This document shows, one piece after another, positions 1 to 64,000 of a stretch of 64,000 nt of DNA. The notes beneath the pieces were generated by a model. The model did not search any database and was not told the DNA's origin. It worked only from the letters and a program-made list of their open reading frames with translations. The stretch lies in contig JANQRE010000049.1 in NCBI GenBank assembly GCA_028284705.1, positions 1-64,000 on the forward strand. The letters run 5' to 3'. The DNA comes from Paracoccaceae bacterium. Lineage in GTDB: Bacteria; Pseudomonadota; Alphaproteobacteria; Rhodobacterales; Rhodobacteraceae. Numbering within the stretch: position 1 is the stretch's first letter; every line of letters starts with the position of its first letter. The translations under genes were made by a program, and so were the position numbers.

Positions 1-2
1 CC

Positions 3-80
3 GACATCATCCGCCTCGCCGACACCCGCACCTCCCGCGCTTTCATGCTGCTCGCTCGGGTGACGGGCACATTCGACTGA
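3..80 (+). CDS. C-terminal end of a gene that starts before the window
   Basis: An open frame enters from the window edge and ends at a TGA at 78-80, giving 25 residues ending in ARVTGTFD. The fragment is too short to assign to a family. The plus-strand reading is preferred only because the frame is open to the edge and has no better competitor; the minus strand also has a short open stretch here. The 100 bases that follow hold no gene that I can see. Confidence 0.3.
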   Translation, partial: DIIRLADTRTSRAFMLLARVTGTFD

Positions 81-182
81 CGGAAGCAGCCTTTTCAAAT
101 TGAAGGGCCGCTTTGCGAACCTTCCAGGTCTATAGGCGCGATACGGCCAACGGTCTCAAAGGTGGAGCGACCGGTGCCGCGA

Positions 183-1241
183 TCAGTCCTTGGGTGTGAA
201 GAAGTCGATATACTCCAACACCGAAGGGGCCGAGCCCTTCAACACGGTTCCGTCGATCTCAACATCCAACGTGGTTGTGGCCGCAAAGCGGGTATAGGCA
301 GAGATATAATCCTCGTTCGAGCGCGGTGCGCGTGAGGTGGCGACGATCTGGGCCCCCTTGAACCGCACTTGGCTGCCACTGGCGACATGGATTTCAAGCG
401 CGTCCGAATTCAACAGCGCGCCGGTATCGGGGCTGACCATCGCCGTGCCGTCCAGATGTTCTGTCTCGGCATTGACGGCATTCAGCAATTGCGTGCCATC
501 CCGGGCCAGCATCAGCGTGTGCGTCTCGGCATTGCCATAGGTCGCGTTGAACCACACGGTTGCCGCAACGACGGCGGTTCCGTCGACATTCGCGCGGCCC
601 CAATACCAACGGCCCAGCAACTCATCCATGGCGCAATTGCCCCAGTTGTGATCGTGATAGCCCGAGCCCGCGACCTCTATGGTTTCGCCCTCATAGGTGA
701 CCGTGCCGGACATCTCGCCTTCGGGCACCACACAGAGCCAGGCAAAGAACAGATCATCCGCATCGTTCGACCAATGGCCAGTGCCGGGGCGGAAACACGG
801 TGCGCGGGTATCGAGGCGCACATTGAAGCCAAATCCATCATTCTCGCTTGGTTCGACGAAGATCTCATAGGCGTTCAGCCCATCGACACTCCGGAAATAG
901 CTCGACTTGATCTCTACATCCGCCTTGTCCTTGGCGGCCGAGAACTCCTCCGGATCGAAATCAATCACTTGATTGACCAGGATGCCGTCCTGGTTTGACA
1001 GGTTGACGTCGAGACGTGGGATCAGTTTCCCCTCGGCACCAACATAGGTGAAGAAGGACGCGACCAGCATCATCCCGTTGGAGAAATGGCCGTCCATATA
1101 CCACCACTCATAGGCGCCGGGCCGCAGATCGGTCAGGCGCTGACCATCTTCCCAGATCGCGGGCGCGCCTTGGTTCAGGCCGCGTGCCGTAAAGTCTTCG
1201 GACTGATCTTCCAAACGACCCAGGGCTGTATTCTGTTTCAT
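183..1241 (-). CDS. CrtC/AttH-like lipocalin-domain protein
   Basis: This 352-residue protein resembles the family that includes hydroxyneurosporene synthase CrtC and AttH, which have a two-part lipocalin-like beta fold. The visible signs are the WWY motif near residues 46-48 (GAYEWWYMDG) and YHDHNWG at residues 195-201; that HDH-x-WG stretch is the signature of the family. No signal peptide is visible, so it is probably cytoplasmic. It lies 32 nt downstream of an alpha/beta hydrolase on the same strand, and both are divergent from a TetR regulator, so the two are probably co-transcribed and repressed together. No carotenoid genes lie nearby, so a role in carotenoid hydration is not supported; action on some other hydrophobic substrate is an inference. 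Confidence 0.75.
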   Translation of the reverse strand: MKQNTALGRLEDQSEDFTARGLNQGAPAIWEDGQRLTDLRPGAYEWWYMDGHFSNGMMLVASFFTYVGAEGKLIPRLDVNLSNQDGILVNQVIDFDPEEFSAAKDKADVEIKSSYFRSVDGLNAYEIFVEPSENDGFGFNVRLDTRAPCFRPGTGHWSNDADDLFFAWLCVVPEGEMSGTVTYEGETIEVAGSGYHDHNWGNCAMDELLGRWYWGRANVDGTAVVAATVWFNATYGNAETHTLMLARDGTQLLNAVNAETEHLDGTAMVSPDTGALLNSDALEIHVASGSQVRFKGAQIVATSRAPRSNEDYISAYTRFAATTTLDVEIDGTVLKGSAPSVLEYIDFFTPKD

Positions 1242-1273
1242 AACTCTGTCTTTCTCTTAATCTTTCAAACGAC

Positions 1274-2179
1274 TTAGGCGTTTGAGCTTGTCTGATGGGG
1301 TTGGGCGACAACATGTTTGTCGAACCACTCCAGGGCTTTCTCAGGGTGTTCGGTGAGGTCGGCGTAGCCCGCGACCCGGCTTTTTCCGACATCGGTCCAG
1401 ACCATCTCCTTTTCGACGCTGAGAGCATCGAAATAGGCCTGCACATACTCCATGTCGGCCATGGGATCGTTCTTGTTCTGGATCACCATCGTGGGCTTGT
1501 TGAACAGCTTCACCCGGTCGAGGGGCGACTTGTCAAAATCTGGTCCGCCGCGGCCAAGGCTCTTTCGAATGGCCCCCCGGATCATGAAGCCGGGGATATG
1601 CATTTGTCTGAACCAGGCCCCGCTGTAGAGCGGTTGCACGACAACATGCGCCTTGATGTTCGCCACCGTCTCCAGCCCGCCTTCAACGCCGTGGGCCAGG
1701 GTCGCGGCACTCGATGACATGCAGATGTTGAGCATACCTATGGGCGCATCAGCATAGTCGGGATGCGAGGCTATGAACCCCACCGCGGCGAGAACATCCT
1801 GATACTCGGCCTGTCCGTCCCATGCGTATGGTGAAGGGCCGGTATCGCTCGCGCCGTGGTTACGCAGGTCATAGGCCAGCACCGTGTAGCCTTCTTGCGC
1901 GAACTTCTGAATATGCCGCAGAAACGGCACATCCGTGGGCCAGCCTTGTAACATGCGCGGCTTGCCTTCGTTGGTGTATCCAGCACGCGAACACATCAAA
2001 CCGAAGTGGTTTTGGATGATCACCTTGTCTTGACCCGGGTTGACCAACCACCCTCGCAGCGTCACGCCATCTGCGGTTTCAAATTCCACGTCCTCGTAAG
2101 CGAGGTCCCAATTGGCCGGCGTGTCGAAGAGAGGCGCGCGAGGCTTTGTCGCTAAATCTGCGAGCATTCGGTAGATCAT
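1274..2179 (-). CDS. Alpha/beta hydrolase with unusual nucleophile elbow
   Basis: The 301-residue protein has the layout of a dienelactone-hydrolase or acyl-peptidase type alpha/beta hydrolase: a strand with YDLRNHGAS at residues 103-111, a probable acid in NKNDP (Asp238) and a C-terminal His near 278. At the place of the nucleophile elbow it reads NICMSSSAA (residues 151-159) instead of Gly-x-Ser-x-Gly, so the nucleophile is uncertain (Cys153, or one of Ser155-157). The ATG at 2179 has AAGGA seven bases upstream. It is the first gene of a probable two-gene unit with the CrtC/AttH-like gene and faces the TetR gene across 101 nt that hold an inverted repeat. The substrate is unknown. Confidence 0.75.
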   Translation of the reverse strand: MIYRMLADLATKPRAPLFDTPANWDLAYEDVEFETADGVTLRGWLVNPGQDKVIIQNHFGLMCSRAGYTNEGKPRMLQGWPTDVPFLRHIQKFAQEGYTVLAYDLRNHGASDTGPSPYAWDGQAEYQDVLAAVGFIASHPDYADAPIGMLNICMSSSAATLAHGVEGGLETVANIKAHVVVQPLYSGAWFRQMHIPGFMIRGAIRKSLGRGGPDFDKSPLDRVKLFNKPTMVIQNKNDPMADMEYVQAYFDALSVEKEMVWTDVGKSRVAGYADLTEHPEKALEWFDKHVVAQPHQTSSNA

Positions 2180-2244
2180 TTTGTTAGTCCTTCAAACGTG
2201 TCTTCCACGAGGTGTTCCATGAAAGAGAATCTGTTCATTGCAAT

Positions 2245-2271
2245 ATTTACACTTTTTGTTAATTTGTAAAT
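2245..2271. promoter_or_regulatory. Candidate TetR operator
   Basis: A perfect inverted repeat ATTTACA - 13 nt - TGTAAAT lies between the hydrolase and the TetR gene, ending 9 nt before the TetR start. A further half-site-like TATGTAAA follows at 2271-2278. Its place and symmetry fit a site through which the regulator represses both itself and the divergent pair; binding is inferred. Confidence 0.5.
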
Positions 2272-2280
2272 ATGTAAAAA

Positions 2281-2841
2281 ATGACCGAACGCGAACCACA
2301 TATCCTGAATGCCGCACTTGCGGTCTTTTCCCGCTACGGCGTCAGGCGCTCGAGCATGGCCGATATCGCCGAAGAGGCCGCGATTTCGCGACCGACGCTC
2401 TACAAAATCTTCCGCAGCAAGGACGACATATTGAGCGCGCTCATTCGCACCTACGCGGATAATGTAATCGCGCAGATCAAGGCGGATCTGGCGGGGACCG
2501 AAGGCTTGGGCGCCCAGCTAGATGTCATTTTCGCCAAGATGACGATTGCCGGTTTCGATCTCGTGCAATCGACCCCCAATGCCAAGGACATCCAGGACGG
2601 GTTCGAGGACGGCTCTCGCGCGGAACTGGAAAACGTGGCGCAGCGCTATCAAACCGTCATCACCAACGTTCTGATGCCTTATGAAACCGCACTGAACGAG
2701 GCCGGAACCTCCCCAAAAGCCCTCGCGGATTTCATCCAACGCTCCGCCCGCGCCGCCAAAGGCTACGCTACGAACCGCAAGCACCTCTTGCAGCAATTGG
2801 AAACGCTTAAAAAACTCTGTTTGCAGGCGGCCAAGGCCTAG
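2281..2841 (+). CDS. TetR/AcrR family transcriptional regulator
   Basis: This 186-residue protein has the N-terminal TetR helix-turn-helix at about residues 8-52, with the typical pattern of a helix ending in FSRYGVRRSSMADIA, then AISRPTLYKIFRSKDDIL. The rest is a ligand-binding helical domain without a subfamily that I can name. It is divergent from the alpha/beta hydrolase and CrtC/AttH-like genes, which are its most likely targets, and the shared intergenic space carries an AT-rich inverted repeat. The length is usual for the family. Confidence 0.9.
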   Translation: MTEREPHILNAALAVFSRYGVRRSSMADIAEEAAISRPTLYKIFRSKDDILSALIRTYADNVIAQIKADLAGTEGLGAQLDVIFAKMTIAGFDLVQSTPNAKDIQDGFEDGSRAELENVAQRYQTVITNVLMPYETALNEAGTSPKALADFIQRSARAAKGYATNRKHLLQQLETLKKLCLQAAKA

Positions 2842-2909
2842 CGTCTCATTCGTAGGGAAGTGCTCAGCGACCGACTTTTCTACATATAAAAGCCCGGAGT
2901 GACCTTAGC

Positions 2910-3866
2910 TCAACGACCTGCAGGATCGCTGGCATGGGCGTCGTAGCCTGCCTCAAGCTCCCGCCGCAGAAAATCTCCAAAATTCAGCGGCTCAAAATGC
3001 GGCGTGCCGGTGCCCGGAAGTGGCGCGATCTCGGTTGAGACATGCGGGTCGAAGAAGAATGGCACCGAGTAGCGCTCGCGCCCCGTCGTGTTGATCACCC
3101 GGTGCGGTGTGGACAATAGCCGCCCATTGGACATGCGGTGCAGCATGTCGCCGACATTCACCACTAGAGCATCTTCGCGCGGCGGCGCATCCACCCATCG
3201 CCCCGCTGGCGTCTGCACCCGCAACCCGCCCACATCGTCCTGCGCCAGCAGCGTCAGGCATCCGAAATCCTTATGCGGCGCAGAGCCGTACAGGTCCTCC
3301 GGCGCCTGCGGCGATTGTGGCGGGTAATGCAAGAGACGCAGCCAGATGGTCGGTTCGGCGAACGCCGCGAGAACGCTTCGATCGTCAATGCCAAGCGCCT
3401 CCAGCGCCAGCCCCATGAGGCTTCGACCCAGACCGGTCATCGCCGCCGCGTAGGCCTCGCATGCCGCGCGGAACCCCTCCAGATCAGGCCATTGGTTGGG
3501 GCCGGAGAGATAGATGTCCGGGTCAGCCACCGCATCCTCGCGCATCATCATGAACGAGGCGGACTGGTTCGGTTTGGTCACCTCCGCCAGATCGGAATTT
3601 ACATCGGTGGAGGTGTTGATCGCGATGTAGCCGCGGTGGTTGCGGTTCAAGGCGATGGCCTCTTTCGCCGCCAGCGGCAGCGCGTGAAACCGCTTTGAGG
3701 CCGCAAACACCGCCTCGCGCAGCGCCGGGTCAATCCCGTGGTTGATCACATAACCGAACCCGGTCTCCCCATAGGCGATGGCAAAGTCGCGGGCGAGCGT
3801 GGCGGTGTCGCCGCCCGAGATCAGCGGTGCGAGATCGAGCACCGGGATGTCGGTGAATTCCGTCAT
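2910..3866 (-). CDS. Isopenicillin N synthase family 2OG-Fe(II) dioxygenase
   Basis: The 318-residue protein belongs to the non-heme iron, 2-oxoglutarate-dependent oxygenases. The N-terminal DIOX_N region covers about residues 7-110 (IPVLDLAPLI at 7-16). The iron ligands are visible as His198-x-Asp200 (APHKDFG) and His255 (TPHRV), and the 2-oxoglutarate-binding RYS motif is at 265-267. The ATG at 3866 was chosen because the upstream 39 codons are arginine-rich and overlap the TPR gene end; MTEFTDIPV is a normal family start. It follows the TPR gene by 34 nt on the same strand. Relatives act on small molecules or nucleobases; the substrate here cannot be told. Confidence 0.88.
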   Translation of the reverse strand: MTEFTDIPVLDLAPLISGGDTATLARDFAIAYGETGFGYVINHGIDPALREAVFAASKRFHALPLAAKEAIALNRNHRGYIAINTSTDVNSDLAEVTKPNQSASFMMMREDAVADPDIYLSGPNQWPDLEGFRAACEAYAAAMTGLGRSLMGLALEALGIDDRSVLAAFAEPTIWLRLLHYPPQSPQAPEDLYGSAPHKDFGCLTLLAQDDVGGLRVQTPAGRWVDAPPREDALVVNVGDMLHRMSNGRLLSTPHRVINTTGRERYSVPFFFDPHVSTEIAPLPGTGTPHFEPLNFGDFLRRELEAGYDAHASDPAGR

Positions 3867-3900
3867 GATGCCTCCCCGTGTGCCTCTCCGGGCGAACGCC

Positions 3901-4725
3901 TCAGAACTCGCCCCGCTCCTTGGCTTCGCGCAATTCCGTCTGAAAGCCAAAGATATCCTGCGCCGCCGGGTGATCCGGGCCATAGGTCTGCAACGCTACC
4001 ATCCCCGCCTCGCTTGAGGCGTTCAGCGCATCCTCTTTGCGACCCGCCTGCAGGTAAAGCTGCGACAGGTTGAAGAGTTTCGAGGCGAATTTCGGCGTCT
4101 CCGCCTGATCATGCTCTCGAAAGAACGCGATCAAATCCTCAAGGATCGGGATCGCCGCCTCAGGGCCATCGGCGGCCTGCGTGACGAAGGCCTTGGTGTC
4201 CATGAAATCCGCCTGCAGCGGTGGATAGGCCTTGGCAGCGGGCATATAGGCATCGAGCACGCCTTGCGCTTTGTCGACCTGACCAAGCTCCACATGATCG
4301 ACCGCCAGAAGCCGCGCCCGTTGCAGGGTCATCTCGTGCTCCGCGCCGAAATGCGCTTGCAGCAGGTCGAGCCCGCGCTTGCGATAACTCAGCGCTTCGT
4401 TGCGTTTCTCCTGCCCCGACAGTGCCGTCGCGATGATATCGAGCCCGTAGCCCACATTGGGATGATCCTTGCCATATTCGGTCTCGAAGATCGCCAGAAG
4501 CTCCTGCCCCGCGCCCTCCGCCTCTTCAAAGCGCCGCGTTCCGTTCAGGGCCTGACCGAAGGCAAAAAGCGCCTGCAGAGTGTCAGGATCGGTCGCGCCT
4601 TTCTCCAATTTCAGCGCCTCATAAGCCGCCTTGGCCGCCTCGACGGGATCAGCGGGGGTCTCAGGCGGGTCCTCGCCACTTCCACCTCCGGATTTCCCGC
4701 CAAAGAGTTTCTTGAACAATGCCAT
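3901..4725 (-). CDS. Tetratricopeptide repeat protein
   Basis: The 274-residue protein starts MALFKKLFGGKSGGG, a short basic leader followed by a Gly/Ser-rich and acidic linker, then TPR-like helix pairs from about residue 35 to the end. Repeat signatures include the kinesin-light-chain-like stretches YGKDHPNVGYGL and YGPDHPAAQDIF, which recur with spacing typical of TPR_12 units. The ATG at 4725 has GGTGATT just upstream; an in-frame ATG 84 nt earlier lies inside moeA and was rejected. It follows moeA by 16 nt and so may be part of the same transcript. It is probably a protein-protein interaction scaffold; the partner is unknown. Confidence 0.8.
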   Translation of the reverse strand: MALFKKLFGGKSGGGSGEDPPETPADPVEAAKAAYEALKLEKGATDPDTLQALFAFGQALNGTRRFEEAEGAGQELLAIFETEYGKDHPNVGYGLDIIATALSGQEKRNEALSYRKRGLDLLQAHFGAEHEMTLQRARLLAVDHVELGQVDKAQGVLDAYMPAAKAYPPLQADFMDTKAFVTQAADGPEAAIPILEDLIAFFREHDQAETPKFASKLFNLSQLYLQAGRKEDALNASSEAGMVALQTYGPDHPAAQDIFGFQTELREAKERGEF

Positions 4726-4741
4726 CAGCCAATCACCTTTT

Positions 4742-6841
4742 CTAAAGACCCATCTCTGAAAACGGCAGGAACCGCACCAGGTCGCCTTCGCGAATATCCA
4801 CGCCCTCATGGGGCAAATCCACCAGGCCAGTCGCCCAGCTTAACCCCGAAATCCGCCCCGACCCTTCGGAGGCGAACACTTCCGCGTGGCCTTCCTTCGT
4901 CAGACGCGCCCGCAGAAATTCCCGCCGCCCGTTCTTCTTCGATTTCGAGAACGCCGCGGGCACCATCACGCCCCGCGTCTCGGGCCAATCCTCACCCGCC
5001 AGTGCCGCCAAAGCCGGGCGCGCGAAAATCGCCGCGGTGACGAAGGCCGCCACCGGGTTGCCCGGCAATCCAAAAAGCGGCACACCCTGCCATTGCCCAA
5101 GCGCCAAAGGTCGCCCCGGTTTCAACGCGATGCGCCAGTTCTGCACGACACCCTCTTCTTGCAAGATAGCCGCAAGATGGTCCTCCGCCCCCGAGGAAGC
5201 CCCGCCCGAGGTCAGGATCGCATCACAGGACGCCGCCCGGTTCAGGCAGGCCCGCACCGCGTCGCGGTCATCCCCGACCCGTTCAAACAGCGCCAACTCG
5301 TGGCCCCAGCCGCACACCATCTCAGAAAGCATCGGCCCGTTGGCGTCATAGGTCTGATGCGGCGCGGCCGCCTCACCCGGGGCCAGCAACTCGTCACCGG
5401 TCGAGATCACCGCCACTTTCAGCGGCTTCCACACCACAACTTCTGACACGCCGACCGCCGCCAGAAGCCCGACATCCTGCGCCCGCAGCCGCCGCCCTGC
5501 CGCCAACACCACGTCGCCCGCCGACACATCTTCGCCCGCTTGCCGCGTGTTCGCGCCGACTTTCACAGGTCCGAACAGGGTCACCACGCCGTCGCCGATC
5601 TCCGCGTCTTCCTGCAGCACCACGGTGTTCACGCCTTCCGGCAGCGCCGCGCCAGTCAAAACCCGCGCCGCATGACCCTCGGGCACCGCGCCTTCAAACG
5701 GATCGCCCGCCGCTGCGCGGTCTTCTTCCAGCGGCACCACCAACCGCTCGCCCATCGGCGCATCGAGCCACAGTCCGAACCCGTCCACCGCCGAGTTCGC
5801 CACCGGCGGATTCGACCGTTTCGCCCGCACCTCGTCGGCCAGAACCCGTCCGCCTGCACCCTCCACGCTGACCGTCTCGGTCCCCACGACGGTCGACAGT
5901 GCCGCGCGCAGGTTCTGCAATGCCACATCCACCGGCGTCCAATCCACGCCCGGCGGCAATGCGAAACAGTTCGAGGGCAATCGGTTTGGCCGAACCGCCG
6001 CCGCGCCGCGCAACACCGCCTCATGTCCGACACCCAAAATCCAGCCCTCTTCCCGCACTTTGGGCTCCTCGACCTCCAACATCGGGCCTAACTGTCCACC
6101 CGCATTCAGCGCCGCCACGGCCTCAGCCACAACCCGTACCTGAGCGGCGTCCTTGATCTCACCCTCTCGCTGCTGTGCTGCCACTTCGCTCGCCAAAAGC
6201 GAGGGCCATATCTCGATCAATGCCACCGGCGCGTCCAGCGTTTCCATCGGCCACGCCGCTACGTGGCCCGCAAACCGCCGCCTGAGCCGCGCCAGCACCG
6301 GCAGGCCCATCAGCACCTGGGAGCCGACCGCGCCAGCGCCCGCCAATTGCCACACAGGAAAGGCGCCTTTCGCTTGGGTCTCCACCTCGCGCCGCTCTGC
6401 AAACACGTCACAGGTCCGCGTCAGACCTTTCCGCGGCAAGGCCTCGATGTCGCGCTTCAGCCCATTCCCCCAAAACGGCCCAACCCCTTCAAAACGCGCG
6501 TTTATCTCGCCCGCCAGATCGAACCGGTTGTTCGCCTCCGGCGCATCCTCAATCCGCGCCTCCAGCCAATCCCACAGCGCCAGCGTGTCGCCACCACACA
6601 GGGCTTTCGCAAACCCGGACGGGTATCCGAACGGAAAATCGAACCCTAACGCCAGACGCTCCCCGGCCCCCAACGCGCGCTCAATCCGGTCGACCAGCCA
6701 CGCCTCAGCGACCTGCCGGTTGCGCATATAAAGAGGCTCCGCCCCCGCCTCGCAGACCCAGATCGCATCCTTCACGGGGGCTGCACCGCGGTCATTCCCG
6801 CCCGACCAATCCACCATGATATGCGCGTCAAAGAGGCTCAC
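4742..6841 (-). CDS. moeA: MoeA molybdopterin molybdotransferase with extra N-terminal domain
   Basis: The 699-residue protein is a fusion. Residues about 295-699 are MoeA, which inserts molybdate into adenylylated molybdopterin: NPPVANSAVDGF at the active-site entry, TSGGASSGAEDH in the MPT-binding domain, and GLPGNPVAAF near the end. Residues 1-290 form a separate domain with VDWSGG at 9-14 and GFDFPFGYP at 66-74, reminiscent of RNase H-fold DUF429-type proteins. In other roseobacters, as I recall, a stand-alone relative is annotated vaguely as a molybdopterin guanine dinucleotide synthesis protein. The ATG overlaps the mobB stop by 4 nt, so the genes are translationally coupled. The function of the N-terminal part is unknown. 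Confidence 0.92.
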   Translation of the reverse strand: MSLFDAHIMVDWSGGNDRGAAPVKDAIWVCEAGAEPLYMRNRQVAEAWLVDRIERALGAGERLALGFDFPFGYPSGFAKALCGGDTLALWDWLEARIEDAPEANNRFDLAGEINARFEGVGPFWGNGLKRDIEALPRKGLTRTCDVFAERREVETQAKGAFPVWQLAGAGAVGSQVLMGLPVLARLRRRFAGHVAAWPMETLDAPVALIEIWPSLLASEVAAQQREGEIKDAAQVRVVAEAVAALNAGGQLGPMLEVEEPKVREEGWILGVGHEAVLRGAAAVRPNRLPSNCFALPPGVDWTPVDVALQNLRAALSTVVGTETVSVEGAGGRVLADEVRAKRSNPPVANSAVDGFGLWLDAPMGERLVVPLEEDRAAAGDPFEGAVPEGHAARVLTGAALPEGVNTVVLQEDAEIGDGVVTLFGPVKVGANTRQAGEDVSAGDVVLAAGRRLRAQDVGLLAAVGVSEVVVWKPLKVAVISTGDELLAPGEAAAPHQTYDANGPMLSEMVCGWGHELALFERVGDDRDAVRACLNRAASCDAILTSGGASSGAEDHLAAILQEEGVVQNWRIALKPGRPLALGQWQGVPLFGLPGNPVAAFVTAAIFARPALAALAGEDWPETRGVMVPAAFSKSKKNGRREFLRARLTKEGHAEVFASEGSGRISGLSWATGLVDLPHEGVDIREGDLVRFLPFSEMGL

Positions 6842-7329
6842 AGCCCGAGTTCACCCGCGATGAAGTCCGCAATCGCCGCGGTATCGTTGAGATCGAATAA
6901 AGGCCGGTCCGTATCGGGCTGCGCGTCAGAGGCCACCGCCCGCACCGTCTCATCCTCCAGCGCAATCAGCGGCTGTCCCGTCTCCGCCCGATGCGCTTCC
7001 AGTTTGGCATGCCCATCCCGCTTGTAGCCCTCGATCAGCACCAGATCGACGGGCGAGAGTTTCGCCAGCAACTCCTCTAACGCCATCTCCTCCGACCCGC
7101 GCAATTCATGCATCAAGGCCCAGCGTTTTCGCGACGACAGCAGCACTTCCCGCGCACCCGCTTCCCGATGCCGATGGCTGTCCTTGCCCGGATGGTCCAC
7201 ATCGAAAACGTGATGCGCATGTTTCACCGTCGAGACACTCACACCCCGCGCCACGAACTCCGCCACCAACCGCTCCATCAGCCCGGTTTTGCCGGAGTTC
7301 TTCCAGCCCACGATCCCATAGACCTTCAT
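6838..7329 (-). CDS. mobB: Molybdopterin-guanine dinucleotide biosynthesis protein MobB
   Basis: This 163-residue P-loop GTP-binding protein assists MobA in making the guanine dinucleotide form of the molybdenum cofactor. It starts MKVYGIVGWKNSGKTGLMERL, whose GWKNSGKT (residues 8-15) is the Walker A loop; KHAHHVFDVDHPGKDSHRHREAGA is the conserved MobB stretch and LVLIEGYKRD follows the Walker B position. The ATG at 7329 was chosen because a longer frame upstream is antisense-like low-complexity sequence lying within mobA. The start overlaps the mobA stop by 4 nt and the stop overlaps the moeA start by 4 nt. Confidence 0.95.
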   Translation of the reverse strand: MKVYGIVGWKNSGKTGLMERLVAEFVARGVSVSTVKHAHHVFDVDHPGKDSHRHREAGAREVLLSSRKRWALMHELRGSEEMALEELLAKLSPVDLVLIEGYKRDGHAKLEAHRAETGQPLIALEDETVRAVASDAQPDTDRPLFDLNDTAAIADFIAGELGL

Positions 7330-7928
7330 GCGACCATCTCCTGCGCCCTGGCCATGTCTTCCGGCGTATTCACGTTGAAAAACGGATCGAACGGCTCTGC
7401 TGGAAACTCCGCCAAAGCCACGCCATGCGGGTCGGTCCAGGCCAGAACTTTGCGCACACCATCCTCCAACGCCGTCCGCAAGTCTTCCCGCAACGCCACA
7501 GGCCAGAGCCCGAAAGTCGGGTGTTTGTTGATCCGCCCCTCCCCCGGCGTCGCGGCCAGCGCAATGGGGGCGTCTTCCGCCGCGAGCAACAGGCGCGGCA
7601 CCAGATCCTCGGGGAAAAACGGCGTATCCGCCGCTGCTGTCACGATATGCACATGACCTCGGTCCGCCGCCCAATCCAAACCGGCCAACACACCCGCCAA
7701 CGGCCCTGCGAACCCCTCAACCGAGTCCGCCACGACATCCAACCCCAACCCGTCAAACCGCGCCGGATCGCCATTGCCGTTCAGCACAACCTCCGCCACC
7801 TGCAGCGCGAGGCGGTCTCGTACGAGAGCGATGAGCGGCTCCCCTCCGAGTTCCAACAGCCCCTTGTCGCCGCCGCCCATGCGTCGCGACAACCCGCCTG
7901 CCAGGATCACGCCCGCGGGTTGTTTCAT
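7326..7928 (-). CDS. mobA: Molybdenum cofactor guanylyltransferase MobA
   Basis: The 200-residue protein transfers GMP from GTP to molybdopterin to form the MGD cofactor used by DMSO-reductase-type enzymes such as formate dehydrogenase. The nucleotide-binding motif LAGGLSRRMGGGDKGLLELGG-like region at residues 9-29 is complete, and the Rossmann-type fold continues with VVADSVEGFAGPLAGVLAGL and TAAADTPFFP. The ATG at 7928 is used (MKQPAG); an upstream GTG-type start exists 18 nt earlier but would enter the YcxB-like gene further. The 4-nt overlap with the upstream gene indicates coupled translation. Confidence 0.95.
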   Translation of the reverse strand: MKQPAGVILAGGLSRRMGGGDKGLLELGGEPLIALVRDRLALQVAEVVLNGNGDPARFDGLGLDVVADSVEGFAGPLAGVLAGLDWAADRGHVHIVTAAADTPFFPEDLVPRLLLAAEDAPIALAATPGEGRINKHPTFGLWPVALREDLRTALEDGVRKVLAWTDPHGVALAEFPAEPFDPFFNVNTPEDMARAQEMVA

Positions 7929-8470
7929 CGCGCGGCCTCCCACCACGCCTGCATTTTCTCGAAGGTGGCCCTGGCATCATCACCACTCTCAAAAGCGGAG
8001 ATCGGGATCGGCAAGGCAACCGCGCTCACCGTCACCGACACCGCTTTGCGCCCCATATGCACATGCTCGACATCCGCCCAGACCGTGCGCCAGAAACTTT
8101 CGCCGCTGCCATAAACGAAGGCGTCGGGACCAATTTCCACAAATGGCGCGCGGGCAAATCGCGACACTGCCGCCGCCTTTGCCATCACCGCATAAACCCA
8201 GTTGCTCAAAAGCAAAGAGGTCGTTCCCGCCACGAGGATGATGCCCGGCGCCCAGAGGGCGCTTTCAAACCGCATATCGCCCGTGACCCAAAACTTCACA
8301 AGGAACGTCAGGGCCAAAACGCCGATCGGGGCGAAAAATCCGATGATCAGCATCTGCGCCCACAAGCCCAGCGACCGACCCCCACGAAAGAGCGCCTTCC
8401 CCGCCAGACGCATCCCCTCAAGCGTCGCCTTGGTCTCGGCCTTGAACTCGATCCGCCGCACTTCGCTCAC
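7925..8470 (-). CDS. YcxB-like membrane protein of unknown function
   Basis: The 181-residue protein has two adjacent hydrophobic segments (about residues 38-60 and 73-95) followed by a soluble C-terminal domain beginning VEIGPDAFVYGSGESFWRTVWADVEHV, which resembles the YcxB-like C-terminal domain (a PH-like strand pattern with a conserved Trp). The start is a GTG at 8470 that overlaps the fdhD TGA by 4 nt; no ATG exists before the first membrane segment. It sits in the middle of the molybdenum cofactor operon, but nothing in it shows a direct role in that pathway. Confidence 0.75.
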   Translation of the reverse strand: MSEVRRIEFKAETKATLEGMRLAGKALFRGGRSLGLWAQMLIIGFFAPIGVLALTFLVKFWVTGDMRFESALWAPGIILVAGTTSLLLSNWVYAVMAKAAAVSRFARAPFVEIGPDAFVYGSGESFWRTVWADVEHVHMGRKAVSVTVSAVALPIPISAFESGDDARATFEKMQAWWEAAR

Positions 8471-9354
8471 GCCCGCGCTCCTTTGCGGCGATGTTTCGGG
8501 TCCTCCGCCGACACGGCAGAGACATCCGCATCCCACACGATCCGCTCTTCCCCGCTGAGGCACATGAACCGCTGTCCGCGAAGCCGCCCAATCAGCGTCA
8601 ACCCGACCTCCCGCGCAATCTCCACGCCCCAGGCGGTGAACCCCGACCGCGAGGCGAGCGCCGGCACACCCATCAGCGCACATTTGATCACCATCTCCGA
8701 GGTCAGCCGCCCGGTCGTGTAAATCAGCTTATCCGCGCCTGAAACATTCTCCGACACCATCCACCCGGCAACCTTGTCCACCGCATTATGTCGCCCGACA
8801 TCTTCCATATAAACCAATGGCTTATCATCCTTACACAGTACAGTGCCATGGATCGCACCGGCACTCAGATAGAGGCTCGGCAGCCGGTTGATCCGATGCG
8901 CTAGCGCATACAGATCGGAGGTCTTGACCGCGGTTTGCGGCAGCTCCAGCCCCTCCAACCCCTCCATCATGTCGCCAAACACCGTGCCAACCGCACAGCC
9001 GGATGTCCGGGTCTTCTTCTTCAGCTTCTCCTCATGATTGGTGATGGTCGCCGTGCGCACCACGACCGTCTCCAACTCCTCATCGAAATCAACGCCGGTG
9101 ATCTCATCCTCAGGTGTCAGCATCCCCTGATTGCGTAGAAATCCCAGCGCCAGATAGTCGGGATAATCCCCGATGGTCATCGCGGTGACGATCTCCTGCC
9201 CGTTGAGGAAAATCGTCAGAGGCCGCTCCTCGACCACGGCAATCCGTCGGTATTCCCCGGTCTGATCGACACCCGAGACGGTGCGTGTCAGCCCCGCGCG
9301 ACCCGGATCCGGCGCAATCAACAGCGGCTGATCCCCCTCATCACTATTTGCCAT
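8467..9354 (-). CDS. fdhD: Formate dehydrogenase accessory sulfurtransferase FdhD
   Basis: FdhD carries sulfur from a cysteine desulfurase to the bis-MGD cofactor before its insertion into formate dehydrogenase. The 295-residue protein shows the family motifs: ERPLTIFLNG near residues 43-52, DYPDYLALGFLRNQG, the catalytic loop TSGCAVGTVFG, and MEDVGRHNAVDKV. Only the first cysteine of the CxxC seen in the Escherichia coli protein is present (GCAVG), as I remember for some other proteobacterial members. The ATG at 9354 gives the normal length; 28 further codons upstream look non-coding. It is the first gene of the operon continuing to mobA, mobB and moeA. Confidence 0.95.
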   Translation of the reverse strand: MANSDEGDQPLLIAPDPGRAGLTRTVSGVDQTGEYRRIAVVEERPLTIFLNGQEIVTAMTIGDYPDYLALGFLRNQGMLTPEDEITGVDFDEELETVVVRTATITNHEEKLKKKTRTSGCAVGTVFGDMMEGLEGLELPQTAVKTSDLYALAHRINRLPSLYLSAGAIHGTVLCKDDKPLVYMEDVGRHNAVDKVAGWMVSENVSGADKLIYTTGRLTSEMVIKCALMGVPALASRSGFTAWGVEIAREVGLTLIGRLRGQRFMCLSGEERIVWDADVSAVSAEDPKHRRKGARA

Positions 9355-9413
9355 TTGAACCTTCTCCAGAACGCCTCTAGCACTTGGTCTTGCCAATAGA
9401 TTAAGGACTGCGC

Positions 9414-10112
9414 ATGGCCTCTGCCACCACGAAATCAATCTACCTCAACGGCCTTGTGGAGGCCTTGCCTTTTGTCATTGTGGTCGTGCCTTTCGCGGTG
9501 CTCTTCGGCGTGGTTGCGACCGAGGCCGGTCTGCCGCTCTCCCAGGTCATGGGCTTCTCGATCCTCGTCGTCGCGGGCGCCTCGCAATTCGCGGCCATCC
9601 AGTTCATGACCGAAAACGCCCCGATCTTCGTGATCATCATCTCGGCTTTGGCCGTGAACCTGCGCATGGCGATGTATTCCGCCGCGATCACGCCGCATCT
9701 GGGCGCCGCGCGGCGCCGCACCCGCCTGATCCTCGCCTATTTCCTCGTCGATCAGAGCTACGCGATGGCGATCAATCGCTATGAGGCGCAACCACAGATG
9801 ACGCTGTCCGAAAAGCTTGCCTATTTCGCCGGTGTTTCTACGCCGATCTGCCCGCTCTGGTTCGGCTTTTCCTATATCGGCGCGGTGGTGGGCGATGCGA
9901 TCCCCGCCGAATACAGCCTCGATTTCATCCTGCCCATCGCCTTTCTCTCCATGGTCGCGCCCGCCTTGCGCACCTGGGCCCATATCGCCGCCGCCTTCAC
10001 CTCCATCGTGCTGGCCCTCGCGCTCCATTGGGTGCCGCTCAATCTCGGTCTGCTTATCGCAGCGGTCATCGCGATGATGGTCGGCGCCGAGTGGGAGCGC
10101 CGCACGCAATGA
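9414..10112 (+). CDS. azlC: AzlC family branched-chain amino acid exporter, large subunit
   Basis: The 232-residue integral membrane protein is the large subunit of an AzlCD-type exporter. It starts SIYLNGLVEALPFVIVVVPFAVLFG-like sequence, with the family motif of a first hydrophobic helix followed by a second ending in GASQFAAIQFM (about residues 58-68), and about six further hydrophobic stretches. The ATG at 9414 is 59 nt from the divergent fdhD start, so both promoters must lie in that short space. The stop overlaps the azlD start (ATGA), the usual arrangement for the pair. Confidence 0.92.
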   Translation: MASATTKSIYLNGLVEALPFVIVVVPFAVLFGVVATEAGLPLSQVMGFSILVVAGASQFAAIQFMTENAPIFVIIISALAVNLRMAMYSAAITPHLGAARRRTRLILAYFLVDQSYAMAINRYEAQPQMTLSEKLAYFAGVSTPICPLWFGFSYIGAVVGDAIPAEYSLDFILPIAFLSMVAPALRTWAHIAAAFTSIVLALALHWVPLNLGLLIAAVIAMMVGAEWERRTQ

Positions 10113-11056
10113 ATTACACCTCCGCAGAAATCTGGTTCATCTTCGCGGTGCTCGGTATCGGCACCTTCCTGATCCGCTATTCCTTCCTCGGCATCATCGG
10201 CAACCGCCCAATGCCGCCTTGGGTCCTGCGCCATCTGCGCTACACCGCGGTCGCGATCCTGCCCGGGCTCGTCGCGCCTCTCGTGATCTGGCCCGCTGCC
10301 ACTGACGGCAATCCGGAGCCAACTCGCCTCGCCGCAGCCGCGGCCGCCATCATCGTAGGTTACCTCACCAAAGGCGTCACCCGCGCGATGCTCGCAGGCG
10401 CCGCCACCTTCTACGCCCTGCAATACCTGCTCGCCTGGGCCTCTTCATTCGTCCGCAAATACTCTGCAGGGGGTCTGGGGGATGCAAAATCCCCCAGCCG
10501 GGTCGCTCATGGCGTAAGCCATGGCGAAAGCCCCCGCTCACACAGGCAAGGCGGTCGTCTTGAACACCGTCTTCAACGCAAAGCTCGATTGCATCTGCGC
10601 CACCCCCGGCAGCCGCGCCAAAGCGCGGCGGTGGATTTGCGCAAAATCATCCGTGTCGCGCGCCACCACTTTCAACAGGTAATCCGCCGTGCCCGCCATC
10701 AGATGGCATTCCAGCACATCCGGAATGCGCGCCACCTCCCGCTCAAAGGCTTCCAGCACATCGTCGGTCTGGCCCTTCAGCGTGATCTCCACAAAAACCG
10801 TCGCCCGCCGGTCCACCTTGCGCGGGTCCAGAAGTGCGACGTAATCGCGAATGATCCCCAGTTGCTCGAGCCGTCCGACGCGGCGATGGCACGCCGATTG
10901 CGAGAGGTTCACCCGCTCCGCCAGATCGGCATTCGAGATTCGCCCCGCCTTCTGCAAGACCCTGAGGATTCGCGCATCCGTTTCATCAAATTGCTCCATG
11001 GCAGCATGTTCTCCCGACTATTGGCGATTCTGTGCAAGGTTCTTCTGTCGCCTTAG
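10109..11056 (+). CDS. azlD: AzlD family protein with read-through C-terminus (no stop after the AzlD domain)
   Basis: Residues 1 to about 112 form a complete AzlD small subunit with four hydrophobic helices: the start MNYTSAEIWFIFAVLGIGTF, the motif TFLIRYSFLGIIG, and a last helix near YLLAWASSFVRKYS. AzlD proteins normally end there, at about 105-115 residues. Here no stop occurs: the frame runs through the hairpin repeat at 10475-10497 and then antisense through the entire lrp gene to 11056, adding about 200 Arg/His-rich residues with no recognisable domain. Either the native stop was lost or a sequence error hides it. I regard the functional part as 10109 to about 10450. Confidence 0.7.
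   Translation: MNYTSAEIWFIFAVLGIGTFLIRYSFLGIIGNRPMPPWVLRHLRYTAVAILPGLVAPLVIWPAATDGNPEPTRLAAAAAAIIVGYLTKGVTRAMLAGAATFYALQYLLAWASSFVRKYSAGGLGDAKSPSRVAHGVSHGESPRSHRQGGRLEHRLQRKARLHLRHPRQPRQSAAVDLRKIIRVARHHFQQVIRRARHQMAFQHIRNARHLPLKGFQHIVGLALQRDLHKNRRPPVHLARVQKCDVIANDPQLLEPSDAAMARRLREVHPLRQIGIRDSPRLLQDPEDSRIRFIKLLHGSMFSRLLAILCKVLLSP
10475..10497. repeat. GC-rich hairpin, intergenic palindrome family
   Basis: CTGGGGGAT - GCAAA - ATCCCCCAG is a perfect 9-bp stem. A second copy of the same type (CGGGGG - 7 nt - CCCCCG, also with GCAAAATCCCCC) lies at 20011-20029. It sits between azlD and the convergent lrp gene, where it could act as a terminator, but it has no T-tract on either strand. Confidence 0.6.
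10538..10999 (-). CDS. Lrp/AsnC family transcriptional regulator
   Basis: The 153-residue protein has the AsnC-type helix-turn-helix in the first 60 residues (DETDARILRVLQKAGRISNADLAERVNLSQSACHRRV as the pattern, residues 5-41) and a C-terminal RAM domain, with ECHLMAGTADYLLKVVARD as the typical ligand-binding strand region. It is divergent from alanine dehydrogenase across 134 nt. In several proteobacteria such a neighbour activates ald in response to alanine, so that is the most likely target here; this is inference from context. The gene is completely overlapped by the azlD read-through frame on the other strand. Confidence 0.93.
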   Translation of the reverse strand: MEQFDETDARILRVLQKAGRISNADLAERVNLSQSACHRRVGRLEQLGIIRDYVALLDPRKVDRRATVFVEITLKGQTDDVLEAFEREVARIPDVLECHLMAGTADYLLKVVARDTDDFAQIHRRALARLPGVAQMQSSFALKTVFKTTALPV

Positions 11057-11133
11057 GGTATGTCGCGGTGATTTCAAAACACTTTCGCACCGATATGCGC
11101 CATAACCCTGCCATCAGATGGGAGGAGCGCATC

Positions 11134-12252
11134 ATGATCATCGGCTGTCCAAAAGAGATCAAACCCCAGGAGTTCCGCGTCGGCCTGACGCCCAATGCAG
11201 CACGCGAGGCGGTGGCGCATGGCCATGAGGTCCTGATCGAAACCCAAGCCGGTGCAGGTGCGGGCTTCCCGGATGAGGATTACACCGCCGCAGGCGCGAC
11301 CATCCTCGACACCGCCGAGGAAGTTTTTGCGAAAGCCGAGATGATCGTGAAGGTCAAAGAGCCGCAATCGGTAGAGCGCAAAATGCTGCGCGAGGGCCAG
11401 CTCCTCTTCACCTATCTCCATCTCGCGCCCGACCCCGAGCAGACCCATGACCTAATCGCCTCGGGCTGCACGGCCATCGCCTATGAGACCGTCACGGATG
11501 CCCAAGGTGGTCTCCCCTTGCTCGCGCCGATGTCCGAGGTCGCGGGCCGCCTCGCGCCGCAGGTTGGCGCCTGGACCCTGCAAAAGGCCAATGGTGGCCG
11601 CGGCGTTCTGATGGGCGGCGTCCCCGGCGTCGGCCCGGCGAAAGTCGCCGTGATCGGCGGCGGTGTCGTCGGCACCCACGCCGCCCGCATCGCCGCAGGC
11701 ATGGGTGCGGATGTCACCGTGCTCGACCGCTCCCTGCCGCGCATCCGCTATCTCGACGATGTTTTCTCCGGCCAGTTCAAGACCAGCTACGCCAGCGCCG
11801 GCAACACAGCCGAGCTGGTGGAACAGGCCGATATGGTCATCGGCGCCGTTCTGATCCCCGGGGCTGCCGCCCCGAAACTCGTCACGAAGGCCCAGCTCTC
11901 CGACATGAAACCGGGCGCCGCGATTGTCGATGTCGCCATCGACCAGGGCGGCTGTTTCGAGACCTCAAAACCCACCACCCACAAGGACCCGATCTACGAG
12001 GTCGACGGCATCATGCATTACTGCGTCGCCAACATGCCTGGCGCTGTGGCCCGCACCTCCACCATCGCCCTCGGCAACGCCACGATGCCCTTCATGCTGG
12101 CGCTCGCCGATAAAGGCTGGCGGCAGGCCTGCGAAGACGATCCCCACCTTCTCGCGGGCCTCAACGTACATGCCGGAAACCTCACCTATTTCGCCGTCGG
12201 GAAGGCGCTCGGGATCGACGTTCTCTCCCCGCAACTCGCTCTAAAGGCTTAA
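11134..12252 (+). CDS. ald: Alanine dehydrogenase
   Basis: This 372-residue NAD-dependent enzyme interconverts L-alanine with pyruvate and ammonia. Visible landmarks are [20 protein letters not shown] at the start, containing the substrate-binding Arg, KVKEPQ at about residues 73-78, and the Rossmann motif [12 protein letters not shown] near 173-184. The ATG at 11134 is preceded by GGAGG with seven-base spacing, which decides it over an in-frame ATG 102 nt upstream. The gene is divergent from an Lrp-family regulator that probably controls it. The length is typical. Confidence 0.97.
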
Positions 12253-12686
12253 TTTTCCGGCTCTACAGCACTGCAGACCTGCCCCAGCATGTTGCGCAGG
12301 TTTTTGGCGCGTTCAGCTCCGAGTTTGGTTTCAACCTCGGCATGCAGCGCCAGTTTGATGTCTACCAGCGCCGCGACCAGCGCGCGGCCCTTCTCGGTAT
12401 GCACGACCCGCTTGGCCCGCGCGTCATCGGGATCAGGTTTCACCTCGACATAACCGCGCGCGACGAGGCTTCTGACCTGTCCCTGAATGGCCTGTTTCGA
12501 CACGCCACGCGCCGCTGCAATCTGCACCATCGAGACACCCTTTTCCCCGACCTGCACCAGCACATCGCTGTCGGCCACCGTGATATCCTCAAAGCCAAGC
12601 TCCGCCACGCGCTCGTACATCGCCGCCTCATAGGCTTTGAACGCACGCCACAGATCGACGCCAATATGATCGGGGTTTTGGGTCAC
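12249..12686 (-). CDS. MarR family winged-helix regulator
   Basis: The 145-residue protein has a MarR-type winged helix: VSMVQIAAARGVSKQAIQGQVRSLVARG is the HTH, followed by the wing VKPDPDDARAKRVVHTEKG. Two starts compete: TTG at 12704, which lies inside a palindrome, and GTG at 12686, which has GGAG six bases upstream. I chose the GTG because of this ribosome-binding site and because it leaves the palindrome at 12700-12714 free as an operator. It converges on alanine dehydrogenase with a 4-nt overlap of the stops and is divergent from a small exported protein gene. Confidence 0.88.
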   Translation of the reverse strand: MTQNPDHIGVDLWRAFKAYEAAMYERVAELGFEDITVADSDVLVQVGEKGVSMVQIAAARGVSKQAIQGQVRSLVARGYVEVKPDPDDARAKRVVHTEKGRALVAALVDIKLALHAEVETKLGAERAKNLRNMLGQVCSAVEPEN

Positions 12687-12699
12687 AGCACTCCAAATC

Positions 12700-12731
12700 G
12701 TCAAGTTGCTTGACTATTACATTTAGTCAAG
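12700..12731. promoter_or_regulatory. MarR-type operator: palindrome plus extra half-site
   Basis: GTCAAG-TTG-CTTGAC is a perfect 6-3-6 palindrome at 12700-12714, and a further GTCAAG half-site follows at 12726-12731. It lies 14 nt upstream of the preferred regulator start and 41 nt upstream of the divergent small gene, so the regulator could control both. MarR proteins commonly bind such palindromes; binding here is inferred. Confidence 0.6.
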
Positions 12732-12771
12732 TTATCTGTCTATTAGTCTTCATCATCATAGGAACGAGAAA

Positions 12772-13143
12772 ATGAAAGGTCTTGCAATGGTTAGTTTGCT
12801 CGCAACCGCCACCGCCGCGCAGGCAGAGACACAAATGTCGGATGCGCAGCTCGACGCGCTGCTGACAGGAAACACCGTCTATGTCGCAACTCCCGGCGGC
12901 GCGGCCCCGGTCTATTACGGCGCCGACGGGCGGGCTGCCGCTAATCTCCCCAACGGCACCGAGCTGCGCGGCACCTGGGTCATCAAGGACGCCGCCTATT
13001 GCGTCGATTGGGACAATGGCCCGAAGAACAGCTGCACGAAGGTCATAAAAACATCGGACGGCTACGCGATGTTCGACCTTGCCAATGGCGATCCCCGCGG
13101 CAGCGTCGACCGGATCGTGCCCGGCAATCCCGAAAACCTCTGA
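12772..13143 (+). CDS. Small exported protein, DUF995-like
   Basis: The 123-residue protein begins with a short signal peptide (MKGLAMVSLLATATAAQA, cleavage probably after residue 18). The mature part has the pattern LDALLTGNTVY, YYGADGRAAANLPNGTELRGTWVI and YCVDWDNGPKNSCTKV, which resembles DUF995-type periplasmic proteins with a compact beta fold and one conserved Cys pair (about residues 81 and 89). It is divergent from the MarR regulator and near its palindromic operator, so it is a candidate target. The function is unknown. Confidence 0.7.
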   Translation: MKGLAMVSLLATATAAQAETQMSDAQLDALLTGNTVYVATPGGAAPVYYGADGRAAANLPNGTELRGTWVIKDAAYCVDWDNGPKNSCTKVIKTSDGYAMFDLANGDPRGSVDRIVPGNPENL

Positions 13144-13242
13144 ACAGCAGGCTGGGTTCCAGACCGCCTCTCGGTTTAGACTCCAAGCATCTTGGGTGAG
13201 AAAGGAGACAACGTTTAGCCACTGCCAAGGTTCTGCTTGTAG

Positions 13243-13410
13243 GTTCAGATCGAGGAGGTCGGGGACGCAATACCGTTCCAGGACGTTTCCGGTCTCGCCA
13301 ACGCGTTTCCGACCTAAATCACAGGCACGGATTTGAAAGCCGAAGGCAATGAGGTCGCGGTCGAAAGCACCGAAGTGGCTCATAAAGAGCTGACAGGGGA
13401 GAACGCCTAG
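13243..13410 (+). pseudogene. Remnant of a SnoaL-like (NTF2-fold) gene
   Basis: Between the small exported protein and the radical SAM gene, one frame reads VQIEEVGDAIPFQDVSGLA, then reaches FPT, a TAA at 13315-13317, and ITGTDLKAEGNEVAVES up to a TAG at 13408. The ITGT-x-AEGN-x-VAVE pattern is typical of SnoaL-like epoxide-hydrolase relatives. There is no start codon with a ribosome-binding site and the frame is interrupted, so this looks like a decayed fragment. The rest of the 308-nt space holds nothing that I recognise. Confidence 0.4.
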
Positions 13411-13451
13411 ACGTCTGCCGAACGCGCCGAGATAGACTCAAATCGCAATAA

Positions 13452-14735
13452 TTGATAACCTCGTCTCAGTATTTTGAATGTTTATTCTGTGGGGTTGGGG
13501 GTTTGTTGAAAGAATTGAGCGTTCCGAACCTGCGTGGTTCGGCGGCGCAAAAGAACGGGCGCGACCAGAAGTCCCGGTTCGACATCACATCGATCACGAT
13601 GCTGGTCACGGAGCAATGCAACCTGCGTTGTGACTATTGCTACATCTACAAAAACGCCAAGAAGATGTCCGAGGAGACGGCGAAACGGTCCGTCGATTTC
13701 CTGATTGAAAACTCGACAACCACAGATGGCAGGCTCTTCATCTGCTTCTTTGGGGGTGAACCGCTCCTGGAACCCGAGCTGGTCGCGTTGACCGCCGACT
13801 ACGCGCTGGAGGAAGCGGCAAAAAGATCGCTCGACATGCGCTTCTCCATGACCACAAATGCCACGCTCATCGACGATAAGCGGCTCAATTTGCTGAAGAA
13901 ATACAACATCAGCCCGACTTTCAGCCTCGATGGCATTGGCGAGGCGCATGACAGGCATCGCAAGACAATCGCTGGTCGCGGCTCGTTCAAATATATCGAA
14001 CGCAACCTGCTGCGCCTTCTGGAGCTACCCTTCTCGACGATCCGTCTCACCGTTGCGCCGGAAACAACCCGTGCCCTGCCGGACTCGATCCGGTGGCTGA
14101 TCGACAAGGGCTTCAAGCGCATCTCGATCTCTCCGGTGGTGGAGGCGGAATGGGATGCCGCCGCGCTCTCGGACTATTACGACGCTTGGCTGGAGATTTA
14201 TGACATCCAGGCCAAGCTTCTGAGAGCCGATCCAAAGGACTTTCGAGTTTCGAACATCTTTTCGATGCATATGGATCTGAAATCGCCCGAAAGCCGGGAG
14301 TTCGGCTGCGGTGCTGCCCGCAACATGGTGGCCATCGATTCCTCAGGCAATCTCTACCCGTGTCACCGCTATGTTGGTTATCTGAAGAACGATCCCTCGG
14401 CCCAGATCGGAAATGTGTTTGACGGCTATGACGACAAACAGCGCGATCTCTACATTTCGGCAAATCGCATCGAGACGCATCGCGGATGTGGGGAAGGTCT
14501 GTTTTCTGACGCGACAGAAAAAGACCAGCGCAAATGCAGCAACTGCTCTCTGATCGGCAATTGCGGCAGCTCGTGCATGGCGGTCAATCAGCACATGACC
14601 GGCAATCCGACACGACCCCATCCGATCAACCGCGTGCTCTCGCAGATCCACACATCCGTTCATATTCAAACGCAATACGAGATACCGGACGAGTATCTTG
14701 AGCCGGGTGATGCCGCGCTCTGTGCAACGCCATGA
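13452..14735 (+). CDS. Radical SAM/SPASM peptide maturase
   Basis: The 427-residue protein carries the radical SAM cluster motif Cys56-x3-Cys60-x2-Cys63 (TEQCNLRCDYCY), the SAM-binding GGEP at 101-104, and a C-terminal SPASM domain with seven cysteines (286, 304, 346, 362, 365, 371, 375), the pattern that ligates two auxiliary iron-sulfur clusters. Such enzymes cross-link or otherwise modify peptides and sulfatase-like proteins. The first 40 residues are variable and no ATG precedes the catalytic core; the start must be non-ATG (TTG at 13452, 13503, 13506 or 13515), and none has a strong ribosome-binding site. A cysteine-rich protein gene follows 25 nt downstream and is the likely substrate. 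The enzyme's exact reaction cannot be told from sequence. Confidence 0.9.
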   Translation: MITSSQYFECLFCGVGGLLKELSVPNLRGSAAQKNGRDQKSRFDITSITMLVTEQCNLRCDYCYIYKNAKKMSEETAKRSVDFLIENSTTTDGRLFICFFGGEPLLEPELVALTADYALEEAAKRSLDMRFSMTTNATLIDDKRLNLLKKYNISPTFSLDGIGEAHDRHRKTIAGRGSFKYIERNLLRLLELPFSTIRLTVAPETTRALPDSIRWLIDKGFKRISISPVVEAEWDAAALSDYYDAWLEIYDIQAKLLRADPKDFRVSNIFSMHMDLKSPESREFGCGAARNMVAIDSSGNLYPCHRYVGYLKNDPSAQIGNVFDGYDDKQRDLYISANRIETHRGCGEGLFSDATEKDQRKCSNCSLIGNCGSSCMAVNQHMTGNPTRPHPINRVLSQIHTSVHIQTQYEIPDEYLEPGDAALCATP

Positions 14736-14760
14736 GGATTTCAGTCAGGAGGATTTTGAC

Positions 14761-15114
14761 ATGAGTTCAGAAGCAAACCGCAAATACAAAGAGCTGTCGG
14801 AGAAGATATTCGGCCATCTCGACAAAGAGGAAATCCCCTGCATCGATGACGTTCTACGGGCCCTTATGGTGGCGAAAGGACGCAAATTCGCCCTCAGTCC
14901 GAACCTGATCGAACGCGTCGCGGCTAGCATGGAAGATGGGCAATCTCCCGATAGTCCCACACCGCTCAGCTGCCTCATGATCGATTGCATCAGAAATGAA
15001 GGCAAAGAGGTGATCGATATCGAGGATTGGTGTTGCTACTGCGATGCGCCCCGCGACAAATGCATCAAATGCGACTCCATTGACTGCAACCCGCCGCAGC
15101 CCGATCTCCACTAG
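14761..15114 (+). CDS. Cysteine-rich 117-residue protein, probable substrate of the radical SAM enzyme
   Basis: The ATG at 14761 has a strong AGGAGG eight bases upstream, which decides it over an earlier in-frame codon. The protein has an N-terminal helical, charged half (residues 1-60, with one Cys at 27) and nine cysteines in total: 27, 71, 76, 91, 92, 94, 101, 104 and 109. The last 27 residues hold six of them in a CCYC - 6 - CxxC - 4 - C pattern ending in NPPQPDLH. No signal peptide or membrane segment is visible. Position right behind the maturase and the leader-plus-Cys-core layout suggest a RiPP precursor or a modified metal-binding protein. I do not recognise the family. Confidence 0.8.
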   Translation: MSSEANRKYKELSEKIFGHLDKEEIPCIDDVLRALMVAKGRKFALSPNLIERVAASMEDGQSPDSPTPLSCLMIDCIRNEGKEVIDIEDWCCYCDAPRDKCIKCDSIDCNPPQPDLH

Positions 15115-15183
15115 CCGATCCGCGCCCGAGCTGATGACATCTCTCGGCTCTGCGGAGACACGCGCGGAACCAGGGCGCACGTA

Positions 15184-15218
15184 AGGAAAAGACCCGCCAT
15201 ATCGGACGGGCCTTTCCT
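15184..15218 (-). terminator. Rho-independent terminator of mscL
   Basis: An imperfect stem (AGGAAA...CCCG / CGGG...TTTCCT) lies 16 nt after the mscL stop. On the minus strand it is followed by a TTTTCC stretch, which fits termination of mscL. Confidence 0.6.
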
Positions 15219-15233
15219 AAATCTCGCGCCAGA

Positions 15234-15668
15234 TTACTTCGCCTTCGCCAACGAGTCCCGGATTTCCATCAGGATATCCAATTCGGTCGGGCCGGGATCC
15301 TCCGCGGGCGTTTCCTCTTCCGGCGCCTCAGCCGCGGCTTTCACCTTGTTCACATAGCGCACCAGCATGAAGACCACCCAGGCGATGATCAGGAAGTTGA
15401 TGATCGCCATGATGAACGCCCCATAGGCAAAGACTGAGGCCCCGGCCTCGCGCGCCGCTTCGAGAGACGCTCCGGCGGGCACGTCACCGGCCAGAACGGC
15501 GTAGTTGTTGGTGAAGTCCAGACCGCCAGTGAACAGCCCGATGATCGGGTTGATCAGATCGGCGACCAGCGAGGAGACGATCGCGGTGAACGCGGCCCCG
15601 ATGATGATCCCCACGGCCATGTCCATGACATTGCCCTTGGCAATGAAGTCCTTAAACTCACTGAGCAT
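15234..15668 (-). CDS. mscL: Large-conductance mechanosensitive channel MscL
   Basis: This 144-residue inner-membrane channel opens under high membrane tension and protects the cell from osmotic downshock. It has the typical start [30 protein letters not shown], in which the first transmembrane helix (about residues 15-45) contains the pore-lining Gly/Ala pattern, then [10 protein letters not shown] and a second helix at about 75-100, and a charged C-terminal helix ending [12 protein letters not shown]. The acidic insert near [13 protein letters not shown] before the C-terminal helix is common in alphaproteobacteria. It is a single-gene unit with its own terminator. Confidence 0.97.
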
Positions 15669-15823
15669 TTCTCATTCCTTTTGGCTTCTTCCCTGTTGGA
15701 GCGTCTTCTTGTTGTCTGTGCGCTCTCGCACGGTGTTTACCATTTCTGCTCACAGGATCACCCCTTTTTTCACTTGCCAGGGGCGCTAACTATGGGGAAA
15801 TCAAACGAAAAGGTCCCCTCTTG

Positions 15824-16522
15824 ATGTCCTATGTTACCTCTCACCCGATCAACGCGAAGTGGCCCGCGGAAAACCCCGACATCCTGCAGCTCTACTCCTT
15901 CCCGACCCCCAACGGCGTGAAGGCCTCCATCGCGCTTGAGGAAATGGCCATCCCCTACGAGGCCCATAAGGTGACCCTCGCAGATGCGGACGTCAAAAGC
16001 CCCGAGTTCCTGGCGCTCAACCCCAACAACAAAATCCCCGCAATCATCGACCCCAATGGACCCGATGGAGAAGCCGTCACGCTTTTCGAGTCCGGGGCGA
16101 TCCTGATCTATCTGGCGGAGAAATCCGGTATCCTGATGGGCAGCAACGCCACCGAGAAGGCACATGTGATCCAATGGCTGATGTTCCAGATGGGTGGCCT
16201 CGGTCCGATGCTGGGTCAGCTTGGTTTCTTCTGGAAATTCGCGGGCTCCGAATACGAGGACAAGCGCCCCCAACAGCGCTATGTCGATGAGGCCAAGCGC
16301 CTGCTCGCCGTGTTGGAGAGAGAGCTCGACGACAAGGACTGGATCACTGGTCAATATTCCATCGCCGATATCGCCATCGCGCCCTGGCTGCGCGCGCTGG
16401 ATTTCTACGGTGCGAAAGAGGTCGTCGGCTGGGAGGATCACAAGAACCTCGTCGCCTATCTTGAACGGTTTCTCGAACGTCCCGCCGTGCAGAAGGGTTT
16501 GGTTACTCCGCCGCGCGACTAG
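15824..16522 (+). CDS. Glutathione S-transferase family protein (nu-class/YghU-like)
   Basis: The 232-residue protein has an N-terminal thioredoxin fold (YSFPTPNGVKASIALEEM, about residues 21-38, then NPNNKIPAIIDP) and an all-helical C-terminal domain with GQYSIADIAIAPW as the conserved N-capping motif. The TPNG at the active site, instead of a catalytic Ser or Cys, resembles the YfcG/YghU group, which have disulfide-bond reductase activity with glutathione. The ATG at 15824 was preferred over the adjacent TTG at 15821. It stands alone between mscL and the S41-like gene. Confidence 0.9.
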   Translation: MSYVTSHPINAKWPAENPDILQLYSFPTPNGVKASIALEEMAIPYEAHKVTLADADVKSPEFLALNPNNKIPAIIDPNGPDGEAVTLFESGAILIYLAEKSGILMGSNATEKAHVIQWLMFQMGGLGPMLGQLGFFWKFAGSEYEDKRPQQRYVDEAKRLLAVLERELDDKDWITGQYSIADIAIAPWLRALDFYGAKEVVGWEDHKNLVAYLERFLERPAVQKGLVTPPRD

Positions 16523-16700
16523 GCTCAATCGTACTGCTCTTCCCTTAGCACCACCCGGTGTTCCAGTTCGGTCCGCACCCACACCGGACGCGGTAGACCA
16601 TCACTATCCCCGCCGGTTGCATCGGTGATACGGCCCCGCATGAGATGTCGGTTGTGGGCCCAATCTGGACATCGACCAGCAGCTATGCGCACCGTAAACC

Positions 16701-17876
16701 ATGTCGCTGAAGCAAGACCTCGAGCACATTCTAGAAACTGTCCTGCCGACCGACCCCAGCTTTCGGCGGATCGAACAGCCGGTGATAGACCGCTGCATTT
16801 CTGACACCCGGCGATACGCTGTGGAGGGCTCCAAAGAGGCCTTTCTGTTTTCCGCGATGCGCTTACTGGCACTTCCAGACAACGGGCACACACGGCTGAT
16901 TCCGAACGATGCCATCTCGGTGCTCCCGCTGAGGTTTGTGAGCATCGGAACGGCCGTGCATTTGATTGGCGCGGCACCGGAAACACTTGCGCCAAGAGGA
17001 GAGTTGATTGCCGTCAACGGCACACCTGTGAACCAGATTGAGGGCGCCGCAGCGAGGTTTCTGGCGGGAACGCGCCAAAGGAAACTGGCCATCGGATCGC
17101 TTCTTCTCGCGTGGCCGTATGCTCTGGCTCGCCTGGGGGTTCCCTCAAAAGACGATACGACCGAGTATCGCGTGCAGGACGAGAACGGGCAGATAACCGA
17201 TTTCAAAGTGGAGAACGGGTACACGGTTCCTGCTTCTACGCTCTACCCGAGAAACGAGCATGGCAAGGCTGATCCGGCCTGGAAACCCGAGAGATTTGTG
17301 GAGATTGAGGACTGGCAGGAACTCGGGCTTTCAATAGCGTTGCCAAGTTTCTTCGATCCAGGCGAAAACGCGCTGCCGAAAGCCATCTTGGGTGCGGCAG
17401 AACACGTAAGCGCCTGCTCGGAAAAAACACTCTTGGTCGACATTCGCGGAAACACCGGTGGCGACTTTCTTAAAACAATGCCCTTGATCGACGCTATCTC
17501 TGAAAACGCACGCAGGCAGGTTGGCATGCTTGTCGATAAATTCACGTTTTCCGCAGCGATCGTGTTTGTCGCCATCCTCAAACATCGTTTGGAAGGCAGG
17601 CTCAAACTCATCGGGGAAGAAATGGGCGACGGGTTGACGTTCTTTGCCGAGGGCGGGTTGCTCGAATTGCCGACCAGCGGCGCGGTCGTTCGATACTCAT
17701 CCGCCTTTCACGACTGGAAGAACGGAACCAGCGATGAAACCACACCGCCCGAAATCGCGCAGCAAATAGTCCCGGCTGGAGCACTGGATTTGGATTGGGA
17801 ATGGACCGCAAAGCCTGCGGCTGAGGATGCGCATGGCGCGTTCTACCAACGAGTTCTCAAAACTCTGACCAATTAG
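16701..17876 (+). CDS. S41-like (C-terminal processing) peptidase-related protein
   Basis: The 391-residue protein resembles tail-specific peptidases of family S41. Visible elements are DNGHTRL at residues 60-66, a PDZ-like stretch around 74-118 (GELIAVNGTPVNQIEG), the strand VDIRGNTGG at 246-254, and DKFTFSAA with a candidate nucleophile Ser284. The catalytic Lys expected after the strand LIGEEMGDG is not visible, so the protein may use another base or be inactive. No signal peptide is present, unlike most S41 enzymes. It has no operon partners. The 178 nt before it hold only a 38-codon minus-strand frame of doubtful value. Confidence 0.7.
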   Translation: MSLKQDLEHILETVLPTDPSFRRIEQPVIDRCISDTRRYAVEGSKEAFLFSAMRLLALPDNGHTRLIPNDAISVLPLRFVSIGTAVHLIGAAPETLAPRGELIAVNGTPVNQIEGAAARFLAGTRQRKLAIGSLLLAWPYALARLGVPSKDDTTEYRVQDENGQITDFKVENGYTVPASTLYPRNEHGKADPAWKPERFVEIEDWQELGLSIALPSFFDPGENALPKAILGAAEHVSACSEKTLLVDIRGNTGGDFLKTMPLIDAISENARRQVGMLVDKFTFSAAIVFVAILKHRLEGRLKLIGEEMGDGLTFFAEGGLLELPTSGAVVRYSSAFHDWKNGTSDETTPPEIAQQIVPAGALDLDWEWTAKPAAEDAHGAFYQRVLKTLTN

Positions 17877-17927
17877 ACGAACGGTTGCTTCGCCCGCACA
17901 ATGGATGTTCGCGTCTGGAAAGATCTA

Positions 17928-18028
17928 GAGCGAAATCGGTTTGACCTGCAACAGGATGCATCACTTAACGCGTTGAAATCCTTGATTTCGAGCAGCGTTG
18001 AGTGAGTCAGGTCTGCCGATTTCTGCTC
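17928..18028. repeat. Long imperfect palindrome (possible repetitive element)
   Basis: The outer arms GAGCGAAATCGG...TGACCTG and CAGGTCTGCCGATTTCTGCTC pair with one or two mismatches and a 1-nt bulge. Inner arms CACTTAACGC / GCGTTGAGTG and the tip AAATC-CTT-GATTT continue the symmetry, so nearly the whole element folds back on itself. No open frame is present. It may be a mobile palindromic unit of the kind scattered in alphaproteobacterial genomes. Confidence 0.6.
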
Positions 18029-18054
18029 CAACGGCACGATCAACATCACCGGAC

Positions 18055-18089
18055 CTGATCTGACCTAACCTAACCTAACCTGACCCGAC
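18055..18089 (+). repeat. Short tandem pentamer array
   Basis: Seven consecutive 5-nt units: CTGAT, CTGAC, three identical CTAAC, CTGAC and CCGAC. This is a degenerate microsatellite in non-coding DNA directly after the palindrome. Confidence 0.75.
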
Positions 18090-18206
18090 CCACACGCAGC
18101 CAGGCTTCGCTTGGATAAACCTCCCATTATCCGAATCGCCTAGGGTAAAGGGCGGTAGGGGGAGGGCTGGTTTGGGCACGGAAACGACGCGTTTGTCGCG
18201 TTGTTC

Positions 18207-19823
18207 CTAAGGGTGCGCGCCGCGCGCCGTCATCGCATCGGCAATCTTCTCCGCCATCATGATGGTGGGCGCATTGGTGTTCCCGCCGATCAGCTTCGGC
18301 ATCAGCGAGGCATCCACGACCCTGAGGCCCTCGACCCCGCGCACGCGGCCCTCGAGATCGCAGACAGCCTCCGCATCGCTGCCCATCCGACAAGTGCCGA
18401 CCGGGTGATAAATCGTGTCCGCCCGCGCCCGGATATCGGCCTCCAGCGCCACATTGGACCGGTCATGGGCGTAGAGCTTCTTGCCACGCCACGGGCTCAG
18501 CGGCTCCGCCTCCATGATCCGTTCCATCAGCCGCGCGCCCCGCATCATCGCTTCAAGATCAGCCGGTGCGGACAGGTAATTCGGATCGATCCGCGGTGGC
18601 GCGAAGGGGCTTTTCGAGTGCAGCCCAACCGCGCCCCGGCTTTCTGGCCGCAGCACGCAGACATGGCAGGAGAACCCATGCGCCAGATGAATCTTGCGTA
18701 AATGGTCGTCCACGATCCCAACGACGAAATGCAGCTGCACATCCGGGCGCTCCAGGCTCGGATCGGTTTTTACAAACGCACCGCCCTCGGCCATCGGTGA
18801 GGCGAAGAGCCCAACGCCTTCCTTGCGCCATCGCAACGCCGCGCGCCCCAATTGCCAAAGACCCAACGGGTTCAGCCCCACCGTGTCCTTGCGCTTCGAT
18901 TTGTAGGACAGGATGTAATCCAGATGATCCTGCAGGTTTTGCCCGACACCTTCGGAGACATGCACCGGCGCGATCCCATGGGCGCGCAATTCGTCCTCCG
19001 GCCCGATCCCCGACAGCATCATCAATTGCGGTGAGCCGAAGGCCCCCGCCGACAGGATCACGTCGCGCCGGACTGTCAGCCGACCCGCAGCGCGGTTGGA
19101 GGCATAATCCACCCCCACCGCACGCTTGTCCTCCATCACCATCCCCGTGGCGCGGGTCCGGGTGAGGATCGTCAGGTTCTCTCGCCGGCGCACCTCACGC
19201 GGCAGGTAAGCCGCGGCAGCGGAACAGCGCTCACCCTTTTGCGGCCCATCATGGAACTGCGTGACCTGATAGAGCCCGGCCCCTTCCTGATGCGGACCGT
19301 TGAAATCAGCGTTTACCGGGATCTGCATTTCCGCGCAGGCATCGACAAAACCATGGGTGATCTGCCGCGGCTCTGCCTGGTCACCGACTTGCAAGGGGCC
19401 TGCGTCCCCATGCAATGCATCCGCGCCGCGCGCATTGCCCTCGGCCTTGCGGAAATAGGGCAAAACACTTTGCCAATCCCAGCCCTCACAACCCATCTCC
19501 GCCCAGTCATCGTAATCGGAGGGATGCCCGCGCACATAAAGCATCGCGTTGATGGCGGAGGACCCGCCCAGGGCTTTGCCGCGTGGCTGAAACCCGCGGC
19601 GCCCATTCAGTTCCGCCTGCGGCTCGGTGTGGAACGCCCAATTGTTGATCTTCGGACGGCCCGACACCATCGCCGCCACAAGCGCTGGCGCCCGGATGAA
19701 GATGTCGCGCCCTCTTCGGCCCGCCTCGATCAGACAGACCGTCACGGAGGGGTCCTCAGACAATCGCGCGGCCATCACCGAGCCTGCCGAGCCGCCGCCG
19801 ACAATGACATAGTCAAACTCCAT
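18207..19823 (-). CDS. GMC family FAD-dependent oxidoreductase (choline/alcohol dehydrogenase type)
   Basis: The 538-residue flavoprotein has the dinucleotide-binding motif [16 protein letters not shown] at residues 6-21, the GMC signature stretch [18 protein letters not shown], the second signature [15 protein letters not shown], and the C-terminal catalytic region with [10 protein letters not shown] and GGNTNAPT. These features place it with choline dehydrogenase-like enzymes that oxidise primary alcohols. The betaine aldehyde dehydrogenase and betI genes normally seen with betA are absent, so the substrate is open. The ATG at 19823 starts directly at the FAD motif; a 19-residue longer form lacks a ribosome-binding site. 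Confidence 0.9.
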
Positions 19824-20156
19824 GGCTCCGATTTTAAGCTGCCCGTTAAGGGATGCGAAGCCCCACATCGCCGCACGCAACGCACGGCCCGCTAAGATCG
19901 CCTTAACCCGGGCACCCTAAACCCCGCTCCCGACGCGTCACAGACTACAGGTCACAAGGGTTCCGAGGGCAAAAGACCGTCCCGGAACGATCTTGCTGAG
20001 CTCATAAGTGCGGGGGGCAAAATCCCCCGGCCTGCGTTGATCGCCCTGGTGGCGCCACCGCTCCTGCAAAGCTCTGACCCATATCATCGAGATCGCCTGT
20101 CGCCGGACCGCCCACATGGCTGGTCACGGGTCTTGTGCTGCGCTAGCCTCCGGCAC
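19824..20156. other. Intergenic space with a GC-rich hairpin
   Basis: The 333 nt between the divergent GMC and DUF6958-like genes have no supported gene. The only structure that I see is the hairpin at 20011-20029. Confidence 0.5.
20011..20029. repeat. GC-rich hairpin, second copy
   Basis: CGGGGG - GCAAAAT - CCCCCG is a 6-bp perfect stem. It shares the run GCAAAATCCCCC with the hairpin at 10475-10497, so both are probably members of one intergenic palindrome family. Confidence 0.55.
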
Positions 20157-20450
20157 ATGGCTGATGACAAAATCGAAGTTGAGAATGTCAACGTGCCCGG
20201 TCAGATCACCCGGGTCGACCGCACAAAATACGAAGACATGCGCGCCGCGATCCTGAAGATCACACCACATGACGCCCCGGGCCTGACCGCGAAGGAAATG
20301 AAAGAGGCGGTGATCCCACACCTGTCGCCCGATCTCTTCCCGGAAGGCAAAACCGCTGGCTGGTGGCAAAAATCCGTGCAGCTTGATCTCGAAGCGAAAG
20401 GCATTCTGACCCGCGCCGAGACCAAGCCTTTGCGGTGGCACAAGGCTTAG
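20157..20450 (+). CDS. Small conserved protein, DUF6958-like
   Basis: The 97-residue protein starts MADDKIEVENVNVPGQITRVD and continues with KYEDMRAAILKI, LTAKEMKEAVIPHL, AGWWQKSVQLDLEAKG and a basic end PLRWHKA. I recall similar small proteins grouped as DUF6958; the Trp pair and the helix-turn-helix-like spacing suggest a winged-helix-type fold, but no function is known. The ATG at 20157 was chosen because the upstream 40 codons lack conserved character. Its stop overlaps the end of the convergent TPR gene by 4 nt. Confidence 0.75.
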   Translation: MADDKIEVENVNVPGQITRVDRTKYEDMRAAILKITPHDAPGLTAKEMKEAVIPHLSPDLFPEGKTAGWWQKSVQLDLEAKGILTRAETKPLRWHKA

Positions 20451-22276
20451 GCGTCACATTCCAGTCGAACCACCTGAAGTTCCTCGGCATACTCGCTCGG
20501 CGTTTGATCCCCGACAAACCGCGCCACTTCTGAGGCCGCGAAAAGAGGTTCCTCACATAAATCTGTCGGCCGACTTTTGAGCCACTCAAGCGTGGTTTTC
20601 AGTAAGGCGATCACGATGTCCTCGTCGTGATGCCCGTCGCGCACCAGATTGTTGAACTGAAGCGCCGCGTCCCTGTGCTTTTTCTGTTCCGCGAGCGCCC
20701 AGCCGAGGTTGAACCGCGTGCTGACATGATCGGGATCGAACTCCAGAGCTTTCGCGAGCGCACGTTCCGCCGCAGCATGATCCTCCATCTCCGAATAAAC
20801 GAGACCGGACAAATAGTGTATCGGGAACGGATCACCCTCAAGCGCAAGCGCACGCTCCAAGGCTGCAATGCTCTCCTCATGGCGGTCGAGGTTGTTCAAG
20901 ACACGGGCATGAAGCAACTGTATCTGTCGGTCATCTTCATAGACTGCGGCGCTGATTGTCAGGTGCTCCAGCGCCTCCCCGTCCCGACCAAGCTTATGCA
21001 GGATTTCACCCAAGAACAGGCGGGCCCTGGAAAAATTCGGGTCGATCTCAACTGCAAAGGCAAACTGTTCGGCCGCCTCGTCCAACCGCTCCAAGTCGAG
21101 CAGCGCAAGCCCCCAACCGTAACGGGTTCGCTTCCTGTTCGGATCGAGCGAGATCGACTTTTCGAAATAGGTGATGGCCTCTTCCTGCCGATCCATGCCC
21201 CGTAGCGTCCAGCCGACATTGTGCCAGTTCTCGGCAACCGTGTCATATTCCGCGAGCGCCTTCTGATAGGCCGCCAGCGCCTTGTCATACTCTTTCTCCA
21301 GCAGATACACACCGCCCATTCCGCTGTCATAGCGGTCGGTGTCGGGATCGAGCTCTTTCATCCGCTCGAACGCGGCGCGGGCCTCGTCCGGCTCATTGCG
21401 ATAGAGATGAATGCCGCCGAGATTGCCCAGGGCACCCGCAACATACTTAACGCCGACATCTTCGGCCAATGCGATGGCTTTCTTGCTCCAGGTCAGAGCC
21501 GCAGCCAGGTTCTCTTTTTCGCCGTGAAAGTAGCTGAGCAAATGCGCCGCAAAGACAGCATCTTCGTGACCCGCATCCACGATCTCCTCGGCCAGGCCCA
21601 TCGCGCGATCCCATTGGTCACGGTCGACATGCAAATAAGCTGCCAACACGAAGGGGTCGATCACTTCAAGGATCGCCAGCACGGCATCGCGGAACGCTTC
21701 GTCCTGGCTGCGCTCGCCCATCATACCGATATCAAAAGTCTGGGCCTCGCTCCCGGAGAACACGCGGATCCGAATGGACTGTTTTGCCCATTCACAAGCC
21801 GCCGTCTCGCAGATGATCTCGCCACCGATCCGGACCTGTTCGAGCGACAGAAGTGAGCGCAGCATCTGCGTCAGGCCTTGTAGGGAAATTCCCGTGCCGG
21901 GTTCGACAATGTCGAGTTGCCGATTTGCGGAGAGGATCGTCGTTTGCGAGCGATCCGTCGTGCTTATTTCGTGAATGTCGGCAAAGGCATCCCAAAGCCG
22001 ATGCGCCACAACACCGCCCGTCAGACCCTGTTTCTTCAGCGTGTCGGGCACCGAAAACTCTTCGATGATCACCGGCTCACGTCGAAGATCGATAATGGTG
22101 AAGACGATCAGCGCCACCAAAGGCACAACAACAATCGCACTGATGACGGAGGAGCGCAGAAACTGCACCCATTCCGTCACTTGCGCCAATCGGTTTGGGG
22201 CCTCTGGTTCCGGGTCAGGGGCAGTCAAATCCACCGGACCGTATTTCACTTCAACAAATGGGTCGTCCTGCGGCAC
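20447..22276 (-). CDS. Membrane-anchored tetratricopeptide repeat protein
   Basis: The 609-residue protein has a short cytoplasmic N-terminus, one membrane helix at about residues 43-63 and a long C-terminal region. Residues about 75-200 form a domain without repeats that resembles the cyclase-linked or TolB-like N-terminal domains found before TPR arrays (GGVVAHRLWDAF, IRIRVFSGSEAQTFDI). Residues about 210-570 contain some nine TPR units with the expected 34-residue period (for example AITYFEKSISLDPNRKRTRYG). The protein probably works at the membrane as a scaffold; partner and process are unknown. It is a single-gene unit. Confidence 0.8.
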   Translation of the reverse strand: MPQDDPFVEVKYGPVDLTAPDPEPEAPNRLAQVTEWVQFLRSSVISAIVVVPLVALIVFTIIDLRREPVIIEEFSVPDTLKKQGLTGGVVAHRLWDAFADIHEISTTDRSQTTILSANRQLDIVEPGTGISLQGLTQMLRSLLSLEQVRIGGEIICETAACEWAKQSIRIRVFSGSEAQTFDIGMMGERSQDEAFRDAVLAILEVIDPFVLAAYLHVDRDQWDRAMGLAEEIVDAGHEDAVFAAHLLSYFHGEKENLAAALTWSKKAIALAEDVGVKYVAGALGNLGGIHLYRNEPDEARAAFERMKELDPDTDRYDSGMGGVYLLEKEYDKALAAYQKALAEYDTVAENWHNVGWTLRGMDRQEEAITYFEKSISLDPNRKRTRYGWGLALLDLERLDEAAEQFAFAVEIDPNFSRARLFLGEILHKLGRDGEALEHLTISAAVYEDDRQIQLLHARVLNNLDRHEESIAALERALALEGDPFPIHYLSGLVYSEMEDHAAAERALAKALEFDPDHVSTRFNLGWALAEQKKHRDAALQFNNLVRDGHHDEDIVIALLKTTLEWLKSRPTDLCEEPLFAASEVARFVGDQTPSEYAEELQVVRLECDA

Positions 22277-22332
22277 AAATTGCCCCTCGAGGTTCTAATT
22301 CCTCTTTAGATTAGCATGGGTTGCCGGGAATC

Positions 22333-22779
22333 CTACGGCAATTTGCCAGTCAGAACATAGCGCAGGATGTCGGCCACTTTCGCCGGATCTTCGGTCACGG
22401 CAAGCGCTGCCGCATCCACTTCCTTCAACGCGTGCTGATGTTCGGGCATCTGCACCACGATCAGTGATTTACCCAAGGCCGCGGCATAGCCCGCATCAAA
22501 AGCGGCATTCCACTGTTTGTATTTCTCGCCAAAGCGCACGACCACGACATCGGCATCGGCGATCCCTTTGCGGGTGCGGATCGCGTTGACCATCGCGCCC
22601 TTGTGGTCGTGCCAGTATTTCTGGTCTTCGGCACCCAAGATGCGGACACCGCAATCGTCCGACGCGCCATGGTCGGTGACCGGTGAAGAGAATTCCACAT
22701 CCAGCCCTTTGCAGCCATCAATGATCTGCTCGCGCCAGTCGGTGTGAATCTCACCGGAGAGATATACTTTCAATGTCAT
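22333..22779 (-). CDS. YtoQ family protein
   Basis: The 148-residue protein begins MTLKVYLSGEIHTDWREQI and contains FSSPVTDHGASDDCG, GAEDQKYWHDHKGAMVNAIRTR and DADVVVVRFGEKYKQWNAAFDAG. These are the conserved segments of YtoQ, a family related to nucleoside 2-deoxyribosyltransferase-like folds (the strand-SGE start and ADVVVV). The biochemical role of YtoQ is not established. The ATG at 22779 is five codons inside the longest frame and matches the family start. It is monocistronic, 73 nt after the RTX gene start region on the same strand. Confidence 0.88.
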   Translation of the reverse strand: MTLKVYLSGEIHTDWREQIIDGCKGLDVEFSSPVTDHGASDDCGVRILGAEDQKYWHDHKGAMVNAIRTRKGIADADVVVVRFGEKYKQWNAAFDAGYAAALGKSLIVVQMPEHQHALKEVDAAALAVTEDPAKVADILRYVLTGKLP

Positions 22780-22852
22780 GACATGCCTTTCCAATCCCGT
22801 TGCCCTTTAGATCGGGCAAAGCGGCAGAAAAGCAAGTGCGCTTGAGACGTGC

Positions 22853-23614
22853 TTAGGTGAAGAAATCCACCATATCGGCCAGAGTCACACCTTCGAGGGT
22901 CACGCTGTCGCCGAAGCCGATATCGATCACGACATGGCCGTTTTCGTTCTCAGTTACCGAGATGTCGGCAGTGCCATCGACATAGGCCTGACCCCATTCC
23001 GCTGCGGTCAAACCGCCGACGATCATGTCGTCTACACCCAGTTCGAAATCGGTGATCACCACATCCGCGCCGCGTTTGTTGTTCTGGTAGACGAACTCGA
23101 ACGTATCCGCGCCTGACCCTCCGGTCAGCGTGTGATTGGCACCCTTGGACAGATCGGCCACAAGGCGGTCCTGACCGCCGCCACCAATAGCGGTGGAGGC
23201 CTGACGCCCGGTGTGAATCTCGTCATTGCCCACGCCGCCATCGAGATAGTTGTTGCCCTTGATCCCGTAGATCTTGTCGTGACCGGTGCCGCCATAAACC
23301 GTGTCGCTGCCTTTGCCGGCTTTCACGATATCGTCGCCCGCTCCGGCATAAACGGTGTCATTGCCATGGCCCGCATCGACAAAATCATTGTGGTTGCCGG
23401 TCATGACCAGATCGTCGCCACCGCCTGCATAGACCGTGTCATTGCCTTTCGAGGTGCGGATTTCATCGGCCAGGTTTCCAGAACGCACGAAATCATCACC
23501 GAACCCGGTGCGGATCATGTAATTCGTGATGTCGCTGTCGGGATCGTCGGTCAGGATGAATACATCATCACCGCGTCCGCCAAGGATGTTTTTCAAGACC
23601 ATGTTGCTACTCAC
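22853..23614 (-). CDS. RTX (hemolysin-type calcium-binding repeat) protein
   Basis: The 253-residue protein consists mostly of glycine- and aspartate-rich nonapeptide repeats of the GGxGxDxxx type: GGRGDDVFI near the start, then GNDTVYAGGGDDLV, HGNDTVYAGAGDDIV, KGSDTVYGGTGHDKI and GGVGNDEIH between about residues 55 and 130. The C-terminal part (GGSGADTFEFVY) resembles the end of type I secreted proteins. RTX repeats bind calcium and fold outside the cell; no type I secretion genes are adjacent. The start is a GTG at 23614 with GAGG five bases upstream, rather than the ATG four codons later. No enzymatic domain is present. Confidence 0.88.
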   Translation of the reverse strand: MSSNMVLKNILGGRGDDVFILTDDPDSDITNYMIRTGFGDDFVRSGNLADEIRTSKGNDTVYAGGGDDLVMTGNHNDFVDAGHGNDTVYAGAGDDIVKAGKGSDTVYGGTGHDKIYGIKGNNYLDGGVGNDEIHTGRQASTAIGGGGQDRLVADLSKGANHTLTGGSGADTFEFVYQNNKRGADVVITDFELGVDDMIVGGLTAAEWGQAYVDGTADISVTENENGHVVIDIGFGDSVTLEGVTLADMVDFFT

Positions 23615-23713
23615 TCGTTCCTCATATCCACCCCAAACGTGGACTTCTTGGCGATCTGCTAAACGGCAAACCGGGCACGGCTGAGACCGATCAATGCCAA
23701 TTTCTGGACAAGA

Positions 23714-23739
23714 AAAAGGCGCTCCGAAGAGCGCCTTTT
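23714..23739 (-). terminator. Rho-independent terminator
   Basis: AAAAGGCGCTC - CGAA - GAGCGCCTTTT is a near-perfect stem, 14 nt after the stop of the minus-strand gene at 23753. On that strand it is followed by TTTTTCTT, so it should end that transcript. Confidence 0.85.
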
Positions 23740-23752
23740 AAGGTTGGGCACA

Positions 23753-24718
23753 TCAAAACTGAAGCCGCCAGAAGAGCGGTCGATCCGCTTTGCGCAGACC
23801 CCGCAGCAATTTGCGACAGGGCCGCTCCAGGAACCACGGTGCGTCCCGCGTCGGGTGGAACCCGAAGCTTTTCGGCAGCGCGGCGTAGAGCGAGCGCGGC
23901 GGCAGGCTCCACCGGATGTGCTTCAGCGCAGCCCCGGTCTCGGGCTGGTGCATCCACACTTCGCGGCAGGCGAACTCGTCGCGCAGCACAGTGAGCGCCG
24001 CCAGAAGCGCGGCCCGCGGCCAGATTTTGCCGTAGGCCGCTTTCAGGTTCGCCTCATAGCTCTGCGCCAGACGCAGGTCGCGGGTGCGCGGCGGCAGATC
24101 GGCAACCTCCTCTTTGAGGAAACGCAGCCAGTCGCTTTGCACCTCTTCGATCAGCGCGACACCTGTGGCGAGGTCCAGATCGATCCGTACCCAGGCCAGT
24201 GTCGGCACGCCGTCGCGACGGACCGGGTGACCGTGGAACTCCAGGTCTTTCCGGGCAAAGGGCCCTGCGAACTGGCCCATCAGACGCGCGTGGTCGGAGG
24301 GAAAGCCCAGTTGCAACACAAGGTTCCCGCCTTTGCGGCTAAGCTGGTTCCACTGCCAATCCTTACCTTGGCCCCAGCTCGTGTAGGAGAGCTGGAAGTC
24401 GTGCCAGATCTGACCATAGACCGCACTAAGCGCCAACCGCGCGGCTTTGCTCAAGCGCCAGCCGTTGGCCCGGTCCGCATGGGCCAAGGCCAACACATCG
24501 AGATGCCGCAAAACGCCATCGCCGCTCGCCGCCGCAAGCGGTCGGATCACGGGTCGCGCAACCAGAGGGCCACGCGCGGAACCGCGCAGGCTCGACAGTT
24601 TCTCATCTCCCGCCATCTGCGACGCCAGCGCCCAGGCGCTTTCGCGGTCCGCGTAATAGGGAAATGTGCTCATCTCCGGCAGGACATGCCGGATCATTTG
24701 GATATCTTCGGGGGTCAT
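23753..24718 (-). CDS. Conserved protein of unknown function with an EVQSDW motif
   Basis: I do not recognise this 321-residue soluble protein with confidence. It has no signal peptide or membrane helix. A notable motif is LIEEVQSDWLRF at about residues 189-200. A very similar hydrophobic-E-E-x-Q-S-D-W stretch occurs, from memory, in large polyvalent proteins of phages and conjugative elements, where its role is unknown. The C-terminal 120 residues (YEANLKAAYGKIWPRAAL, then VWMHQPETGAALKHIRW and RSLYAALPKSFGF) look like a helical-beta domain. It has its own terminator and is 201 nt downstream of pheT on the same strand. Confidence 0.7.
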   Translation of the reverse strand: MTPEDIQMIRHVLPEMSTFPYYADRESAWALASQMAGDEKLSSLRGSARGPLVARPVIRPLAAASGDGVLRHLDVLALAHADRANGWRLSKAARLALSAVYGQIWHDFQLSYTSWGQGKDWQWNQLSRKGGNLVLQLGFPSDHARLMGQFAGPFARKDLEFHGHPVRRDGVPTLAWVRIDLDLATGVALIEEVQSDWLRFLKEEVADLPPRTRDLRLAQSYEANLKAAYGKIWPRAALLAALTVLRDEFACREVWMHQPETGAALKHIRWSLPPRSLYAALPKSFGFHPTRDAPWFLERPCRKLLRGLRKADRPLFWRLQF

Positions 24719-24859
24719 TGGGGATCACCAAGGCAGGCAGAAACATCGCGCCCGCAGGGATCACCTCCGGGCAACTATCGGAGCGTCGCGCTCCGTCCTA
24801 TTGGTTTCAGATGCACAAGCATGGGTGCGATCCTCTTGGTGTTGCGGAGGCTGACATAC

Positions 24860-24889
24860 AAAAAGGGCCCGAGTCGCCTCAAGCCCTTT
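24860..24889 (-). terminator. Terminator of pheT
   Basis: The arms AAAGGGC..GAG and CTC..GCCCTTT form a stem 31 nt after the pheT stop. On the minus strand it is followed by TTTTTG, consistent with rho-independent termination. Confidence 0.7.
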
Positions 24890-24919
24890 CGTCGGTGTCA
24901 GTTCTTGGCCTGTGGCCGC

Positions 24920-27316
24920 TCAGCCACGCAGCGTGCCGCCGGTTGCTTTGGTGACCTTGTCGACCACTTTCGCTGCGACCGCCTCGATTTCCTCATCGGT
25001 GAGGGTTTTTTCCGTGGGTTGCATCCGCACGGTGATGGCGATGGATTTCTTGTCCTCGCCAAGACTGCCGCCGATGAATTCATCGAACACGCGGACCTCT
25101 TCGATCAGCGTTTTGTCCGACCCCGCCGCGGCGTTGACTAGCGTCAGGGCTTCGACATCGGCGTTGACCACGAAGGCGAAATCCCGCTCCACCGCTTGCA
25201 GGTCGCGTAAGTGCAGCGCCTCGCGAGAGGTCGCGGCCTTTTTCGGGAACGGCACCTCTTCAGGCCAGATGGTGAAGGCCATGGCAGGGCCTTTCACATC
25301 CATCTCGCGCAGGATTTTCGGGTGCACTTCGCCGAAGATGCCGAGCACTTTCTTCGGGCCCAGACAGATCATGCCGTGCCGGCCGGGATGCCACCAATCA
25401 TTTGCCCCACGCAGGATTTGCGCCTTGGCGGGCGCGCCAATGGAGTTGAGCGCCGCTTCGATATCGGCCTTCACGTCAAACACATCCACCGCGCGGCGCG
25501 CGCCATGCACGTCTTTGGGTCCGGTGCTACCGGTCAGAAGACCGGTGGCCAGAAGGTGCTGTTCACCCGGTTCCCCGCCATGGAAGGCCAGCCCAACCTC
25601 AAAGAGCGCGAGGTCCATATACCCCCGCGCCTGATTGCGCGCCGCGGCCTGCAAAAGCCCCGGCAACAACGCAGGGCGCATATGGCTCATGTCCTGGCTG
25701 ATCGGGTTCTCTAACGCGGTCGCCTGATCGCCGCCATTGAAGAGCGCCGCTGTTTTCTGGTCGATAAAGCTGTAGGTGACACATTCGTTGTAGCCGAGCG
25801 CCGCAATCGTGCGCCGGATCGTGCCCTCGCGTTTCTGCATCGGCGTCAGGATCGGTTTCGACACACCGGCGGGGCGGGTCATCGGTTTGCCTTCGAGTTT
25901 CGTCAGAGAGGCAATCCGGGCAACTTCCTCCACGAGGTCCGCCTCGCCCATCACATCCGGCCGCCAGGACGGCACGTGGGCCATGTCGCCTTCAAGCCGG
26001 AAGCCAAGCGCCTCCAAGGTGCGGCGTTGCTCATCGGCGGGGATGCTCATACCGACGAGCGACTGCACCCGGTCCGTGTCGAGCTTATAGGCGCGGGAAT
26101 GATCGGGGGTTTCACCGGCGACGACGACCTCGGACGCCTCGCCACCGGCATATTCGAGGATCATCGCCGTGGCGGCCTCAAGCCCCACGGGCGTGAATTC
26201 CGGGTCAACGCCGCGTTCGAACCGGTAGCGCGCGTCAGAATTGATCTTCAGCGCGCGACCTGTGTAAGCGATCTGGATCGGGTTCCAATAGGCGCTTTCG
26301 ACGAAGACATTCACGGTCTCCTCGGTACAGCCCGAGGCGAGCCCACCCATGATACCGCCGATGCTTTCGGGTTCATTGGCATCCGAAATCAACATGTCGC
26401 CTTTGTTGAAGGTGTAGTCCTTGTCATCGAGCGCCATCAGCGTCTCGCCACCCTCCGCGCGGTGCACGCGCAGCATGTTGCCCGCGACCTTGTCGGCATC
26501 GAAGACGTGCAGGGGACGGTTGCGGTCGTAGGTGAAGAAATTGGTGACATCGACAAGGAAGCTGATCGGCCTCAGACCGATCGCTTTCAGCGCATCCTGC
26601 AACCATTGCGGGGAGGGGCCGTTCTTCACACCCTTGATAAGACGGCCATAGAAGACCGGGCAGCCATCGAGCGTGTCCTCATCAATGGAAACGCTGATCG
26701 GGCAGGGAAAGGTGCCCGGCACCGGCTCAATCGCGGGCGTGATCACGGTGCCCAAACCGCGCGCGGCGAGGTCACGGGCAATCCCCGCCACACCAAGTGC
26801 ATCCGGACGGTTCGGCGTGATGGCGATCTCGATGACCGGATCGACGCGTGCGGGATCGTTCTTCGCCAGCCAATCGGCGAAACTGTCGCCCACTTCGCCT
26901 GACGGCAGTTCGATGATCCCGTCATGCTCCTCAGAGAGCTCCATCTCGCGCTCGGAACACATCATGCCGTGGCTCTCGACCCCGCGGATTTTGCCCACAC
27001 CGATGGTGGTGTCGATGCCCGGCACATAGACGCCGGGTTTGGCGATCACCACGGTGATGCCTTCACGCGCGTTCGGCGCGCCGCAGATGATCTGTTTCTC
27101 ACCCTCATCCGTGGCGACCTGGCAGACTTTCAGCTTGTCGGCATCGGGATGCTTTTCGGCCTTCAAAACCTTGCCGATGGTAAATTCACGCAGACGTTCG
27201 GCGGGGTTGGAAATATCCTCCAATTCCAGGCCCAGATCGGTCAGAGCATCGGTGATTTCCTCGACGCTGGCTTGCGTATCAAGGTGTTTTTTCAGCCAAT
27301 TTAGCGTGAATTTCAT
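24920..27316 (-). CDS. pheT: Phenylalanine-tRNA ligase beta subunit
   Basis: The 798-residue beta subunit of the heterotetrameric phenylalanyl-tRNA synthetase carries the tRNA-binding EMAP-like domain (about residues 38-150, GKVLKAEKHPDADKLKVCQV), the B3/B4 editing domain, the B5 domain and the C-terminal FDX-ACB anticodon-binding domain (VERDFAFVVNADV to the end). The start MKFTLNWLKKHLDT is the universal beginning of the family, and the ATG at 27316 is used instead of one six codons upstream. The partner gene pheS lies 1.18 kb upstream on the same strand, separated by an oppositely oriented sulfotransferase gene. Confidence 0.97.
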   Translation of the reverse strand: MKFTLNWLKKHLDTQASVEEITDALTDLGLELEDISNPAERLREFTIGKVLKAEKHPDADKLKVCQVATDEGEKQIICGAPNAREGITVVIAKPGVYVPGIDTTIGVGKIRGVESHGMMCSEREMELSEEHDGIIELPSGEVGDSFADWLAKNDPARVDPVIEIAITPNRPDALGVAGIARDLAARGLGTVITPAIEPVPGTFPCPISVSIDEDTLDGCPVFYGRLIKGVKNGPSPQWLQDALKAIGLRPISFLVDVTNFFTYDRNRPLHVFDADKVAGNMLRVHRAEGGETLMALDDKDYTFNKGDMLISDANEPESIGGIMGGLASGCTEETVNVFVESAYWNPIQIAYTGRALKINSDARYRFERGVDPEFTPVGLEAATAMILEYAGGEASEVVVAGETPDHSRAYKLDTDRVQSLVGMSIPADEQRRTLEALGFRLEGDMAHVPSWRPDVMGEADLVEEVARIASLTKLEGKPMTRPAGVSKPILTPMQKREGTIRRTIAALGYNECVTYSFIDQKTAALFNGGDQATALENPISQDMSHMRPALLPGLLQAAARNQARGYMDLALFEVGLAFHGGEPGEQHLLATGLLTGSTGPKDVHGARRAVDVFDVKADIEAALNSIGAPAKAQILRGANDWWHPGRHGMICLGPKKVLGIFGEVHPKILREMDVKGPAMAFTIWPEEVPFPKKAATSREALHLRDLQAVERDFAFVVNADVEALTLVNAAAGSDKTLIEEVRVFDEFIGGSLGEDKKSIAITVRMQPTEKTLTDEEIEAVAAKVVDKVTKATGGTLRG

Positions 27317-27514
27317 ATAAATACCGCGGATCACAGGTTTCGCTCGGACCTCCTGCTATCCCATGTTTATTGGCAGTGAAAGGGGCAGCTCTGTCGCGAC
27401 GCCCTGCATTTCTTAAAGATTTGTTCACCGTGCCCAAGTTTCGCCATAATTTGGGGCCATCTTCGTCACAAGTGGGGCCAGTGTTAGTGATTCTCAGTTT
27501 CTGAGGTAAAGGTA

Positions 27515-27706
27515 ATGACCACGTTTCTGACTCATATCGTTCAAGCGGTATTTCGTCCGTCCGTTGCGGCCTTATCGATCGCTATGGCGGTGGCGATTGT
27601 GACGCTCGATTCCTCTCAGCATTCGGTCGGGCAGGACACCGTTAACCTCTCGCAGCTAGGCTGCAGCGGCATTTTGAAGCCGATCTGTTCGATTCGCCTC
27701 TTCTGA
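27515..27706 (+). CDS. Possible small membrane protein
   Basis: This 63-codon frame begins with an ATG that has GAGG eight bases upstream. It encodes one hydrophobic segment (about residues 13-32, VFRPSVAALSIAMAVAIVTL) followed by a short polar tail with two cysteines. No family is recognisable. The reading rests on the ribosome-binding site and the hydrophobic helix alone, in the 450-nt space between pheT and the sulfotransferase. Confidence 0.35.
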   Translation: MTTFLTHIVQAVFRPSVAALSIAMAVAIVTLDSSQHSVGQDTVNLSQLGCSGILKPICSIRLF

Positions 27707-27766
27707 CGCGGGCTTAAGCGCCGGTTGCGGCGCTTTCGCACCTATCGGTAGTGTATGCGGAGCTGC

Positions 27767-28444
27767 ATGACGACCGACGTCCCCATCTGTATCCTCCATA
27801 TCGGCAAAACCGGCGGCACATTTCTGCGGTCGGTTTTGCGCCATAACCGGCCTCGCTGGACCCGGGATGTGCGGCTCAACAGGCACGACGCCACCCGCAT
27901 GGGCACGCTGAAACGGCTGGGGCCAGAGCGGGAGTTTGCCTTTGTGACGCGCGACCCGGTCGAGCGTTTTGTCTCCGCCTTCTATTCCCGCCTGCGGGAG
28001 GGGCGTCCTACCTTCAACTCCAACTGGAGCGCGGAGGAAGCAATTGCCTATCAGTGGTTCGAAGAGGCCGAGGAGCTGGCTCTCGCGCTGAATAGCAAGG
28101 ATCAGCGGCTATATTCGGCGGCGCGGTTTGCGATGCGCCATATCCAGCATCTGGGCCAGGACCATCGCTGGTATTTGGGCAGCGCGCTGGACCTTCTGGC
28201 GGAGCGGGAGCAGATCGCGATGTGCGTTGATCTGTCGGAGTTGAACCAGCGGCTACCACAGGTGATGGCGCGGCTGGGTGTGCCCGAGTTCGAGATGCCA
28301 CCCAGACCCAAACGCCACGAGGACCCGATGAAGCGCCCGCCGCTCAGCCATGCCGCCGAAGCCGCGCTGCGCGACTATTGGGCGGAGGAGTTTGAGCTTT
28401 ATGAGGTCGCCCTTGCGATCTCGAAGGAGATGTGGGGCAGCTAA
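27767..28444 (+). CDS. Sulfotransferase family protein
   Basis: The 225-residue protein has the 5'-phosphosulfate-binding loop HIGKTGGTFLRS at residues 11-22 and the 3'-phosphate-binding stretch TRDPVERFVSAFYSR at 61-75, the two hallmarks of PAPS-dependent sulfotransferases. It is close in type to the bacterial sulfotransferase-2-like group that modifies carbohydrates or lipids. The ATG at 27767 has GGAG four bases upstream and is preferred over one 12 nt earlier. It is inserted between pheT and pheS on the opposite strand and is followed by its own terminator, which marks it as an independent unit. Confidence 0.82.
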   Translation: MTTDVPICILHIGKTGGTFLRSVLRHNRPRWTRDVRLNRHDATRMGTLKRLGPEREFAFVTRDPVERFVSAFYSRLREGRPTFNSNWSAEEAIAYQWFEEAEELALALNSKDQRLYSAARFAMRHIQHLGQDHRWYLGSALDLLAEREQIAMCVDLSELNQRLPQVMARLGVPEFEMPPRPKRHEDPMKRPPLSHAAEAALRDYWAEEFELYEVALAISKEMWGS

Positions 28445-28450
28445 GCACCA

Positions 28451-28474
28451 AAGCGGCTTCGAAGCCGCTTCTTT
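28451..28474 (+). terminator. Rho-independent terminator after the sulfotransferase
   Basis: AAGCGGCTT-CG-AAGCCGCTT is a perfect 20-nt palindrome followed by CTTT, six bases after the stop codon. The symmetry also allows it to act on pheS transcripts arriving from the other side. Confidence 0.8.
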
Positions 28475-28495
28475 GAAGGAATTTCGAAAATCCTT

Positions 28496-29569
28496 CTAGG
28501 CACTCAGACCGCGCGTCAGATCAGGGCGATCAAGTGGCACGAAGCCATAATGCTTCAACCAACGTAGATCGCTGTCGAAGAATGGACGCAGGTCAGGGAT
28601 GCCGTATTTCAGCATCGCCAACCGGTCGATGCCGAGCCCGAAAGCGAAGCCCTGATAGACCTCCGGGTCGATGCCGCCGGCGGCGAGCACCTTGGGGTGC
28701 ACCATGCCGGAGCCACCGGCCTCGAGCCAATCGTCGCCTTCGCCCAGTTTCAACTGGCCATCGACCCAGGAGCAGCGGAAATCGATCTCTGCCGAGGGTT
28801 CAGTGAAGGGGAAGTGAGAGGCGCGGAAGCGGACCTCGATGTGGTCCAGTTCGAAGAAGGCGGCGGCGAATTCCTCCAGGCACCATTTCAGGTTCGCCAT
28901 GGAGATGTCCTTGTCCACCGCGAGCCCCTCGATCTGGTGGAACATCGGCGTGTGGGTCTGGTCGTAATCCGAGCGGTAGACGCGCCCGGGGCAGATGATC
29001 CGGATCGGCGCACCATGCTCCTGCATAGAGCGGATTTGAACGGGCGAAGTGTGGGTTCTGAGCACATGCGGCGGGCGATTATCACCCTCATCGCGGTGCA
29101 TGTAGAACGTGTCCATCTCGCCCCGTGCCGGGTGGTGACCGGGGATGTTCAGCGCGTCGAAATTGTACCAATCGCTCTCGATTTGCGGCCCTTCCGCGAC
29201 CGAGAAACCGAGATTGGCGAAGATCGCGGAAACCTCATCGGTGACCTGGCTGATCGGGTGTACTGTGCCTTGCCGGGAAGGGCGCGCAGGCAGGGTGACG
29301 TCGAGCCATTCCTCGCGCAGACGGGCGTCCAAAGCCGCATCGGCGAGCGCGGCTTTCTTGGCAGCGAGCGCGGAATGGACCTCGTCTTTCAAAGCATTCA
29401 GCGCCGGGCCCGCGACCTGACGTTCCTCAGGTGTCATCTTGCCCAACTCGCGCATTTTCAGGCTGATCTCACCCTTCTTGCCGACGGCCTGCACGCGCAG
29501 GTCCTCAAGGGCGGCCTCGTCGGCAGCCTCGGCAATGAGGGGTAGGTATTTGGACCTGAGATCGTCCAT
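28496..29569 (-). CDS. pheS: Phenylalanine-tRNA ligase alpha subunit
   Basis: The 357-residue catalytic subunit activates phenylalanine and charges tRNA-Phe. The N-terminal coiled coil covers about residues 1-100. The class II core shows motif 1 around [10 protein letters not shown], motif 2 in the [10 protein letters not shown] stretch (PMFHQIEGL), and motif 3 at [14 protein letters not shown] near residue 310. Family length and start ([10 protein letters not shown]) are normal. Upstream lie 351 nt of gene-free DNA shared with the divergent OmpA-family gene; downstream the operon is broken by the terminator and sulfotransferase before pheT. Confidence 0.97.
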
Positions 29570-29920
29570 GACATGCGCTCCTATCTGTCAGGCCCTGCTA
29601 CCGCAGCGATTGGGGAATGTGAAGGGTCGAGGGGCGCGCGTTTTTTGGGCTGAAACAGCGGTTGCACAGAGGGTTCGCAACCCATTTGTGAGAAAAAGAT
29701 ATCCCCAGAAAATACCATATTGCGCAGAAAATTTGCCTTTATACACAAGCTGTGGGGGTTATACATAGGTGTAATATTGCCGTTTTGGGGGATTCGACCG
29801 GCGGCTTTTCGCCATGTGATGCAGCATTTTCTGCGTCTCGATCCCCTGCGGCCAAAAAACGAACAGCACCACAAGGTGCGCGTTGATGAGTATCGGTTGC
29901 CGTGAGGGGAGCGCTTAAAA
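29570..29920. other. Promoter region between pheS and the OmpA-family gene
   Basis: This 351-nt divergent spacer has no gene that I would support. It is AT-richer than its surroundings at 29680-29790 and contains an isolated DnaA-box-like TTATACACA at 29739-29747, which alone means little. Promoters for both flanking genes must lie here. Confidence 0.5.
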
Positions 29921-30928
29921 ATGGGATTTCTGAGCCCGGATAACAGGAACAAGCTCGATAGAGATCTCGGGACCCGCGGAACATATCTCAAACCGCCGAG
30001 CCCGCCGGGACGCGGGCTGTTTCTGACCGGCTCGCTTGCGGCGCTGTCCTTCATTCTCATCGGTGTGGCGGGCTGGTTCGCGCTGTCACATGAGAACCGC
30101 TCAGAAGGCGATGACGTCGCAACCGCGCCGCCACAGCCGGTGGAAGACAAGATCGTCACCAGCACCCCCGATGAAATCCCCGGCACCGCATTGGCCTCCG
30201 ACACGACGCCAGTGGTGGAGCCCCCGCGGGAAGAGCGCCAGGACATCGCGCGTCTCTCGACGCCCCACACCGATGGCCCGCTGGAAGTGCTGACCTTGGA
30301 AGAGGTCGCGCAATTGACCGGCCTGACCTCTAACAGAGCGCCGACCTCAGCACCGGACCCCATTACCCAACCGGAAGAGACCGTGGTGGCTGTGGCACCG
30401 GAAGTGCCGCCGAGCACAGTGCCACTGGTCGAGCAGGTCACCCCGACCCCGACACCGGTGCCCACGCAGGTGGTCGCGGAAGAAGCGCCTGCGCCGACAA
30501 GCCTGGAACCGGTCGAGGAGGTCCTGCAAGCCGCCGCACCTGAGGTGGCGGAGCCCCTGCCCGCCTCCTGCATGGATGAAATTCGCGACCTTGCCGCGAC
30601 ATCGACGATCTATTTCAGCACCGGCAGCGCGCAACTGGATGCCAACGGCTTGAACCTACTGCGCACCATCGGGAGTGCCGTGGCCGCCTGCCCGCAGGTT
30701 GTTGTGCAGATCACCGGTCATTCCGACAGCACCGGCGATGATGCGACGAACCTGTCGCTGAGCTGGCAGCGGGCGGATAACGCGATCTCGGCCCTCTCGG
30801 CGCTTGGGATCGACACCTCGCGGTTTGAACCGGTGGGTTTCGGGGCGCGCGCGCCCTATTCCCAGGGCGATAATTCAAACCCGGAACTGGACCGCCGGGT
30901 CGAGTTCACGGTGATGCAGAGCAACTGA
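29921..30928 (+). CDS. OmpA-family peptidoglycan-binding protein with membrane anchor
   Basis: The 335-residue protein has a cytoplasmic N-terminus, one membrane helix at about residues 33-55, a long Pro/Thr/Val/Glu-rich linker (residues 60-215) and a C-terminal OmpA-like domain. The domain shows IYFSTGSAQLD, VQITGHSDSTGDDATNLSLSWQRADNA and NPELDRRVEF, the residues that clamp diaminopimelate in peptidoglycan. The membrane anchor plus periplasm-spanning linker suggests it ties the inner membrane to the cell wall. A 993-nt frame on the opposite strand is an antisense shadow. It ends at a strong bidirectional terminator. Confidence 0.9.
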   Translation: MGFLSPDNRNKLDRDLGTRGTYLKPPSPPGRGLFLTGSLAALSFILIGVAGWFALSHENRSEGDDVATAPPQPVEDKIVTSTPDEIPGTALASDTTPVVEPPREERQDIARLSTPHTDGPLEVLTLEEVAQLTGLTSNRAPTSAPDPITQPEETVVAVAPEVPPSTVPLVEQVTPTPTPVPTQVVAEEAPAPTSLEPVEEVLQAAAPEVAEPLPASCMDEIRDLAATSTIYFSTGSAQLDANGLNLLRTIGSAVAACPQVVVQITGHSDSTGDDATNLSLSWQRADNAISALSALGIDTSRFEPVGFGARAPYSQGDNSNPELDRRVEFTVMQSN

Positions 30929-30947
30929 TATCCGGGCCTGCGACATG

Positions 30948-30980
30948 AAAAAAGCCGCCTTACTGAAAGGCGGCTTTTTG
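30948..30980. terminator. Bidirectional terminator between the OmpA-family gene and rplT
   Basis: AAAAAAGCCGCCTT - ACTGA - AAGGCGGCTTTTTG is a strong stem with T-tracts on both strands, lying between two convergent genes. Confidence 0.9.
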
Positions 30981-30997
30981 TTTGATTTGTCAGAGGC

Positions 30998-31360
30998 TTA
31001 GGCCAGTGCGGCTTTGGCTTTCTCAACCACAGCGGCGAAGGCTTCGGGCTCGTTGACGGCCAGATCGGCCAGAACCTTGCGGTCCACTTCGATGCCAGCC
31101 AGCGACAGCCCGTTGATGAAGCGCGAATAGGTCAGCGCTTCGTCATGGGCGCGCACGCCTGCATTGATCCGCTGGATCCACAGCGCGCGGAAATTGCGCT
31201 TGCGGGCCTTGCGGTCGCGGGTGGCGTATTGGTTCGCCTTGTCGACAGCTTGCGTTGCGGTTTTGAAGTTAGACTTGCGGCGGCCATAGTAGCCTTTTGC
31301 AGCCTTGATAACTTTCTTGTGGCGGGCGTGGGTGACTTTCCCGGATGTAACTCGTGCCAT
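30998..31360 (-). CDS. rplT: 50S ribosomal protein L20
   Basis: L20 is needed for early assembly of the large ribosomal subunit and binds 23S rRNA. The 120-residue protein has the expected start [31 protein letters not shown] and the conserved [20 protein letters not shown]. It is encoded 12 nt after rpmI, the usual arrangement. The initiation factor gene infC, which often precedes rpmI, is not present here. Confidence 0.98.
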
Positions 31361-31372
31361 GTCAGTCTCTCC

Positions 31373-31573
31373 TTAGCGCGCGTAGGGCATGTATTTCTTC
31401 ACGATGTTCTCGTCCTGCTTGGACAAGGTCGTGGTGCCGCGTGCATTGCGGATGAACTTGTTGGTGCGTTTGATCATGCCGTGGCGCTTACCGGCCTGGG
31501 CTGATTTCACACGACCGGTGGCGGTCATCTTGAAGCGCTTTTTGGCGCCCGACTTGGTCTTCATCTTCGGCAT
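31373..31573 (-). CDS. rpmI: 50S ribosomal protein L35
   Basis: The 66-residue basic protein begins [20 protein letters not shown] and contains [19 protein letters not shown], the L35 signature. The ATG at 31573 gives the family length; a longer frame of 21 codons upstream is rejected. The promoter must lie in the 116 nt between it and the sulfotransferase stop. Confidence 0.98.
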
Positions 31574-31689
31574 TTCCATCTCCTTTATTTTCGAGCGGTT
31601 TTGCGTACGACTCGGTATGCCAATCACCGGCCGCACATCGCTAGAGCGCGCCTTTTAGGCAGGAATCTCATGCATTGCAAGGCCCCTGT

Positions 31690-32562
31690 TCAGGCTGATC
31701 CGAACTCCAGCCAGTGGCGATCTTCGGGCGACAACATCTCGCTGATCCGGGCGTCATATGCCGCCAGTTGATCCTCCGAGAGCTTGCCCTGCCATTTGCC
31801 GCAGTTTCCGCCGTCGAAGAAGGCCTCATCGGACTTCCAGAACCCCATTCCGCCGCTCGGGGCAAAGCGTTCCGGCGCGGCACTCATGGACTCGAATGTG
31901 GCCGTCTTGACCAGGGCGGCCATCAGGTCATCGCCATGGCTGACACCGAGGATCGCGGCGACGCGGGCCATCTCTGCAGCCAGATCGCGACACATATCGG
32001 CGTAGTGGAACAGGTGGACATTGTCATACCTGTCCGAGGCGTCCTTGAACGTGCGGTAGTAATGCACGATGGCGGCCAACGGGTTGGCATCGAAGTCACT
32101 GCCCTCGGCATGACACTCAAGGAACCGCTTGAAGGTCAGAGCCTCGTCATCTTCGGGGTAGTACCAGTCGATATGCGGCAGTGGGATGTTGCGCACATGG
32201 TTGCGCATGGAGAAATGCACATCCAGCGGATGCCGGAAGACGGCGATATAGGTCAGATCGGGATAGTAGGGAATGCCATCGAAGGGCGTGTGGGTCTTGA
32301 CCGCACGGCGATGGGTTTGCGCCTCCAGCCGCGCCATGACCTCATCGACATCGCGGAACCGGATGTCGATCCACGGGCAGGTCATGGAAATCTCCGGTTC
32401 CAGATCGGGATCGCCGCTCAAGAGCAGTGACACGATGGTCTGCATCCACGTGGTGCCGCTTTTGGCCGCCGTGCAGACAACGATATCATCGGGGCGGGGC
32501 TTGAACTTCTGCCAGCGGAGACTGTCGGAAAATGGCCCGACATAATTGCGCTCAACCGGCAT
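31690..32562 (-). CDS. Sulfotransferase domain protein (cytosolic type)
   Basis: The 290-residue protein matches the aryl/alcohol sulfotransferase family. TAAKSGTTWMQTIVSLL at residues 31-47 is the PAPS 5'-phosphosulfate loop; a typical KTHTPFDGIPYYPDLTYIAVFRHPLDVHFSM stretch around residue 90-120 includes the FRHP-x-D-x3-S element for the 3'-phosphate, and the C-terminal KWQGKLSEDQL corresponds to the late conserved region. Relatives sulfonate small alcohols, phenols or lipids; the acceptor here is unknown. It has no sequence closeness to the other sulfotransferase at 27767 beyond the binding motifs. Confidence 0.88.
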   Translation of the reverse strand: MPVERNYVGPFSDSLRWQKFKPRPDDIVVCTAAKSGTTWMQTIVSLLLSGDPDLEPEISMTCPWIDIRFRDVDEVMARLEAQTHRRAVKTHTPFDGIPYYPDLTYIAVFRHPLDVHFSMRNHVRNIPLPHIDWYYPEDDEALTFKRFLECHAEGSDFDANPLAAIVHYYRTFKDASDRYDNVHLFHYADMCRDLAAEMARVAAILGVSHGDDLMAALVKTATFESMSAAPERFAPSGGMGFWKSDEAFFDGGNCGKWQGKLSEDQLAAYDARISEMLSPEDRHWLEFGSA

Positions 32563-32567
32563 CGAGT

Positions 32568-32792
32568 TCAGCGCAGAATGGAGGCCACGACCCGGGTGAT
32601 CACATCGGGGATTTCGTTGATCGTATAGCCGCCGGGCTGGTTGTAGATCGCGTAGATGATCATCGCACCGGCGACGACCACGGCGAAGGCGGCAACACGT
32701 GGAGGCTGTCGGTCAGAGATCGCCGAGGCGATGGCGGGGATGGCGAGCACGCCGATGACGAGCCCCAATACGAGAATGAAATCATTGCCCAT
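32568..32792 (-). CDS. Small membrane protein of unknown function
   Basis: The 74-residue protein has two hydrophobic helices (about residues 4-24 and 32-50) and a short C-terminal tail NQPGGYTINEIPDVITRVVASIL. It is 5 nt upstream of the sulfotransferase on the same strand and 38 nt downstream of pyruvate kinase, so the genes form one probable unit. I recall similar short proteins beside pyruvate kinase in roseobacters; no function is known. Confidence 0.75.
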   Translation of the reverse strand: MGNDFILVLGLVIGVLAIPAIASAISDRQPPRVAAFAVVVAGAMIIYAIYNQPGGYTINEIPDVITRVVASILR

Positions 32793-32830
32793 CGCTTTTA
32801 CCCCAATGTTCCTGCCCGCTATGGGCGCGA

Positions 32831-34279
32831 TTATTCAGGGTCGGTAGCGAAAATCAACCTTTCCTCGCACGGGGCAACGCGAAGGATATTGGTGGAGCCG
32901 GGGATATTGAAGGGCACGCCGGCGGTGACGACGATCTGGCAGCCTTCCGTCGCGAAACCATCCTGGCGAGCGGCGCGCGCGGCGCTGACCACGGCCATTT
33001 TGAACCGGTCCACTCCGCCGGTGAGGCAGCAATGGGTTCCCCAGCTGAGACACAGCCTACGGGCCGTGCCGGTGAGAGGTGTTAGGGCGAGGATCGGCAC
33101 GTGCGGGCGTTCGCGAGAGACAAGCGTCGCGGTGGTGCCGGATTGCGTGAAACAGCAGATCGCCTTGATATCGGTGGTCTCGGCGATCTCGCGGGCGGCG
33201 GTCACGATGCCATCGGCGATGGTGGTCTTCTTGCCGCCACGTTGCGCGGCGATGATGTCACGATAATTGGGGTCGCTTTCGACCTCGATGGCCACGTTGT
33301 TCATCGTGGTGACGGCTTCAATCGGGTAGCTGCCGGCAGCGGATTCAGCGCTGAGCATGATCGCGTCAGTGCCTTCATAGATCGCGGTTGCGACGTCGGA
33401 GACCTCCGCCCTCGTGGGCATCGGGCTGTCGATCATGCTCTCCAGCATCTGGGTCGCCACGATCACAGGTTTCGCGACCGCGCGGCATTTGCGGATCAGG
33501 CGTTTCTGGATCGGCGGCACGTTCTGCACCGGCAACTCAACGCCGAGGTCGCCGCGCGCGACCATAATGCCGTCCGACACTTCGAGGATTTCGTCAAACG
33601 CGTTCACCGCCGCCGGCTTTTCAATCTTCGACAGGATCGCAGCACGCCCATTGGCCAGTTCGCGCGCCTCCCAGACATCCGCGGGGCGCTGCACGAAAGA
33701 GAGCGCCAGCCAATCGACGCCAAGCTGGCAGACAAATTCGAGGTCCTTGCGATCCTTGTCCGAGAGAGCCGCGAGGGGCAGCACCACATCGGGCACATTC
33801 ACGCCTTTGCGGTTGGAGATCGTGCCGCCGACGGTGACGACGCAATTGGCGAACTCTGCGCCACAGTCTTCGACCCGGAGACGGATTTTGCCGTCATTCA
33901 CCAGCAGAGAGGCGCCCGGTTCCAGCGCGTCAAAAATTTCGCGATGCGGCAGTTGCACGCGGGTGTTATCGCCCGGCGCATCATCGAGATCGAGGCGGAA
34001 GGGCGCGCCTTCCTCAAGCTCTTCGCCCGCGTCGTTGGCAAAGACGCCCACGCGCAGTTTCGGACCCTGAAGGTCGGCGAGAATGGCGATCGGGCGGCCC
34101 GTATCCTTTTCAACCTTGCGGATGATTTCGTGCCGGGCGCGAATTTCATCGTGATCGCCATGGCTCATGTTCAGGCGGAACACGTCAGCCCCGGCCTCAA
34201 ACAGGGCGCGGATCATCTCGTAGTCATTGGAAGCGGGGCCGAGGGTGGCCACAATTTTTACGCTGCGCAGGCGTCTCAT
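32831..34279 (-). CDS. pyk: Pyruvate kinase
   Basis: This glycolytic enzyme converts phosphoenolpyruvate and ADP to pyruvate and ATP. The 482-residue protein shows VKIVATLGPASND at the N-terminus, RLNMSHGDH, the inserted beta-barrel B domain, the catalytic region ILSKIEKPAAVNAFDEIL with the key Lys, VARGDLGVELP, and the MLESMIDSPMPTRAEVSDVA stretch. The ATG at 34279 gives MRRLRSVKIVATLGP; a longer frame with 26 extra codons is rejected because they lie in the shared promoter space. It is divergent from the N-formylglutamate amidohydrolase gene. Confidence 0.97.
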   Translation of the reverse strand: MRRLRSVKIVATLGPASNDYEMIRALFEAGADVFRLNMSHGDHDEIRARHEIIRKVEKDTGRPIAILADLQGPKLRVGVFANDAGEELEEGAPFRLDLDDAPGDNTRVQLPHREIFDALEPGASLLVNDGKIRLRVEDCGAEFANCVVTVGGTISNRKGVNVPDVVLPLAALSDKDRKDLEFVCQLGVDWLALSFVQRPADVWEARELANGRAAILSKIEKPAAVNAFDEILEVSDGIMVARGDLGVELPVQNVPPIQKRLIRKCRAVAKPVIVATQMLESMIDSPMPTRAEVSDVATAIYEGTDAIMLSAESAAGSYPIEAVTTMNNVAIEVESDPNYRDIIAAQRGGKKTTIADGIVTAAREIAETTDIKAICCFTQSGTTATLVSRERPHVPILALTPLTGTARRLCLSWGTHCCLTGGVDRFKMAVVSAARAARQDGFATEGCQIVVTAGVPFNIPGSTNILRVAPCEERLIFATDPE

Positions 34280-34415
34280 CTCTGCCTCATCTTTCAGGTC
34301 AGTAAAATTTTTCGTTGGGCCGGGCGCAGATATGACCGAATTGGGCCTCAAGGGCAACTGGCGCTTTCAGATTTCCCGGCATAGAAAGCCCATAAGTTGT
34401 AACGGTTTTACGTCG

Positions 34416-35168
34416 ATGACCATCACGCCTTACGAGATTTATCATCCCGAGCGCGGGGGCCGGGTTGTTGTGACCTGTGACCACGCCACGAACCGCGTGC
34501 CCGATGACGTCGCTGGCGGCGATCTGGGCCTGTCGGACGAGGATATGAACCGGCACATCGCCTATGATGTGGGCGCCGCGGGCGTGGCGCGCGTTCTTGC
34601 GGACCGGTTGGGCGCGCCTGCGATCCTGTCGGATTTTTCCCGTCTGGTGATCGATCCGAACCGTGGTGAGGATGATCCGACGCTGATCATGAAGCTCTAT
34701 GACGGCACGATCATTCCGGCGAACCGGGGCGTCGATGCGGCGGAGCGCGAACGGCGGATGGCGATGCTCTACACGCCCTATCACGTCGCACTTGGCAAGC
34801 TTCTGGAGGCGCATCCCGAGCCGATTGTCATCGCCGTGCATTCCTTCACGCGGCAATTGCGTGGCAAGGCGCCGCGGCCCTGGCATGTGGGTGTTTTGTC
34901 AGCGACCGACAGGCGGCTCACCGCGCCCTTGCTGGCGCGTCTCGCGATGGAAGAGGATCTGATCGTCGGCGACAATGAACCCTATTCGGGGCACCTTGAT
35001 GGGGACTCGATTGACCGCCACGCGATGCGGCATGGTCGCCTGAATGCCTTGATTGAAGTCTGCCAAGACCTCATTTCTGAGGAAGAGGACCAGAGACATT
35101 GGGGCGAGCGCCTGGCCCCCCTTGTCGCCGGTGCGATTGAAGACGTGACAGGAGAGAGCCATGGATGA
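34416..35168 (+). CDS. N-formylglutamate amidohydrolase family protein
   Basis: The 250-residue protein carries VVVTCDHATNRVPDD near residues 17-31, DVGAAGVARVLADRLGAPAILSDFSRLVIDPNR and IAVHSFTR, the conserved segments of this zinc-dependent amidohydrolase family, which releases formate from N-formylglutamate in histidine breakdown. Many alphaproteobacterial members sit outside hut operons, as here, so the true substrate may differ. The stop overlaps the DUF1244 start by 8 nt, which implies co-translation. The ATG at 34416 was chosen because upstream in-frame codons read through the pyk promoter region. Confidence 0.88.
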   Translation: MTITPYEIYHPERGGRVVVTCDHATNRVPDDVAGGDLGLSDEDMNRHIAYDVGAAGVARVLADRLGAPAILSDFSRLVIDPNRGEDDPTLIMKLYDGTIIPANRGVDAAERERRMAMLYTPYHVALGKLLEAHPEPIVIAVHSFTRQLRGKAPRPWHVGVLSATDRRLTAPLLARLAMEEDLIVGDNEPYSGHLDGDSIDRHAMRHGRLNALIEVCQDLISEEEDQRHWGERLAPLVAGAIEDVTGESHG

Positions 35169-35463
35169 GCAAACGAAGATCGAGCTGGAGGCCGCCGCCT
35201 TCCGGCGCTTGCAGAAACACCTGATGGAAGCGCGGCCCGAAGTGCAGAACATCGATATGATGAACCTCGCGGGCTTCTGCCGCAACTGTCTGAGCCGCTG
35301 GTATCAGGAAGCCGCCGCCGAGAAAGGCATCGAGATGGACAAGATGGAAGCCCGCGAAGTCTTCTACGGGATGCCGTTCGACGACTACAAGGCCAAGTAC
35401 CAGACGGAAGCGACAGCCGAACAGAAAGCCGCGTTCGAGGTCGCGCACAAGCAAGTGACCTGA
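35161..35463 (+). CDS. DUF1244 family protein
   Basis: The 100-residue protein matches DUF1244: AAFRRLQKHLMEARPEVQNIDMMNLAGFCRNCLSRWYQEAA-type sequence in the first half, with the Cys-x2-Cys pair at residues 40 and 43, then VFYGMPFDDYKAKYQ. The fold is a small helical bundle whose function is unknown. It overlaps the upstream amidohydrolase by 8 nt, an association I recall in other roseobacters. Confidence 0.92.
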   Translation: MDEQTKIELEAAAFRRLQKHLMEARPEVQNIDMMNLAGFCRNCLSRWYQEAAAEKGIEMDKMEAREVFYGMPFDDYKAKYQTEATAEQKAAFEVAHKQVT

Positions 35464-35510
35464 CCTGTGATCGGCGCCGTGCTATACTGGCGCTCAAAGG
35501 AGGTCCCGAG

Positions 35511-35774
35511 ATGACCCGATTGATCGTTATTTCCCTGGCTGCGGCGCTTTTGGCCACCAGCGGACAGGCGCGCGAGGGCCAGTCCTCGATCCGCGAGAAC
35601 ATCAAGAATGAGCTGCCGAAATATGGCTACCCGGATGTGGATGTGGACGGGCTGACGACCCTGCAAGTGGCGCGCATCCATGCACTTTTGCACTCCAACA
35701 ATGGGGTGGCGCATATTCGCGGCGGCATCGGTGCGGCCCTGGGCAACACAATCTGGGAGTTGTTCAAGAAATGA
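35511..35774 (+). CDS. Small exported protein, first of a related pair
   Basis: The 87-residue protein has a signal peptide (about residues 1-20, ending SGQA) and a mature part with DVDVDGLTTLQVARIHALLHSNN. The following gene encodes a protein with the same pattern (VDYSTLTTSQAAALHLRLTN). An AAAGGAGG ribosome-binding site lies seven bases before the ATG. No family is recognised. It is 47 nt downstream of DUF1244 and overlaps the next gene by 4 nt. Confidence 0.75.
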   Translation: MTRLIVISLAAALLATSGQAREGQSSIRENIKNELPKYGYPDVDVDGLTTLQVARIHALLHSNNGVAHIRGGIGAALGNTIWELFKK

Positions 35775-36064
35775 TCCGCGCCGCCCTTCTCACCGCTGCT
35801 TTGACATTCGCTCCTGTGGCGGCAACGGCTGCACCAAATGAGCAATTGCTGCGCTCCATCGAACATCGCTTGCAGTTCTGGAATGTCGGTCCGGTGGATT
35901 ACTCCACACTGACCACCTCTCAAGCCGCAGCGCTGCATCTGCGCCTGACCAATGCCCCGCCGCGCTTTTCGGGTCGGGCGAGTTTCTTCCGGCAGGAGTT
36001 GATCCTGATCCTGAACTGGGATGGCAGCGAGCGGAACCATTCCCTGAAGAAGTCCGACAACTGA
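35771..36064 (+). CDS. Small exported protein, second of a related pair
   Basis: The 97-residue protein has a signal peptide (residues 1-21, cleavage after ATAA or so) and the shared pattern PVDYSTLTTSQAAALHLRLTNAP, related to the upstream protein. Its C-terminus (RASFFRQELILILNWDG) differs. The start overlaps the previous stop (ATGA), so the two are translated together. It may be a periplasmic pair arising by duplication; the role is unknown. Confidence 0.7.
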   Translation: MIRAALLTAALTFAPVAATAAPNEQLLRSIEHRLQFWNVGPVDYSTLTTSQAAALHLRLTNAPPRFSGRASFFRQELILILNWDGSERNHSLKKSDN

Positions 36065-36127
36065 AAGTATTGTAGGGCTCTCTCTCAAACCCCATATATA
36101 TAGGGTCATTCCACGATGGAGGGACCC

Positions 36128-36370
36128 ATGACACCTGAAGCACTGACCGCCCTGTTCGGCTGGATGAGTGTGATCAGCATCGGACTTTTGCTCTTCTCGA
36201 CACTCGCCATCCTGTCGCTTCGCGATTGGGTTACGAGTCTACATGGCCGGATGTTCGATATTGACGCGAGCGACCTGCACCAGAGTTTCTTCAAGTATCT
36301 GGCGCAGTTCAAAATCGCGGTTCTGGTGCTGAACGTCGTGCCGTATCTAGCGATGCGGATCGTATTTTAG
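36128..36370 (+). CDS. Small membrane protein, DUF6868-like
   Basis: The 80-residue protein has two hydrophobic helices (about residues 11-33 and 57-76) around a conserved polar stretch WVTSLHGRMFDIDASDLHQSFFKYLAQFKI. I recall this pattern as DUF6868. The ATG at 36128 has GGAGG five bases upstream, which decides it over an ATG 12 nt earlier. It converges on the aminotransferase gene with a 4-nt overlap of the ends. The function is unknown. Confidence 0.75.
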   Translation: MTPEALTALFGWMSVISIGLLLFSTLAILSLRDWVTSLHGRMFDIDASDLHQSFFKYLAQFKIAVLVLNVVPYLAMRIVF

Positions 36371-37221
36371 ACCGCCGCTTTCAGGCTTTCTTCGAGATAG
36401 ATTTCCCGCAAGCGTTTCGCGACCGTGCCCGGTGCCCCTGAGCCGATGGCCTCGCCATCCATCTCCACCACCGGCATCACGAACATCGAGGCGGAGGTAA
36501 TGAAGGCCTCATCCGCCGCCTTGGCTTCTTCGATTGTGAAGGGACGTTCCTCGACCTGCATCTGCGCCGCAGCAGCGAACCGCAACACAGCGGCGCGGGT
36601 GATCCCATGCAGGATTTCATTGCCCAGATGCCGTGTGATGATCTTGCCGTCCTTCACGATATAGGCGTTGTTGGAGGTGCCCTCGGTCACAAACCCGTCC
36701 TCGACCATCCAGGCATCGTCCGCGCCTTGCGCCTTTGCGGCCATCTTGCCCATGGAGGGGTAGAGCAGTTGCACGGTTTTGATGTCACGACGGCCCCAGC
36801 GTTCGTCGGCGATGGAGATCACCTTGATGCCCTTATCCGCGAGCGGTGAGGTCGCCAGACCGGGTTTGGCCTGGGTGAAGAGCACGATGGTGGGCGCCGC
36901 ATCCTTCGGATAGGCGAAATCGCGATCCGCCGCGCCGCGGGTGATCTGCAGATAGACAAGCCCATCTCCAATCTCGTTGCGGGTGACGAGCTGGCGATGC
37001 ACCTCCAAGAGGTCCTCCTTCGAGATCGGGTTGTCCATCTCCAACTCATCGAGCGAGCGCTGCAGGCGCACGGCATGACCGTCGAAATCGATGAGTTTGC
37101 CGCCCAGAACAGACGTCACCTCATAAACGCCATCGGCAAAGAGGAACCCGCGATCAAAGACCGACACCTTGGCCTCTTCCTCAGGCAGGTATTCTCCGTT
37201 CAAATAGACTGTGCGGCTCAT
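36367..37221 (-). CDS. dat: D-amino-acid aminotransferase (class IV, PLP-dependent)
   Basis: The 284-residue protein belongs to fold-type IV aminotransferases. It has VFDRGFLFADGVYEVTSVLGG at residues 21-41, the PLP lysine in GRRDIKTVQLL (Lys148), and EGTSNNAYIVKDG, GITRAAVLR and FITSASMFVMPV; the overall pattern is closer to D-alanine aminotransferase than to IlvE. It would move amino groups between D-alanine, D-glutamate and their keto acids. The dgcA-dgcN pair lies 650 nt upstream on the same strand, so a role in D-amino-acid use is consistent with context. Confidence 0.88.
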   Translation of the reverse strand: MSRTVYLNGEYLPEEEAKVSVFDRGFLFADGVYEVTSVLGGKLIDFDGHAVRLQRSLDELEMDNPISKEDLLEVHRQLVTRNEIGDGLVYLQITRGAADRDFAYPKDAAPTIVLFTQAKPGLATSPLADKGIKVISIADERWGRRDIKTVQLLYPSMGKMAAKAQGADDAWMVEDGFVTEGTSNNAYIVKDGKIITRHLGNEILHGITRAAVLRFAAAAQMQVEERPFTIEEAKAADEAFITSASMFVMPVVEMDGEAIGSGAPGTVAKRLREIYLEESLKAAV

Positions 37222-37263
37222 CTTTGGTCACTCTCTTCAGGCTCTAGGTTACGTCAAATCAGC

Positions 37264-37875
37264 TCAGGCGCTGGCGAAATCAGTGGCATCCAAACGGCCC
37301 TCTTGCAACAGATGCTGCAGCACATGGGCGACATTCATGGCGTCAGACAGGCCATCATGGGCGCGCCCGTCCGGTTCGAGGCCAAAATGATCGGTGATCG
37401 TGTGGCTGCGCAGCCCATGGATCACCTCCAGCTCTTCACCAGCCGCGAGAAGCAGCTTGGCAGCGTTATGGAAGCGGCCTGCAGGGATGGGACAGGTGAT
37501 GCCTGCGGCAAAGCAACTTGGCGCAATGGCCAGGATGTCGTCCTTGCCCCAACTGTAGATCGGCGCATCACCACAGAACTGGTCGAACCGCTCCAATGCC
37601 TCGGCCAGCGAGGTGCCGTGCTCCTCCACCGCCTCGGGCGTGATCCCGGTCAGTTTGGTGAAGAATGGATCGATCGCCACGAGGCCGTCCCGACCCACCG
37701 GCTTGATCAGAACGGAGAAGGTCGCGCCGGTGTCGAAAGGCGCGGAGAGCGACAATTCCACAGCGCCGATCTGTACCAGCAACGGGTCGGGATCGTTGGG
37801 ACCACACCAGAACCGCATCGGCGCGCCCGGCGTGGTGAGTTGCTCGCAGTCATAGATGATGGCGCGCGCTGACAT
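37264..37875 (-). CDS. DEDD-type 3'-5' exonuclease domain protein
   Basis: The 203-residue protein has the RNase T/DnaQ-type exonuclease core: acidic pair Asp9 and Glu11 in IYDCEQLT, a middle Asp in the FHNAAKLLL region, and HDGLSDAMNVAHVL as the Exo III motif with its His-x4-Asp. Such proteins digest single-stranded DNA or RNA ends. It sits 2 nt downstream of dgcA on the same strand, but no link of exonuclease activity to D-amino acids is known, so the shared transcript is probably a matter of position. Confidence 0.82.
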   Translation of the reverse strand: MSARAIIYDCEQLTTPGAPMRFWCGPNDPDPLLVQIGAVELSLSAPFDTGATFSVLIKPVGRDGLVAIDPFFTKLTGITPEAVEEHGTSLAEALERFDQFCGDAPIYSWGKDDILAIAPSCFAAGITCPIPAGRFHNAAKLLLAAGEELEVIHGLRSHTITDHFGLEPDGRAHDGLSDAMNVAHVLQHLLQEGRLDATDFASA

Positions 37876-37877
37876 CC

Positions 37878-38840
37878 CTATCCCCAGAGGGAGGCCTCCG
37901 GCGGATGCACGCCCTCCTCATCGAACAGCAGTGGTTGCGCACGATCTTCGGCCAGGAGCAGCGGACCATCAAGGTCGGTGAAGGCCGCACCTTGGGCGAC
38001 CAGCGTGGCCGGGGCCATGGCGAGGGAGGAGCCGACCATGCAGCCGATGAAGATGCCGTAGCCCTCTGCCTCGGCCTGTTTGCGCAATTCGAAGGCTTCG
38101 GTCAGCCCGCCGGTCTTGTCGAGCTTGATGTTCACCACATCGTATTTGCCCTTGAGCTTCGGCAAGGTGGCGCGGTCATGGGCGGCCTCGTCGGCGCAGA
38201 CCGGCAGCGGGCGTTCGATTTCGGAGAGCGGATCATCATCGTCGGCCGGCAGGGGTTGTTCCACCAGTTTTACACCGAGCGTGACCAGATGGGGGGCGAG
38301 GTCGGAATAGACCTCCGCCGTCCAGCCTTCATTGGCATCGATGATGATGGGTGTGTCGGGCGCGCCGCGTCTGACAGCTTCAAGGCGCGGCATGTCATCG
38401 GGTGTGCCGAGTTTGATCTTCAGAAGCGGTCGGAAAGCGTTTTTGCGCGCCTCGGCCTCCATATTTTCAGGTGTGTCGAGGGACAGCGTGTAGGCGGTGA
38501 TCTCCGGGCCCGGCTCAGCGATCCCGGCCAGTTCCCAGGCGCGTTTGCCGGCTTGCTTGGCTTCGAGGTCCCACAGGGCGCAATCGACCGCGTTTCGCGC
38601 GGCGCCGGACGGCATCACCTCCTGCAAGGTCATCCGATCGATGCCCTCTGGCAGCGCTTCGATCTGCGCCGTGACGCTCTCCAGCGACTCGCCATAGCGC
38701 GCATAGGGCACGCATTCGCCCCAACCGGTGACGCCATCGCGGGTGATGCGCACCGTCAGGACGCGGGCCTCTGTCCGCGAGCCGCGCGAGATGGTGAAGG
38801 CTTGCGCCAGTTTGAACGTGTCTTGGCTGACGGTGATCAT
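37878..38840 (-). CDS. dgcA: N-acetyl-D-glutamate racemase / dipeptide epimerase (DgcA)
   Basis: This 320-residue enolase-superfamily protein has the muconate lactonising fold with base Lys in LKIKLGTPDD, metal ligands in IIDANEG, VEQPL and CADEAAH, and the second-lysine region VNIKLDKTGG. In the known marine D-glutamate route, DgcN acetylates D-glutamate and DgcA racemises N-acetyl-D-glutamate to the L form; the adjacent dgcN supports this reading over the related L-Ala-D/L-Glu epimerase. The start overlaps the dgcN stop by 4 nt. Confidence 0.9.
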   Translation of the reverse strand: MITVSQDTFKLAQAFTISRGSRTEARVLTVRITRDGVTGWGECVPYARYGESLESVTAQIEALPEGIDRMTLQEVMPSGAARNAVDCALWDLEAKQAGKRAWELAGIAEPGPEITAYTLSLDTPENMEAEARKNAFRPLLKIKLGTPDDMPRLEAVRRGAPDTPIIIDANEGWTAEVYSDLAPHLVTLGVKLVEQPLPADDDDPLSEIERPLPVCADEAAHDRATLPKLKGKYDVVNIKLDKTGGLTEAFELRKQAEAEGYGIFIGCMVGSSLAMAPATLVAQGAAFTDLDGPLLLAEDRAQPLLFDEEGVHPPEASLWG

Positions 38841-39838
38841 AGCTCCAGAAGCGCGTCGACCAGTTTGCCTGCGCCAAAGCGGAACGGATCGGTCGCGGGC
38901 AGGTTGAGGCGGGTTTCGATCTCCTCCAGACAGGCTTTCGCCTCCGCCTCATCCAGCGCCTTGGTGTTCACGGAAACACCCGCCACCTGGCAGTTCGGAT
39001 TGGCCACGCGGGCAATCGGCAGCGCCGTGTCGCGAAGTGTCTCAAGCGACGGCAGAGAATAATGCGGCAAGCCGCGCATATGGGTGCGGGTCGGCTCGTG
39101 ACACAGCACCAGCGCATCGGGCTGACCGCCATGGATCAGCGCCATGGTCACGCCAGAATAGGAGACGTGGAAGAGCGAGCCCTGCCCCTCGATATGATCC
39201 CAGTGATCGTCGTCATTGTCCGGCGTCAGATACTCAACGGCCCCGGCCATAAAGTCCGCGATCACGGCATCGAGCGGCACGCCTTTGCCGGTGATCAGAA
39301 TGCCGGTCTGGCCGGTGGCGCGAAAATCGGATTTCAGCCCGCGTTTCACCATCTCCGCATCCATCGACATCGCCGTGTACATCTTGCCGCATGAGCAATC
39401 GGTGCCGATGGCCAGTGCCCGTTTGCCGGTGCGCTTTTTGCCATTGGCGATCGGATAGGCGACCGTCGGCACGCGCACATCGTGCAATGTGCCACCGTGT
39501 ACTTTCGAGGCCGCTTGCAGCTCATCTTCGTTGCGCAGGAGATTGTGCAGACCGGCGGCGATGTCGTAACCGAGCTGTAGCGCCTTCACGAGCACGACTT
39601 TCCATTCGTTCGAGATCACACCGCCGCGGTTCGCGACACCGATCACCAGCGTTTTGGCGCCCGCATTCAGACCCTCTTCCAGCGTCATATCCGTGAGACC
39701 CATATCGGCACCGCAGCCTGGCAGCCGGAACTGACCCACCGCGTTCTCGGGGCGCCAGTCCTTGATGCCTTGCGCGACTTTGGCCGCGAGTTGATCTGGC
39801 GCGTCGCCCAGGAAAAGCAGATAAGGTGTTTGGATCAT
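38837..39838 (-). CDS. dgcN: D-glutamate N-acetyltransferase DgcN (DUF1611)
   Basis: The 333-residue protein belongs to DUF1611, whose marine members were shown to N-acetylate D-glutamate as the first step of its breakdown. It carries a P-loop-like IGTDCSCGKMYTAM near residues 143-156, an N-terminal segment YLLFLGDAPDQLAAKVAQGI, and YLTPDNDDDHWDHIEGQGSL-type acidic sequence. The ATG at 39838 is the operon start, followed by dgcA with a 4-nt overlap, the exonuclease and the aminotransferase. The 250 nt upstream, shared with a divergent SnoaL-like gene, must hold the promoter. Confidence 0.92.
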   Translation of the reverse strand: MIQTPYLLFLGDAPDQLAAKVAQGIKDWRPENAVGQFRLPGCGADMGLTDMTLEEGLNAGAKTLVIGVANRGGVISNEWKVVLVKALQLGYDIAAGLHNLLRNEDELQAASKVHGGTLHDVRVPTVAYPIANGKKRTGKRALAIGTDCSCGKMYTAMSMDAEMVKRGLKSDFRATGQTGILITGKGVPLDAVIADFMAGAVEYLTPDNDDDHWDHIEGQGSLFHVSYSGVTMALIHGGQPDALVLCHEPTRTHMRGLPHYSLPSLETLRDTALPIARVANPNCQVAGVSVNTKALDEAEAKACLEEIETRLNLPATDPFRFGAGKLVDALLEL

Positions 39839-40103
39839 GGCAGGGGTCCCAGAGGCAGAATCAGAGCTTGGTAAATAGTAGCTGCTTGCCGCTTTATGTG
39901 CCTCTCTTTTTGCTGCTTGAAAGCCGGGTATGTCGAAGAAATTTGAGATTTTGCGGAATCTGACGGAAGATTCTTCCGTACGCCCAAAAGTGTCGCAACG
40001 TTACAATTCCCTAAGGTCACTTCAATCTGGACAGAAATTCGCCGCAGGGTTTAGAGGCGGTTGACGCGAACAGAACTTACGTAAATCTGTGACGGGTAAA
40101 CCA

Positions 40104-40517
40104 ATGCAAACCGTAGAAGAGTTTTTTAGCGCCAGCGCTCGGGCGTTCAGCGATGGCGATATTGATGAGATGGCCCGCAGGTTCGATCTGCCGGCGGAGG
40201 CCCATATAGGACATGTGACGCTGCCCCTGCGCAGCTATGGCGAGGCTGCCGCCGTGCTGCGCAATTATCGCGAGAGCCTGATGCTGGAGGGCTATCACCA
40301 CAGCGACTGCAAGGTCCTGCATGTGATGAAATGCGGCGACCAAAAAGCGCAGGCCTTTGTTGAATGGACCAGTCGGCGCGCGGATGACACCGCGCTGACG
40401 CAGGTGCAGACCAGCTATATTCTGGAGCGCGATCAGGATGGGGCATGGCTGATCAAGACCATCGAGTGTCTGGCCGATCCTGACAGCCGGTTCTGGCGGA
40501 AAGCGCTGGCGGCTTAG
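40104..40517 (+). CDS. SnoaL-like (NTF2 fold) small protein
   Basis: The 137-residue protein resembles the NTF2/SnoaL superfamily: EEFFSASARAFSDGDIDEMARRFDLPAEAH at the start, a central beta sheet, and YILERDQDGAWLIKTIECLADP at the end. It lacks obvious catalytic residues. An ATG at 40104 and a GTG 15 nt earlier are both possible; neither has a strong ribosome-binding site. It is divergent from dgcN and convergent with the ankyrin gene. The substrate is unknown. Confidence 0.75.
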   Translation: MQTVEEFFSASARAFSDGDIDEMARRFDLPAEAHIGHVTLPLRSYGEAAAVLRNYRESLMLEGYHHSDCKVLHVMKCGDQKAQAFVEWTSRRADDTALTQVQTSYILERDQDGAWLIKTIECLADPDSRFWRKALAA

Positions 40518-40568
40518 ATTGATGCCACCCAGTGCGCGATGGCACCGGGTCGCATTTGTTCTGCCCGC

Positions 40569-42110
40569 TCAGGCAATGCCGCCATCAACGACCTGCCCCG
40601 GTTGCCGTTCCGCCCAATCGAGCAGGAACTCCCCGACCTCTGGCGCCGCCGCCAACTCGATGGCGCGCCGCGGCAGCGCGACACCAAGTTTGAGCGCCAT
40701 ATCCAGACAGGTGATGTAGTCCCGCTCCGCCCGTTGCGGGCAGTTCTCCGAGCCGTGAATGATGGTCGACAGAAGCGTGCCGCCATAGCCATTCACATGG
40801 CCAAGATCGGGTTTGAGTGACAGGAAATACTCCATCACCTCGGGCAACCCTTCCCAACCCGCGACCTGCACCGGGGTCAGGCCTTCCTTGTCGGGCCGGT
40901 CATATTCCACACCGATTGCTACCAGCCGTTTGATGTGGTCGAGCTTGCCCGGCAGGTGCAGGATCATGCGCAGGATATTCCGGTAGGCGTCGGGGATTTT
41001 GTCGGTGTCGATCCAGGTCTCCGGCGGCTGCCAATTGTCGGCTGCGGCGGCCAGGATCGTCTCAACCTCGGTCATCGTCGTATCCGCGCCGCGATCCTCC
41101 AGAAGCCGCGCCAGCTCGGCATTTCCGAACACGCGGGCATAGGCGTAAGGTGTGCAGCCTTCGAATTTGCGGTTCAGATCGGCGCCGTTGTCGAGGATCA
41201 GCTTGACCATATCCGGTTTCGCCATGCGCCGCGCCGCCTGATGGATCGCAGGGACAACCCAAGGCTCCTCCCCACCCACATGGGTGCCGTCGAACTCATC
41301 GACCGAGGCACCATGATCGATCAGCATTTGCACCGCTGTTGTGTCGTGGAAATCCATCGCCCGAAGGAGCGCATTGGTGCCCTTAGGGTCAGCGTCATGG
41401 TCGAGCAGCATTTTCAGTCCTTCGTGGTGACCAAGCTCGGTCGAGTGATAGAGGCTCTCACCGTCATTGGGATCGGCGCCATGCTCCAGCAGCCAACGGC
41501 CCAGCGCCATGTTGTTGGCGTGACCGATGGCAAAATAGAGCGGGGAGAGCAGGTAATCGCCCGGATCATAGACCGGCGCACCCGCATTCACATCGCCACC
41601 CGCGGCCAGAAGCGCCTCGGCGATGGCCAGCATATCCGCTTCCAGCTCGGGCCTGTGATGGATCATCTTGGAACGCGCGAAGATGGCAAAGGGCCAGGCC
41701 AGGCCAAGCTTTGTGGTCGCGAGCGATGGATCATCCTGCAAAGCCGCCAGAACGTCGTCCTTGCGGTAGAGCGCCATTTGCAAGCCAAAGGAGGCCTTCG
41801 GCAGATCCGGTGTGTCCACCAGCAAGTGATCGACCGCCTTGAAATGTCCATGCGCCACGGCGATCTTTAGCCGCTGCAGTTTCGCCGCACGGTCCATGCC
41901 GAGCGTCTCCACCGCCAGTTTCAGCGCGGGCCAGGAGGCGAAAGCGTTCTCCCGCGCGATCACATGCAGGTAGTCGGCATGCTTTAGTTCAGCGCTGTCG
42001 CTGCGCGGCGGGTAGTTCTTCAGGCGTTGCCGCGCATGCAATTCTCCCGCCTCGAAGGCAGTGCGGAGCGCTTTGGCATCACGGCGCAATTGGTCCAGAG
42101 ATTTGGTCAT
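40569..42110 (-). CDS. Ankyrin repeat protein
   Basis: The 513-residue cytoplasmic protein begins with a region of about 100 residues (MTKSLDQLRRDAKALRTAFEAG, HARQRLKNYPP) seen in bacterial ankyrin proteins of this type. It then has some eight ankyrin repeats, with typical LLEHGADPNDG, MLLDHDADPKG, MLIDHGASVDE and LILDNGADLN turns between about residues 200 and 350, and further repeats near 420-490. It is probably a binding scaffold. The ATG at 42110 was chosen because it precedes the conserved start. No membrane segment or enzymatic domain is visible. Confidence 0.85.
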   Translation of the reverse strand: MTKSLDQLRRDAKALRTAFEAGELHARQRLKNYPPRSDSAELKHADYLHVIARENAFASWPALKLAVETLGMDRAAKLQRLKIAVAHGHFKAVDHLLVDTPDLPKASFGLQMALYRKDDVLAALQDDPSLATTKLGLAWPFAIFARSKMIHHRPELEADMLAIAEALLAAGGDVNAGAPVYDPGDYLLSPLYFAIGHANNMALGRWLLEHGADPNDGESLYHSTELGHHEGLKMLLDHDADPKGTNALLRAMDFHDTTAVQMLIDHGASVDEFDGTHVGGEEPWVVPAIHQAARRMAKPDMVKLILDNGADLNRKFEGCTPYAYARVFGNAELARLLEDRGADTTMTEVETILAAAADNWQPPETWIDTDKIPDAYRNILRMILHLPGKLDHIKRLVAIGVEYDRPDKEGLTPVQVAGWEGLPEVMEYFLSLKPDLGHVNGYGGTLLSTIIHGSENCPQRAERDYITCLDMALKLGVALPRRAIELAAAPEVGEFLLDWAERQPGQVVDGGIA

Positions 42111-42288
42111 CGGTATCCTCATATCGCGCTCGTCGGTCCGCTGGGTTCGAGCATGAGACACAACCGAAAGGGGATGTCTTGATGTCGTGAGGGGTGTCGA
42201 TGACGACTTTCCGCGGACCTGGATGCGCCCCCAAGGCGCGACCTTTCTTTAGCCGCCCAGAGATAACCGTGCAAGCATGTGTGGTCGC

Positions 42289-42666
42289 CTAGGTGATTGG
42301 CTGGCCAAAGGTCAGTTTGTTGCCGTCGGGATCGCGAAATCCGATCTCGCGCATGCCCCATGTCTGATCCACCGGCGTGGTGCCGCCGTCGGGAACCGTA
42401 AGTTTGACCCCATTTGCAACGAAGTTCTCGCACAGCTCATCGACGTTTTTCACGCGAATGTAGACCTGTGCGCCGAAGACCGCGTTTTCGCGCCCGTGGC
42501 TGCTGAGGTGAAGACCATCGCCGTCGCGGGAGAGAAGCGCATAACGGGAGTCGAAGCTTTCGGGGTTGGGATCGGGCGCGACGACGATCCCGAAATCCAG
42601 AACCTTCGTATAGAAGTCAATCGAGGCCTGGATGTCTCGACAGTTCAATACGGGTTCGATGCTCAT
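42289..42666 (-). CDS. VOC family (glyoxalase/bleomycin-resistance fold) protein
   Basis: The 125-residue protein shows the paired beta-alpha-beta-beta-beta modules of the vicinal oxygen chelate fold: PVLNCRDIQASIDFYTKVLDFGI at residues 5-27 and FGAQVYIRVKNVDELCENF, then WGMREIGFRDPDGNKLTFGQP with the metal-binding Glu/His-like strand end. Function in this family ranges from glyoxalase to drug binding and cannot be assigned. It follows the sugar-isomerase-like gene by 12 nt. Confidence 0.85.
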   Translation of the reverse strand: MSIEPVLNCRDIQASIDFYTKVLDFGIVVAPDPNPESFDSRYALLSRDGDGLHLSSHGRENAVFGAQVYIRVKNVDELCENFVANGVKLTVPDGGTTPVDQTWGMREIGFRDPDGNKLTFGQPIT

Positions 42667-42678
42667 GTGCCGGTTCCT

Positions 42679-43521
42679 CTATGCTTTTTCCAAATCCGCC
42701 CAAATCTCTTCGACCCACTCCTTAATCACCTGCGCCTCGTCCCAGCGGTTCGACATCTCTTTGCCGTCTGGGCCGGTCATGGCGTATTCGGGTGGACCAA
42801 GTTCACAGACGAAGATGCAATCGCCCTCCGCATTGCGGTCGCGCCAGCCTGAGAGGCCCTCGCGCCACCAGCCTTTGAAGAGCTCCACCCATTTCTGGTG
42901 CTGCGGAAAATCCAGTTGCAACTGGATTTGCTGGCGGGAGGCGACGCGGCCCTGAAACGAGTCAGACCGCGCGAGGATTCGCGAGATCAGGCCAAGGTCG
43001 TGGTCGGAAAGAGGGAACCAGAACTCGCGGTCGACGACATAATGTGAGAGGTCGGCGCAGATGCGCATATCCGGGATCAGGTCTAAGAGTTGCAGCGTGA
43101 CGTAGAGGTCGTTGGTGATGCAATTGCGATGGGTTTCGAACTGGATCGGGACTCCGATTTTGTCGGACATCTCCAGCCAGGTTTCGATCACCGGCACCAT
43201 GTCCTTGATCTCAATCGGCATCACTTGCCCGATCACATCCACAAAAGGCGCACCGAAATCGGCAGCCATGCGCAGCGTGTCGCCGAGGCTTTCGATGGTC
43301 TTCGGGAAGGCCACGATCAGAGGTGTGAGGTTGTTGGCTTCCATGTGGGGCCGGACCGCGTGGGCCGTGGCCACGTCCGACGCACCAAGATCAATGGCCA
43401 TGCCATGAAAGCCAGCCTCTGCCACCATCTCGCACACCTGATCGAAGGGAAGTTTAACCCCGCTCGGATCATGCGGCTGCAAGGCCCAGAGCGAGGTGTA
43501 GACGTGGAGGTTTTGGGTCAT
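42679..43521 (-). CDS. Sugar phosphate isomerase/epimerase family protein
   Basis: The 280-residue protein is an AP endonuclease 2-type (xylose isomerase-like) TIM barrel: an early strand VYTSLWALQ, GMAIDLGAS, FVDVIGQVMP, IQFETHRNCITNDL with the metal-binding Glu, MRICADLSHYVVD with Asp and His, and a C-terminal VCELGPPEYAM. Divalent metal ligands are therefore present. The reaction is unknown. Its start overlaps the hydrolase stop by 4 nt, and the VOC gene follows, so the three may act on one substrate. Confidence 0.82.
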   Translation of the reverse strand: MTQNLHVYTSLWALQPHDPSGVKLPFDQVCEMVAEAGFHGMAIDLGASDVATAHAVRPHMEANNLTPLIVAFPKTIESLGDTLRMAADFGAPFVDVIGQVMPIEIKDMVPVIETWLEMSDKIGVPIQFETHRNCITNDLYVTLQLLDLIPDMRICADLSHYVVDREFWFPLSDHDLGLISRILARSDSFQGRVASRQQIQLQLDFPQHQKWVELFKGWWREGLSGWRDRNAEGDCIFVCELGPPEYAMTGPDGKEMSNRWDEAQVIKEWVEEIWADLEKA

Positions 43522-44366
43522 GGCGTTCCCTCGATAAAGGTGCGGATATCGTCCATTGCGTCCGGTCGATCGCCGATCACTCCATGCCCACAGGTCTCAT
43601 ATCGCCGAAAGGTGACACGTTCATCGGGTAGGTGATGAACAAGCGTTTCGCTGAACGCCATTGGCATGATTGGATCATCCTCCCCCGCCAGCACAAGCAC
43701 CGGGCAGGTGACTCGATGAAGTGCGTCCCGAAAATCCATACGGCCCTGCTCGTTCTTTGGGCCGTTGAAATGCAGGGCCGTCTCATTGCGCATCAAGGCG
43801 CGGGAGAGCCAATCAGTGTTCCGGTTAACCGTATAGAACGGCGCACAGACCCGTGCATATTCCGCGCGCGTGTCATCGGTGGGATTATCCCAATAGGCCT
43901 GCGCGACGGCGCGTGCCTCTGGGCCACCGATCCGATCGAACGCGGCATGAATGGCATCAAAGTCCACCTTAGGCGCAGTGCTGATCAGGATCAGCTTCGA
44001 CGCGTGTTCCGGATGACGCGTGGCGTAGGATTGCGTGACGAACCCGCCGAAAGACGCGCCGATGACGATTGGGTTTTCAACGCCCAAGGCGTCGCAAAGC
44101 CCCTTTAGATCTTCCCCCCATTGCGCCAGGTTCCATGTGGCCGGGTCATCGCCGCTGCTGCGTCCATTGCCCCGGTGATCGTAGTAGATGACCTGGGCGA
44201 CATCGCTGAGCGCAGAAAAAGCAGGCTTATAGTGGCTGTGATCGGCGCCGGGTCCGCCATGGACCATCACGACGGTCGGTTTCTCGCGCATCCTTGGTCC
44301 ATCGGGGACGAGCGCGGGCCCGTCGACGTCGAAATAAAGACGCGTCCCGTTTACGGTCACATACAC
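43518..44366 (-). CDS. Alpha/beta hydrolase, proline iminopeptidase-like
   Basis: The 282-residue protein has the oxyanion-loop motif VHGGPGADHSHY at residues 35-46, typical of proline iminopeptidases, YYDHRGNGRSSG at 61-72, the nucleophile elbow GASFGG with Ser105, an acid in GEDDPIMP and a late His in YETCGHGV. This composition supports a peptidase S33-type hydrolase acting on small amides or esters. The start is a GTG at 44366 directly after the desaturase stop. It is co-transcribed with its neighbours on the same strand. Confidence 0.85.
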   Translation of the reverse strand: MYVTVNGTRLYFDVDGPALVPDGPRMREKPTVVMVHGGPGADHSHYKPAFSALSDVAQVIYYDHRGNGRSSGDDPATWNLAQWGEDLKGLCDALGVENPIVIGASFGGFVTQSYATRHPEHASKLILISTAPKVDFDAIHAAFDRIGGPEARAVAQAYWDNPTDDTRAEYARVCAPFYTVNRNTDWLSRALMRNETALHFNGPKNEQGRMDFRDALHRVTCPVLVLAGEDDPIMPMAFSETLVHHLPDERVTFRRYETCGHGVIGDRPDAMDDIRTFIEGTP

Positions 44367-45350
44367 CTATTCAGCGGGAACGCGGGCGGTCCGACCGCCG
44401 GAGGTGGGTACGACCCAGACCTCATTCATCGGCCACTGGCTTTCGTCCTTTTGGGCGAGCTTCTTTATCACCTCGATCTGGAATTCGATCCAGCCCATGC
44501 GGTGGACCTCTCCGGCTTGCGCTTCAATCTTTTCGTTCAGGTCTTTCAGCTTCCAGAACGGCACGGCGGGGAAGGTGTGATGCGCCGTGTGATATGGCAT
44601 CTGCCAGCAGAGCCAGCGGATCAAGGCGGGTGCCCGGGTGGAGCGGGTGTTTTCCAGGATGTCATCCTCATGGGAAAGACCCAGATGCTCAATGGTGTTC
44701 TGCAACTGATGGATCGGTTTGGTCAGCACCATCGGCAGGATCCAGAAGGTGAGCAGGAATGCACTTCCGGCCATGAATTCGGCGAAGATCAGCATCGCGT
44801 AGATCGTCACGTGAATGCGCGATTCGGTGATGATCTTCTCTTCTTCGTTTTCCTTGATGTAAGGCTCGATGATGATGCCGCGCGCGCGACGGATGAGGCC
44901 AAAGACGCGGTTCTTCCAATAGGTGATGCCGGAGAGCCAGAGCAGGTAGGTCTGCAACGTGTAGGGCTCCCGCACCAGCTCGCCATCACGCTCCCAGTCC
45001 TGCGTGTATTGGTGATGGGCGAAATGCATGACCTGATCGAAATCGCGCGGGAAGATCATGAAGAAGCCGATGATGCGGCCGAAAATCTCGTTCAGTTTCC
45101 GGGTCTTGAAGACGGTGGCGTGGGAGAGTTCATGCTGTGCGGCGTAGAGGAAATTGATCAGGACGCCGAGCACGAACCCGGTGAGCAGAACCCACCAGGT
45201 GCCAAGCGCAATCCCATGGAGATAGGCCACAAGCAGGATCGCACCGACATGGCTGCCCATCTGCATCCAGCCCTGTTGGTCGGAGCGTTCGGTCAGCGCG
45301 CGAAGCTCGTCGGGCGAGAGCAGTTTGCGGCGGGAAAATGTGGCGTCCAT
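44367..45350 (-). CDS. Membrane fatty acid desaturase family protein
   Basis: The 327-residue integral membrane protein has the three histidine boxes that bind the di-iron centre: HELSH at residues 73-77, HFAHHQ at 109-114 and HTAHH at 254-258, with four membrane helices around 35-70, 90-105, 185-215. It belongs to the broad desaturase/hydroxylase group that also includes carotenoid ketolases and alkane hydroxylases. The acceptor cannot be told. It heads a probable four-gene unit on the minus strand (desaturase, hydrolase, isomerase-like, VOC). Confidence 0.88.
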   Translation of the reverse strand: MDATFSRRKLLSPDELRALTERSDQQGWMQMGSHVGAILLVAYLHGIALGTWWVLLTGFVLGVLINFLYAAQHELSHATVFKTRKLNEIFGRIIGFFMIFPRDFDQVMHFAHHQYTQDWERDGELVREPYTLQTYLLWLSGITYWKNRVFGLIRRARGIIIEPYIKENEEEKIITESRIHVTIYAMLIFAEFMAGSAFLLTFWILPMVLTKPIHQLQNTIEHLGLSHEDDILENTRSTRAPALIRWLCWQMPYHTAHHTFPAVPFWKLKDLNEKIEAQAGEVHRMGWIEFQIEVIKKLAQKDESQWPMNEVWVVPTSGGRTARVPAE

Positions 45351-45402
45351 GGGCGACCCTCCAGGTTGACCTGAAAGAGAGTATCGCGCCGAAGTCCTTT
45401 GT

Positions 45403-45753
45403 CTAGTGCAGCGGGATCAGCGCCACGGGCGCGTCTTCCTCGCGCTCGAAATCCAGCGGGGCCTTGTCCGACGCGACGGTGTTGCGCTTGAACTCATAGA
45501 CCATCGCGTGCCCGTCAAACGAGGTCGCAACGATCAGCGCCTGATAGAGGTGTCGCGCGCCGTCATAGATATCCACCAACCCGCGCATATGCGGCGCGTT
45601 TTCTGCATCGATGGCAAAATTCTTCTCCGAGAAGCGCAGGATCGGATAGACATCCTCCCCGATTTGCACCCGCAAACGGGATTTCTTGGCAAGCTTGGCG
45701 CGCCGGGCCTGTTCCAGCCCTTTGGCGACCTCTTTCGACACGTAAACAGACAT
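45403..45753 (-). CDS. Conserved protein of unknown function
   Basis: The 116-residue protein begins MSVYVSKEVAKGLEQARRAKLAKKSRLRV-like basic sequence (helix up to about residue 25), then a beta-rich part with EDVYPILRFSEKNFAIDAENAPHMRGLVDIYDG and FKRNTVASDKAPLDFEREEDAPVAL. The composition resembles PilZ-like small domains, but the RxxxR/DxSxxG signature is absent, so I do not assign it. It follows cobM downstream by 80 nt on the same strand. A DnaA-box-like site lies just upstream at 45789-45797 and is probably chance. Confidence 0.7.
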   Translation of the reverse strand: MSVYVSKEVAKGLEQARRAKLAKKSRLRVQIGEDVYPILRFSEKNFAIDAENAPHMRGLVDIYDGARHLYQALIVATSFDGHAMVYEFKRNTVASDKAPLDFEREEDAPVALIPLH

Positions 45754-45833
45754 AACCGTAGCGTTCTTCTGGCAGCGCTACCCTATTACCTGTGGATAAT
45801 TGCGATTTCGTCAATGATTCGAGGAAATTGTCG

Positions 45834-46601
45834 CTAAATTTTTACTTTTGGCCGCAGCACATGGGGCACAGCGGGATCGTAGAGCGCGCTGTCCTTGAAG
45901 TCCTGGATATTGGCGAGCGCGGGGCCGACAAGGATCAGCGCGGTGCGGGTGATCTTCTCAGCGCGGACCTTTTCGCGGATGTCGGAGAGCGTGCCGCGCA
46001 GGTAGAGTTGATCGGGCCAGGAGGCGCGATAAGCGACGACAACCGGGCAATCGGGGCCGTAATGCGGGATCAGTTGCCGCTCGATTTCGCGCAGGGCGCG
46101 GATGCCGAGGTGGATGGCGAGCGTGGCACCAGTGCGCGCGAAGTTTTCCAGCGTCTCGCCAGGCGGCATGGAGGTCGATTTCATCGACATGCGCGTGAGT
46201 ACGATGGATTGCGCGATTTCGGGGATGGTCAATTCCTGACCCAATGCTGCCGCCGCTGCTGCATAGGCGGGCACACCGGGGATGATCTGGTACTGGATTT
46301 TGTCGCGTTTCAGCAGGCGGATTTGTTCGGCGATGGCGCCGTAGAGCGACGGGTCGCCGGAATGAACGCGGGCCACATCCTCGCCGCGGTCGCGGGCGGC
46401 GAGGATTTCGGCATGGGTGTCCTCCAAAGTCATCGGCGCTGTGTCGAGGACCCGCGCCCCGTCGGGCGCTCCGGCCACGACCTCCGCCGGGACCAGTGAG
46501 CCTGCGTAGAGGCAGACCGGACAGGCGGCGATGATGCGTTGAGCCTTCAGGGTCAGAAGCTCCGGATCGCCCGGCCCGGCGCCGATGAAATACACTTTCA
46601 T
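45834..46601 (-). CDS. cobM: Precorrin-4 C11-methyltransferase
   Basis: The 255-residue SAM-dependent methyltransferase adds the C-11 methyl group in corrin ring synthesis. It has the tetrapyrrole methylase start VYFIGAGPGDPELLTLKA, VARVHSGDPSLYGAIAEQ, VPAYAAAAAALGQELT and LTRMS with a late GPAL. The ATG at 46601 gives the normal start; an ORF 55 codons longer overlaps cobJ and is rejected. It is the last gene of the minus-strand cobalamin operon, 55 nt after the CbiG-CobJ gene. Confidence 0.95.
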   Translation of the reverse strand: MKVYFIGAGPGDPELLTLKAQRIIAACPVCLYAGSLVPAEVVAGAPDGARVLDTAPMTLEDTHAEILAARDRGEDVARVHSGDPSLYGAIAEQIRLLKRDKIQYQIIPGVPAYAAAAAALGQELTIPEIAQSIVLTRMSMKSTSMPPGETLENFARTGATLAIHLGIRALREIERQLIPHYGPDCPVVVAYRASWPDQLYLRGTLSDIREKVRAEKITRTALILVGPALANIQDFKDSALYDPAVPHVLRPKVKI

Positions 46602-46656
46602 CTTGTGGCCCCACGGGATGGCGGGCGGGGCGATATCGCAGATGAGCGTCGCACTG

Positions 46657-48474
46657 TCATCCCGCCAGATCCCCATCAATCTTGCGCGCATATCCCCGCG
46701 GGGTGTACATCCGCGGCCCACGGCCCGTTTGCGCCAGCCGCGACTGCGACGAGCCCACCAGCACAACTGTCAACATATCGACCTCATCGACCTGCAAATC
46801 CCCCAATCGCCGATAGCGTATCTCCTCCTCCGGCCGCCCGAGCGAAGACGCGAGCAAAACCGGCGTGTCCGCGGGGCGATGTTTCAGCAGAATATCTCGC
46901 GCTTCGGCCAGTAAGGTGCGCCGCCGCTTTGAAACGGGGTTGTAGAAGGCAATCACGAAATCGCCTTCCACCGCAGCTTTCACGCGGCGAATGATATCGT
47001 CGCGGCGCGTCAACAAATCGGACAATGAAATCGCACAGAAATCATGCCCCAAGGGCGCGCCCGCGCGCGCGGCCGCCCCTTGCAGGGCGGAAACGCCAGG
47101 CGTGGACACCACCTCCACCCGCCGTGCGGCGTCACTAACGCCCTTCTCATCCGGCCCACGATCCAGAAGCTCGAAGACCAGCGCGCCCATGGCGTAAATG
47201 CCTGCATCGCCTGAACAAATCAGCGCGACGTTGCGGCCCTCGCCCGCGCGTTCCAGCGCATAACGACATCGGTCTTCTTCCCCGCCAAGTGGGAAGTCGG
47301 AGCGGGTTTTGCCTGCAGCCAGGGGGCCGAGCAGGTCGATGTAGAGGCCGTAGCCCACCAGTTCCTCGGCCTCAGCAATCAGCTTTGAAGCCTCGGGAGT
47401 GCGCCAGCTAGCTTGCCCCGGACCGATGCCGATGATGGAGAGCTTTCCCGCCGACCGACCGCGTAGCTCGGTGATCGGCTCGGGCGCAATCCCTAGCGCG
47501 ACAGTTGCCATGGCGGTTTTGCGTTTGGGATACCAGATCGCAGCAGTTTGCCCGCCCCCCGCAAGCGCGGCATTTTCCGCGACACCATGGGTGCCGATCT
47601 CGGCGAAGACCACGTCGGATTGGGTCTCGGTGCGGGGGGTTTCGGCCTCAAGTTCCTCGGGCGTGAAGAACCGTAGGGGCAGGTCGAGATGGGCGGCGAG
47701 CGCATGCATGGCGGGCTCATCGGCCTTCACATCTACGGTGAAGATGCCGCGCAGGGCTTTGGGCGACAGGTTTGCGTCTTTCAACAACGTGTCGACGAGG
47801 TCGATCAGCTCTTCGGGCGGGCAATCGCGCGAACAGCCCACGCCGAGCGTGGCGCGTTGCGGGTGGAAGACGAGTGTGGTGTCGGGGCCGATGTCGGGTT
47901 TCATTGTACAGTGCAGACGCACGCCCTCCCCCGCAGGCAAGTCCTGCAACCAACCTGCCTCCGCGGCTTCGTCGCCCGTGATCTCGGCCCCCGCACCGGA
48001 GAGCAGGGCGGCCATGACCGGTTTCGCGGCCTCCGGATTGCCCAGGACCCAGTCCGCGGGTGGCTCGTCCAGCGCAACTCCAAGCGCCACGTCACCCGCT
48101 GTCGTGACGGCGGCTTTGGAATTGAGAGCCTTGGCGATGTCACGGGCCAAACGATTTGCGCCGCGGTGCCCGCCCAGAAGCGGGACGACGGATTTGCCGT
48201 CGTCGGAAACCGAGAGGACAGGCGGCTCGGTGGTCTTGTCGTTCAGCAGCGGCGCGACGGCGCGGATCAGGATGCCGGAGGCGCAGACGCCGATGATGGG
48301 TGTGCCCGCCGCGAAGAGATCGCGGGCATGGTCGAGCGCGTTGGGGAAGAAGACATCCGCCTGATCAACGCGGGTCTCGCGGCCATGCACGGGAGCGTCC
48401 AAAGCCTCGGCCAGCCTGTGAGCGGTGGCCTCGCCCGCGTGGTTGAGGCAGAGAATGACGGGGGTTACAGCCAC
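46657..48474 (-). CDS. cobJ: CbiG-CobJ fusion: cobalt-precorrin-5A hydrolase domain plus precorrin-3B C17-methyltransferase
   Basis: Residues 1 to about 335 form a CbiG-like part (GVCASGILIRAVAPLL, VPLLGGHRGANRLA, and the C-terminal CobE-like GVGCSRDCPPEEL). Residues 344-605 form CobJ/CbiH, with IIGIGPGQASW, ICSGDAGIYAMGALVFEL, STPGVSALQGAAARAGAPLGHDFCAISLSDL as patterns and a late VLLASSLGRPEE. CobJ contracts the ring and methylates C-17; CbiG opens the delta-lactone to release acetaldehyde in the cobalt-early route. Fusing two successive steps is known in some alphaproteobacteria. The ATG overlaps the end of cobI by 10 nt. Confidence 0.93.
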   Translation of the reverse strand: MAVTPVILCLNHAGEATAHRLAEALDAPVHGRETRVDQADVFFPNALDHARDLFAAGTPIIGVCASGILIRAVAPLLNDKTTEPPVLSVSDDGKSVVPLLGGHRGANRLARDIAKALNSKAAVTTAGDVALGVALDEPPADWVLGNPEAAKPVMAALLSGAGAEITGDEAAEAGWLQDLPAGEGVRLHCTMKPDIGPDTTLVFHPQRATLGVGCSRDCPPEELIDLVDTLLKDANLSPKALRGIFTVDVKADEPAMHALAAHLDLPLRFFTPEELEAETPRTETQSDVVFAEIGTHGVAENAALAGGGQTAAIWYPKRKTAMATVALGIAPEPITELRGRSAGKLSIIGIGPGQASWRTPEASKLIAEAEELVGYGLYIDLLGPLAAGKTRSDFPLGGEEDRCRYALERAGEGRNVALICSGDAGIYAMGALVFELLDRGPDEKGVSDAARRVEVVSTPGVSALQGAAARAGAPLGHDFCAISLSDLLTRRDDIIRRVKAAVEGDFVIAFYNPVSKRRRTLLAEARDILLKHRPADTPVLLASSLGRPEEEIRYRRLGDLQVDEVDMLTVVLVGSSQSRLAQTGRGPRMYTPRGYARKIDGDLAG

Positions 48475-49166
48475 GGATCGGCGCCTTTCGTCAGCAGGAT
48501 CATCGAGAAATATGGGGCTTTTTCAGGAGCTTCTGCCAACGGCAATACCTTTTGTTCCGGCAGGGAGGCGCGTTCGATATAGGTGGCTTGTGCCGTGAGG
48601 TTCAGATCATCGAGAACAGCCCGGATCTTCGGCAAATGCCGCCCGACCTTCATGATCGCGACGCTTTCGGCACCGTCGATGCGGGTGCGGAGTTCGTCTT
48701 CGGGGAGCGGTCCGGGCAGGATCGTCAGGCGTTCATTGCGCGCTGCGAGCGGCATGCGGGCCTCTGCGGCGCAAGCGGTGACGGAGCTGACGCCGGGGAT
48801 GACCTCGACGTCGAAATCCCGGGCGAGGCGGGCGAAGAGATACATGAAGGAGCCGTAGAAGAACGGATCGCCCTCACAAAGGCAGACGACATTTTGGCCT
48901 GTTTTCAATGCGTTGGCGATATCCGCAGCGCCTTTGTCATAGGCGGCTTGCGCCGGCTCGCGTGCCGTTGTCATGGGCACATCCATGCGGATTTCGTGCG
49001 CGCCCTCGGGGATCAGATCGGCGGCGATGGCGCGGGCGAAACTGTCGCCGCCCGCAAGCGTCGGATAGGCGATGGTGGTCGCGTTCCCGATCAGGCGGGC
49101 GGCCTTGAGCGTGATCAGATCGGGGTCGCCGGGGCCAAGACCGACGCCATAAAGCGTCCCGCTCAT
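48465..49166 (-). CDS. cobI: Precorrin-2 C20-methyltransferase
   Basis: The 233-residue SAM-dependent enzyme methylates precorrin-2 at C-20. It begins MSGTLYGVGLGPGDPDLITLKA, and contains CEGDPFFYGSFMYL and VIPGVSSVTACAAEARMPLAARNE, the CobI/CbiL-type tetrapyrrole methylase landmarks. The ATG at 49166 overlaps the cobL stop by 4 nt and was preferred over a start six codons earlier. It is part of the cobH-cobL-cobI-cobJ block. Confidence 0.95.
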   Translation of the reverse strand: MSGTLYGVGLGPGDPDLITLKAARLIGNATTIAYPTLAGGDSFARAIAADLIPEGAHEIRMDVPMTTAREPAQAAYDKGAADIANALKTGQNVVCLCEGDPFFYGSFMYLFARLARDFDVEVIPGVSSVTACAAEARMPLAARNERLTILPGPLPEDELRTRIDGAESVAIMKVGRHLPKIRAVLDDLNLTAQATYIERASLPEQKVLPLAEAPEKAPYFSMILLTKGADPWL

Positions 49167-50365
49167 CGCTTCACGAGGCTCCATTGGGTGACCGGCATGA
49201 ACGGGCGCCAGCCGGTGAGGCGGCCCACGGGATCGGCGCGATGCACGTGGATTTTCGCAAGCTGCCCGCCATGTTTGGCATGGAGCGCGATGAGGTCCGC
49301 CTCGCTTTCAAGTGTGACCGCGTTGGCGACGAGACGGCCCAGAGGGCGCAGGTTTTTCCACGCCGTTTCAAAGACTTCGTCGGTGAGGCCTCCGCCGATG
49401 AAGATCGCGTCGGGAGCGTCCAACCCATCGAGCGCAGCGGGGGCTTCGCCGTCGATCAGCTCGAGCTTCGGAGCGCCGAGGGCCAAGGCGTTGGCTGCGG
49501 CCATGGCACGGCGGTCAGCGCGGGGTTCGATGCCGGTGGCGCGGGCGTAGCGGGCGGCGCGCATCCACTCAATCGCGACCGAGCCGCAGCCGGTGCCAAT
49601 GTCCCACAGCAGCGCGCCGCGCATCGGCATGAGCTTGGCAACCGTGGCCGCGCGGACCTCCTGTTTGGTCATGGTTCCGTCGGATTGGAAGAGGTCGTCG
49701 GAAAGACCGGGCACGCGCGGCAGAAGCGCAGCATCGGGCGCGGCGATGCACTCCACAGCGAGCGTGTTGAAGGCAGGGACCGTATGATCCCAAGTTGCGG
49801 CGGTGCCATCGAAGCGCTGTTCCTTCTCGCCACCCATGGCCGCGAGCACGGTCATTTTGGATTGGCCGAACCCGCGTTGGGCGAGGAATTGCGCGATCTG
49901 TGCGGGCGTATCTTCGCCAGTGGTGAGAATGATAAGCCTTTGATCGGGCTGGATAAACGCGATCATCTGCTCCACTGGGCGGCCATGGACAGTGAGCGTT
50001 TCGACATCGGCCAGGGACCAGCCCATGCGCGCGGCGGTGAGCTGAAAGGCGGAAAGCTGAGGGTGATAGGTGATCTCGCCTGGATCGATGGCGCGGCCAA
50101 TGCGAGCGCCGACGGAGAACCATAGCGGATCGCCGGTGGCGAGCACGACGACGCGCTTGCCTTTGTAGCTTTGGAGCTGGTCGATCAGCGCATCGAAGGG
50201 CGAGGGCCAGGCGACACGGTCTGCAGTCACGGCGCTGGAGAGCTCGTGATGGCGGTCGCCGCCGATGATGATCTCGGCCGCCTCGACCACGGCGCGGGTG
50301 GCGGGCGTGAGGCCGTCCATTCCGTCCTCGCCGATGCCGACGATATGGAGCCAGGGCTGCGTCAT
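49163..50365 (-). CDS. cobL: Precorrin-6Y C5,15-methyltransferase (decarboxylating)
   Basis: The 400-residue protein combines two modules: an N-terminal CbiE-type tetrapyrrole methylase (LHIVGIGEDGMDGLTPATR, residues 6-24, and ATGDPLWFSVGARIG) and a C-terminal CbiT-type Rossmann methyltransferase (LLWDIGTGCGSVAIEW and ATGIEPRADR, about residues 235-270). It methylates C-5 and C-15 and removes the C-12 acetate carboxyl. The overlaps with cobH and cobI are 4 nt each, so the three are translated as a coupled unit. Confidence 0.95.
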   Translation of the reverse strand: MTQPWLHIVGIGEDGMDGLTPATRAVVEAAEIIIGGDRHHELSSAVTADRVAWPSPFDALIDQLQSYKGKRVVVLATGDPLWFSVGARIGRAIDPGEITYHPQLSAFQLTAARMGWSLADVETLTVHGRPVEQMIAFIQPDQRLIILTTGEDTPAQIAQFLAQRGFGQSKMTVLAAMGGEKEQRFDGTAATWDHTVPAFNTLAVECIAAPDAALLPRVPGLSDDLFQSDGTMTKQEVRAATVAKLMPMRGALLWDIGTGCGSVAIEWMRAARYARATGIEPRADRRAMAAANALALGAPKLELIDGEAPAALDGLDAPDAIFIGGGLTDEVFETAWKNLRPLGRLVANAVTLESEADLIALHAKHGGQLAKIHVHRADPVGRLTGWRPFMPVTQWSLVKR

Positions 50366-51000
50366 GCGGTGTCCTCCGGAAGCCCTGCGGCGAGTGCGTT
50401 AACCGCTGCCGAGGCCAATGCGGAACCGCCGCGACGACCGCGGAGAGCAACGTAATCACAGCCGCGTGGATTGGCGGCAAGTTCGGCTTTGCTTTCTGCC
50501 GCGCCGACGAAGCCGACGGGGAAGCCGAGGATCACGGCGGGTCGGGGCCAGCCCGCGTCGAGTTTTTCCAGCAGGTGGAAGAGCGCGGTCGGGGCGTTGC
50601 CGATGGCAACCACGGCGCCTTCGATATGTGAGTGCCAATGCTCGACTGCAGCGGCAGAGCGGGTGGTGCCGAGATCGCGCGCGAGGTCGGGGACGTCATC
50701 GCGATTGAGAGTGACGATCACCTCGTTTTCGGCGGGCAGATAGCGGCGGATGATCCCGGCAGCGACCATTTCGCAATCGCAGAGGATCGGGGCACCGCGC
50801 GTCAGAGCCTGATGGCCTGCCTCGCCAGCATTGGGCGAAAACGTCAGCCGGTCAGCGACCTCGACCATGCCGCACGCGTGGATGACGCGAGTGGCGAGCG
50901 CTGCCATGGCGGGAGGGAACCGGTCGAGATTTGCCTCCTCCCGCACGGTGGCAAAGCTTTGGGCGTAGATCGCCTGTGGGTCTTTTTCGTAGCGGCGCAC
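50362..51000 (-). CDS. cobH: Precorrin-8X methylmutase
   Basis: The 212-residue enzyme moves a methyl group from C-11 to C-12, giving hydrogenobyrinate or its cobalt form. Landmarks are YEKDPQAIYAQSFATVREE at residues 4-22, ATRVIHACGMVE with the catalytic His, GAPILCDCEMVAAGI and GFPVGFVGAAESK. I chose a GTG at 51000 as start: the upstream ATG at 51096 would read across an intergenic repeat element and 50 nt of cbiX, and the GTG gives the usual family length. The GGAGG 13 nt upstream of this GTG lies in the repeat. Confidence 0.9.
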   Translation of the reverse strand: MRRYEKDPQAIYAQSFATVREEANLDRFPPAMAALATRVIHACGMVEVADRLTFSPNAGEAGHQALTRGAPILCDCEMVAAGIIRRYLPAENEVIVTLNRDDVPDLARDLGTTRSAAAVEHWHSHIEGAVVAIGNAPTALFHLLEKLDAGWPRPAVILGFPVGFVGAAESKAELAANPRGCDYVALRGRRGGSALASAAVNALAAGLPEDTA

Positions 51001-51012
51001 TTTAGATTTTAT

Positions 51013-51040
51013 GCCTCCGGCGGGAGTATTTTTGGACCAA
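51013..51040. repeat. Roseobacter-type intergenic repeat between cbiX and cobH
   Basis: The sequence GCCTCCGGCGGGAGTATTTT, continuing TTGGACCAA, lies in the 46-nt gap between the two genes. I recall this motif as common in roseobacter intergenic spaces; that is memory, not a search result. On the coding strand it provides the only GGAGG upstream of the cobH GTG. Confidence 0.5.
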
Positions 51041-51046
51041 TGCAGA

Positions 51047-52234
51047 TCAGGATTTCGATGATCGCGCGCTTTCCGGCCCATGGGGGTGTTTGGCATGAGG
51101 GTATGGCGCGTGATGGTGGTGGTGATCGTGACCATGGTCATGATCGTGATGATGATGGTGGTGGTGATGGTCGGCCATGTGCAGGCGGCATTCGCCGGTG
51201 CAGAACGTGTCGCAGAGCTTACAATCGGCCACGTTGGAGCCGGGGGCGGAGGCGCCTTGGCCTTCCACATGGTGGTGATGGCTTTCCTGGATCGCGCCGA
51301 CCTCGGCCTCGAAGCCCAGAACCTCGGTGCGATATTTGCAAAGCACGCAAGTCGGCGGCGGCGTGTCGGAGAAGGCCGGATGCTGGCGCTGTTCGGGTGT
51401 GATGTGGATGTGTTTGCCGTCGCCTGTCGCCAGAACCTGCTCGCGATAGGCGCAGATGCCGCAATTGGGCGGTGGATTGTCCCCCATCTGTTCGGTGATG
51501 CGCTCGGCGAAGGTTTCGAGCACTTTCGGGTGGTCGCCGAGGTAGCCGGCTTTTAGGAATTCAATGTCGGGATGCTGGGCCGCGACCTGATCGGTGAAGC
51601 CGTAAATGCGGTCGATCAGGATGCCCGAGAAGAGGAAATAAGGGAAGACGATGATGCGCTTGTAGCCGAGCTTGGCGGCGTGTTGCAGACAGGGCTCGAC
51701 GAGCGGGAAGGTGACGCCGGAATACCCCACCTCGACCCAGCCGAAGCCGAAGCCCTCATGCAGGAGCCGCGCGATCTTGGCGACATTGGCATTGGCGTCG
51801 GGGTCGGAGGCGCCGCGTCCGATGACGACGAGGCAGGTGTCATGCAGCGGCACCTCGGGGGCGGCGTCGATGGCTTCCTGAATGCTGGCCGCAGCGGCGG
51901 CGATCATCTTCGGATCAACCCCGAGTTCGCGGCCATAGCTGACCTCGATATCGTGCTTTTGGGCATAGGTGTTGAGTACCGTGGGGATGTCGTTCTTGGC
52001 GTGCATCGCGGCGAAGAGCATGCCCGGCACGGCGAGGATTTTGTCGCAGCCTGCGTTGCGCAAGTTGTCGAGGCCGTCGCGGATGACCGGGTTGGCAAAC
52101 TCGAGATAGCCGTAATCGGTCTCCCACTCCGGCGGCAGATAGGCGGGGAGTTTTTCCGCCAGAACGGCAAACTCATCGACCGCGGATTGCGAGCGCGAGC
52201 CGTGGCCGCAGATCATAACACCGATCTTGCTCAT
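51047..52234 (-). CDS. cbiX: CbiX sirohydrochlorin cobaltochelatase, long form with Cys- and His-rich tail
   Basis: The 395-residue protein has two CbiX-type chelatase halves in residues 1-250 (metal-ligand His11 in CGHGSRS, GMLFAAMHAKND, FPYFLFSG). A tail carries CxxC pairs at 258/261, 296/299, 338/341 with further Cys at 345 and 349, then a His/Asp-rich run from 352 to 385 with 20 or so histidines. Long CbiX proteins are known to hold an iron-sulfur cluster and a His-rich metal store. It inserts cobalt into sirohydrochlorin. The ATG at 52234 overlaps the small upstream gene by 4 nt; the 136-codon longer frame is rejected as low-complexity antisense. Confidence 0.93.
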   Translation of the reverse strand: MSKIGVMICGHGSRSQSAVDEFAVLAEKLPAYLPPEWETDYGYLEFANPVIRDGLDNLRNAGCDKILAVPGMLFAAMHAKNDIPTVLNTYAQKHDIEVSYGRELGVDPKMIAAAAASIQEAIDAAPEVPLHDTCLVVIGRGASDPDANANVAKIARLLHEGFGFGWVEVGYSGVTFPLVEPCLQHAAKLGYKRIIVFPYFLFSGILIDRIYGFTDQVAAQHPDIEFLKAGYLGDHPKVLETFAERITEQMGDNPPPNCGICAYREQVLATGDGKHIHITPEQRQHPAFSDTPPPTCVLCKYRTEVLGFEAEVGAIQESHHHHVEGQGASAPGSNVADCKLCDTFCTGECRLHMADHHHHHHHHDHDHGHDHHHHHAPYPHAKHPHGPESARSSKS

Positions 52235-52437
52235 GCCTCCGCTTCCTCCGTCTCTTCGACCTCTTCTTCCGGCTCTTCGGATTTCTTCTTGCCCTTCAGC
52301 ACACCCCAGAGCGTGATTGCGGCGGCGACGCCGATAGCGGCACCGGCGACCCAGTGATCGTGGCCAGCGACCTCGCCGATATGGCCGACATGGGCATGGG
52401 CGGGAGCTGCCAGCAGAAGCGGAAGAAGGAAGCGCAT
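52231..52437 (-). CDS. Small exported membrane protein at head of cobalamin operon
   Basis: The 68-residue protein has a cleavable-looking signal peptide (residues 1-15), a short His-containing stretch HAHVGHIGEVAGHDHW, one membrane helix (about 30-48) and a Lys- then Glu-rich tail. Similar proteins (I recall them as DUF6732) stand next to cobalamin genes. The histidines just outside the membrane could bind cobalt or another metal during import; this is inference. It overlaps cbiX by 4 nt and is preceded by the long leader described below. Confidence 0.7.
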   Translation of the reverse strand: MRFLLPLLLAAPAHAHVGHIGEVAGHDHWVAGAAIGVAAAITLWGVLKGKKKSEEPEEEVEETEEAEA

Positions 52438-52439
52438 GG

Positions 52440-52700
52440 GGTCGGGCCTTTCGTCTCAACATGTTTGGAGAGGCGGGCGAACCCGGTTCAGATGACGATG
52501 CGTCCGGTGACCCCCCTGCTTGGGTCGGGTCGTGGGATGCCAACCTCTCTGGGCCGCTTTGGCCCTCGTCGGCTCCTTGGGTAAAGGAGAGCACATGGCG
52601 GCGCAATGGGATTCGCGACAGCGATGCCGCGTTTTGCGTCAATGCAGAAGGGTCGTGCGCTCACCGGCGTTTCATGTAGGTCCGTTCCGGGCTAGGTCAT
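52440..52700 (-). promoter_or_regulatory. Long leader of the cobalamin operon, possible divergent cobalamin riboswitch
   Basis: The 293 nt between the small membrane protein and the divergent GST contain no supported gene. On the minus strand there are in order GCGAATCCCATTGCGCCGCC (reminiscent of the AATCC...GCCGCC core), a hairpin CTCCTTTACCCAAGGAG, a GGCCAAAGCGGCC stem, and GACCCGACCCAAGCAGGGGG followed by GTCACCGGA, which resembles a degenerate B12 box (AGCC-GGAGACCGGCC in the consensus). The order matches a cobalamin riboswitch, but the match of each part is loose. Confidence 0.4.
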
Positions 52701-52730
52701 CCGGGACAGAAGGATTGGAAGGATAAGGAC

Positions 52731-53705
52731 ATGGGACAGCTCGTTGACGGCAAATGGCATGACGTCTGGTACGACACGAAATCCACCGGCGGCGCTTTCA
52801 AGCGCACGACCGCGAAATTTCGTAACTGGATCACGGCGGATGGATCGGCGGGCCCTTCCGGGGAAGGCGGGTTCAAGGCGGAAGCGGGGCGCTATCACCT
52901 CTATGTCTCCTATGCCTGTCCCTGGGCGCATCGCACACTGATCTTTCGCAAGCTGAAGGGACTTGAAGACCTGATCGATGTCTCGGTCGTGCATCCCGAT
53001 ATGCTCTCGGATGGCTGGACGTTCGAGACCGATGAGCATGGTGCCACGGGCGATACGCTGTATGGGCTGCCTTTCGCGCGCGACATCTACACCAAGGCCG
53101 AGCCAGAGGTTTCCGGCCGAGTGACGGTGCCGATCCTGTGGGACAAGACACAGGAGACGATTGTCTCCAATGAAAGTTCCGAGATCATTCGCATGTTCAA
53201 TTCGGCCTTTGACGAGATCACCGGCAATGATCTGGATTTCTGGCCGGAAGAGATGCGCGACGAGATCGCGCCGGTGAATGACCGGATTTATGACACGTTT
53301 AACAATGGCGTTTACAAATCCGGCTTTGCCACGAGCCAAGAGGCCTATGAGGCCGCTGTCTATCCACTGTTTGACACGCTGGATTGGCTGGAAGAGCGGC
53401 TGTCAGAAAACCGCTACCTGATGGGGGATCGCATTACGGAGGCCGATTGGCGTGTCTTCACCACGCTGGCGCGCTTCGATCTGGTCTATCACCTGCATTT
53501 CAAGTGCAATCGCAAACGGATCATCGATTACCCCAATCTCTGGGCCTACACGCGCGAGCTCTACCAATGGCCCGGTGTCGCGGAGACGGTGAATTTCGAC
53601 CATATCGTGCGGCACTATCACTATTCCCATGACAGCATTAACCCGCATCGGATCATCCCGTTGAACCCGGTGCTCGATTGGGGAGCGCCGCACGGGCGCG
53701 GCTGA
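52731..53705 (+). CDS. Glutathionyl-hydroquinone reductase (xi-class GST)
   Basis: The 324-residue protein matches xi-class glutathione transferases, which reduce glutathionyl-hydroquinones with glutathione. It has the catalytic motif YACPWAHRTL with Cys63, WDKTQETIVSNESSEIIRMFN in the thioredoxin domain, and a long helical domain with DTLDWLEERLSENRYLMGDRITEADWRVF and the tail RHYHYSHDSINPHRIIP. Start GGAAGG-x7-ATG at 52731 is good. It is divergent from the cobalamin operon and probably unrelated to it. Confidence 0.93.
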   Translation: MGQLVDGKWHDVWYDTKSTGGAFKRTTAKFRNWITADGSAGPSGEGGFKAEAGRYHLYVSYACPWAHRTLIFRKLKGLEDLIDVSVVHPDMLSDGWTFETDEHGATGDTLYGLPFARDIYTKAEPEVSGRVTVPILWDKTQETIVSNESSEIIRMFNSAFDEITGNDLDFWPEEMRDEIAPVNDRIYDTFNNGVYKSGFATSQEAYEAAVYPLFDTLDWLEERLSENRYLMGDRITEADWRVFTTLARFDLVYHLHFKCNRKRIIDYPNLWAYTRELYQWPGVAETVNFDHIVRHYHYSHDSINPHRIIPLNPVLDWGAPHGRG

Positions 53706-53735
53706 TGGGCTGAAAGCGGTGTTGGGTTTTGAACC

Positions 53736-54092
53736 TTACCGACCGTGATAATCGACGAGCGCCGCCAGATCCTCTGGCGGTGTGGAGTCGGGCACCATCG
53801 CACAGGCATTGGCCATATATTCGAAGATCGACCCGTTGGAGAAGAACGTGTCCGACGTGACGAAGATGATCTTCATATCCGGGCGCCGGTAACTGGCGTA
53901 ATCGGCAAGCGCAATCGCGTCGCCCCCATCCAGATTGAAGTCCAGGATGAGGACATCATAACCTTTTTCACTCAGCATGCTGAGCGCGACCGCCTGTTTC
54001 GAGACAAGCGTTGTCTGGGCACCCATCCGCTGAATATGCGCCGTCCAAAGGCGCCCCAGCTCCGGGTCCTTCTCAACAATTAGTACGTCCAT
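53736..54092 (-). CDS. Single-domain response regulator (receiver domain)
   Basis: The 118-residue protein is a bare CheY-like receiver domain: VLIVEKDPELGRLW (acidic pocket reduced to Glu7-Lys-Asp9), phosphoacceptor Asp in LILDFNLDGGD (about Asp52), and KIIFVTSDTFF with the conserved Thr/Ser. The Lys expected in strand 5 is not clear, because the sequence there reads ANACAMVPDSTPPEDL. No output domain follows. No sensor kinase is adjacent. It begins at ATG 54092; a longer frame upstream is rejected. Confidence 0.82.
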   Translation of the reverse strand: MDVLIVEKDPELGRLWTAHIQRMGAQTTLVSKQAVALSMLSEKGYDVLILDFNLDGGDAIALADYASYRRPDMKIIFVTSDTFFSNGSIFEYMANACAMVPDSTPPEDLAALVDYHGR

Positions 54093-54286
54093 TTTACGCT
54101 CCGACCAGATGTGGTTGTCTGACGCCGGTACACTTCCCCTTGATCCGCAGGCAGCGGGTACGAACAATTTGCGTCAATTTACCTAACGATTGGTTAATGA
54201 GGTAATTAAAAACCACAACCATGAGCGGGTTCTTGCGCAGCCGTTCAGAATCGGCTTCATGAGCAAAGCTGCGCACAGGAGAGATC

Positions 54287-54658
54287 ATGACAAGCTGGAT
54301 CACAGTCTGCGACACCTGCAAACGCGAGGGGTGGGAAGAGCAGGGATCGCCGGTGACCGACGGTGAAAAACTGGCCGCTCTGATCGAAGAGGCAGCGTCG
54401 GGCAAAGACGTGCATGTGCGCCGATTTTCCTGCCTGATGGGCTGCGCGCGCGCCTGCAATGTGACGATCCAGGCCCCGGGCAAAGTGAACTATTCCATCG
54501 GACAGTTCGACCCCGAGATCGACGCCGCGGAAGGCATTGTCGACTATGCGCTCCTGCATGGGGAAAGCGAGACCGGCGTCGTGCCCTACCGCCAATGGCC
54601 GCAAGCGATCAAAGGGCATTTCGTCTCCCGCCACCCACCGCTGCCCGCGGATGAGTGA
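54287..54658 (+). CDS. DUF1636 family protein linked to cobalamin synthesis
   Basis: The 123-residue protein has VCDTCKREG at residues 7-15 and FSCLMGCARACNVTI at about 48-62, five cysteines in the pattern of a metal- or iron-sulfur-binding protein, typical of DUF1636. These genes are commonly found beside cobalamin synthesis and cobalt uptake genes in alphaproteobacteria; the role is unproven. It overlaps cobC by 8 nt (cobC starts at 54651), so the three plus-strand genes form a unit. Confidence 0.9.
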   Translation: MTSWITVCDTCKREGWEEQGSPVTDGEKLAALIEEAASGKDVHVRRFSCLMGCARACNVTIQAPGKVNYSIGQFDPEIDAAEGIVDYALLHGESETGVVPYRQWPQAIKGHFVSRHPPLPADE

Positions 54659-55604
54659 AAGCCGCGATCATGGGGGCGGATTGGACGCCGCCGTGGCGCA
54701 GTATGGCGGTGCGCGGGCCGATTGGTTGGACCTCTCTACCGGCATCAATCCGGTGCCCTATCCGGTGGGTGAGATCGCGCCCGAGGCCTGGACCGCCCTG
54801 CCCGATCACGCCGCGACGGAGCGCCTGATCGCCGCCGCGCGGACGTTCTGGGACGTGCCGGACGGGGCGGAAATTGTTCTGGCGCCGGGGGCGTCAGCTC
54901 TGATCGCGCGCCTGCCTGCGCTGATCCCCGGGGAGGACGGCGTTTATATCCGCCCGCCGACCTATAACGAGCACGCCGCCGCCTTCCGGGCGGCCGGATT
55001 TGAAGTGGTCGCGCAGGCGGATGCGGAGGTGGGCGCGCAGGTTTTTGTGCATCCCAACAACCCGGACGGACGCTTGGCTGATCCTCTGACGGCGCTGCGC
55101 CGCAAACTCACCATCATCGATGAGAGTTTTTGTGATGTGATGCCGAAGGCCAGTCTGACGCCCCTCGCGGCCACGTCCGGCACGGTGGTTCTGAAGAGTT
55201 TTGGCAAGTTCTGGGGGTTGGCGGGCCTGCGGCTCGGCTTTGCGATCTGTGCGCCCGATCTGGCCGTGAAACTGCGCGAGTTGCTGGGTCCATGGCCCGT
55301 CGCCGGACCCGCGTTGCAGATCGGTGCGCGGGCCTTGGAGGACCGGGACTGGGCCGCAGCGACGCGGGTGCGGCTTAAGAGTGATGCGACCCGGTTGGAT
55401 GAGTTGATGACGGGAACCGGTGCCCGCGTGGTCGGTGGGACTGATCTGTTCCGCCCCTATGATACCTATGATGCGGCGGCGTGGCAGCGACGTCTGGCCG
55501 AGCATCACATCTGGTCGCGCATATTCCCATATTCGAAAACCTGGCTGCGCCTTGGTCTGCCCGGGCCCGAGGGTTGGGACCGGCTGGAGGCTGCGTTGCG
55601 ATGA
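54651..55604 (+). CDS. cobC: Threonine-phosphate decarboxylase-type protein CobC
   Basis: This 317-residue fold-type I PLP enzyme provides or attaches the aminopropanol side chain of cobalamin. It has DLSTGINPVPYP at residues 25-36, LAPGASALIARLPAL, FVHPNNPDGRL around residue 135, IIDESFCDVMP, and the PLP lysine in VVLKSFGKFWGLAGLRLGF. The ATG at 54651 overlaps the DUF1636 stop; 38 codons upstream belong to another frame. Its stop overlaps the cobD start (ATGA). The enzyme name follows the Pseudomonas denitrificans nomenclature. Confidence 0.92.
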   Translation: MSESRDHGGGLDAAVAQYGGARADWLDLSTGINPVPYPVGEIAPEAWTALPDHAATERLIAAARTFWDVPDGAEIVLAPGASALIARLPALIPGEDGVYIRPPTYNEHAAAFRAAGFEVVAQADAEVGAQVFVHPNNPDGRLADPLTALRRKLTIIDESFCDVMPKASLTPLAATSGTVVLKSFGKFWGLAGLRLGFAICAPDLAVKLRELLGPWPVAGPALQIGARALEDRDWAAATRVRLKSDATRLDELMTGTGARVVGGTDLFRPYDTYDAAAWQRRLAEHHIWSRIFPYSKTWLRLGLPGPEGWDRLEAALR

Positions 55605-56497
55605 TCCTCGCCGCCGCCATGGTGCTCGACGCAATCCTGGGGGAGCCAAAATGGCTCTGGGATCGGGCGCCTCACCCCGCCGTCCTGATGGGCCGCCTGA
55701 TCGGTTGGGCGGATGACCGGTTCAACAAGGGGAACGCCCGGCGTTTCATGGGCGCGGCCACGGTGATCGAGGCGATGATCCTGGTCGCTGTGATCGGCTG
55801 GGTGATCTCCTGGCTGGGCTGGCCCTTTGAACTGATCGCGGTCGCCGTACTACTGGCGCAGAAATCCCTTGTGACACATGTGCGCGATGTCGCCGATGGC
55901 TTGAGGCTGGGTTTGGGCGATGGGCGCGCAGCGGTGGCCCGGATCGTCGGGCGCGATGTGGCAACGCTGGATAAACCCGGCGTGGCGCGCGCGGCGATTG
56001 AAAGCGCGGCGGAGAACCTCTCCGACGGGGTTGTCGCGCCGATATTCTGGTATCTGGTCGCGGGGCTGCCGGGCATGCTGGCCTATAAGATGCTCAACAC
56101 CGCTGACAGCATGATCGGCTACCGCACGGACCGGCATGAGGAGTTCGGCTGGGCCGCAGCGAAGCTCGATGATCTGGCGAACTGGATCCCCGCGCGGCTA
56201 ACCGCGGTGATGATTGCGCTTGTCACCTCCGCCTATGACCGCTTCGGCATCATCCGCACCGAAAGCCGCCATCACCGCTCACCCAATGCGGGTTGGCCGG
56301 AGGCGGCGATGGCCTATGGGCTCGATATTTCGCTCTCGGGACCGCGCATGTATCATGGCGAGCCGACCGATGATCCCTTCATCAATGCCGATGGGGCGCG
56401 GCAGATCGGTGCGGAGGAGGTTGAAGCCTCGATCATCGTCTTGTGGAAGGTTTGGGCGATCTGTCTGGTCTGTGCCCTGTTGGGAGGGTTGATATGA
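55601..56497 (+). CDS. cobD: Adenosylcobinamide-phosphate synthase CobD/CbiB
   Basis: The 298-residue integral membrane protein joins aminopropanol phosphate to adenosylcobyric acid. It starts MILAAAMVLDAILGEPKWLWDRAPHPAVLMGRLIG-like sequence, and has RDVATLDKPGVARAAIESAAENLSDGVVAPIFWYLVAGLPG and NTADSMIGYR, the most conserved parts of the family, and about four membrane helices. It overlaps cobC by 4 nt and is followed by a lytic transglycosylase that begins inside its last codons. Confidence 0.94.
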   Translation: MILAAAMVLDAILGEPKWLWDRAPHPAVLMGRLIGWADDRFNKGNARRFMGAATVIEAMILVAVIGWVISWLGWPFELIAVAVLLAQKSLVTHVRDVADGLRLGLGDGRAAVARIVGRDVATLDKPGVARAAIESAAENLSDGVVAPIFWYLVAGLPGMLAYKMLNTADSMIGYRTDRHEEFGWAAAKLDDLANWIPARLTAVMIALVTSAYDRFGIIRTESRHHRSPNAGWPEAAMAYGLDISLSGPRMYHGEPTDDPFINADGARQIGAEEVEASIIVLWKVWAICLVCALLGGLI

Positions 56498-57660
56498 GAG
56501 TTTTAGCCTGTGCTCTGACGCTGATGGCAAGCCCCGCAGTGGCAGAGGTCGCCTGCGGCGGGTCGTTCAGCGGTTTTATTGGCAAAATGAAAGAGGCGGC
56601 GGTGGCGAAGGGCCACGCGCCCGCCACAGTGGATCAGTTCTTCGCGAGCGCCCGCCAGGACCCGAAAGTCTTGAAAGCCGACCGCGCGCAGGGCGTCTTC
56701 AACATGGATTTCATCAAATTCTCGCGCCGGATCATCTCGAAGAACCGGATCGAGAACGGGCGCGCCAATGCGCAGAGGCACGCCGCGATCTTTCAGCGGA
56801 TCGAAGCGGAATATGGCGTGCCAAAGGGTGTGCTGCTGGCGTTTTGGGCGCTGGAGACGGATTACGGCGGATTTCAGGGCGATTTCAACACGCTGAACGC
56901 GCTGATGACACTGAGCCATGATTGCCGGCGGCCCGATCTGTTTCGCCCGCAAGTCTTTGCGGCACTTGAGCTTTTTGAACGTGGTGAATTCAGCCCGGGC
57001 AAAACCACAGGCGCCTGGGCCGGAGAGATCGGCATGGTGCAAATGCTGCCGGAAGACATTATCCAACACGGCACCGATGGGGATGGCGACGGCAAAGTCC
57101 GGCTGAAAACCTCGCCTGCGGATGCGCTGGTCTCCGGCGCGAAGATGTTGCGTGGGCTGGGCTGGCGACCCAATGCGCCTTGGCTGCAGGAGGTGGTGGT
57201 GCCGGGCGATCTGGACTGGTCGCTGACCGGGCTGACGACGCAACTGCCGGTCGCCGACTGGCAGGCGCGCGGCGTGACGCCGCGCAGCGGGGATTGGCAG
57301 GGCAACGGCCCGGCCTCGATCATTTTGCCCATGGGTCGGAAGGGTCCGGCGTTTCTCACCTACCCGAATTTCAGTGTGTATTTTGAGTGGAACCAGAGCT
57401 TCGTCTACGTCACCACCGCCGCCTATTTTGCGACGCGTCTCGAGGGCGCCGCGATCTATGAGGCGGGCAATCCCGACCCGAGGCTGAAGGATGCCCAAAT
57501 GAAGCGCCTGCAGGAAAAGCTTGTCGCGCGGGGCCATGATGTCGGTCAGATCGACGGCATCCTCGGCGCGCGCACCCGGGCCGCGGTGCAGGCGGAGCAG
57601 ATCAGACTGGGTTTGCCAGCGGATGCCTGGCCAACTGTGGTGTTGCTTGAGCGGTTGTGA
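56494..57660 (+). CDS. MltB-type lytic murein transglycosylase with peptidoglycan-binding domain
   Basis: The 388-residue periplasmic enzyme cuts peptidoglycan glycan strands. It has a signal peptide (residues 1-17, ending VA), a MltB/SLT_2 catalytic domain with the Glu in FWALETDYGGFQGDFNT (Glu121), GEIGMVQMLPEDI, and a C-terminal PG_binding_1 domain (residues about 326-388, GHDVGQIDGILGARTRAAVQAEQ). The ATG at 56494 overlaps the cobD stop by 4 nt (ATGA), so its translation is coupled to cobD, an unlikely functional pair. Confidence 0.93.
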   Translation: MRVLACALTLMASPAVAEVACGGSFSGFIGKMKEAAVAKGHAPATVDQFFASARQDPKVLKADRAQGVFNMDFIKFSRRIISKNRIENGRANAQRHAAIFQRIEAEYGVPKGVLLAFWALETDYGGFQGDFNTLNALMTLSHDCRRPDLFRPQVFAALELFERGEFSPGKTTGAWAGEIGMVQMLPEDIIQHGTDGDGDGKVRLKTSPADALVSGAKMLRGLGWRPNAPWLQEVVVPGDLDWSLTGLTTQLPVADWQARGVTPRSGDWQGNGPASIILPMGRKGPAFLTYPNFSVYFEWNQSFVYVTTAAYFATRLEGAAIYEAGNPDPRLKDAQMKRLQEKLVARGHDVGQIDGILGARTRAAVQAEQIRLGLPADAWPTVVLLERL

Positions 57661-57787
57661 CGGCGCATTCCGACGCGCGTCCAAAGGAAACACGGTTATC
57701 CAGCCGTCGATTTCTTTTAAAGAGGAGTTGTTAAGTCTCGGAGCCAAGCAGACCATTCCGGTGGCTTCCGAAAAATATTTCCCCTGC

Positions 57788-58579
57788 TCAGGCCCCTCGA
57801 ATAACCCGGGAAAATTTCTCAAAAATCTCGGCATTCCCGCAGATCAGTTGACCATCTTCAAGTAGGTTTTGACCTTCGCGAATGGGTTCCACCAATCCGC
57901 CTGCTTCTTTCACAAGAAGCACCCCGCCGGCGATGTCCCAAATGTTGAGGCCTCGTTCCCAAAACCCGTCATAGCGCCCCGCGGCGACGTAAGCCAAATC
58001 GAGCGCCGCAGCCCCCCAGCGGCGCACGCCTGCACATTGCGGCATAAGTGCCGCGAGGTCCTTCAATGTCGCCGGAAGGTGATCTCTCGCACCAAACGGC
58101 ACGCCGGTGGCAAACACACACTCGATCATCTGACTGCGCCCGGACACTCGCAATCGCTGCCGATGCCCCAACCACGCGCCCTGCCCCTTCTCCGCGTAGA
58201 ACAACTCATCCTTCGCGGGGTCGTATACCACGGCGGCAACGATCTCACCTTTATGCTCAAGCGCGATCGACACCGCCCAATGCGGCATCCCGTGCAGGAA
58301 GTTGGTCGTGCCATCAAGCGGGTCGACGATCCAACGGCGCGTCGGGTCCTCGCCCTGTTCTTCATCGCTCTCCTCGCCGAGCCATCCATAGTTCGGACGC
58401 GCGCCGCGCAGCTCCTCTTTGAGGATCGCTTCCGCAGCGATATCGGCCTTTGAGACAAAATCCCCGGCGCTCTTTGACGCCACTTGCAGGTTCTCAACCT
58501 CGCGAAAATCCTTCACAAGCGACCGCCCGGCTTTGCGGGCCGCCTTGATCATGACGTTGAGATTGGCACTGCCTTGCAT
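57788..58579 (-). CDS. suhB: Inositol-1-monophosphatase family protein
   Basis: The 263-residue enzyme dephosphorylates myo-inositol phosphate and related substrates. The metal sites are complete: WLGEESDE (Glu69/Glu70), IVDPLDGTTNFLHG with Asp86, Asp89 and the LDGT signature, and IWDIAGG with Asp215. The ATG at 58579 gives the usual start; an ORF 40 codons longer is rejected. In E. coli the relative SuhB also has a role in rRNA antitermination. It converges on the transglycosylase with 127 nt between. Confidence 0.92.
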   Translation of the reverse strand: MQGSANLNVMIKAARKAGRSLVKDFREVENLQVASKSAGDFVSKADIAAEAILKEELRGARPNYGWLGEESDEEQGEDPTRRWIVDPLDGTTNFLHGMPHWAVSIALEHKGEIVAAVVYDPAKDELFYAEKGQGAWLGHRQRLRVSGRSQMIECVFATGVPFGARDHLPATLKDLAALMPQCAGVRRWGAAALDLAYVAAGRYDGFWERGLNIWDIAGGVLLVKEAGGLVEPIREGQNLLEDGQLICGNAEIFEKFSRVIRGA

Positions 58580-58680
58580 GGGCTCCGGGCTCCTGGAGGT
58601 TCGAGCAGGCGCTATAGCCGCCTCGCCCCAAAAGGGAAAGCCCCATTGCGCGCGCTCACGCAGGCGCCTAGCGTGCCTGA

Positions 58681-59583
58681 ATGGCTGGTGATCGCCCACT
58701 TCTTGGTGTCATGCTGATGCTTGGCTTTTGTGTGCTCGCGCCCATGGGCGACGCGATGGCAAAGCTGTTGGGCGAGACGGTTCCGCTCACCCAACTCCTG
58801 ATCACGCGTTTCGGCGTGCAGGCGGCGATCCTGTTCCCGCTGGCGCTGCTCACAGCGCGCTCGCTGCGCCTGACACCGCGGGTCTTCCGCCTGACCATCC
58901 TACGCACGCTGCTTCACATCGTAGGGATCGGGGCGATGTTTACATCGCTGCGCTTCCTCCCGCTCGCCGACGCCATCGCGATCGCCTTCGTCATGCCCTT
59001 TATCATGCTGTTGCTGGGGCGTTATGTCCTCAACGAAACCGTGGGCGCGCGCCGCCTTGCAGCTTGTTGCGTTGGCTTCATCGGTACACTTCTGGTGATC
59101 CAGCCGAGCTTTGCCAATGTCGGCGCGCCTGCCCTGTTGCCGCTGCTTGTGGCGGTGGTTTTCGCGCTGTTCATGCTGGTGACACGGCAGATCGCGAAGG
59201 AAGCCGATCCGATCTCGCTTCAAGCGGTGAGCGGTCTCATCGCGACGCTCTTGCTAGGCCTCGCACTTCTCATTCCAAGCGACGCTCCCGTGATGCAGCT
59301 CGTTCGACCCGACCCAACCACGCTCGCCATGCTGCTCGGGATCGGTGTGCTCGGCACAGTCGCGCATCTCCTGATGACATGGTCTCTGCGCTTCGCCCCA
59401 TCCGCCACTTTGGCGCCGATGCAATATCTTGAAATCCCGGTCGCCACGATCATCGGCTTCCTGATTTTCCGCGATTGGCCCAATGGCATGGCGATGCTTG
59501 GCATCTGCATCACCATCGCTGCCGGGCTCTATATTGTGTTCCGAGAGCAACGGATGACCCGCGCGGCCCCTCCTGCGGCGTAG
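58681..59583 (+). CDS. EamA/DMT family transporter
   Basis: The 300-residue membrane protein has ten hydrophobic helices in two EamA repeats (about residues 5-135 and 145-285). The end of each repeat shows the characteristic short-helix pattern with Gly-rich loops (for example LPLADAIAIAFVMPFIMLLLG and SATLAPMQYLEIPVATIIGFL). Such permeases export metabolites such as amino acids. The ATG at 58681 starts right after the inositol monophosphatase start on the other strand. The substrate cannot be predicted. Confidence 0.9.
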   Translation: MAGDRPLLGVMLMLGFCVLAPMGDAMAKLLGETVPLTQLLITRFGVQAAILFPLALLTARSLRLTPRVFRLTILRTLLHIVGIGAMFTSLRFLPLADAIAIAFVMPFIMLLLGRYVLNETVGARRLAACCVGFIGTLLVIQPSFANVGAPALLPLLVAVVFALFMLVTRQIAKEADPISLQAVSGLIATLLLGLALLIPSDAPVMQLVRPDPTTLAMLLGIGVLGTVAHLLMTWSLRFAPSATLAPMQYLEIPVATIIGFLIFRDWPNGMAMLGICITIAAGLYIVFREQRMTRAAPPAA

Positions 59584-59613
59584 TTGACGTTACGTCCTGT
59601 GGTGAAATTATAC
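59584..59613 (+). promoter_or_regulatory. Putative sigma70-type promoter
   Basis: TTGACG at 59584-59589 and TTATAC at 59608-59613 are separated by 18 nt. It lies 79 nt before the small gene at 59692. The match is good for a housekeeping promoter; no transcript evidence is available here. Confidence 0.45.
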
Positions 59614-59691
59614 CATTCTTTCCCGTTTAATACGCGCGTTGCGACGGTACCAAGAAATCAATTTTGAAAAGCTGATTGCGGGAGTGGGACA

Positions 59692-59874
59692 ATGGAAAAT
59701 CATGCTTGGCTGGAATGCGTTTTGAGAGATCTTCACACCTATGCTGCGGAGCATTCCCTCCACGCGACACGTGAGGCGCTACAGCAGGCGATTGAGATCG
59801 CGCAGGAAGACGGCGCGCCCGCCATACCCGGCCCTGGTTTCAAGCAAACCCGCCCCACTCAACGTCTTCACTGA
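59692..59874 (+). CDS. Small protein of unknown function
   Basis: The 60-residue protein MENHAWLECVLRDLHTYAAEH... has an amphipathic helix with a downstream AREALQQAIEIAQEDGAP-like segment. Its ATG is preceded by GGGAGTGGGAC and a plausible promoter. I recall short proteins of this kind in roseobacters, where no function is known. Confidence rests on the ribosome-binding site and regular helix pattern. Confidence 0.6.
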   Translation: MENHAWLECVLRDLHTYAAEHSLHATREALQQAIEIAQEDGAPAIPGPGFKQTRPTQRLH

Positions 59875-59878
59875 CCGC

Positions 59879-60247
59879 CTACGGCGCGTCATAGGCGGCG
59901 CGATTTTCCGCAATCTCCGGATGGTTCTTTGCGGCCCAGATCACCACAGGCTTCAGGTGGTCGATCCAGTCCTCCCCCAACTTGGTCAGCGCATAGGAGA
60001 CCGCGACAGGCGGTCCGGGGTCGACCGTCCGGCTTAGATACCCATCCCGCTCCAGCTTTCGCAGATTCTCCGTCAGCACCCGTTGCGTGATGTCTCCGAC
60101 CGTGCGTTTCAACTCGCCAAATCTCAGAGGCCCGTCCTCCAAGGCCAGAACAATCAGCATCTGCCATTTGCCGAAGACCTGCGACAGAACCTGCCGGATG
60201 GGGCAGTTGTCGACCTCTTCCTTTGTCACCGCGGTTACTTTGAACAT
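59879..60247 (-). CDS. HxlR family transcriptional regulator
   Basis: The 122-residue protein has the HxlR-type winged helix: CPIRQVLSQVFGKWQMLIVLALEDGPLRFGELKR, then ITQRVLTENLRKLERDGYLSRTVDPGPPVAVSYALTKLG. The Cys15 near the N-terminus is at the position used as a redox or quinone sensor in several relatives (QorR, YodB). It is divergent from the tandem SnoaL gene with 94 nt between, which is its probable target. Confidence 0.93.
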   Translation of the reverse strand: MFKVTAVTKEEVDNCPIRQVLSQVFGKWQMLIVLALEDGPLRFGELKRTVGDITQRVLTENLRKLERDGYLSRTVDPGPPVAVSYALTKLGEDWIDHLKPVVIWAAKNHPEIAENRAAYDAP

Positions 60248-60280
60248 ACCTGGTTCCCATTAAGTGCGTAATTGATACTT

Positions 60281-60301
60281 GGTTCTATTTTGATACCAAA
60301 G
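60281..60301. promoter_or_regulatory. Candidate HxlR operator
   Basis: TTGGT - 11 nt - ACCAA is an inverted repeat in the spacer between the HxlR gene and its divergent neighbour. The GATAC just before each arm repeats directly (60277 and 60294). Binding is inferred from position only. Confidence 0.35.
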
Positions 60302-60341
60302 ATGCACAAAGTGTTCAACCTGAGTCGAAAGGCCTCTCCCC

Positions 60342-61118
60342 ATGTCTGCAAAAGAAATCGTTCTGAACGCCGTCACGGCCCTCTTCGTGAACTTCGATCC
60401 CGAAGCCGCGAAGGAGCTGCTGACGGAGGATTACATCCAGCACAACCCCGCCGTGCCCACAGGTCCGGCCCCAATCATCGGCTTTCTGCCCCAACTGAAA
60501 GAAATGGGTCTGAAGGCGGAGATCCACCGCGTCATCGCCGAAGATGACCTCGTCGTTTTGCATGTCACCTATGACAACGCTCAGGCCTTTGGTGCTGAGA
60601 AGATGGTGGCCTTCGATATCTTCCGGGTCGAGGGTGACAAAGTCGCTGAGCACTGGGACAATTTGCAACCTTATGTCGCGGCCTCCGAGACGGCCTCCGG
60701 CAACTCGATGGTCGATGGCACCACCGAGATCACCGATCTCGACAAAACCGCCGAGAACAAGGCGATGATCGAAGCGTTCATCGCGGACATCCTGATGGGT
60801 GGCGCGCCCGACAAGATCACTGATTACGTCTCCACCGAGACCTATATCCAGCACAATCCGGGCGTGGATAACGGTCTTGAGGGTCTGGGTGCTGCGATAA
60901 AAGCCATGGCGGAATCCGGCATGCAAATGACCTATGCCAAGACCCACTTCGTGATCGCGGAGGGCAATTTCGTCTTCACCGCGTCAGAGGGCGCGCTCGG
61001 CGACACGCCAACTGCCTTCTATGACCTTTTCCGCATCGAGGATGGCAAGATCGTCGAGCATTGGGACGTCATCGCGGAAATCCCCGCAGAAATGGCCCAT
61101 GACAACGGCAAGTTCTGA
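60342..61118 (+). CDS. Tandem SnoaL-like (NTF2 fold) protein
   Basis: The 258-residue protein contains two SnoaL-like domains, residues 1-115 and 135-258. Both have YIQHNP (residues 31-36 and 168-173), the usual active-site-entry motif, and the paired endings FDIFRVEGDKVAEHWDNLQ and YDLFRIEDGKIVEHWDVI. This internal duplication is visible by eye. Proteins of this family detoxify or isomerise small carbonyls. It is divergent from an HxlR regulator, an arrangement that suggests induction by a toxic or redox-active compound. Confidence 0.88.
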   Translation: MSAKEIVLNAVTALFVNFDPEAAKELLTEDYIQHNPAVPTGPAPIIGFLPQLKEMGLKAEIHRVIAEDDLVVLHVTYDNAQAFGAEKMVAFDIFRVEGDKVAEHWDNLQPYVAASETASGNSMVDGTTEITDLDKTAENKAMIEAFIADILMGGAPDKITDYVSTETYIQHNPGVDNGLEGLGAAIKAMAESGMQMTYAKTHFVIAEGNFVFTASEGALGDTPTAFYDLFRIEDGKIVEHWDVIAEIPAEMAHDNGKF

Positions 61119-61151
61119 CCAAGAACGGGGAGCCGCTGCCCTCAGCGGCTC

Positions 61152-62021
61152 CTACTTCGTGCCGACCAAATCGGTCGTGATCTTGCGTCCGAACACGCGC
61201 TCGGCGTTTTTATAGGCGATCTTCTCGGCGACGTCGCGTGGCAGAAGTGACAGCCAGGCCCGGTTCATCGTCATGATGTCGCGATAATTGTCCCACTGAC
61301 CGTTCACCCAGGTGTCGCTGCCGATCATCAGGCGATCCTGGAAATCGAAGATGATGTCCCGCCACTCGGGATTTAACCCATCACCTCCACTCAGGATGGC
61401 CCATTCCCGCAGCGAGGTATCGGCCAGCAGATCGGGAAACTCGGCCATAAGCGCATAGACTGCCTCGGGCGGTTCGCCGAGACCAGCATGGGCCCAGATG
61501 ATTTTGACCTCAGGGTCGAGATCGTAGAGCCAACGGATCGGCACGGCGCCGGAATGCACATGCAGGTAGAGGTCTCGCTCCTTGGCCATACGGATGATTT
61601 CATTGAACAAATCCTCGTCCCACATACGCCGGTTGCGGATATGGAACTCGCCGATCCCCTCATGAGGATAAGCCTCCAGCCGGTCTTCCAGATAGGCCTC
61701 CATGCCCTCAACATCTGTCCAGTTCGAGGACCCAGCCCGCCCATGATAAGGCCGCAATTCCGGGACAACCCGGTTCGGCGCATATTCCCACAACATGATC
61801 GTGCCCTCATCGGGCGAGGAGGAGACCAGGCCCATGGCAACGCCACTTTCGTCGAAAAGCTCGATCACGCGCTCCACCGGATAAGGCTCCCACGCCGGTT
61901 CCTTGTAATGCACATGCGCATCGAAAAGCGGCAACTCCATCACCGCTTTGCCAATCGGCTCGTGGTCGGCAAAGGCCGCACTTGCGAGCGCCAACCCACC
62001 AACCACAACAAATGCGCGCAT
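61152..62021 (-). CDS. Exported amidohydrolase-family metal-dependent hydrolase
   Basis: The 289-residue protein has a signal peptide (residues 1-18, ending SAAFA) and an amidohydrolase TIM barrel: DAHVHYKEPAWE with the first metal ligands at 34-45, HVHSGAVPIRW, IWAHAGLGEPPE and GSDTWVNGQWDNY. This is the amidohydrolase 2 group, which includes decarboxylases and lactonases; export to the periplasm is unusual for it. It overlaps the metR stop by 1 nt, so both may be transcribed together. Confidence 0.85.
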   Translation of the reverse strand: MRAFVVVGGLALASAAFADHEPIGKAVMELPLFDAHVHYKEPAWEPYPVERVIELFDESGVAMGLVSSSPDEGTIMLWEYAPNRVVPELRPYHGRAGSSNWTDVEGMEAYLEDRLEAYPHEGIGEFHIRNRRMWDEDLFNEIIRMAKERDLYLHVHSGAVPIRWLYDLDPEVKIIWAHAGLGEPPEAVYALMAEFPDLLADTSLREWAILSGGDGLNPEWRDIIFDFQDRLMIGSDTWVNGQWDNYRDIMTMNRAWLSLLPRDVAEKIAYKNAERVFGRKITTDLVGTK

Positions 62022-62938
62022 TATGCTGCGCCCTCGACCCGCTGCAGCTTCACCGGCTCTGTGCGCGCCAGCCGGATCACATGCGCCATGAAGGGTTTGG
62101 TGGTGTCCTCAGCCCGCGTCGCCGCATAGAGCCGTTTGGTTTTGCCGTCCTTCGTCAGAGGCCGGGTGACATAGTCGGAATTGTAGCGCACTTCCCGCAC
62201 CACCCAGTCGGGCAGCACCGCGACACCGCGGTTGGACGCCACCAGCAGCAAGATCACTGCCGTCAGTTCCACCTGCCGCTGCCCCCGCGGCTCCACCCCG
62301 GCGGGGGTCAGAAGTTCGGTGAACACATCCAGCCGCGTGCGGTCCACCGGATAGGTGATCAGCATCTGATCTTTAAGATCTTCTGCCTCAATGAAGTCCT
62401 TCTGCGCCAAAGGGTTGGCGCTGGAGGCCACAAAGACCGGTTCATAGTCAAAAAGCGGCGTGAAATCGACGCCAGTCAGGTCTTCGGGGTCCGAGGAGAC
62501 CACCAGATCGACCTCTTCGCGCATCAGCGCGGGCAGGCCGTCAAAGGACAGACCGGGGCGAATATCCACGTCCACATCCGGCCAAGCCTGCCGGAACCCC
62601 TCCAGCACCGGGAAAAGCCATTCGAAACAGGCGTGACACTCAATCGCGATATGCAGCCGCCCGGATTTCCCGGCGCGCAGCCCGGCGAAATCCTCCTGCA
62701 AAGCCTCCACTTCGGGCAAAATCCGCTCGGCCAACCGCAGCAGTTTCATTCCCGCTGACGACAGTTTCATCGGTTTCGAGCGCCGAATGAACAATTCCAC
62801 CCCCGCCTGGTCCTCCAGACCTTTGATCTGATGGCTCAGGGCGGATTGCGTGATATTCAACTGATCGGCGGCTTTCGCCAGGCCACCGGCCTCGTGGATC
62901 GCCTTCACCGTGCGCAGGTGTCGAAACTCCAGATGCAT
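62021..62938 (-). CDS. metR: LysR family regulator, MetR-like
   Basis: The 305-residue LysR regulator starts MHLEFRHLRTVKAIHEAGGLAKAADQLNITQSALSHQIKGLED, the MetR-type DNA-binding domain, and continues with the LysR substrate domain (ISPLFDYEPVFVASSANPL-like, VELTAVILLLVASNRGVAVLPDWVV). In enterobacteria MetR binds homocysteine and activates methionine genes. It is divergent from metF with a perfect MetR box in the 90-nt spacer. The ATG at 62938 starts at the usual MHLE. Confidence 0.93.
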   Translation of the reverse strand: MHLEFRHLRTVKAIHEAGGLAKAADQLNITQSALSHQIKGLEDQAGVELFIRRSKPMKLSSAGMKLLRLAERILPEVEALQEDFAGLRAGKSGRLHIAIECHACFEWLFPVLEGFRQAWPDVDVDIRPGLSFDGLPALMREEVDLVVSSDPEDLTGVDFTPLFDYEPVFVASSANPLAQKDFIEAEDLKDQMLITYPVDRTRLDVFTELLTPAGVEPRGQRQVELTAVILLLVASNRGVAVLPDWVVREVRYNSDYVTRPLTKDGKTKRLYAATRAEDTTKPFMAHVIRLARTEPVKLQRVEGAA

Positions 62939-62966
62939 ATGATCCTCATAATGTTCTTGAGGTTTA

Positions 62967-62979
62967 TGAATTTGTTTCA
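62967..62979. promoter_or_regulatory. MetR box
   Basis: TGAA-TTTGT-TTCA matches the published MetR consensus TGAA-N5-TTCA exactly. It lies 28 nt upstream of metR and 49 nt upstream of metF in the divergent spacer, so it can serve both genes. Confidence 0.75.
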
Positions 62980-63028
62980 AAATGCCTGAAATGGGACAAA
63001 GGGACAACCCATCTCAAGGAATCTGTCC

Positions 63029-63892
63029 ATGCCGTCCCCAAGCGTTTCATTCGAATTTTTTCCGCCCAAATCCCTGCAAGCCAGTTTCCGGCTCTGGGAG
63101 ACGGTCAACACGCTCGCTCCGCTGAACCCCGATTTCGTTTCCGTCACCTACGGCGCGGGCGGGACAACGCGAGAGCTGACCCATGACGCGGTCGATGCGA
63201 TCCACAAAACGACGCCGCTCAGGGTGGCAGCACACCTGACTTGCGTTGAGGCAACGAAGGCCGAGACCATGGCGACCGTCGATCAATATGCGAAAGAAGG
63301 TATCACCGATATCGTCGCCCTGCGCGGCGATGCACCGGATGGCGGAGCGTTCGCGCCCACACCGGACGGGTTCGCCTCCTCGATCGAATTGATCGAGGCC
63401 CTGAAAGAACGCGGCAGCTTCAATATCCGCGTTGGGGCCTATCCCGAAAAGCACCCGGACGCCGCCTCCAGCCAAGCCGATGTCGACTGGCTGAAACGCA
63501 AATTTGAGGCCGGTGCCGACGAGGCAATCACACAGTTCTTCTTTGAGGCCGAAAGCTTCCTGCGTTTCCGCGATGCCTGCGCCAAGGCCGGGATCGATGC
63601 ACCCATCCGCCCCGGCATCCTGCCGATTGAGAACTGGGCAGGCATGACACGGTTCGCCGAGCGCTGCGGCACTCAAATCCCGACCTGGCTTTCGGACGCT
63701 TTTGAAACGGCAACGCGCGACAACCGTCAGGATCTGCTCGCCATTGCTGTGGCGACCGAGCTTTGCTCCGATCTGATGGAAGAAGGCGTCGACGCGCTGC
63801 ATTTCTACACGCTCAACAAGCCCGATCTGACCCGCGATATCTGCGCCGCCCTGGGCGTCACGCCTCAGGTTGATCTCGCCGAAGTCGCCTGA
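63029..63892 (+). CDS. metF: Methylenetetrahydrofolate reductase
   Basis: This 287-residue FAD enzyme reduces 5,10-methylene-THF to 5-methyl-THF for methionine synthesis. Signs are SFEFFPPKS at residues 7-15 with the key Glu, VSVTYGAGGTTRE, VAAHLTCV, IVALRGDAPDGG and FIAQFFFEAES-like (AITQFFFEAE), and PGILPIENWAGMTRF. Divergence from metR and the MetR box point to activation when homocysteine accumulates. Length and start are normal. Confidence 0.96.
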   Translation: MPSPSVSFEFFPPKSLQASFRLWETVNTLAPLNPDFVSVTYGAGGTTRELTHDAVDAIHKTTPLRVAAHLTCVEATKAETMATVDQYAKEGITDIVALRGDAPDGGAFAPTPDGFASSIELIEALKERGSFNIRVGAYPEKHPDAASSQADVDWLKRKFEAGADEAITQFFFEAESFLRFRDACAKAGIDAPIRPGILPIENWAGMTRFAERCGTQIPTWLSDAFETATRDNRQDLLAIAVATELCSDLMEEGVDALHFYTLNKPDLTRDICAALGVTPQVDLAEVA

Positions 63893-63952
63893 CCGCTTTC
63901 CCCGCGCAAGTGCCACATCACGGGCCCCAGCCCATGTCATGATGGAAGTCAC

Positions 63953-64000
63953 TTGCCGCACCAGGGTCCACCTTTTACCGTCGCCCTGGACAACAAAGGT
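63953..64000 (+). CDS. Possible start of a gene that runs off the window
   Basis: A TTG at 63953 with GGAAG a few bases upstream opens the frame MPHQGPPFTVALDNKG, which is still open at the edge. The composition looks like protein, but 16 codons are not enough to identify it. Confidence 0.25.
   Translation, partial: MPHQGPPFTVALDNKG

Follow-up and report, generated by a model that had tools for sequence, protein, structure and literature searches.

The question raised by this locus is what a radical SAM/SPASM enzyme does together with the small cysteine-rich protein encoded directly behind it. Both genes lie in a window of 64,000 nucleotides, the whole stretch of DNA that was analyzed, from contig JANQRE010000049.1 of a Paracoccaceae bacterium. 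The first-pass annotation had regarded them as a possible new RiPP or protein-modification system with an unfamiliar partner protein. This novelty is not borne out, as the maturase passes the cut-off of the PapB family and the partner appears freyrasin-like. The comparisons described below make it very probable that the gene pair is a minimal freyrasin-like ranthipeptide-type system that was acquired by one strain. The reference for the comparison is the freyrasin system PapA/PapB of Paenibacillus polymyxa (PMC9413430, PMC10470005, PMC8172795).

Gene layout and family of the maturase

The maturase gene and its conserved motifs are as follows.

13452..14735, + strand, PapB-like radical SAM/SPASM maturase P0001, 427 aa as read (open frame; 351.3 bits with NF047865)
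13617..13640, + strand, radical SAM motif CNLRCDYC (C56, C60, C63), a CX3CX2C motif (sequence)
14307..14369, + strand, SPASM CX12GX4C (C286, C304), then R306 (spacing relative to published PapB residues; alignment)
14535..14576, + strand, CX2CX5CX3C block (C362, C365, C371, C375) (sequence, alignment)

The frame at 13452-14735 begins with TTG, and a stop codon stands immediately before it. Homology starts only at residue 45 of the 427-aa reading, and in-frame TTG codons are found at 13452, 13503, 13506, and 13515, so the true start may be any of the four. The partner gene starts 25 nt past the maturase stop with AGGAGG in front, and it encodes 117 residues with nine cysteines and the C-terminal pattern CCYC - 6 - CxxC - 4 - C, exactly as first described. 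On the upstream side, no RRE-like open frame was recognized by eye in 13140-13600. The stretch 13243-13410 (+), 5′ of the maturase, resembles by eye the tail of a decayed gene, and its last 28 codons have no match in phage records. Separately, P0004 has one distant viral-contig relative (24%).

Family assignment followed the curated cut-offs of NCBIfam, which are 340 bits for NF047865 (PapB family ranthipeptide maturase), 30 for NF037957 (freyrasin family), 425 for TIGR03974 (SCIFF maturase), 453 for TIGR03906 (QhpD), and 518.7 for TIGR04064 (nif11-like peptide maturase). The score of the maturase with NF047865 exceeds the cut-off by a margin of only 11 bits; chance is excluded by this family score. 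Identification as a SCIFF maturase (164.1 bits), QhpD (161.7 bits), or a nif11-like peptide maturase (181.5 bits) was rejected, as each score is under the respective cut-off. SCIFF and QhpC-type systems had been named initially among the possible relatives, and their maturases turn out to be distant cousins. The best PDB sequence match of the maturase is 5wgg, with the e-value 2.1e-31, which is CteB (PMC10470005) of the SCIFF pair CteA/CteB, and the maturase is distantly related to QhpD as well. Unlike in SCIFF systems, the partner matched the freyrasin model alone in NCBIfam, and unlike in the QhpD/QhpC system, it showed no match to the QhpC family. An anti-phage role was also considered and rejected: the maturase matches prokaryotic viperin models of PADLOC via its radical SAM domain, and the best score, 52.7 bits with models for which no cut-off is given, is far under its PapB score. 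The partner protein P0002 has no PADLOC match.

The full radical SAM motif reported at first is present, and C56, C60, and C63 are invariant across an alignment of seven enzymes. R306 is the equivalent of PapB Arg372, based on spacing and alignment; both are located two residues past the Cys of GX4C. In PapB, Arg372 stands two residues after C370, and its replacement abolishes activity (PMC10470005, PMC9413430). The pair shares with PapA/PapB the family cut-off, the radical SAM motif with six SPASM cysteines, the Arg372 equivalent, and an adjoining CX3D precursor.

The partner protein as probable precursor

The features of the partner gene are as follows.

14747..14760, + strand, AGGAGG ribosome-binding site (14747-14752) and spacer ahead of the partner gene (sequence)
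14761..15114, + strand, putative freyrasin-like precursor P0002, 117 aa (16.3 bits with NF037957; BLAST with P0003)
14821..14916, + strand, conserved leader segment, residues 21-52 (leader-only alignment with P0003)
14971..15084, + strand, predicted core with five CX3[DE] motifs: C71-D75, C76-E80, C91-D95, C101-D105, and C104-D108 (sequence)

P0002 contains cysteines at positions 27, 71, 76, 91, 92, 94, 101, 104, and 109, six of them within the final 27 residues. Its score with the freyrasin model is under the cut-off of 30, and no other NCBIfam model matched. In a whole-genome scan P0002 was the best NF037957 match, yet at 13.4 bits and E 0.26 this is not significant. The homology became visible through comparison with P0003, a freyrasin-family peptide from Methylocystis (BLAST E 2e-5). 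None of 5000 shuffles aligned as well as the full-length proteins, and when the Cys-rich parts were removed and only the leaders were aligned, 3 of 5000 were as good. The NF037957 match and the BLAST alignment place the leader in one register.

The C-terminal part of P0002 includes four CX3D motifs and one CX3E. Five or more CX3[DE] motifs were seen in 1.25% of P0002 shuffles (0.5% for the C-terminal part), where the mean was 1.7. This rarity argues against a chance pattern, and the homology to a freyrasin-family peptide strengthens the case. In CX3D/E motifs, PapB forms cross-links between Cys and Asp or Glu, either in line or nested (PMC9413430). Four of the nine cysteines (C27, C92, C94, and C109) have no CX3D/E partner. 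The CX3D spacing is strict according to PMC8172795, and Cys-acid separations of zero to six are tolerated according to PMC9413430; since these two accounts differ in their statements on spacing, the four cysteines may or may not take part. Unlike PapA, which has six CX3D motifs, the precursor of the window mixes CX3D and CX3E, is long, and scores below the family cut-off.

A small CX3D peptide adjoins all four proteins found over the NF047865 cut-off. It lies downstream of the enzyme in the window and in Methylocystis, and upstream in Anaerococcus and Paraclostridium bifermentans. On a plasmid of Methylocystis iwaonis, WP_281932655.1 (411.8 bits with NF047865; 36% identity to the window maturase over 367 columns) is directly followed by WP_350356532.1, annotated as a freyrasin family ranthipeptide (70.8 bits with NF037957). 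This is the only close pair found, and like the pair in the window it combines an extra Cys and insert, a short N-terminus, a precursor directly downstream, and a homologous leader. Unlike P0002, the Methylocystis precursor is 84 aa in length, has seven regular CX3D motifs, and is plasmid-borne. As the existing annotation assigns this peptide to the freyrasin family, the pair in the window is a variant of a kind of system that is already known.

The Anaerococcus prevotii plasmid encodes a 50 aa CX3D peptide upstream of its PapB-family gene (L139:2491-4077). On the P. bifermentans plasmid (L140/L154), the enzyme reached 356.2 bits with NF047865, scored from a 301-aa stretch, and an unannotated 38-aa frame that contains three Cys and two CX3D motifs is located upstream, at most 311 nt away and across the record start. 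The small peptides of Anaerococcus and P. bifermentans both contain CIFCDG. None of six plasmid enzymes under the cut-off (P0011, P0013, P0014, P0015, L141, and L144) has a CX3[DE] peptide nearby, in a scan of the + strand only that required at least two CX3[DE] motifs and at least four Cys. That scan missed the P. bifermentans peptide, where the stretch is cut at the record start; the looser scan that found it was not used on the six negatives. On a Bradyrhizobium plasmid (L145:2872-5540), the genes for a QhpD-like radical SAM enzyme and a tryptophan halogenase overlap, which may represent another modification pathway.

Judging from its sequence, P0002 can be classed as a precursor that is freyrasin-like, though divergent, and its leader aligns with that of an annotated member of the freyrasin family; it is not the unfamiliar protein it first seemed. 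That it is the substrate of the maturase, as had been proposed, is well supported by the homologous leader, by the CX3D/E motifs, and by the occurrence of an equivalent gene pair in Methylocystis.

The NF047865 score over the cut-off, R306, the leader homology, the five CX3[DE] motifs, and the gene pairing argue for PapB-type Cys-Asp/Glu chemistry, and we infer that chemistry and ring pattern would be as in PapB/PapA, with in-line and interlaced rings expected. In the proposed mechanism, the maturase would bind the leader of the 117-aa precursor, and the radical SAM cluster would generate a 5′-deoxyadenosyl radical that abstracts a hydrogen from a side-chain carbon, Asp C-beta or Glu C-gamma. 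The Cys sulfur four residues upstream of the Asp/Glu, probably held at an auxiliary cluster, would then join this carbon as a thioether, with a change of -2 Da each. C71-D75 and C76-E80 would form rings in line, followed by C91-D95 and by the interlaced rings C101-D105 and C104-D108. Formation of all five rings would give about -10 Da.

An alternative, unlikely though the strongest of those considered, is that P0002 folds and stays inside the cell, as a subunit or metal-binding protein stabilized by Cys-Asp/Glu links in the manner of QhpC, and is not cleaved and exported as a peptide. Cys-Asp/Glu thioethers occur in quinohemoprotein amine dehydrogenase (PMC8326336). The length of 117 aa is compatible with such a protein, PapB and QhpD enzymes come from related families (266.5 bits for a QhpD with the PapB model), and the inserted block contains no transporter or dedicated peptidase, as had been pointed out correctly. 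Against it, the N-terminal half of P0002 aligns with the leader of a freyrasin-family peptide, and no dehydrogenase subunit was found among the neighbors scanned with Pfam. Identification as a QhpC-type subunit was rejected, as NF037958 gave no match to P0002 at E up to 10; a Paracoccus QhpC scored 164.9 bits for comparison. The freyrasin-like precursor is preferred, and because the block has no export genes, its product may possibly be an intracellular cross-linked protein.

Departures from PapB in the SPASM region and the N-terminus

The initial description credited the maturase with all seven SPASM cysteines. Seven cysteines are present in the region, and six match the seven of PapB; the last PapB ligand, C440, has no counterpart, the canonical position behind CX2CX5CX3C being without a Cys, and one Cys is added upstream instead.

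14487..14489, + strand, extra Cys C346, inside an insert (alignment of seven enzymes)

The insert comprises ~16 residues upstream of the CX2CX5CX3C block in the alignment. Alone among the other aligned enzymes, that of Methylocystis has the same insert and Cys (C310), and the last Cys is absent from it too. In the remaining five, a Cys follows the block, C346 has no counterpart, and the insert is missing entirely or for the most part. The absence of the seventh SPASM Cys does not keep the Methylocystis enzyme from its high score with NF047865.

These altered cluster ligands could lead to a different product, with alpha-carbon thioethers or C-C links, given the loss of the last canonical Cys and the appearance of another in the insert. 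This is improbable in view of the CX3D/E enrichment, the passed PapB cut-off, and the Arg372 equivalent. In the Methylocystis partner, moreover, every one of the seven Cys belongs to a CX3D motif, despite the same altered SPASM region of its enzyme. Cys-Asp/Glu thioethers of the PapB type remain the expected product.

The second departure is at the N-terminus. The first radical SAM Cys is at position 56 as read in the window maturase versus 119 in PapB, which leaves 55 and 118 residues ahead of it, respectively (PMC10470005, PMC9413430 for PapB). The corresponding number is 17 in Methylocystis, and 90-111 in the Nostoc, Anaerococcus, and QhpD enzymes. An N-terminal RRE of PapB is assumed in PMC9413430 and is expected from the PapB numbering; the N-terminus of the window maturase, judged by length only, is too short for an RRE-sized region. 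Two enzymes below the PapB cut-off have 8 (Actinomyces) and 56 (Bradyrhizobium) residues N-terminal to the first radical SAM Cys. As these are more distant enzymes, the short N-terminus is not peculiar to the branch of the window and Methylocystis. In the phylogenetic tree, the window maturase was grouped with the Methylocystis enzyme and a long-branch Actinomyces enzyme (94/97), in a topology whose deeper forks are without resolution and whose long branches are flagged.

Somewhat short of even probability is given to the reading that the enzymes of the window and of Methylocystis form a compact PapB-like branch, which lost the leader-binding domain and rebuilt the SPASM region with the insert Cys as a replacement ligand. 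If this is true, the leader would be recognized on another surface, and the pair would be a naturally minimal two-gene tool for Cys-Asp/Glu stapling.

Insertion site, distribution, and implications

13144..15186, no strand assigned, inserted block (left edge from relative G012, where the alignment ends at 13143; right edge from relative G003, where it resumes at 15187)

The inserted block is ~2 kb in size. Neither maturase nor precursor is encoded in the six same-genus mscL-locus stretches that were examined, of 19 located. G012 and G017 have a MarR-like gene and a 123-aa gene (12772-13143), then a short gap, mscL, and a GST gene, and the window alignment ends at 13143 and 13134 against them. 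For the other four stretches the alignment goes no further than the alanine dehydrogenase gene (12218-12255), which indicates that these relatives lack the MarR-like and 123-aa genes or have diverged copies of them; G016 has a MarR-like gene (49%). The alignment resumes between 15187 and 15361 in all six relatives. In G003, hardly any sequence separates alanine dehydrogenase from mscL, and in G006 and G018 other genes occupy the interval. Based on this different gene content, the interval is a variable slot. In two relatives (L136:4240-6490 and L138:1760-4150), endonuclease-like and peptidoglycan-binding proteins and LysR-like regulators were recognized in it by eye.

The G+C content of the block is 0.549, compared with 0.618 upstream, 0.582 downstream, and 0.607 for the window; the drop is clear against the upstream side and less clear against the downstream side. 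The insertion edges carry only imperfect repeats of 17-27 nt that are 70-82% alike. A gain of the two-gene block by one strain is the best explanation for this arrangement. A phage origin was rejected, as neither P0001 nor P0002 has a viral-contig relative and P0002 has no PHROGs match. An S41-peptidase-like protein, under the Pfam cut-off, is encoded at 16701-17876 (+), 1.6 kb from the pair, within a second stretch where alignments to two relatives break (~16520 to 18231). It was rejected as an obligate leader peptidase: of 120 family genomes, 6 encode it, and in five of these no PapB-family match exceeds the cut-off.

The window's own genome was the only one with a PapB-model match over the cut-off among 394 family genomes, and 14 control genomes had none. 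The same was observed among 385 class and 398 phylum genomes (searched at E up to 1e-85), in samples that overlap with each other and with that of the family. Homologues of P0002 were found neither in 389 other genomes of the order nor, at E up to 1, in plasmids. The least probable alternative is a non-functional import in decay, with an enzyme without leader-binding domain and a diverging substrate: it would suit the occurrence in one genome, the short N-terminus, the TTG start, and a simple promoter scan that found 0 sites for the locus against 1.4 expected, and it conflicts with two intact frames, a strong ribosome-binding site, preserved catalytic motifs, and an equally compact homologous pair in Methylocystis.

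PapB is used as a peptide-stapling tool (PMC9413430, PMC8566587). In the open literature, searched by title or abstract start, no paper dealt with PapB-type systems in Alphaproteobacteria or with an RRE-less PapB. The gene pair would place a freyrasin-like system in a lineage without any other in the genomes searched. As a relative with a short N-terminus, altered ligands, and a protein-sized Cys-Asp/Cys-Glu substrate, it would allow one to test directly which PapB parts leader binding and electron return depend on.
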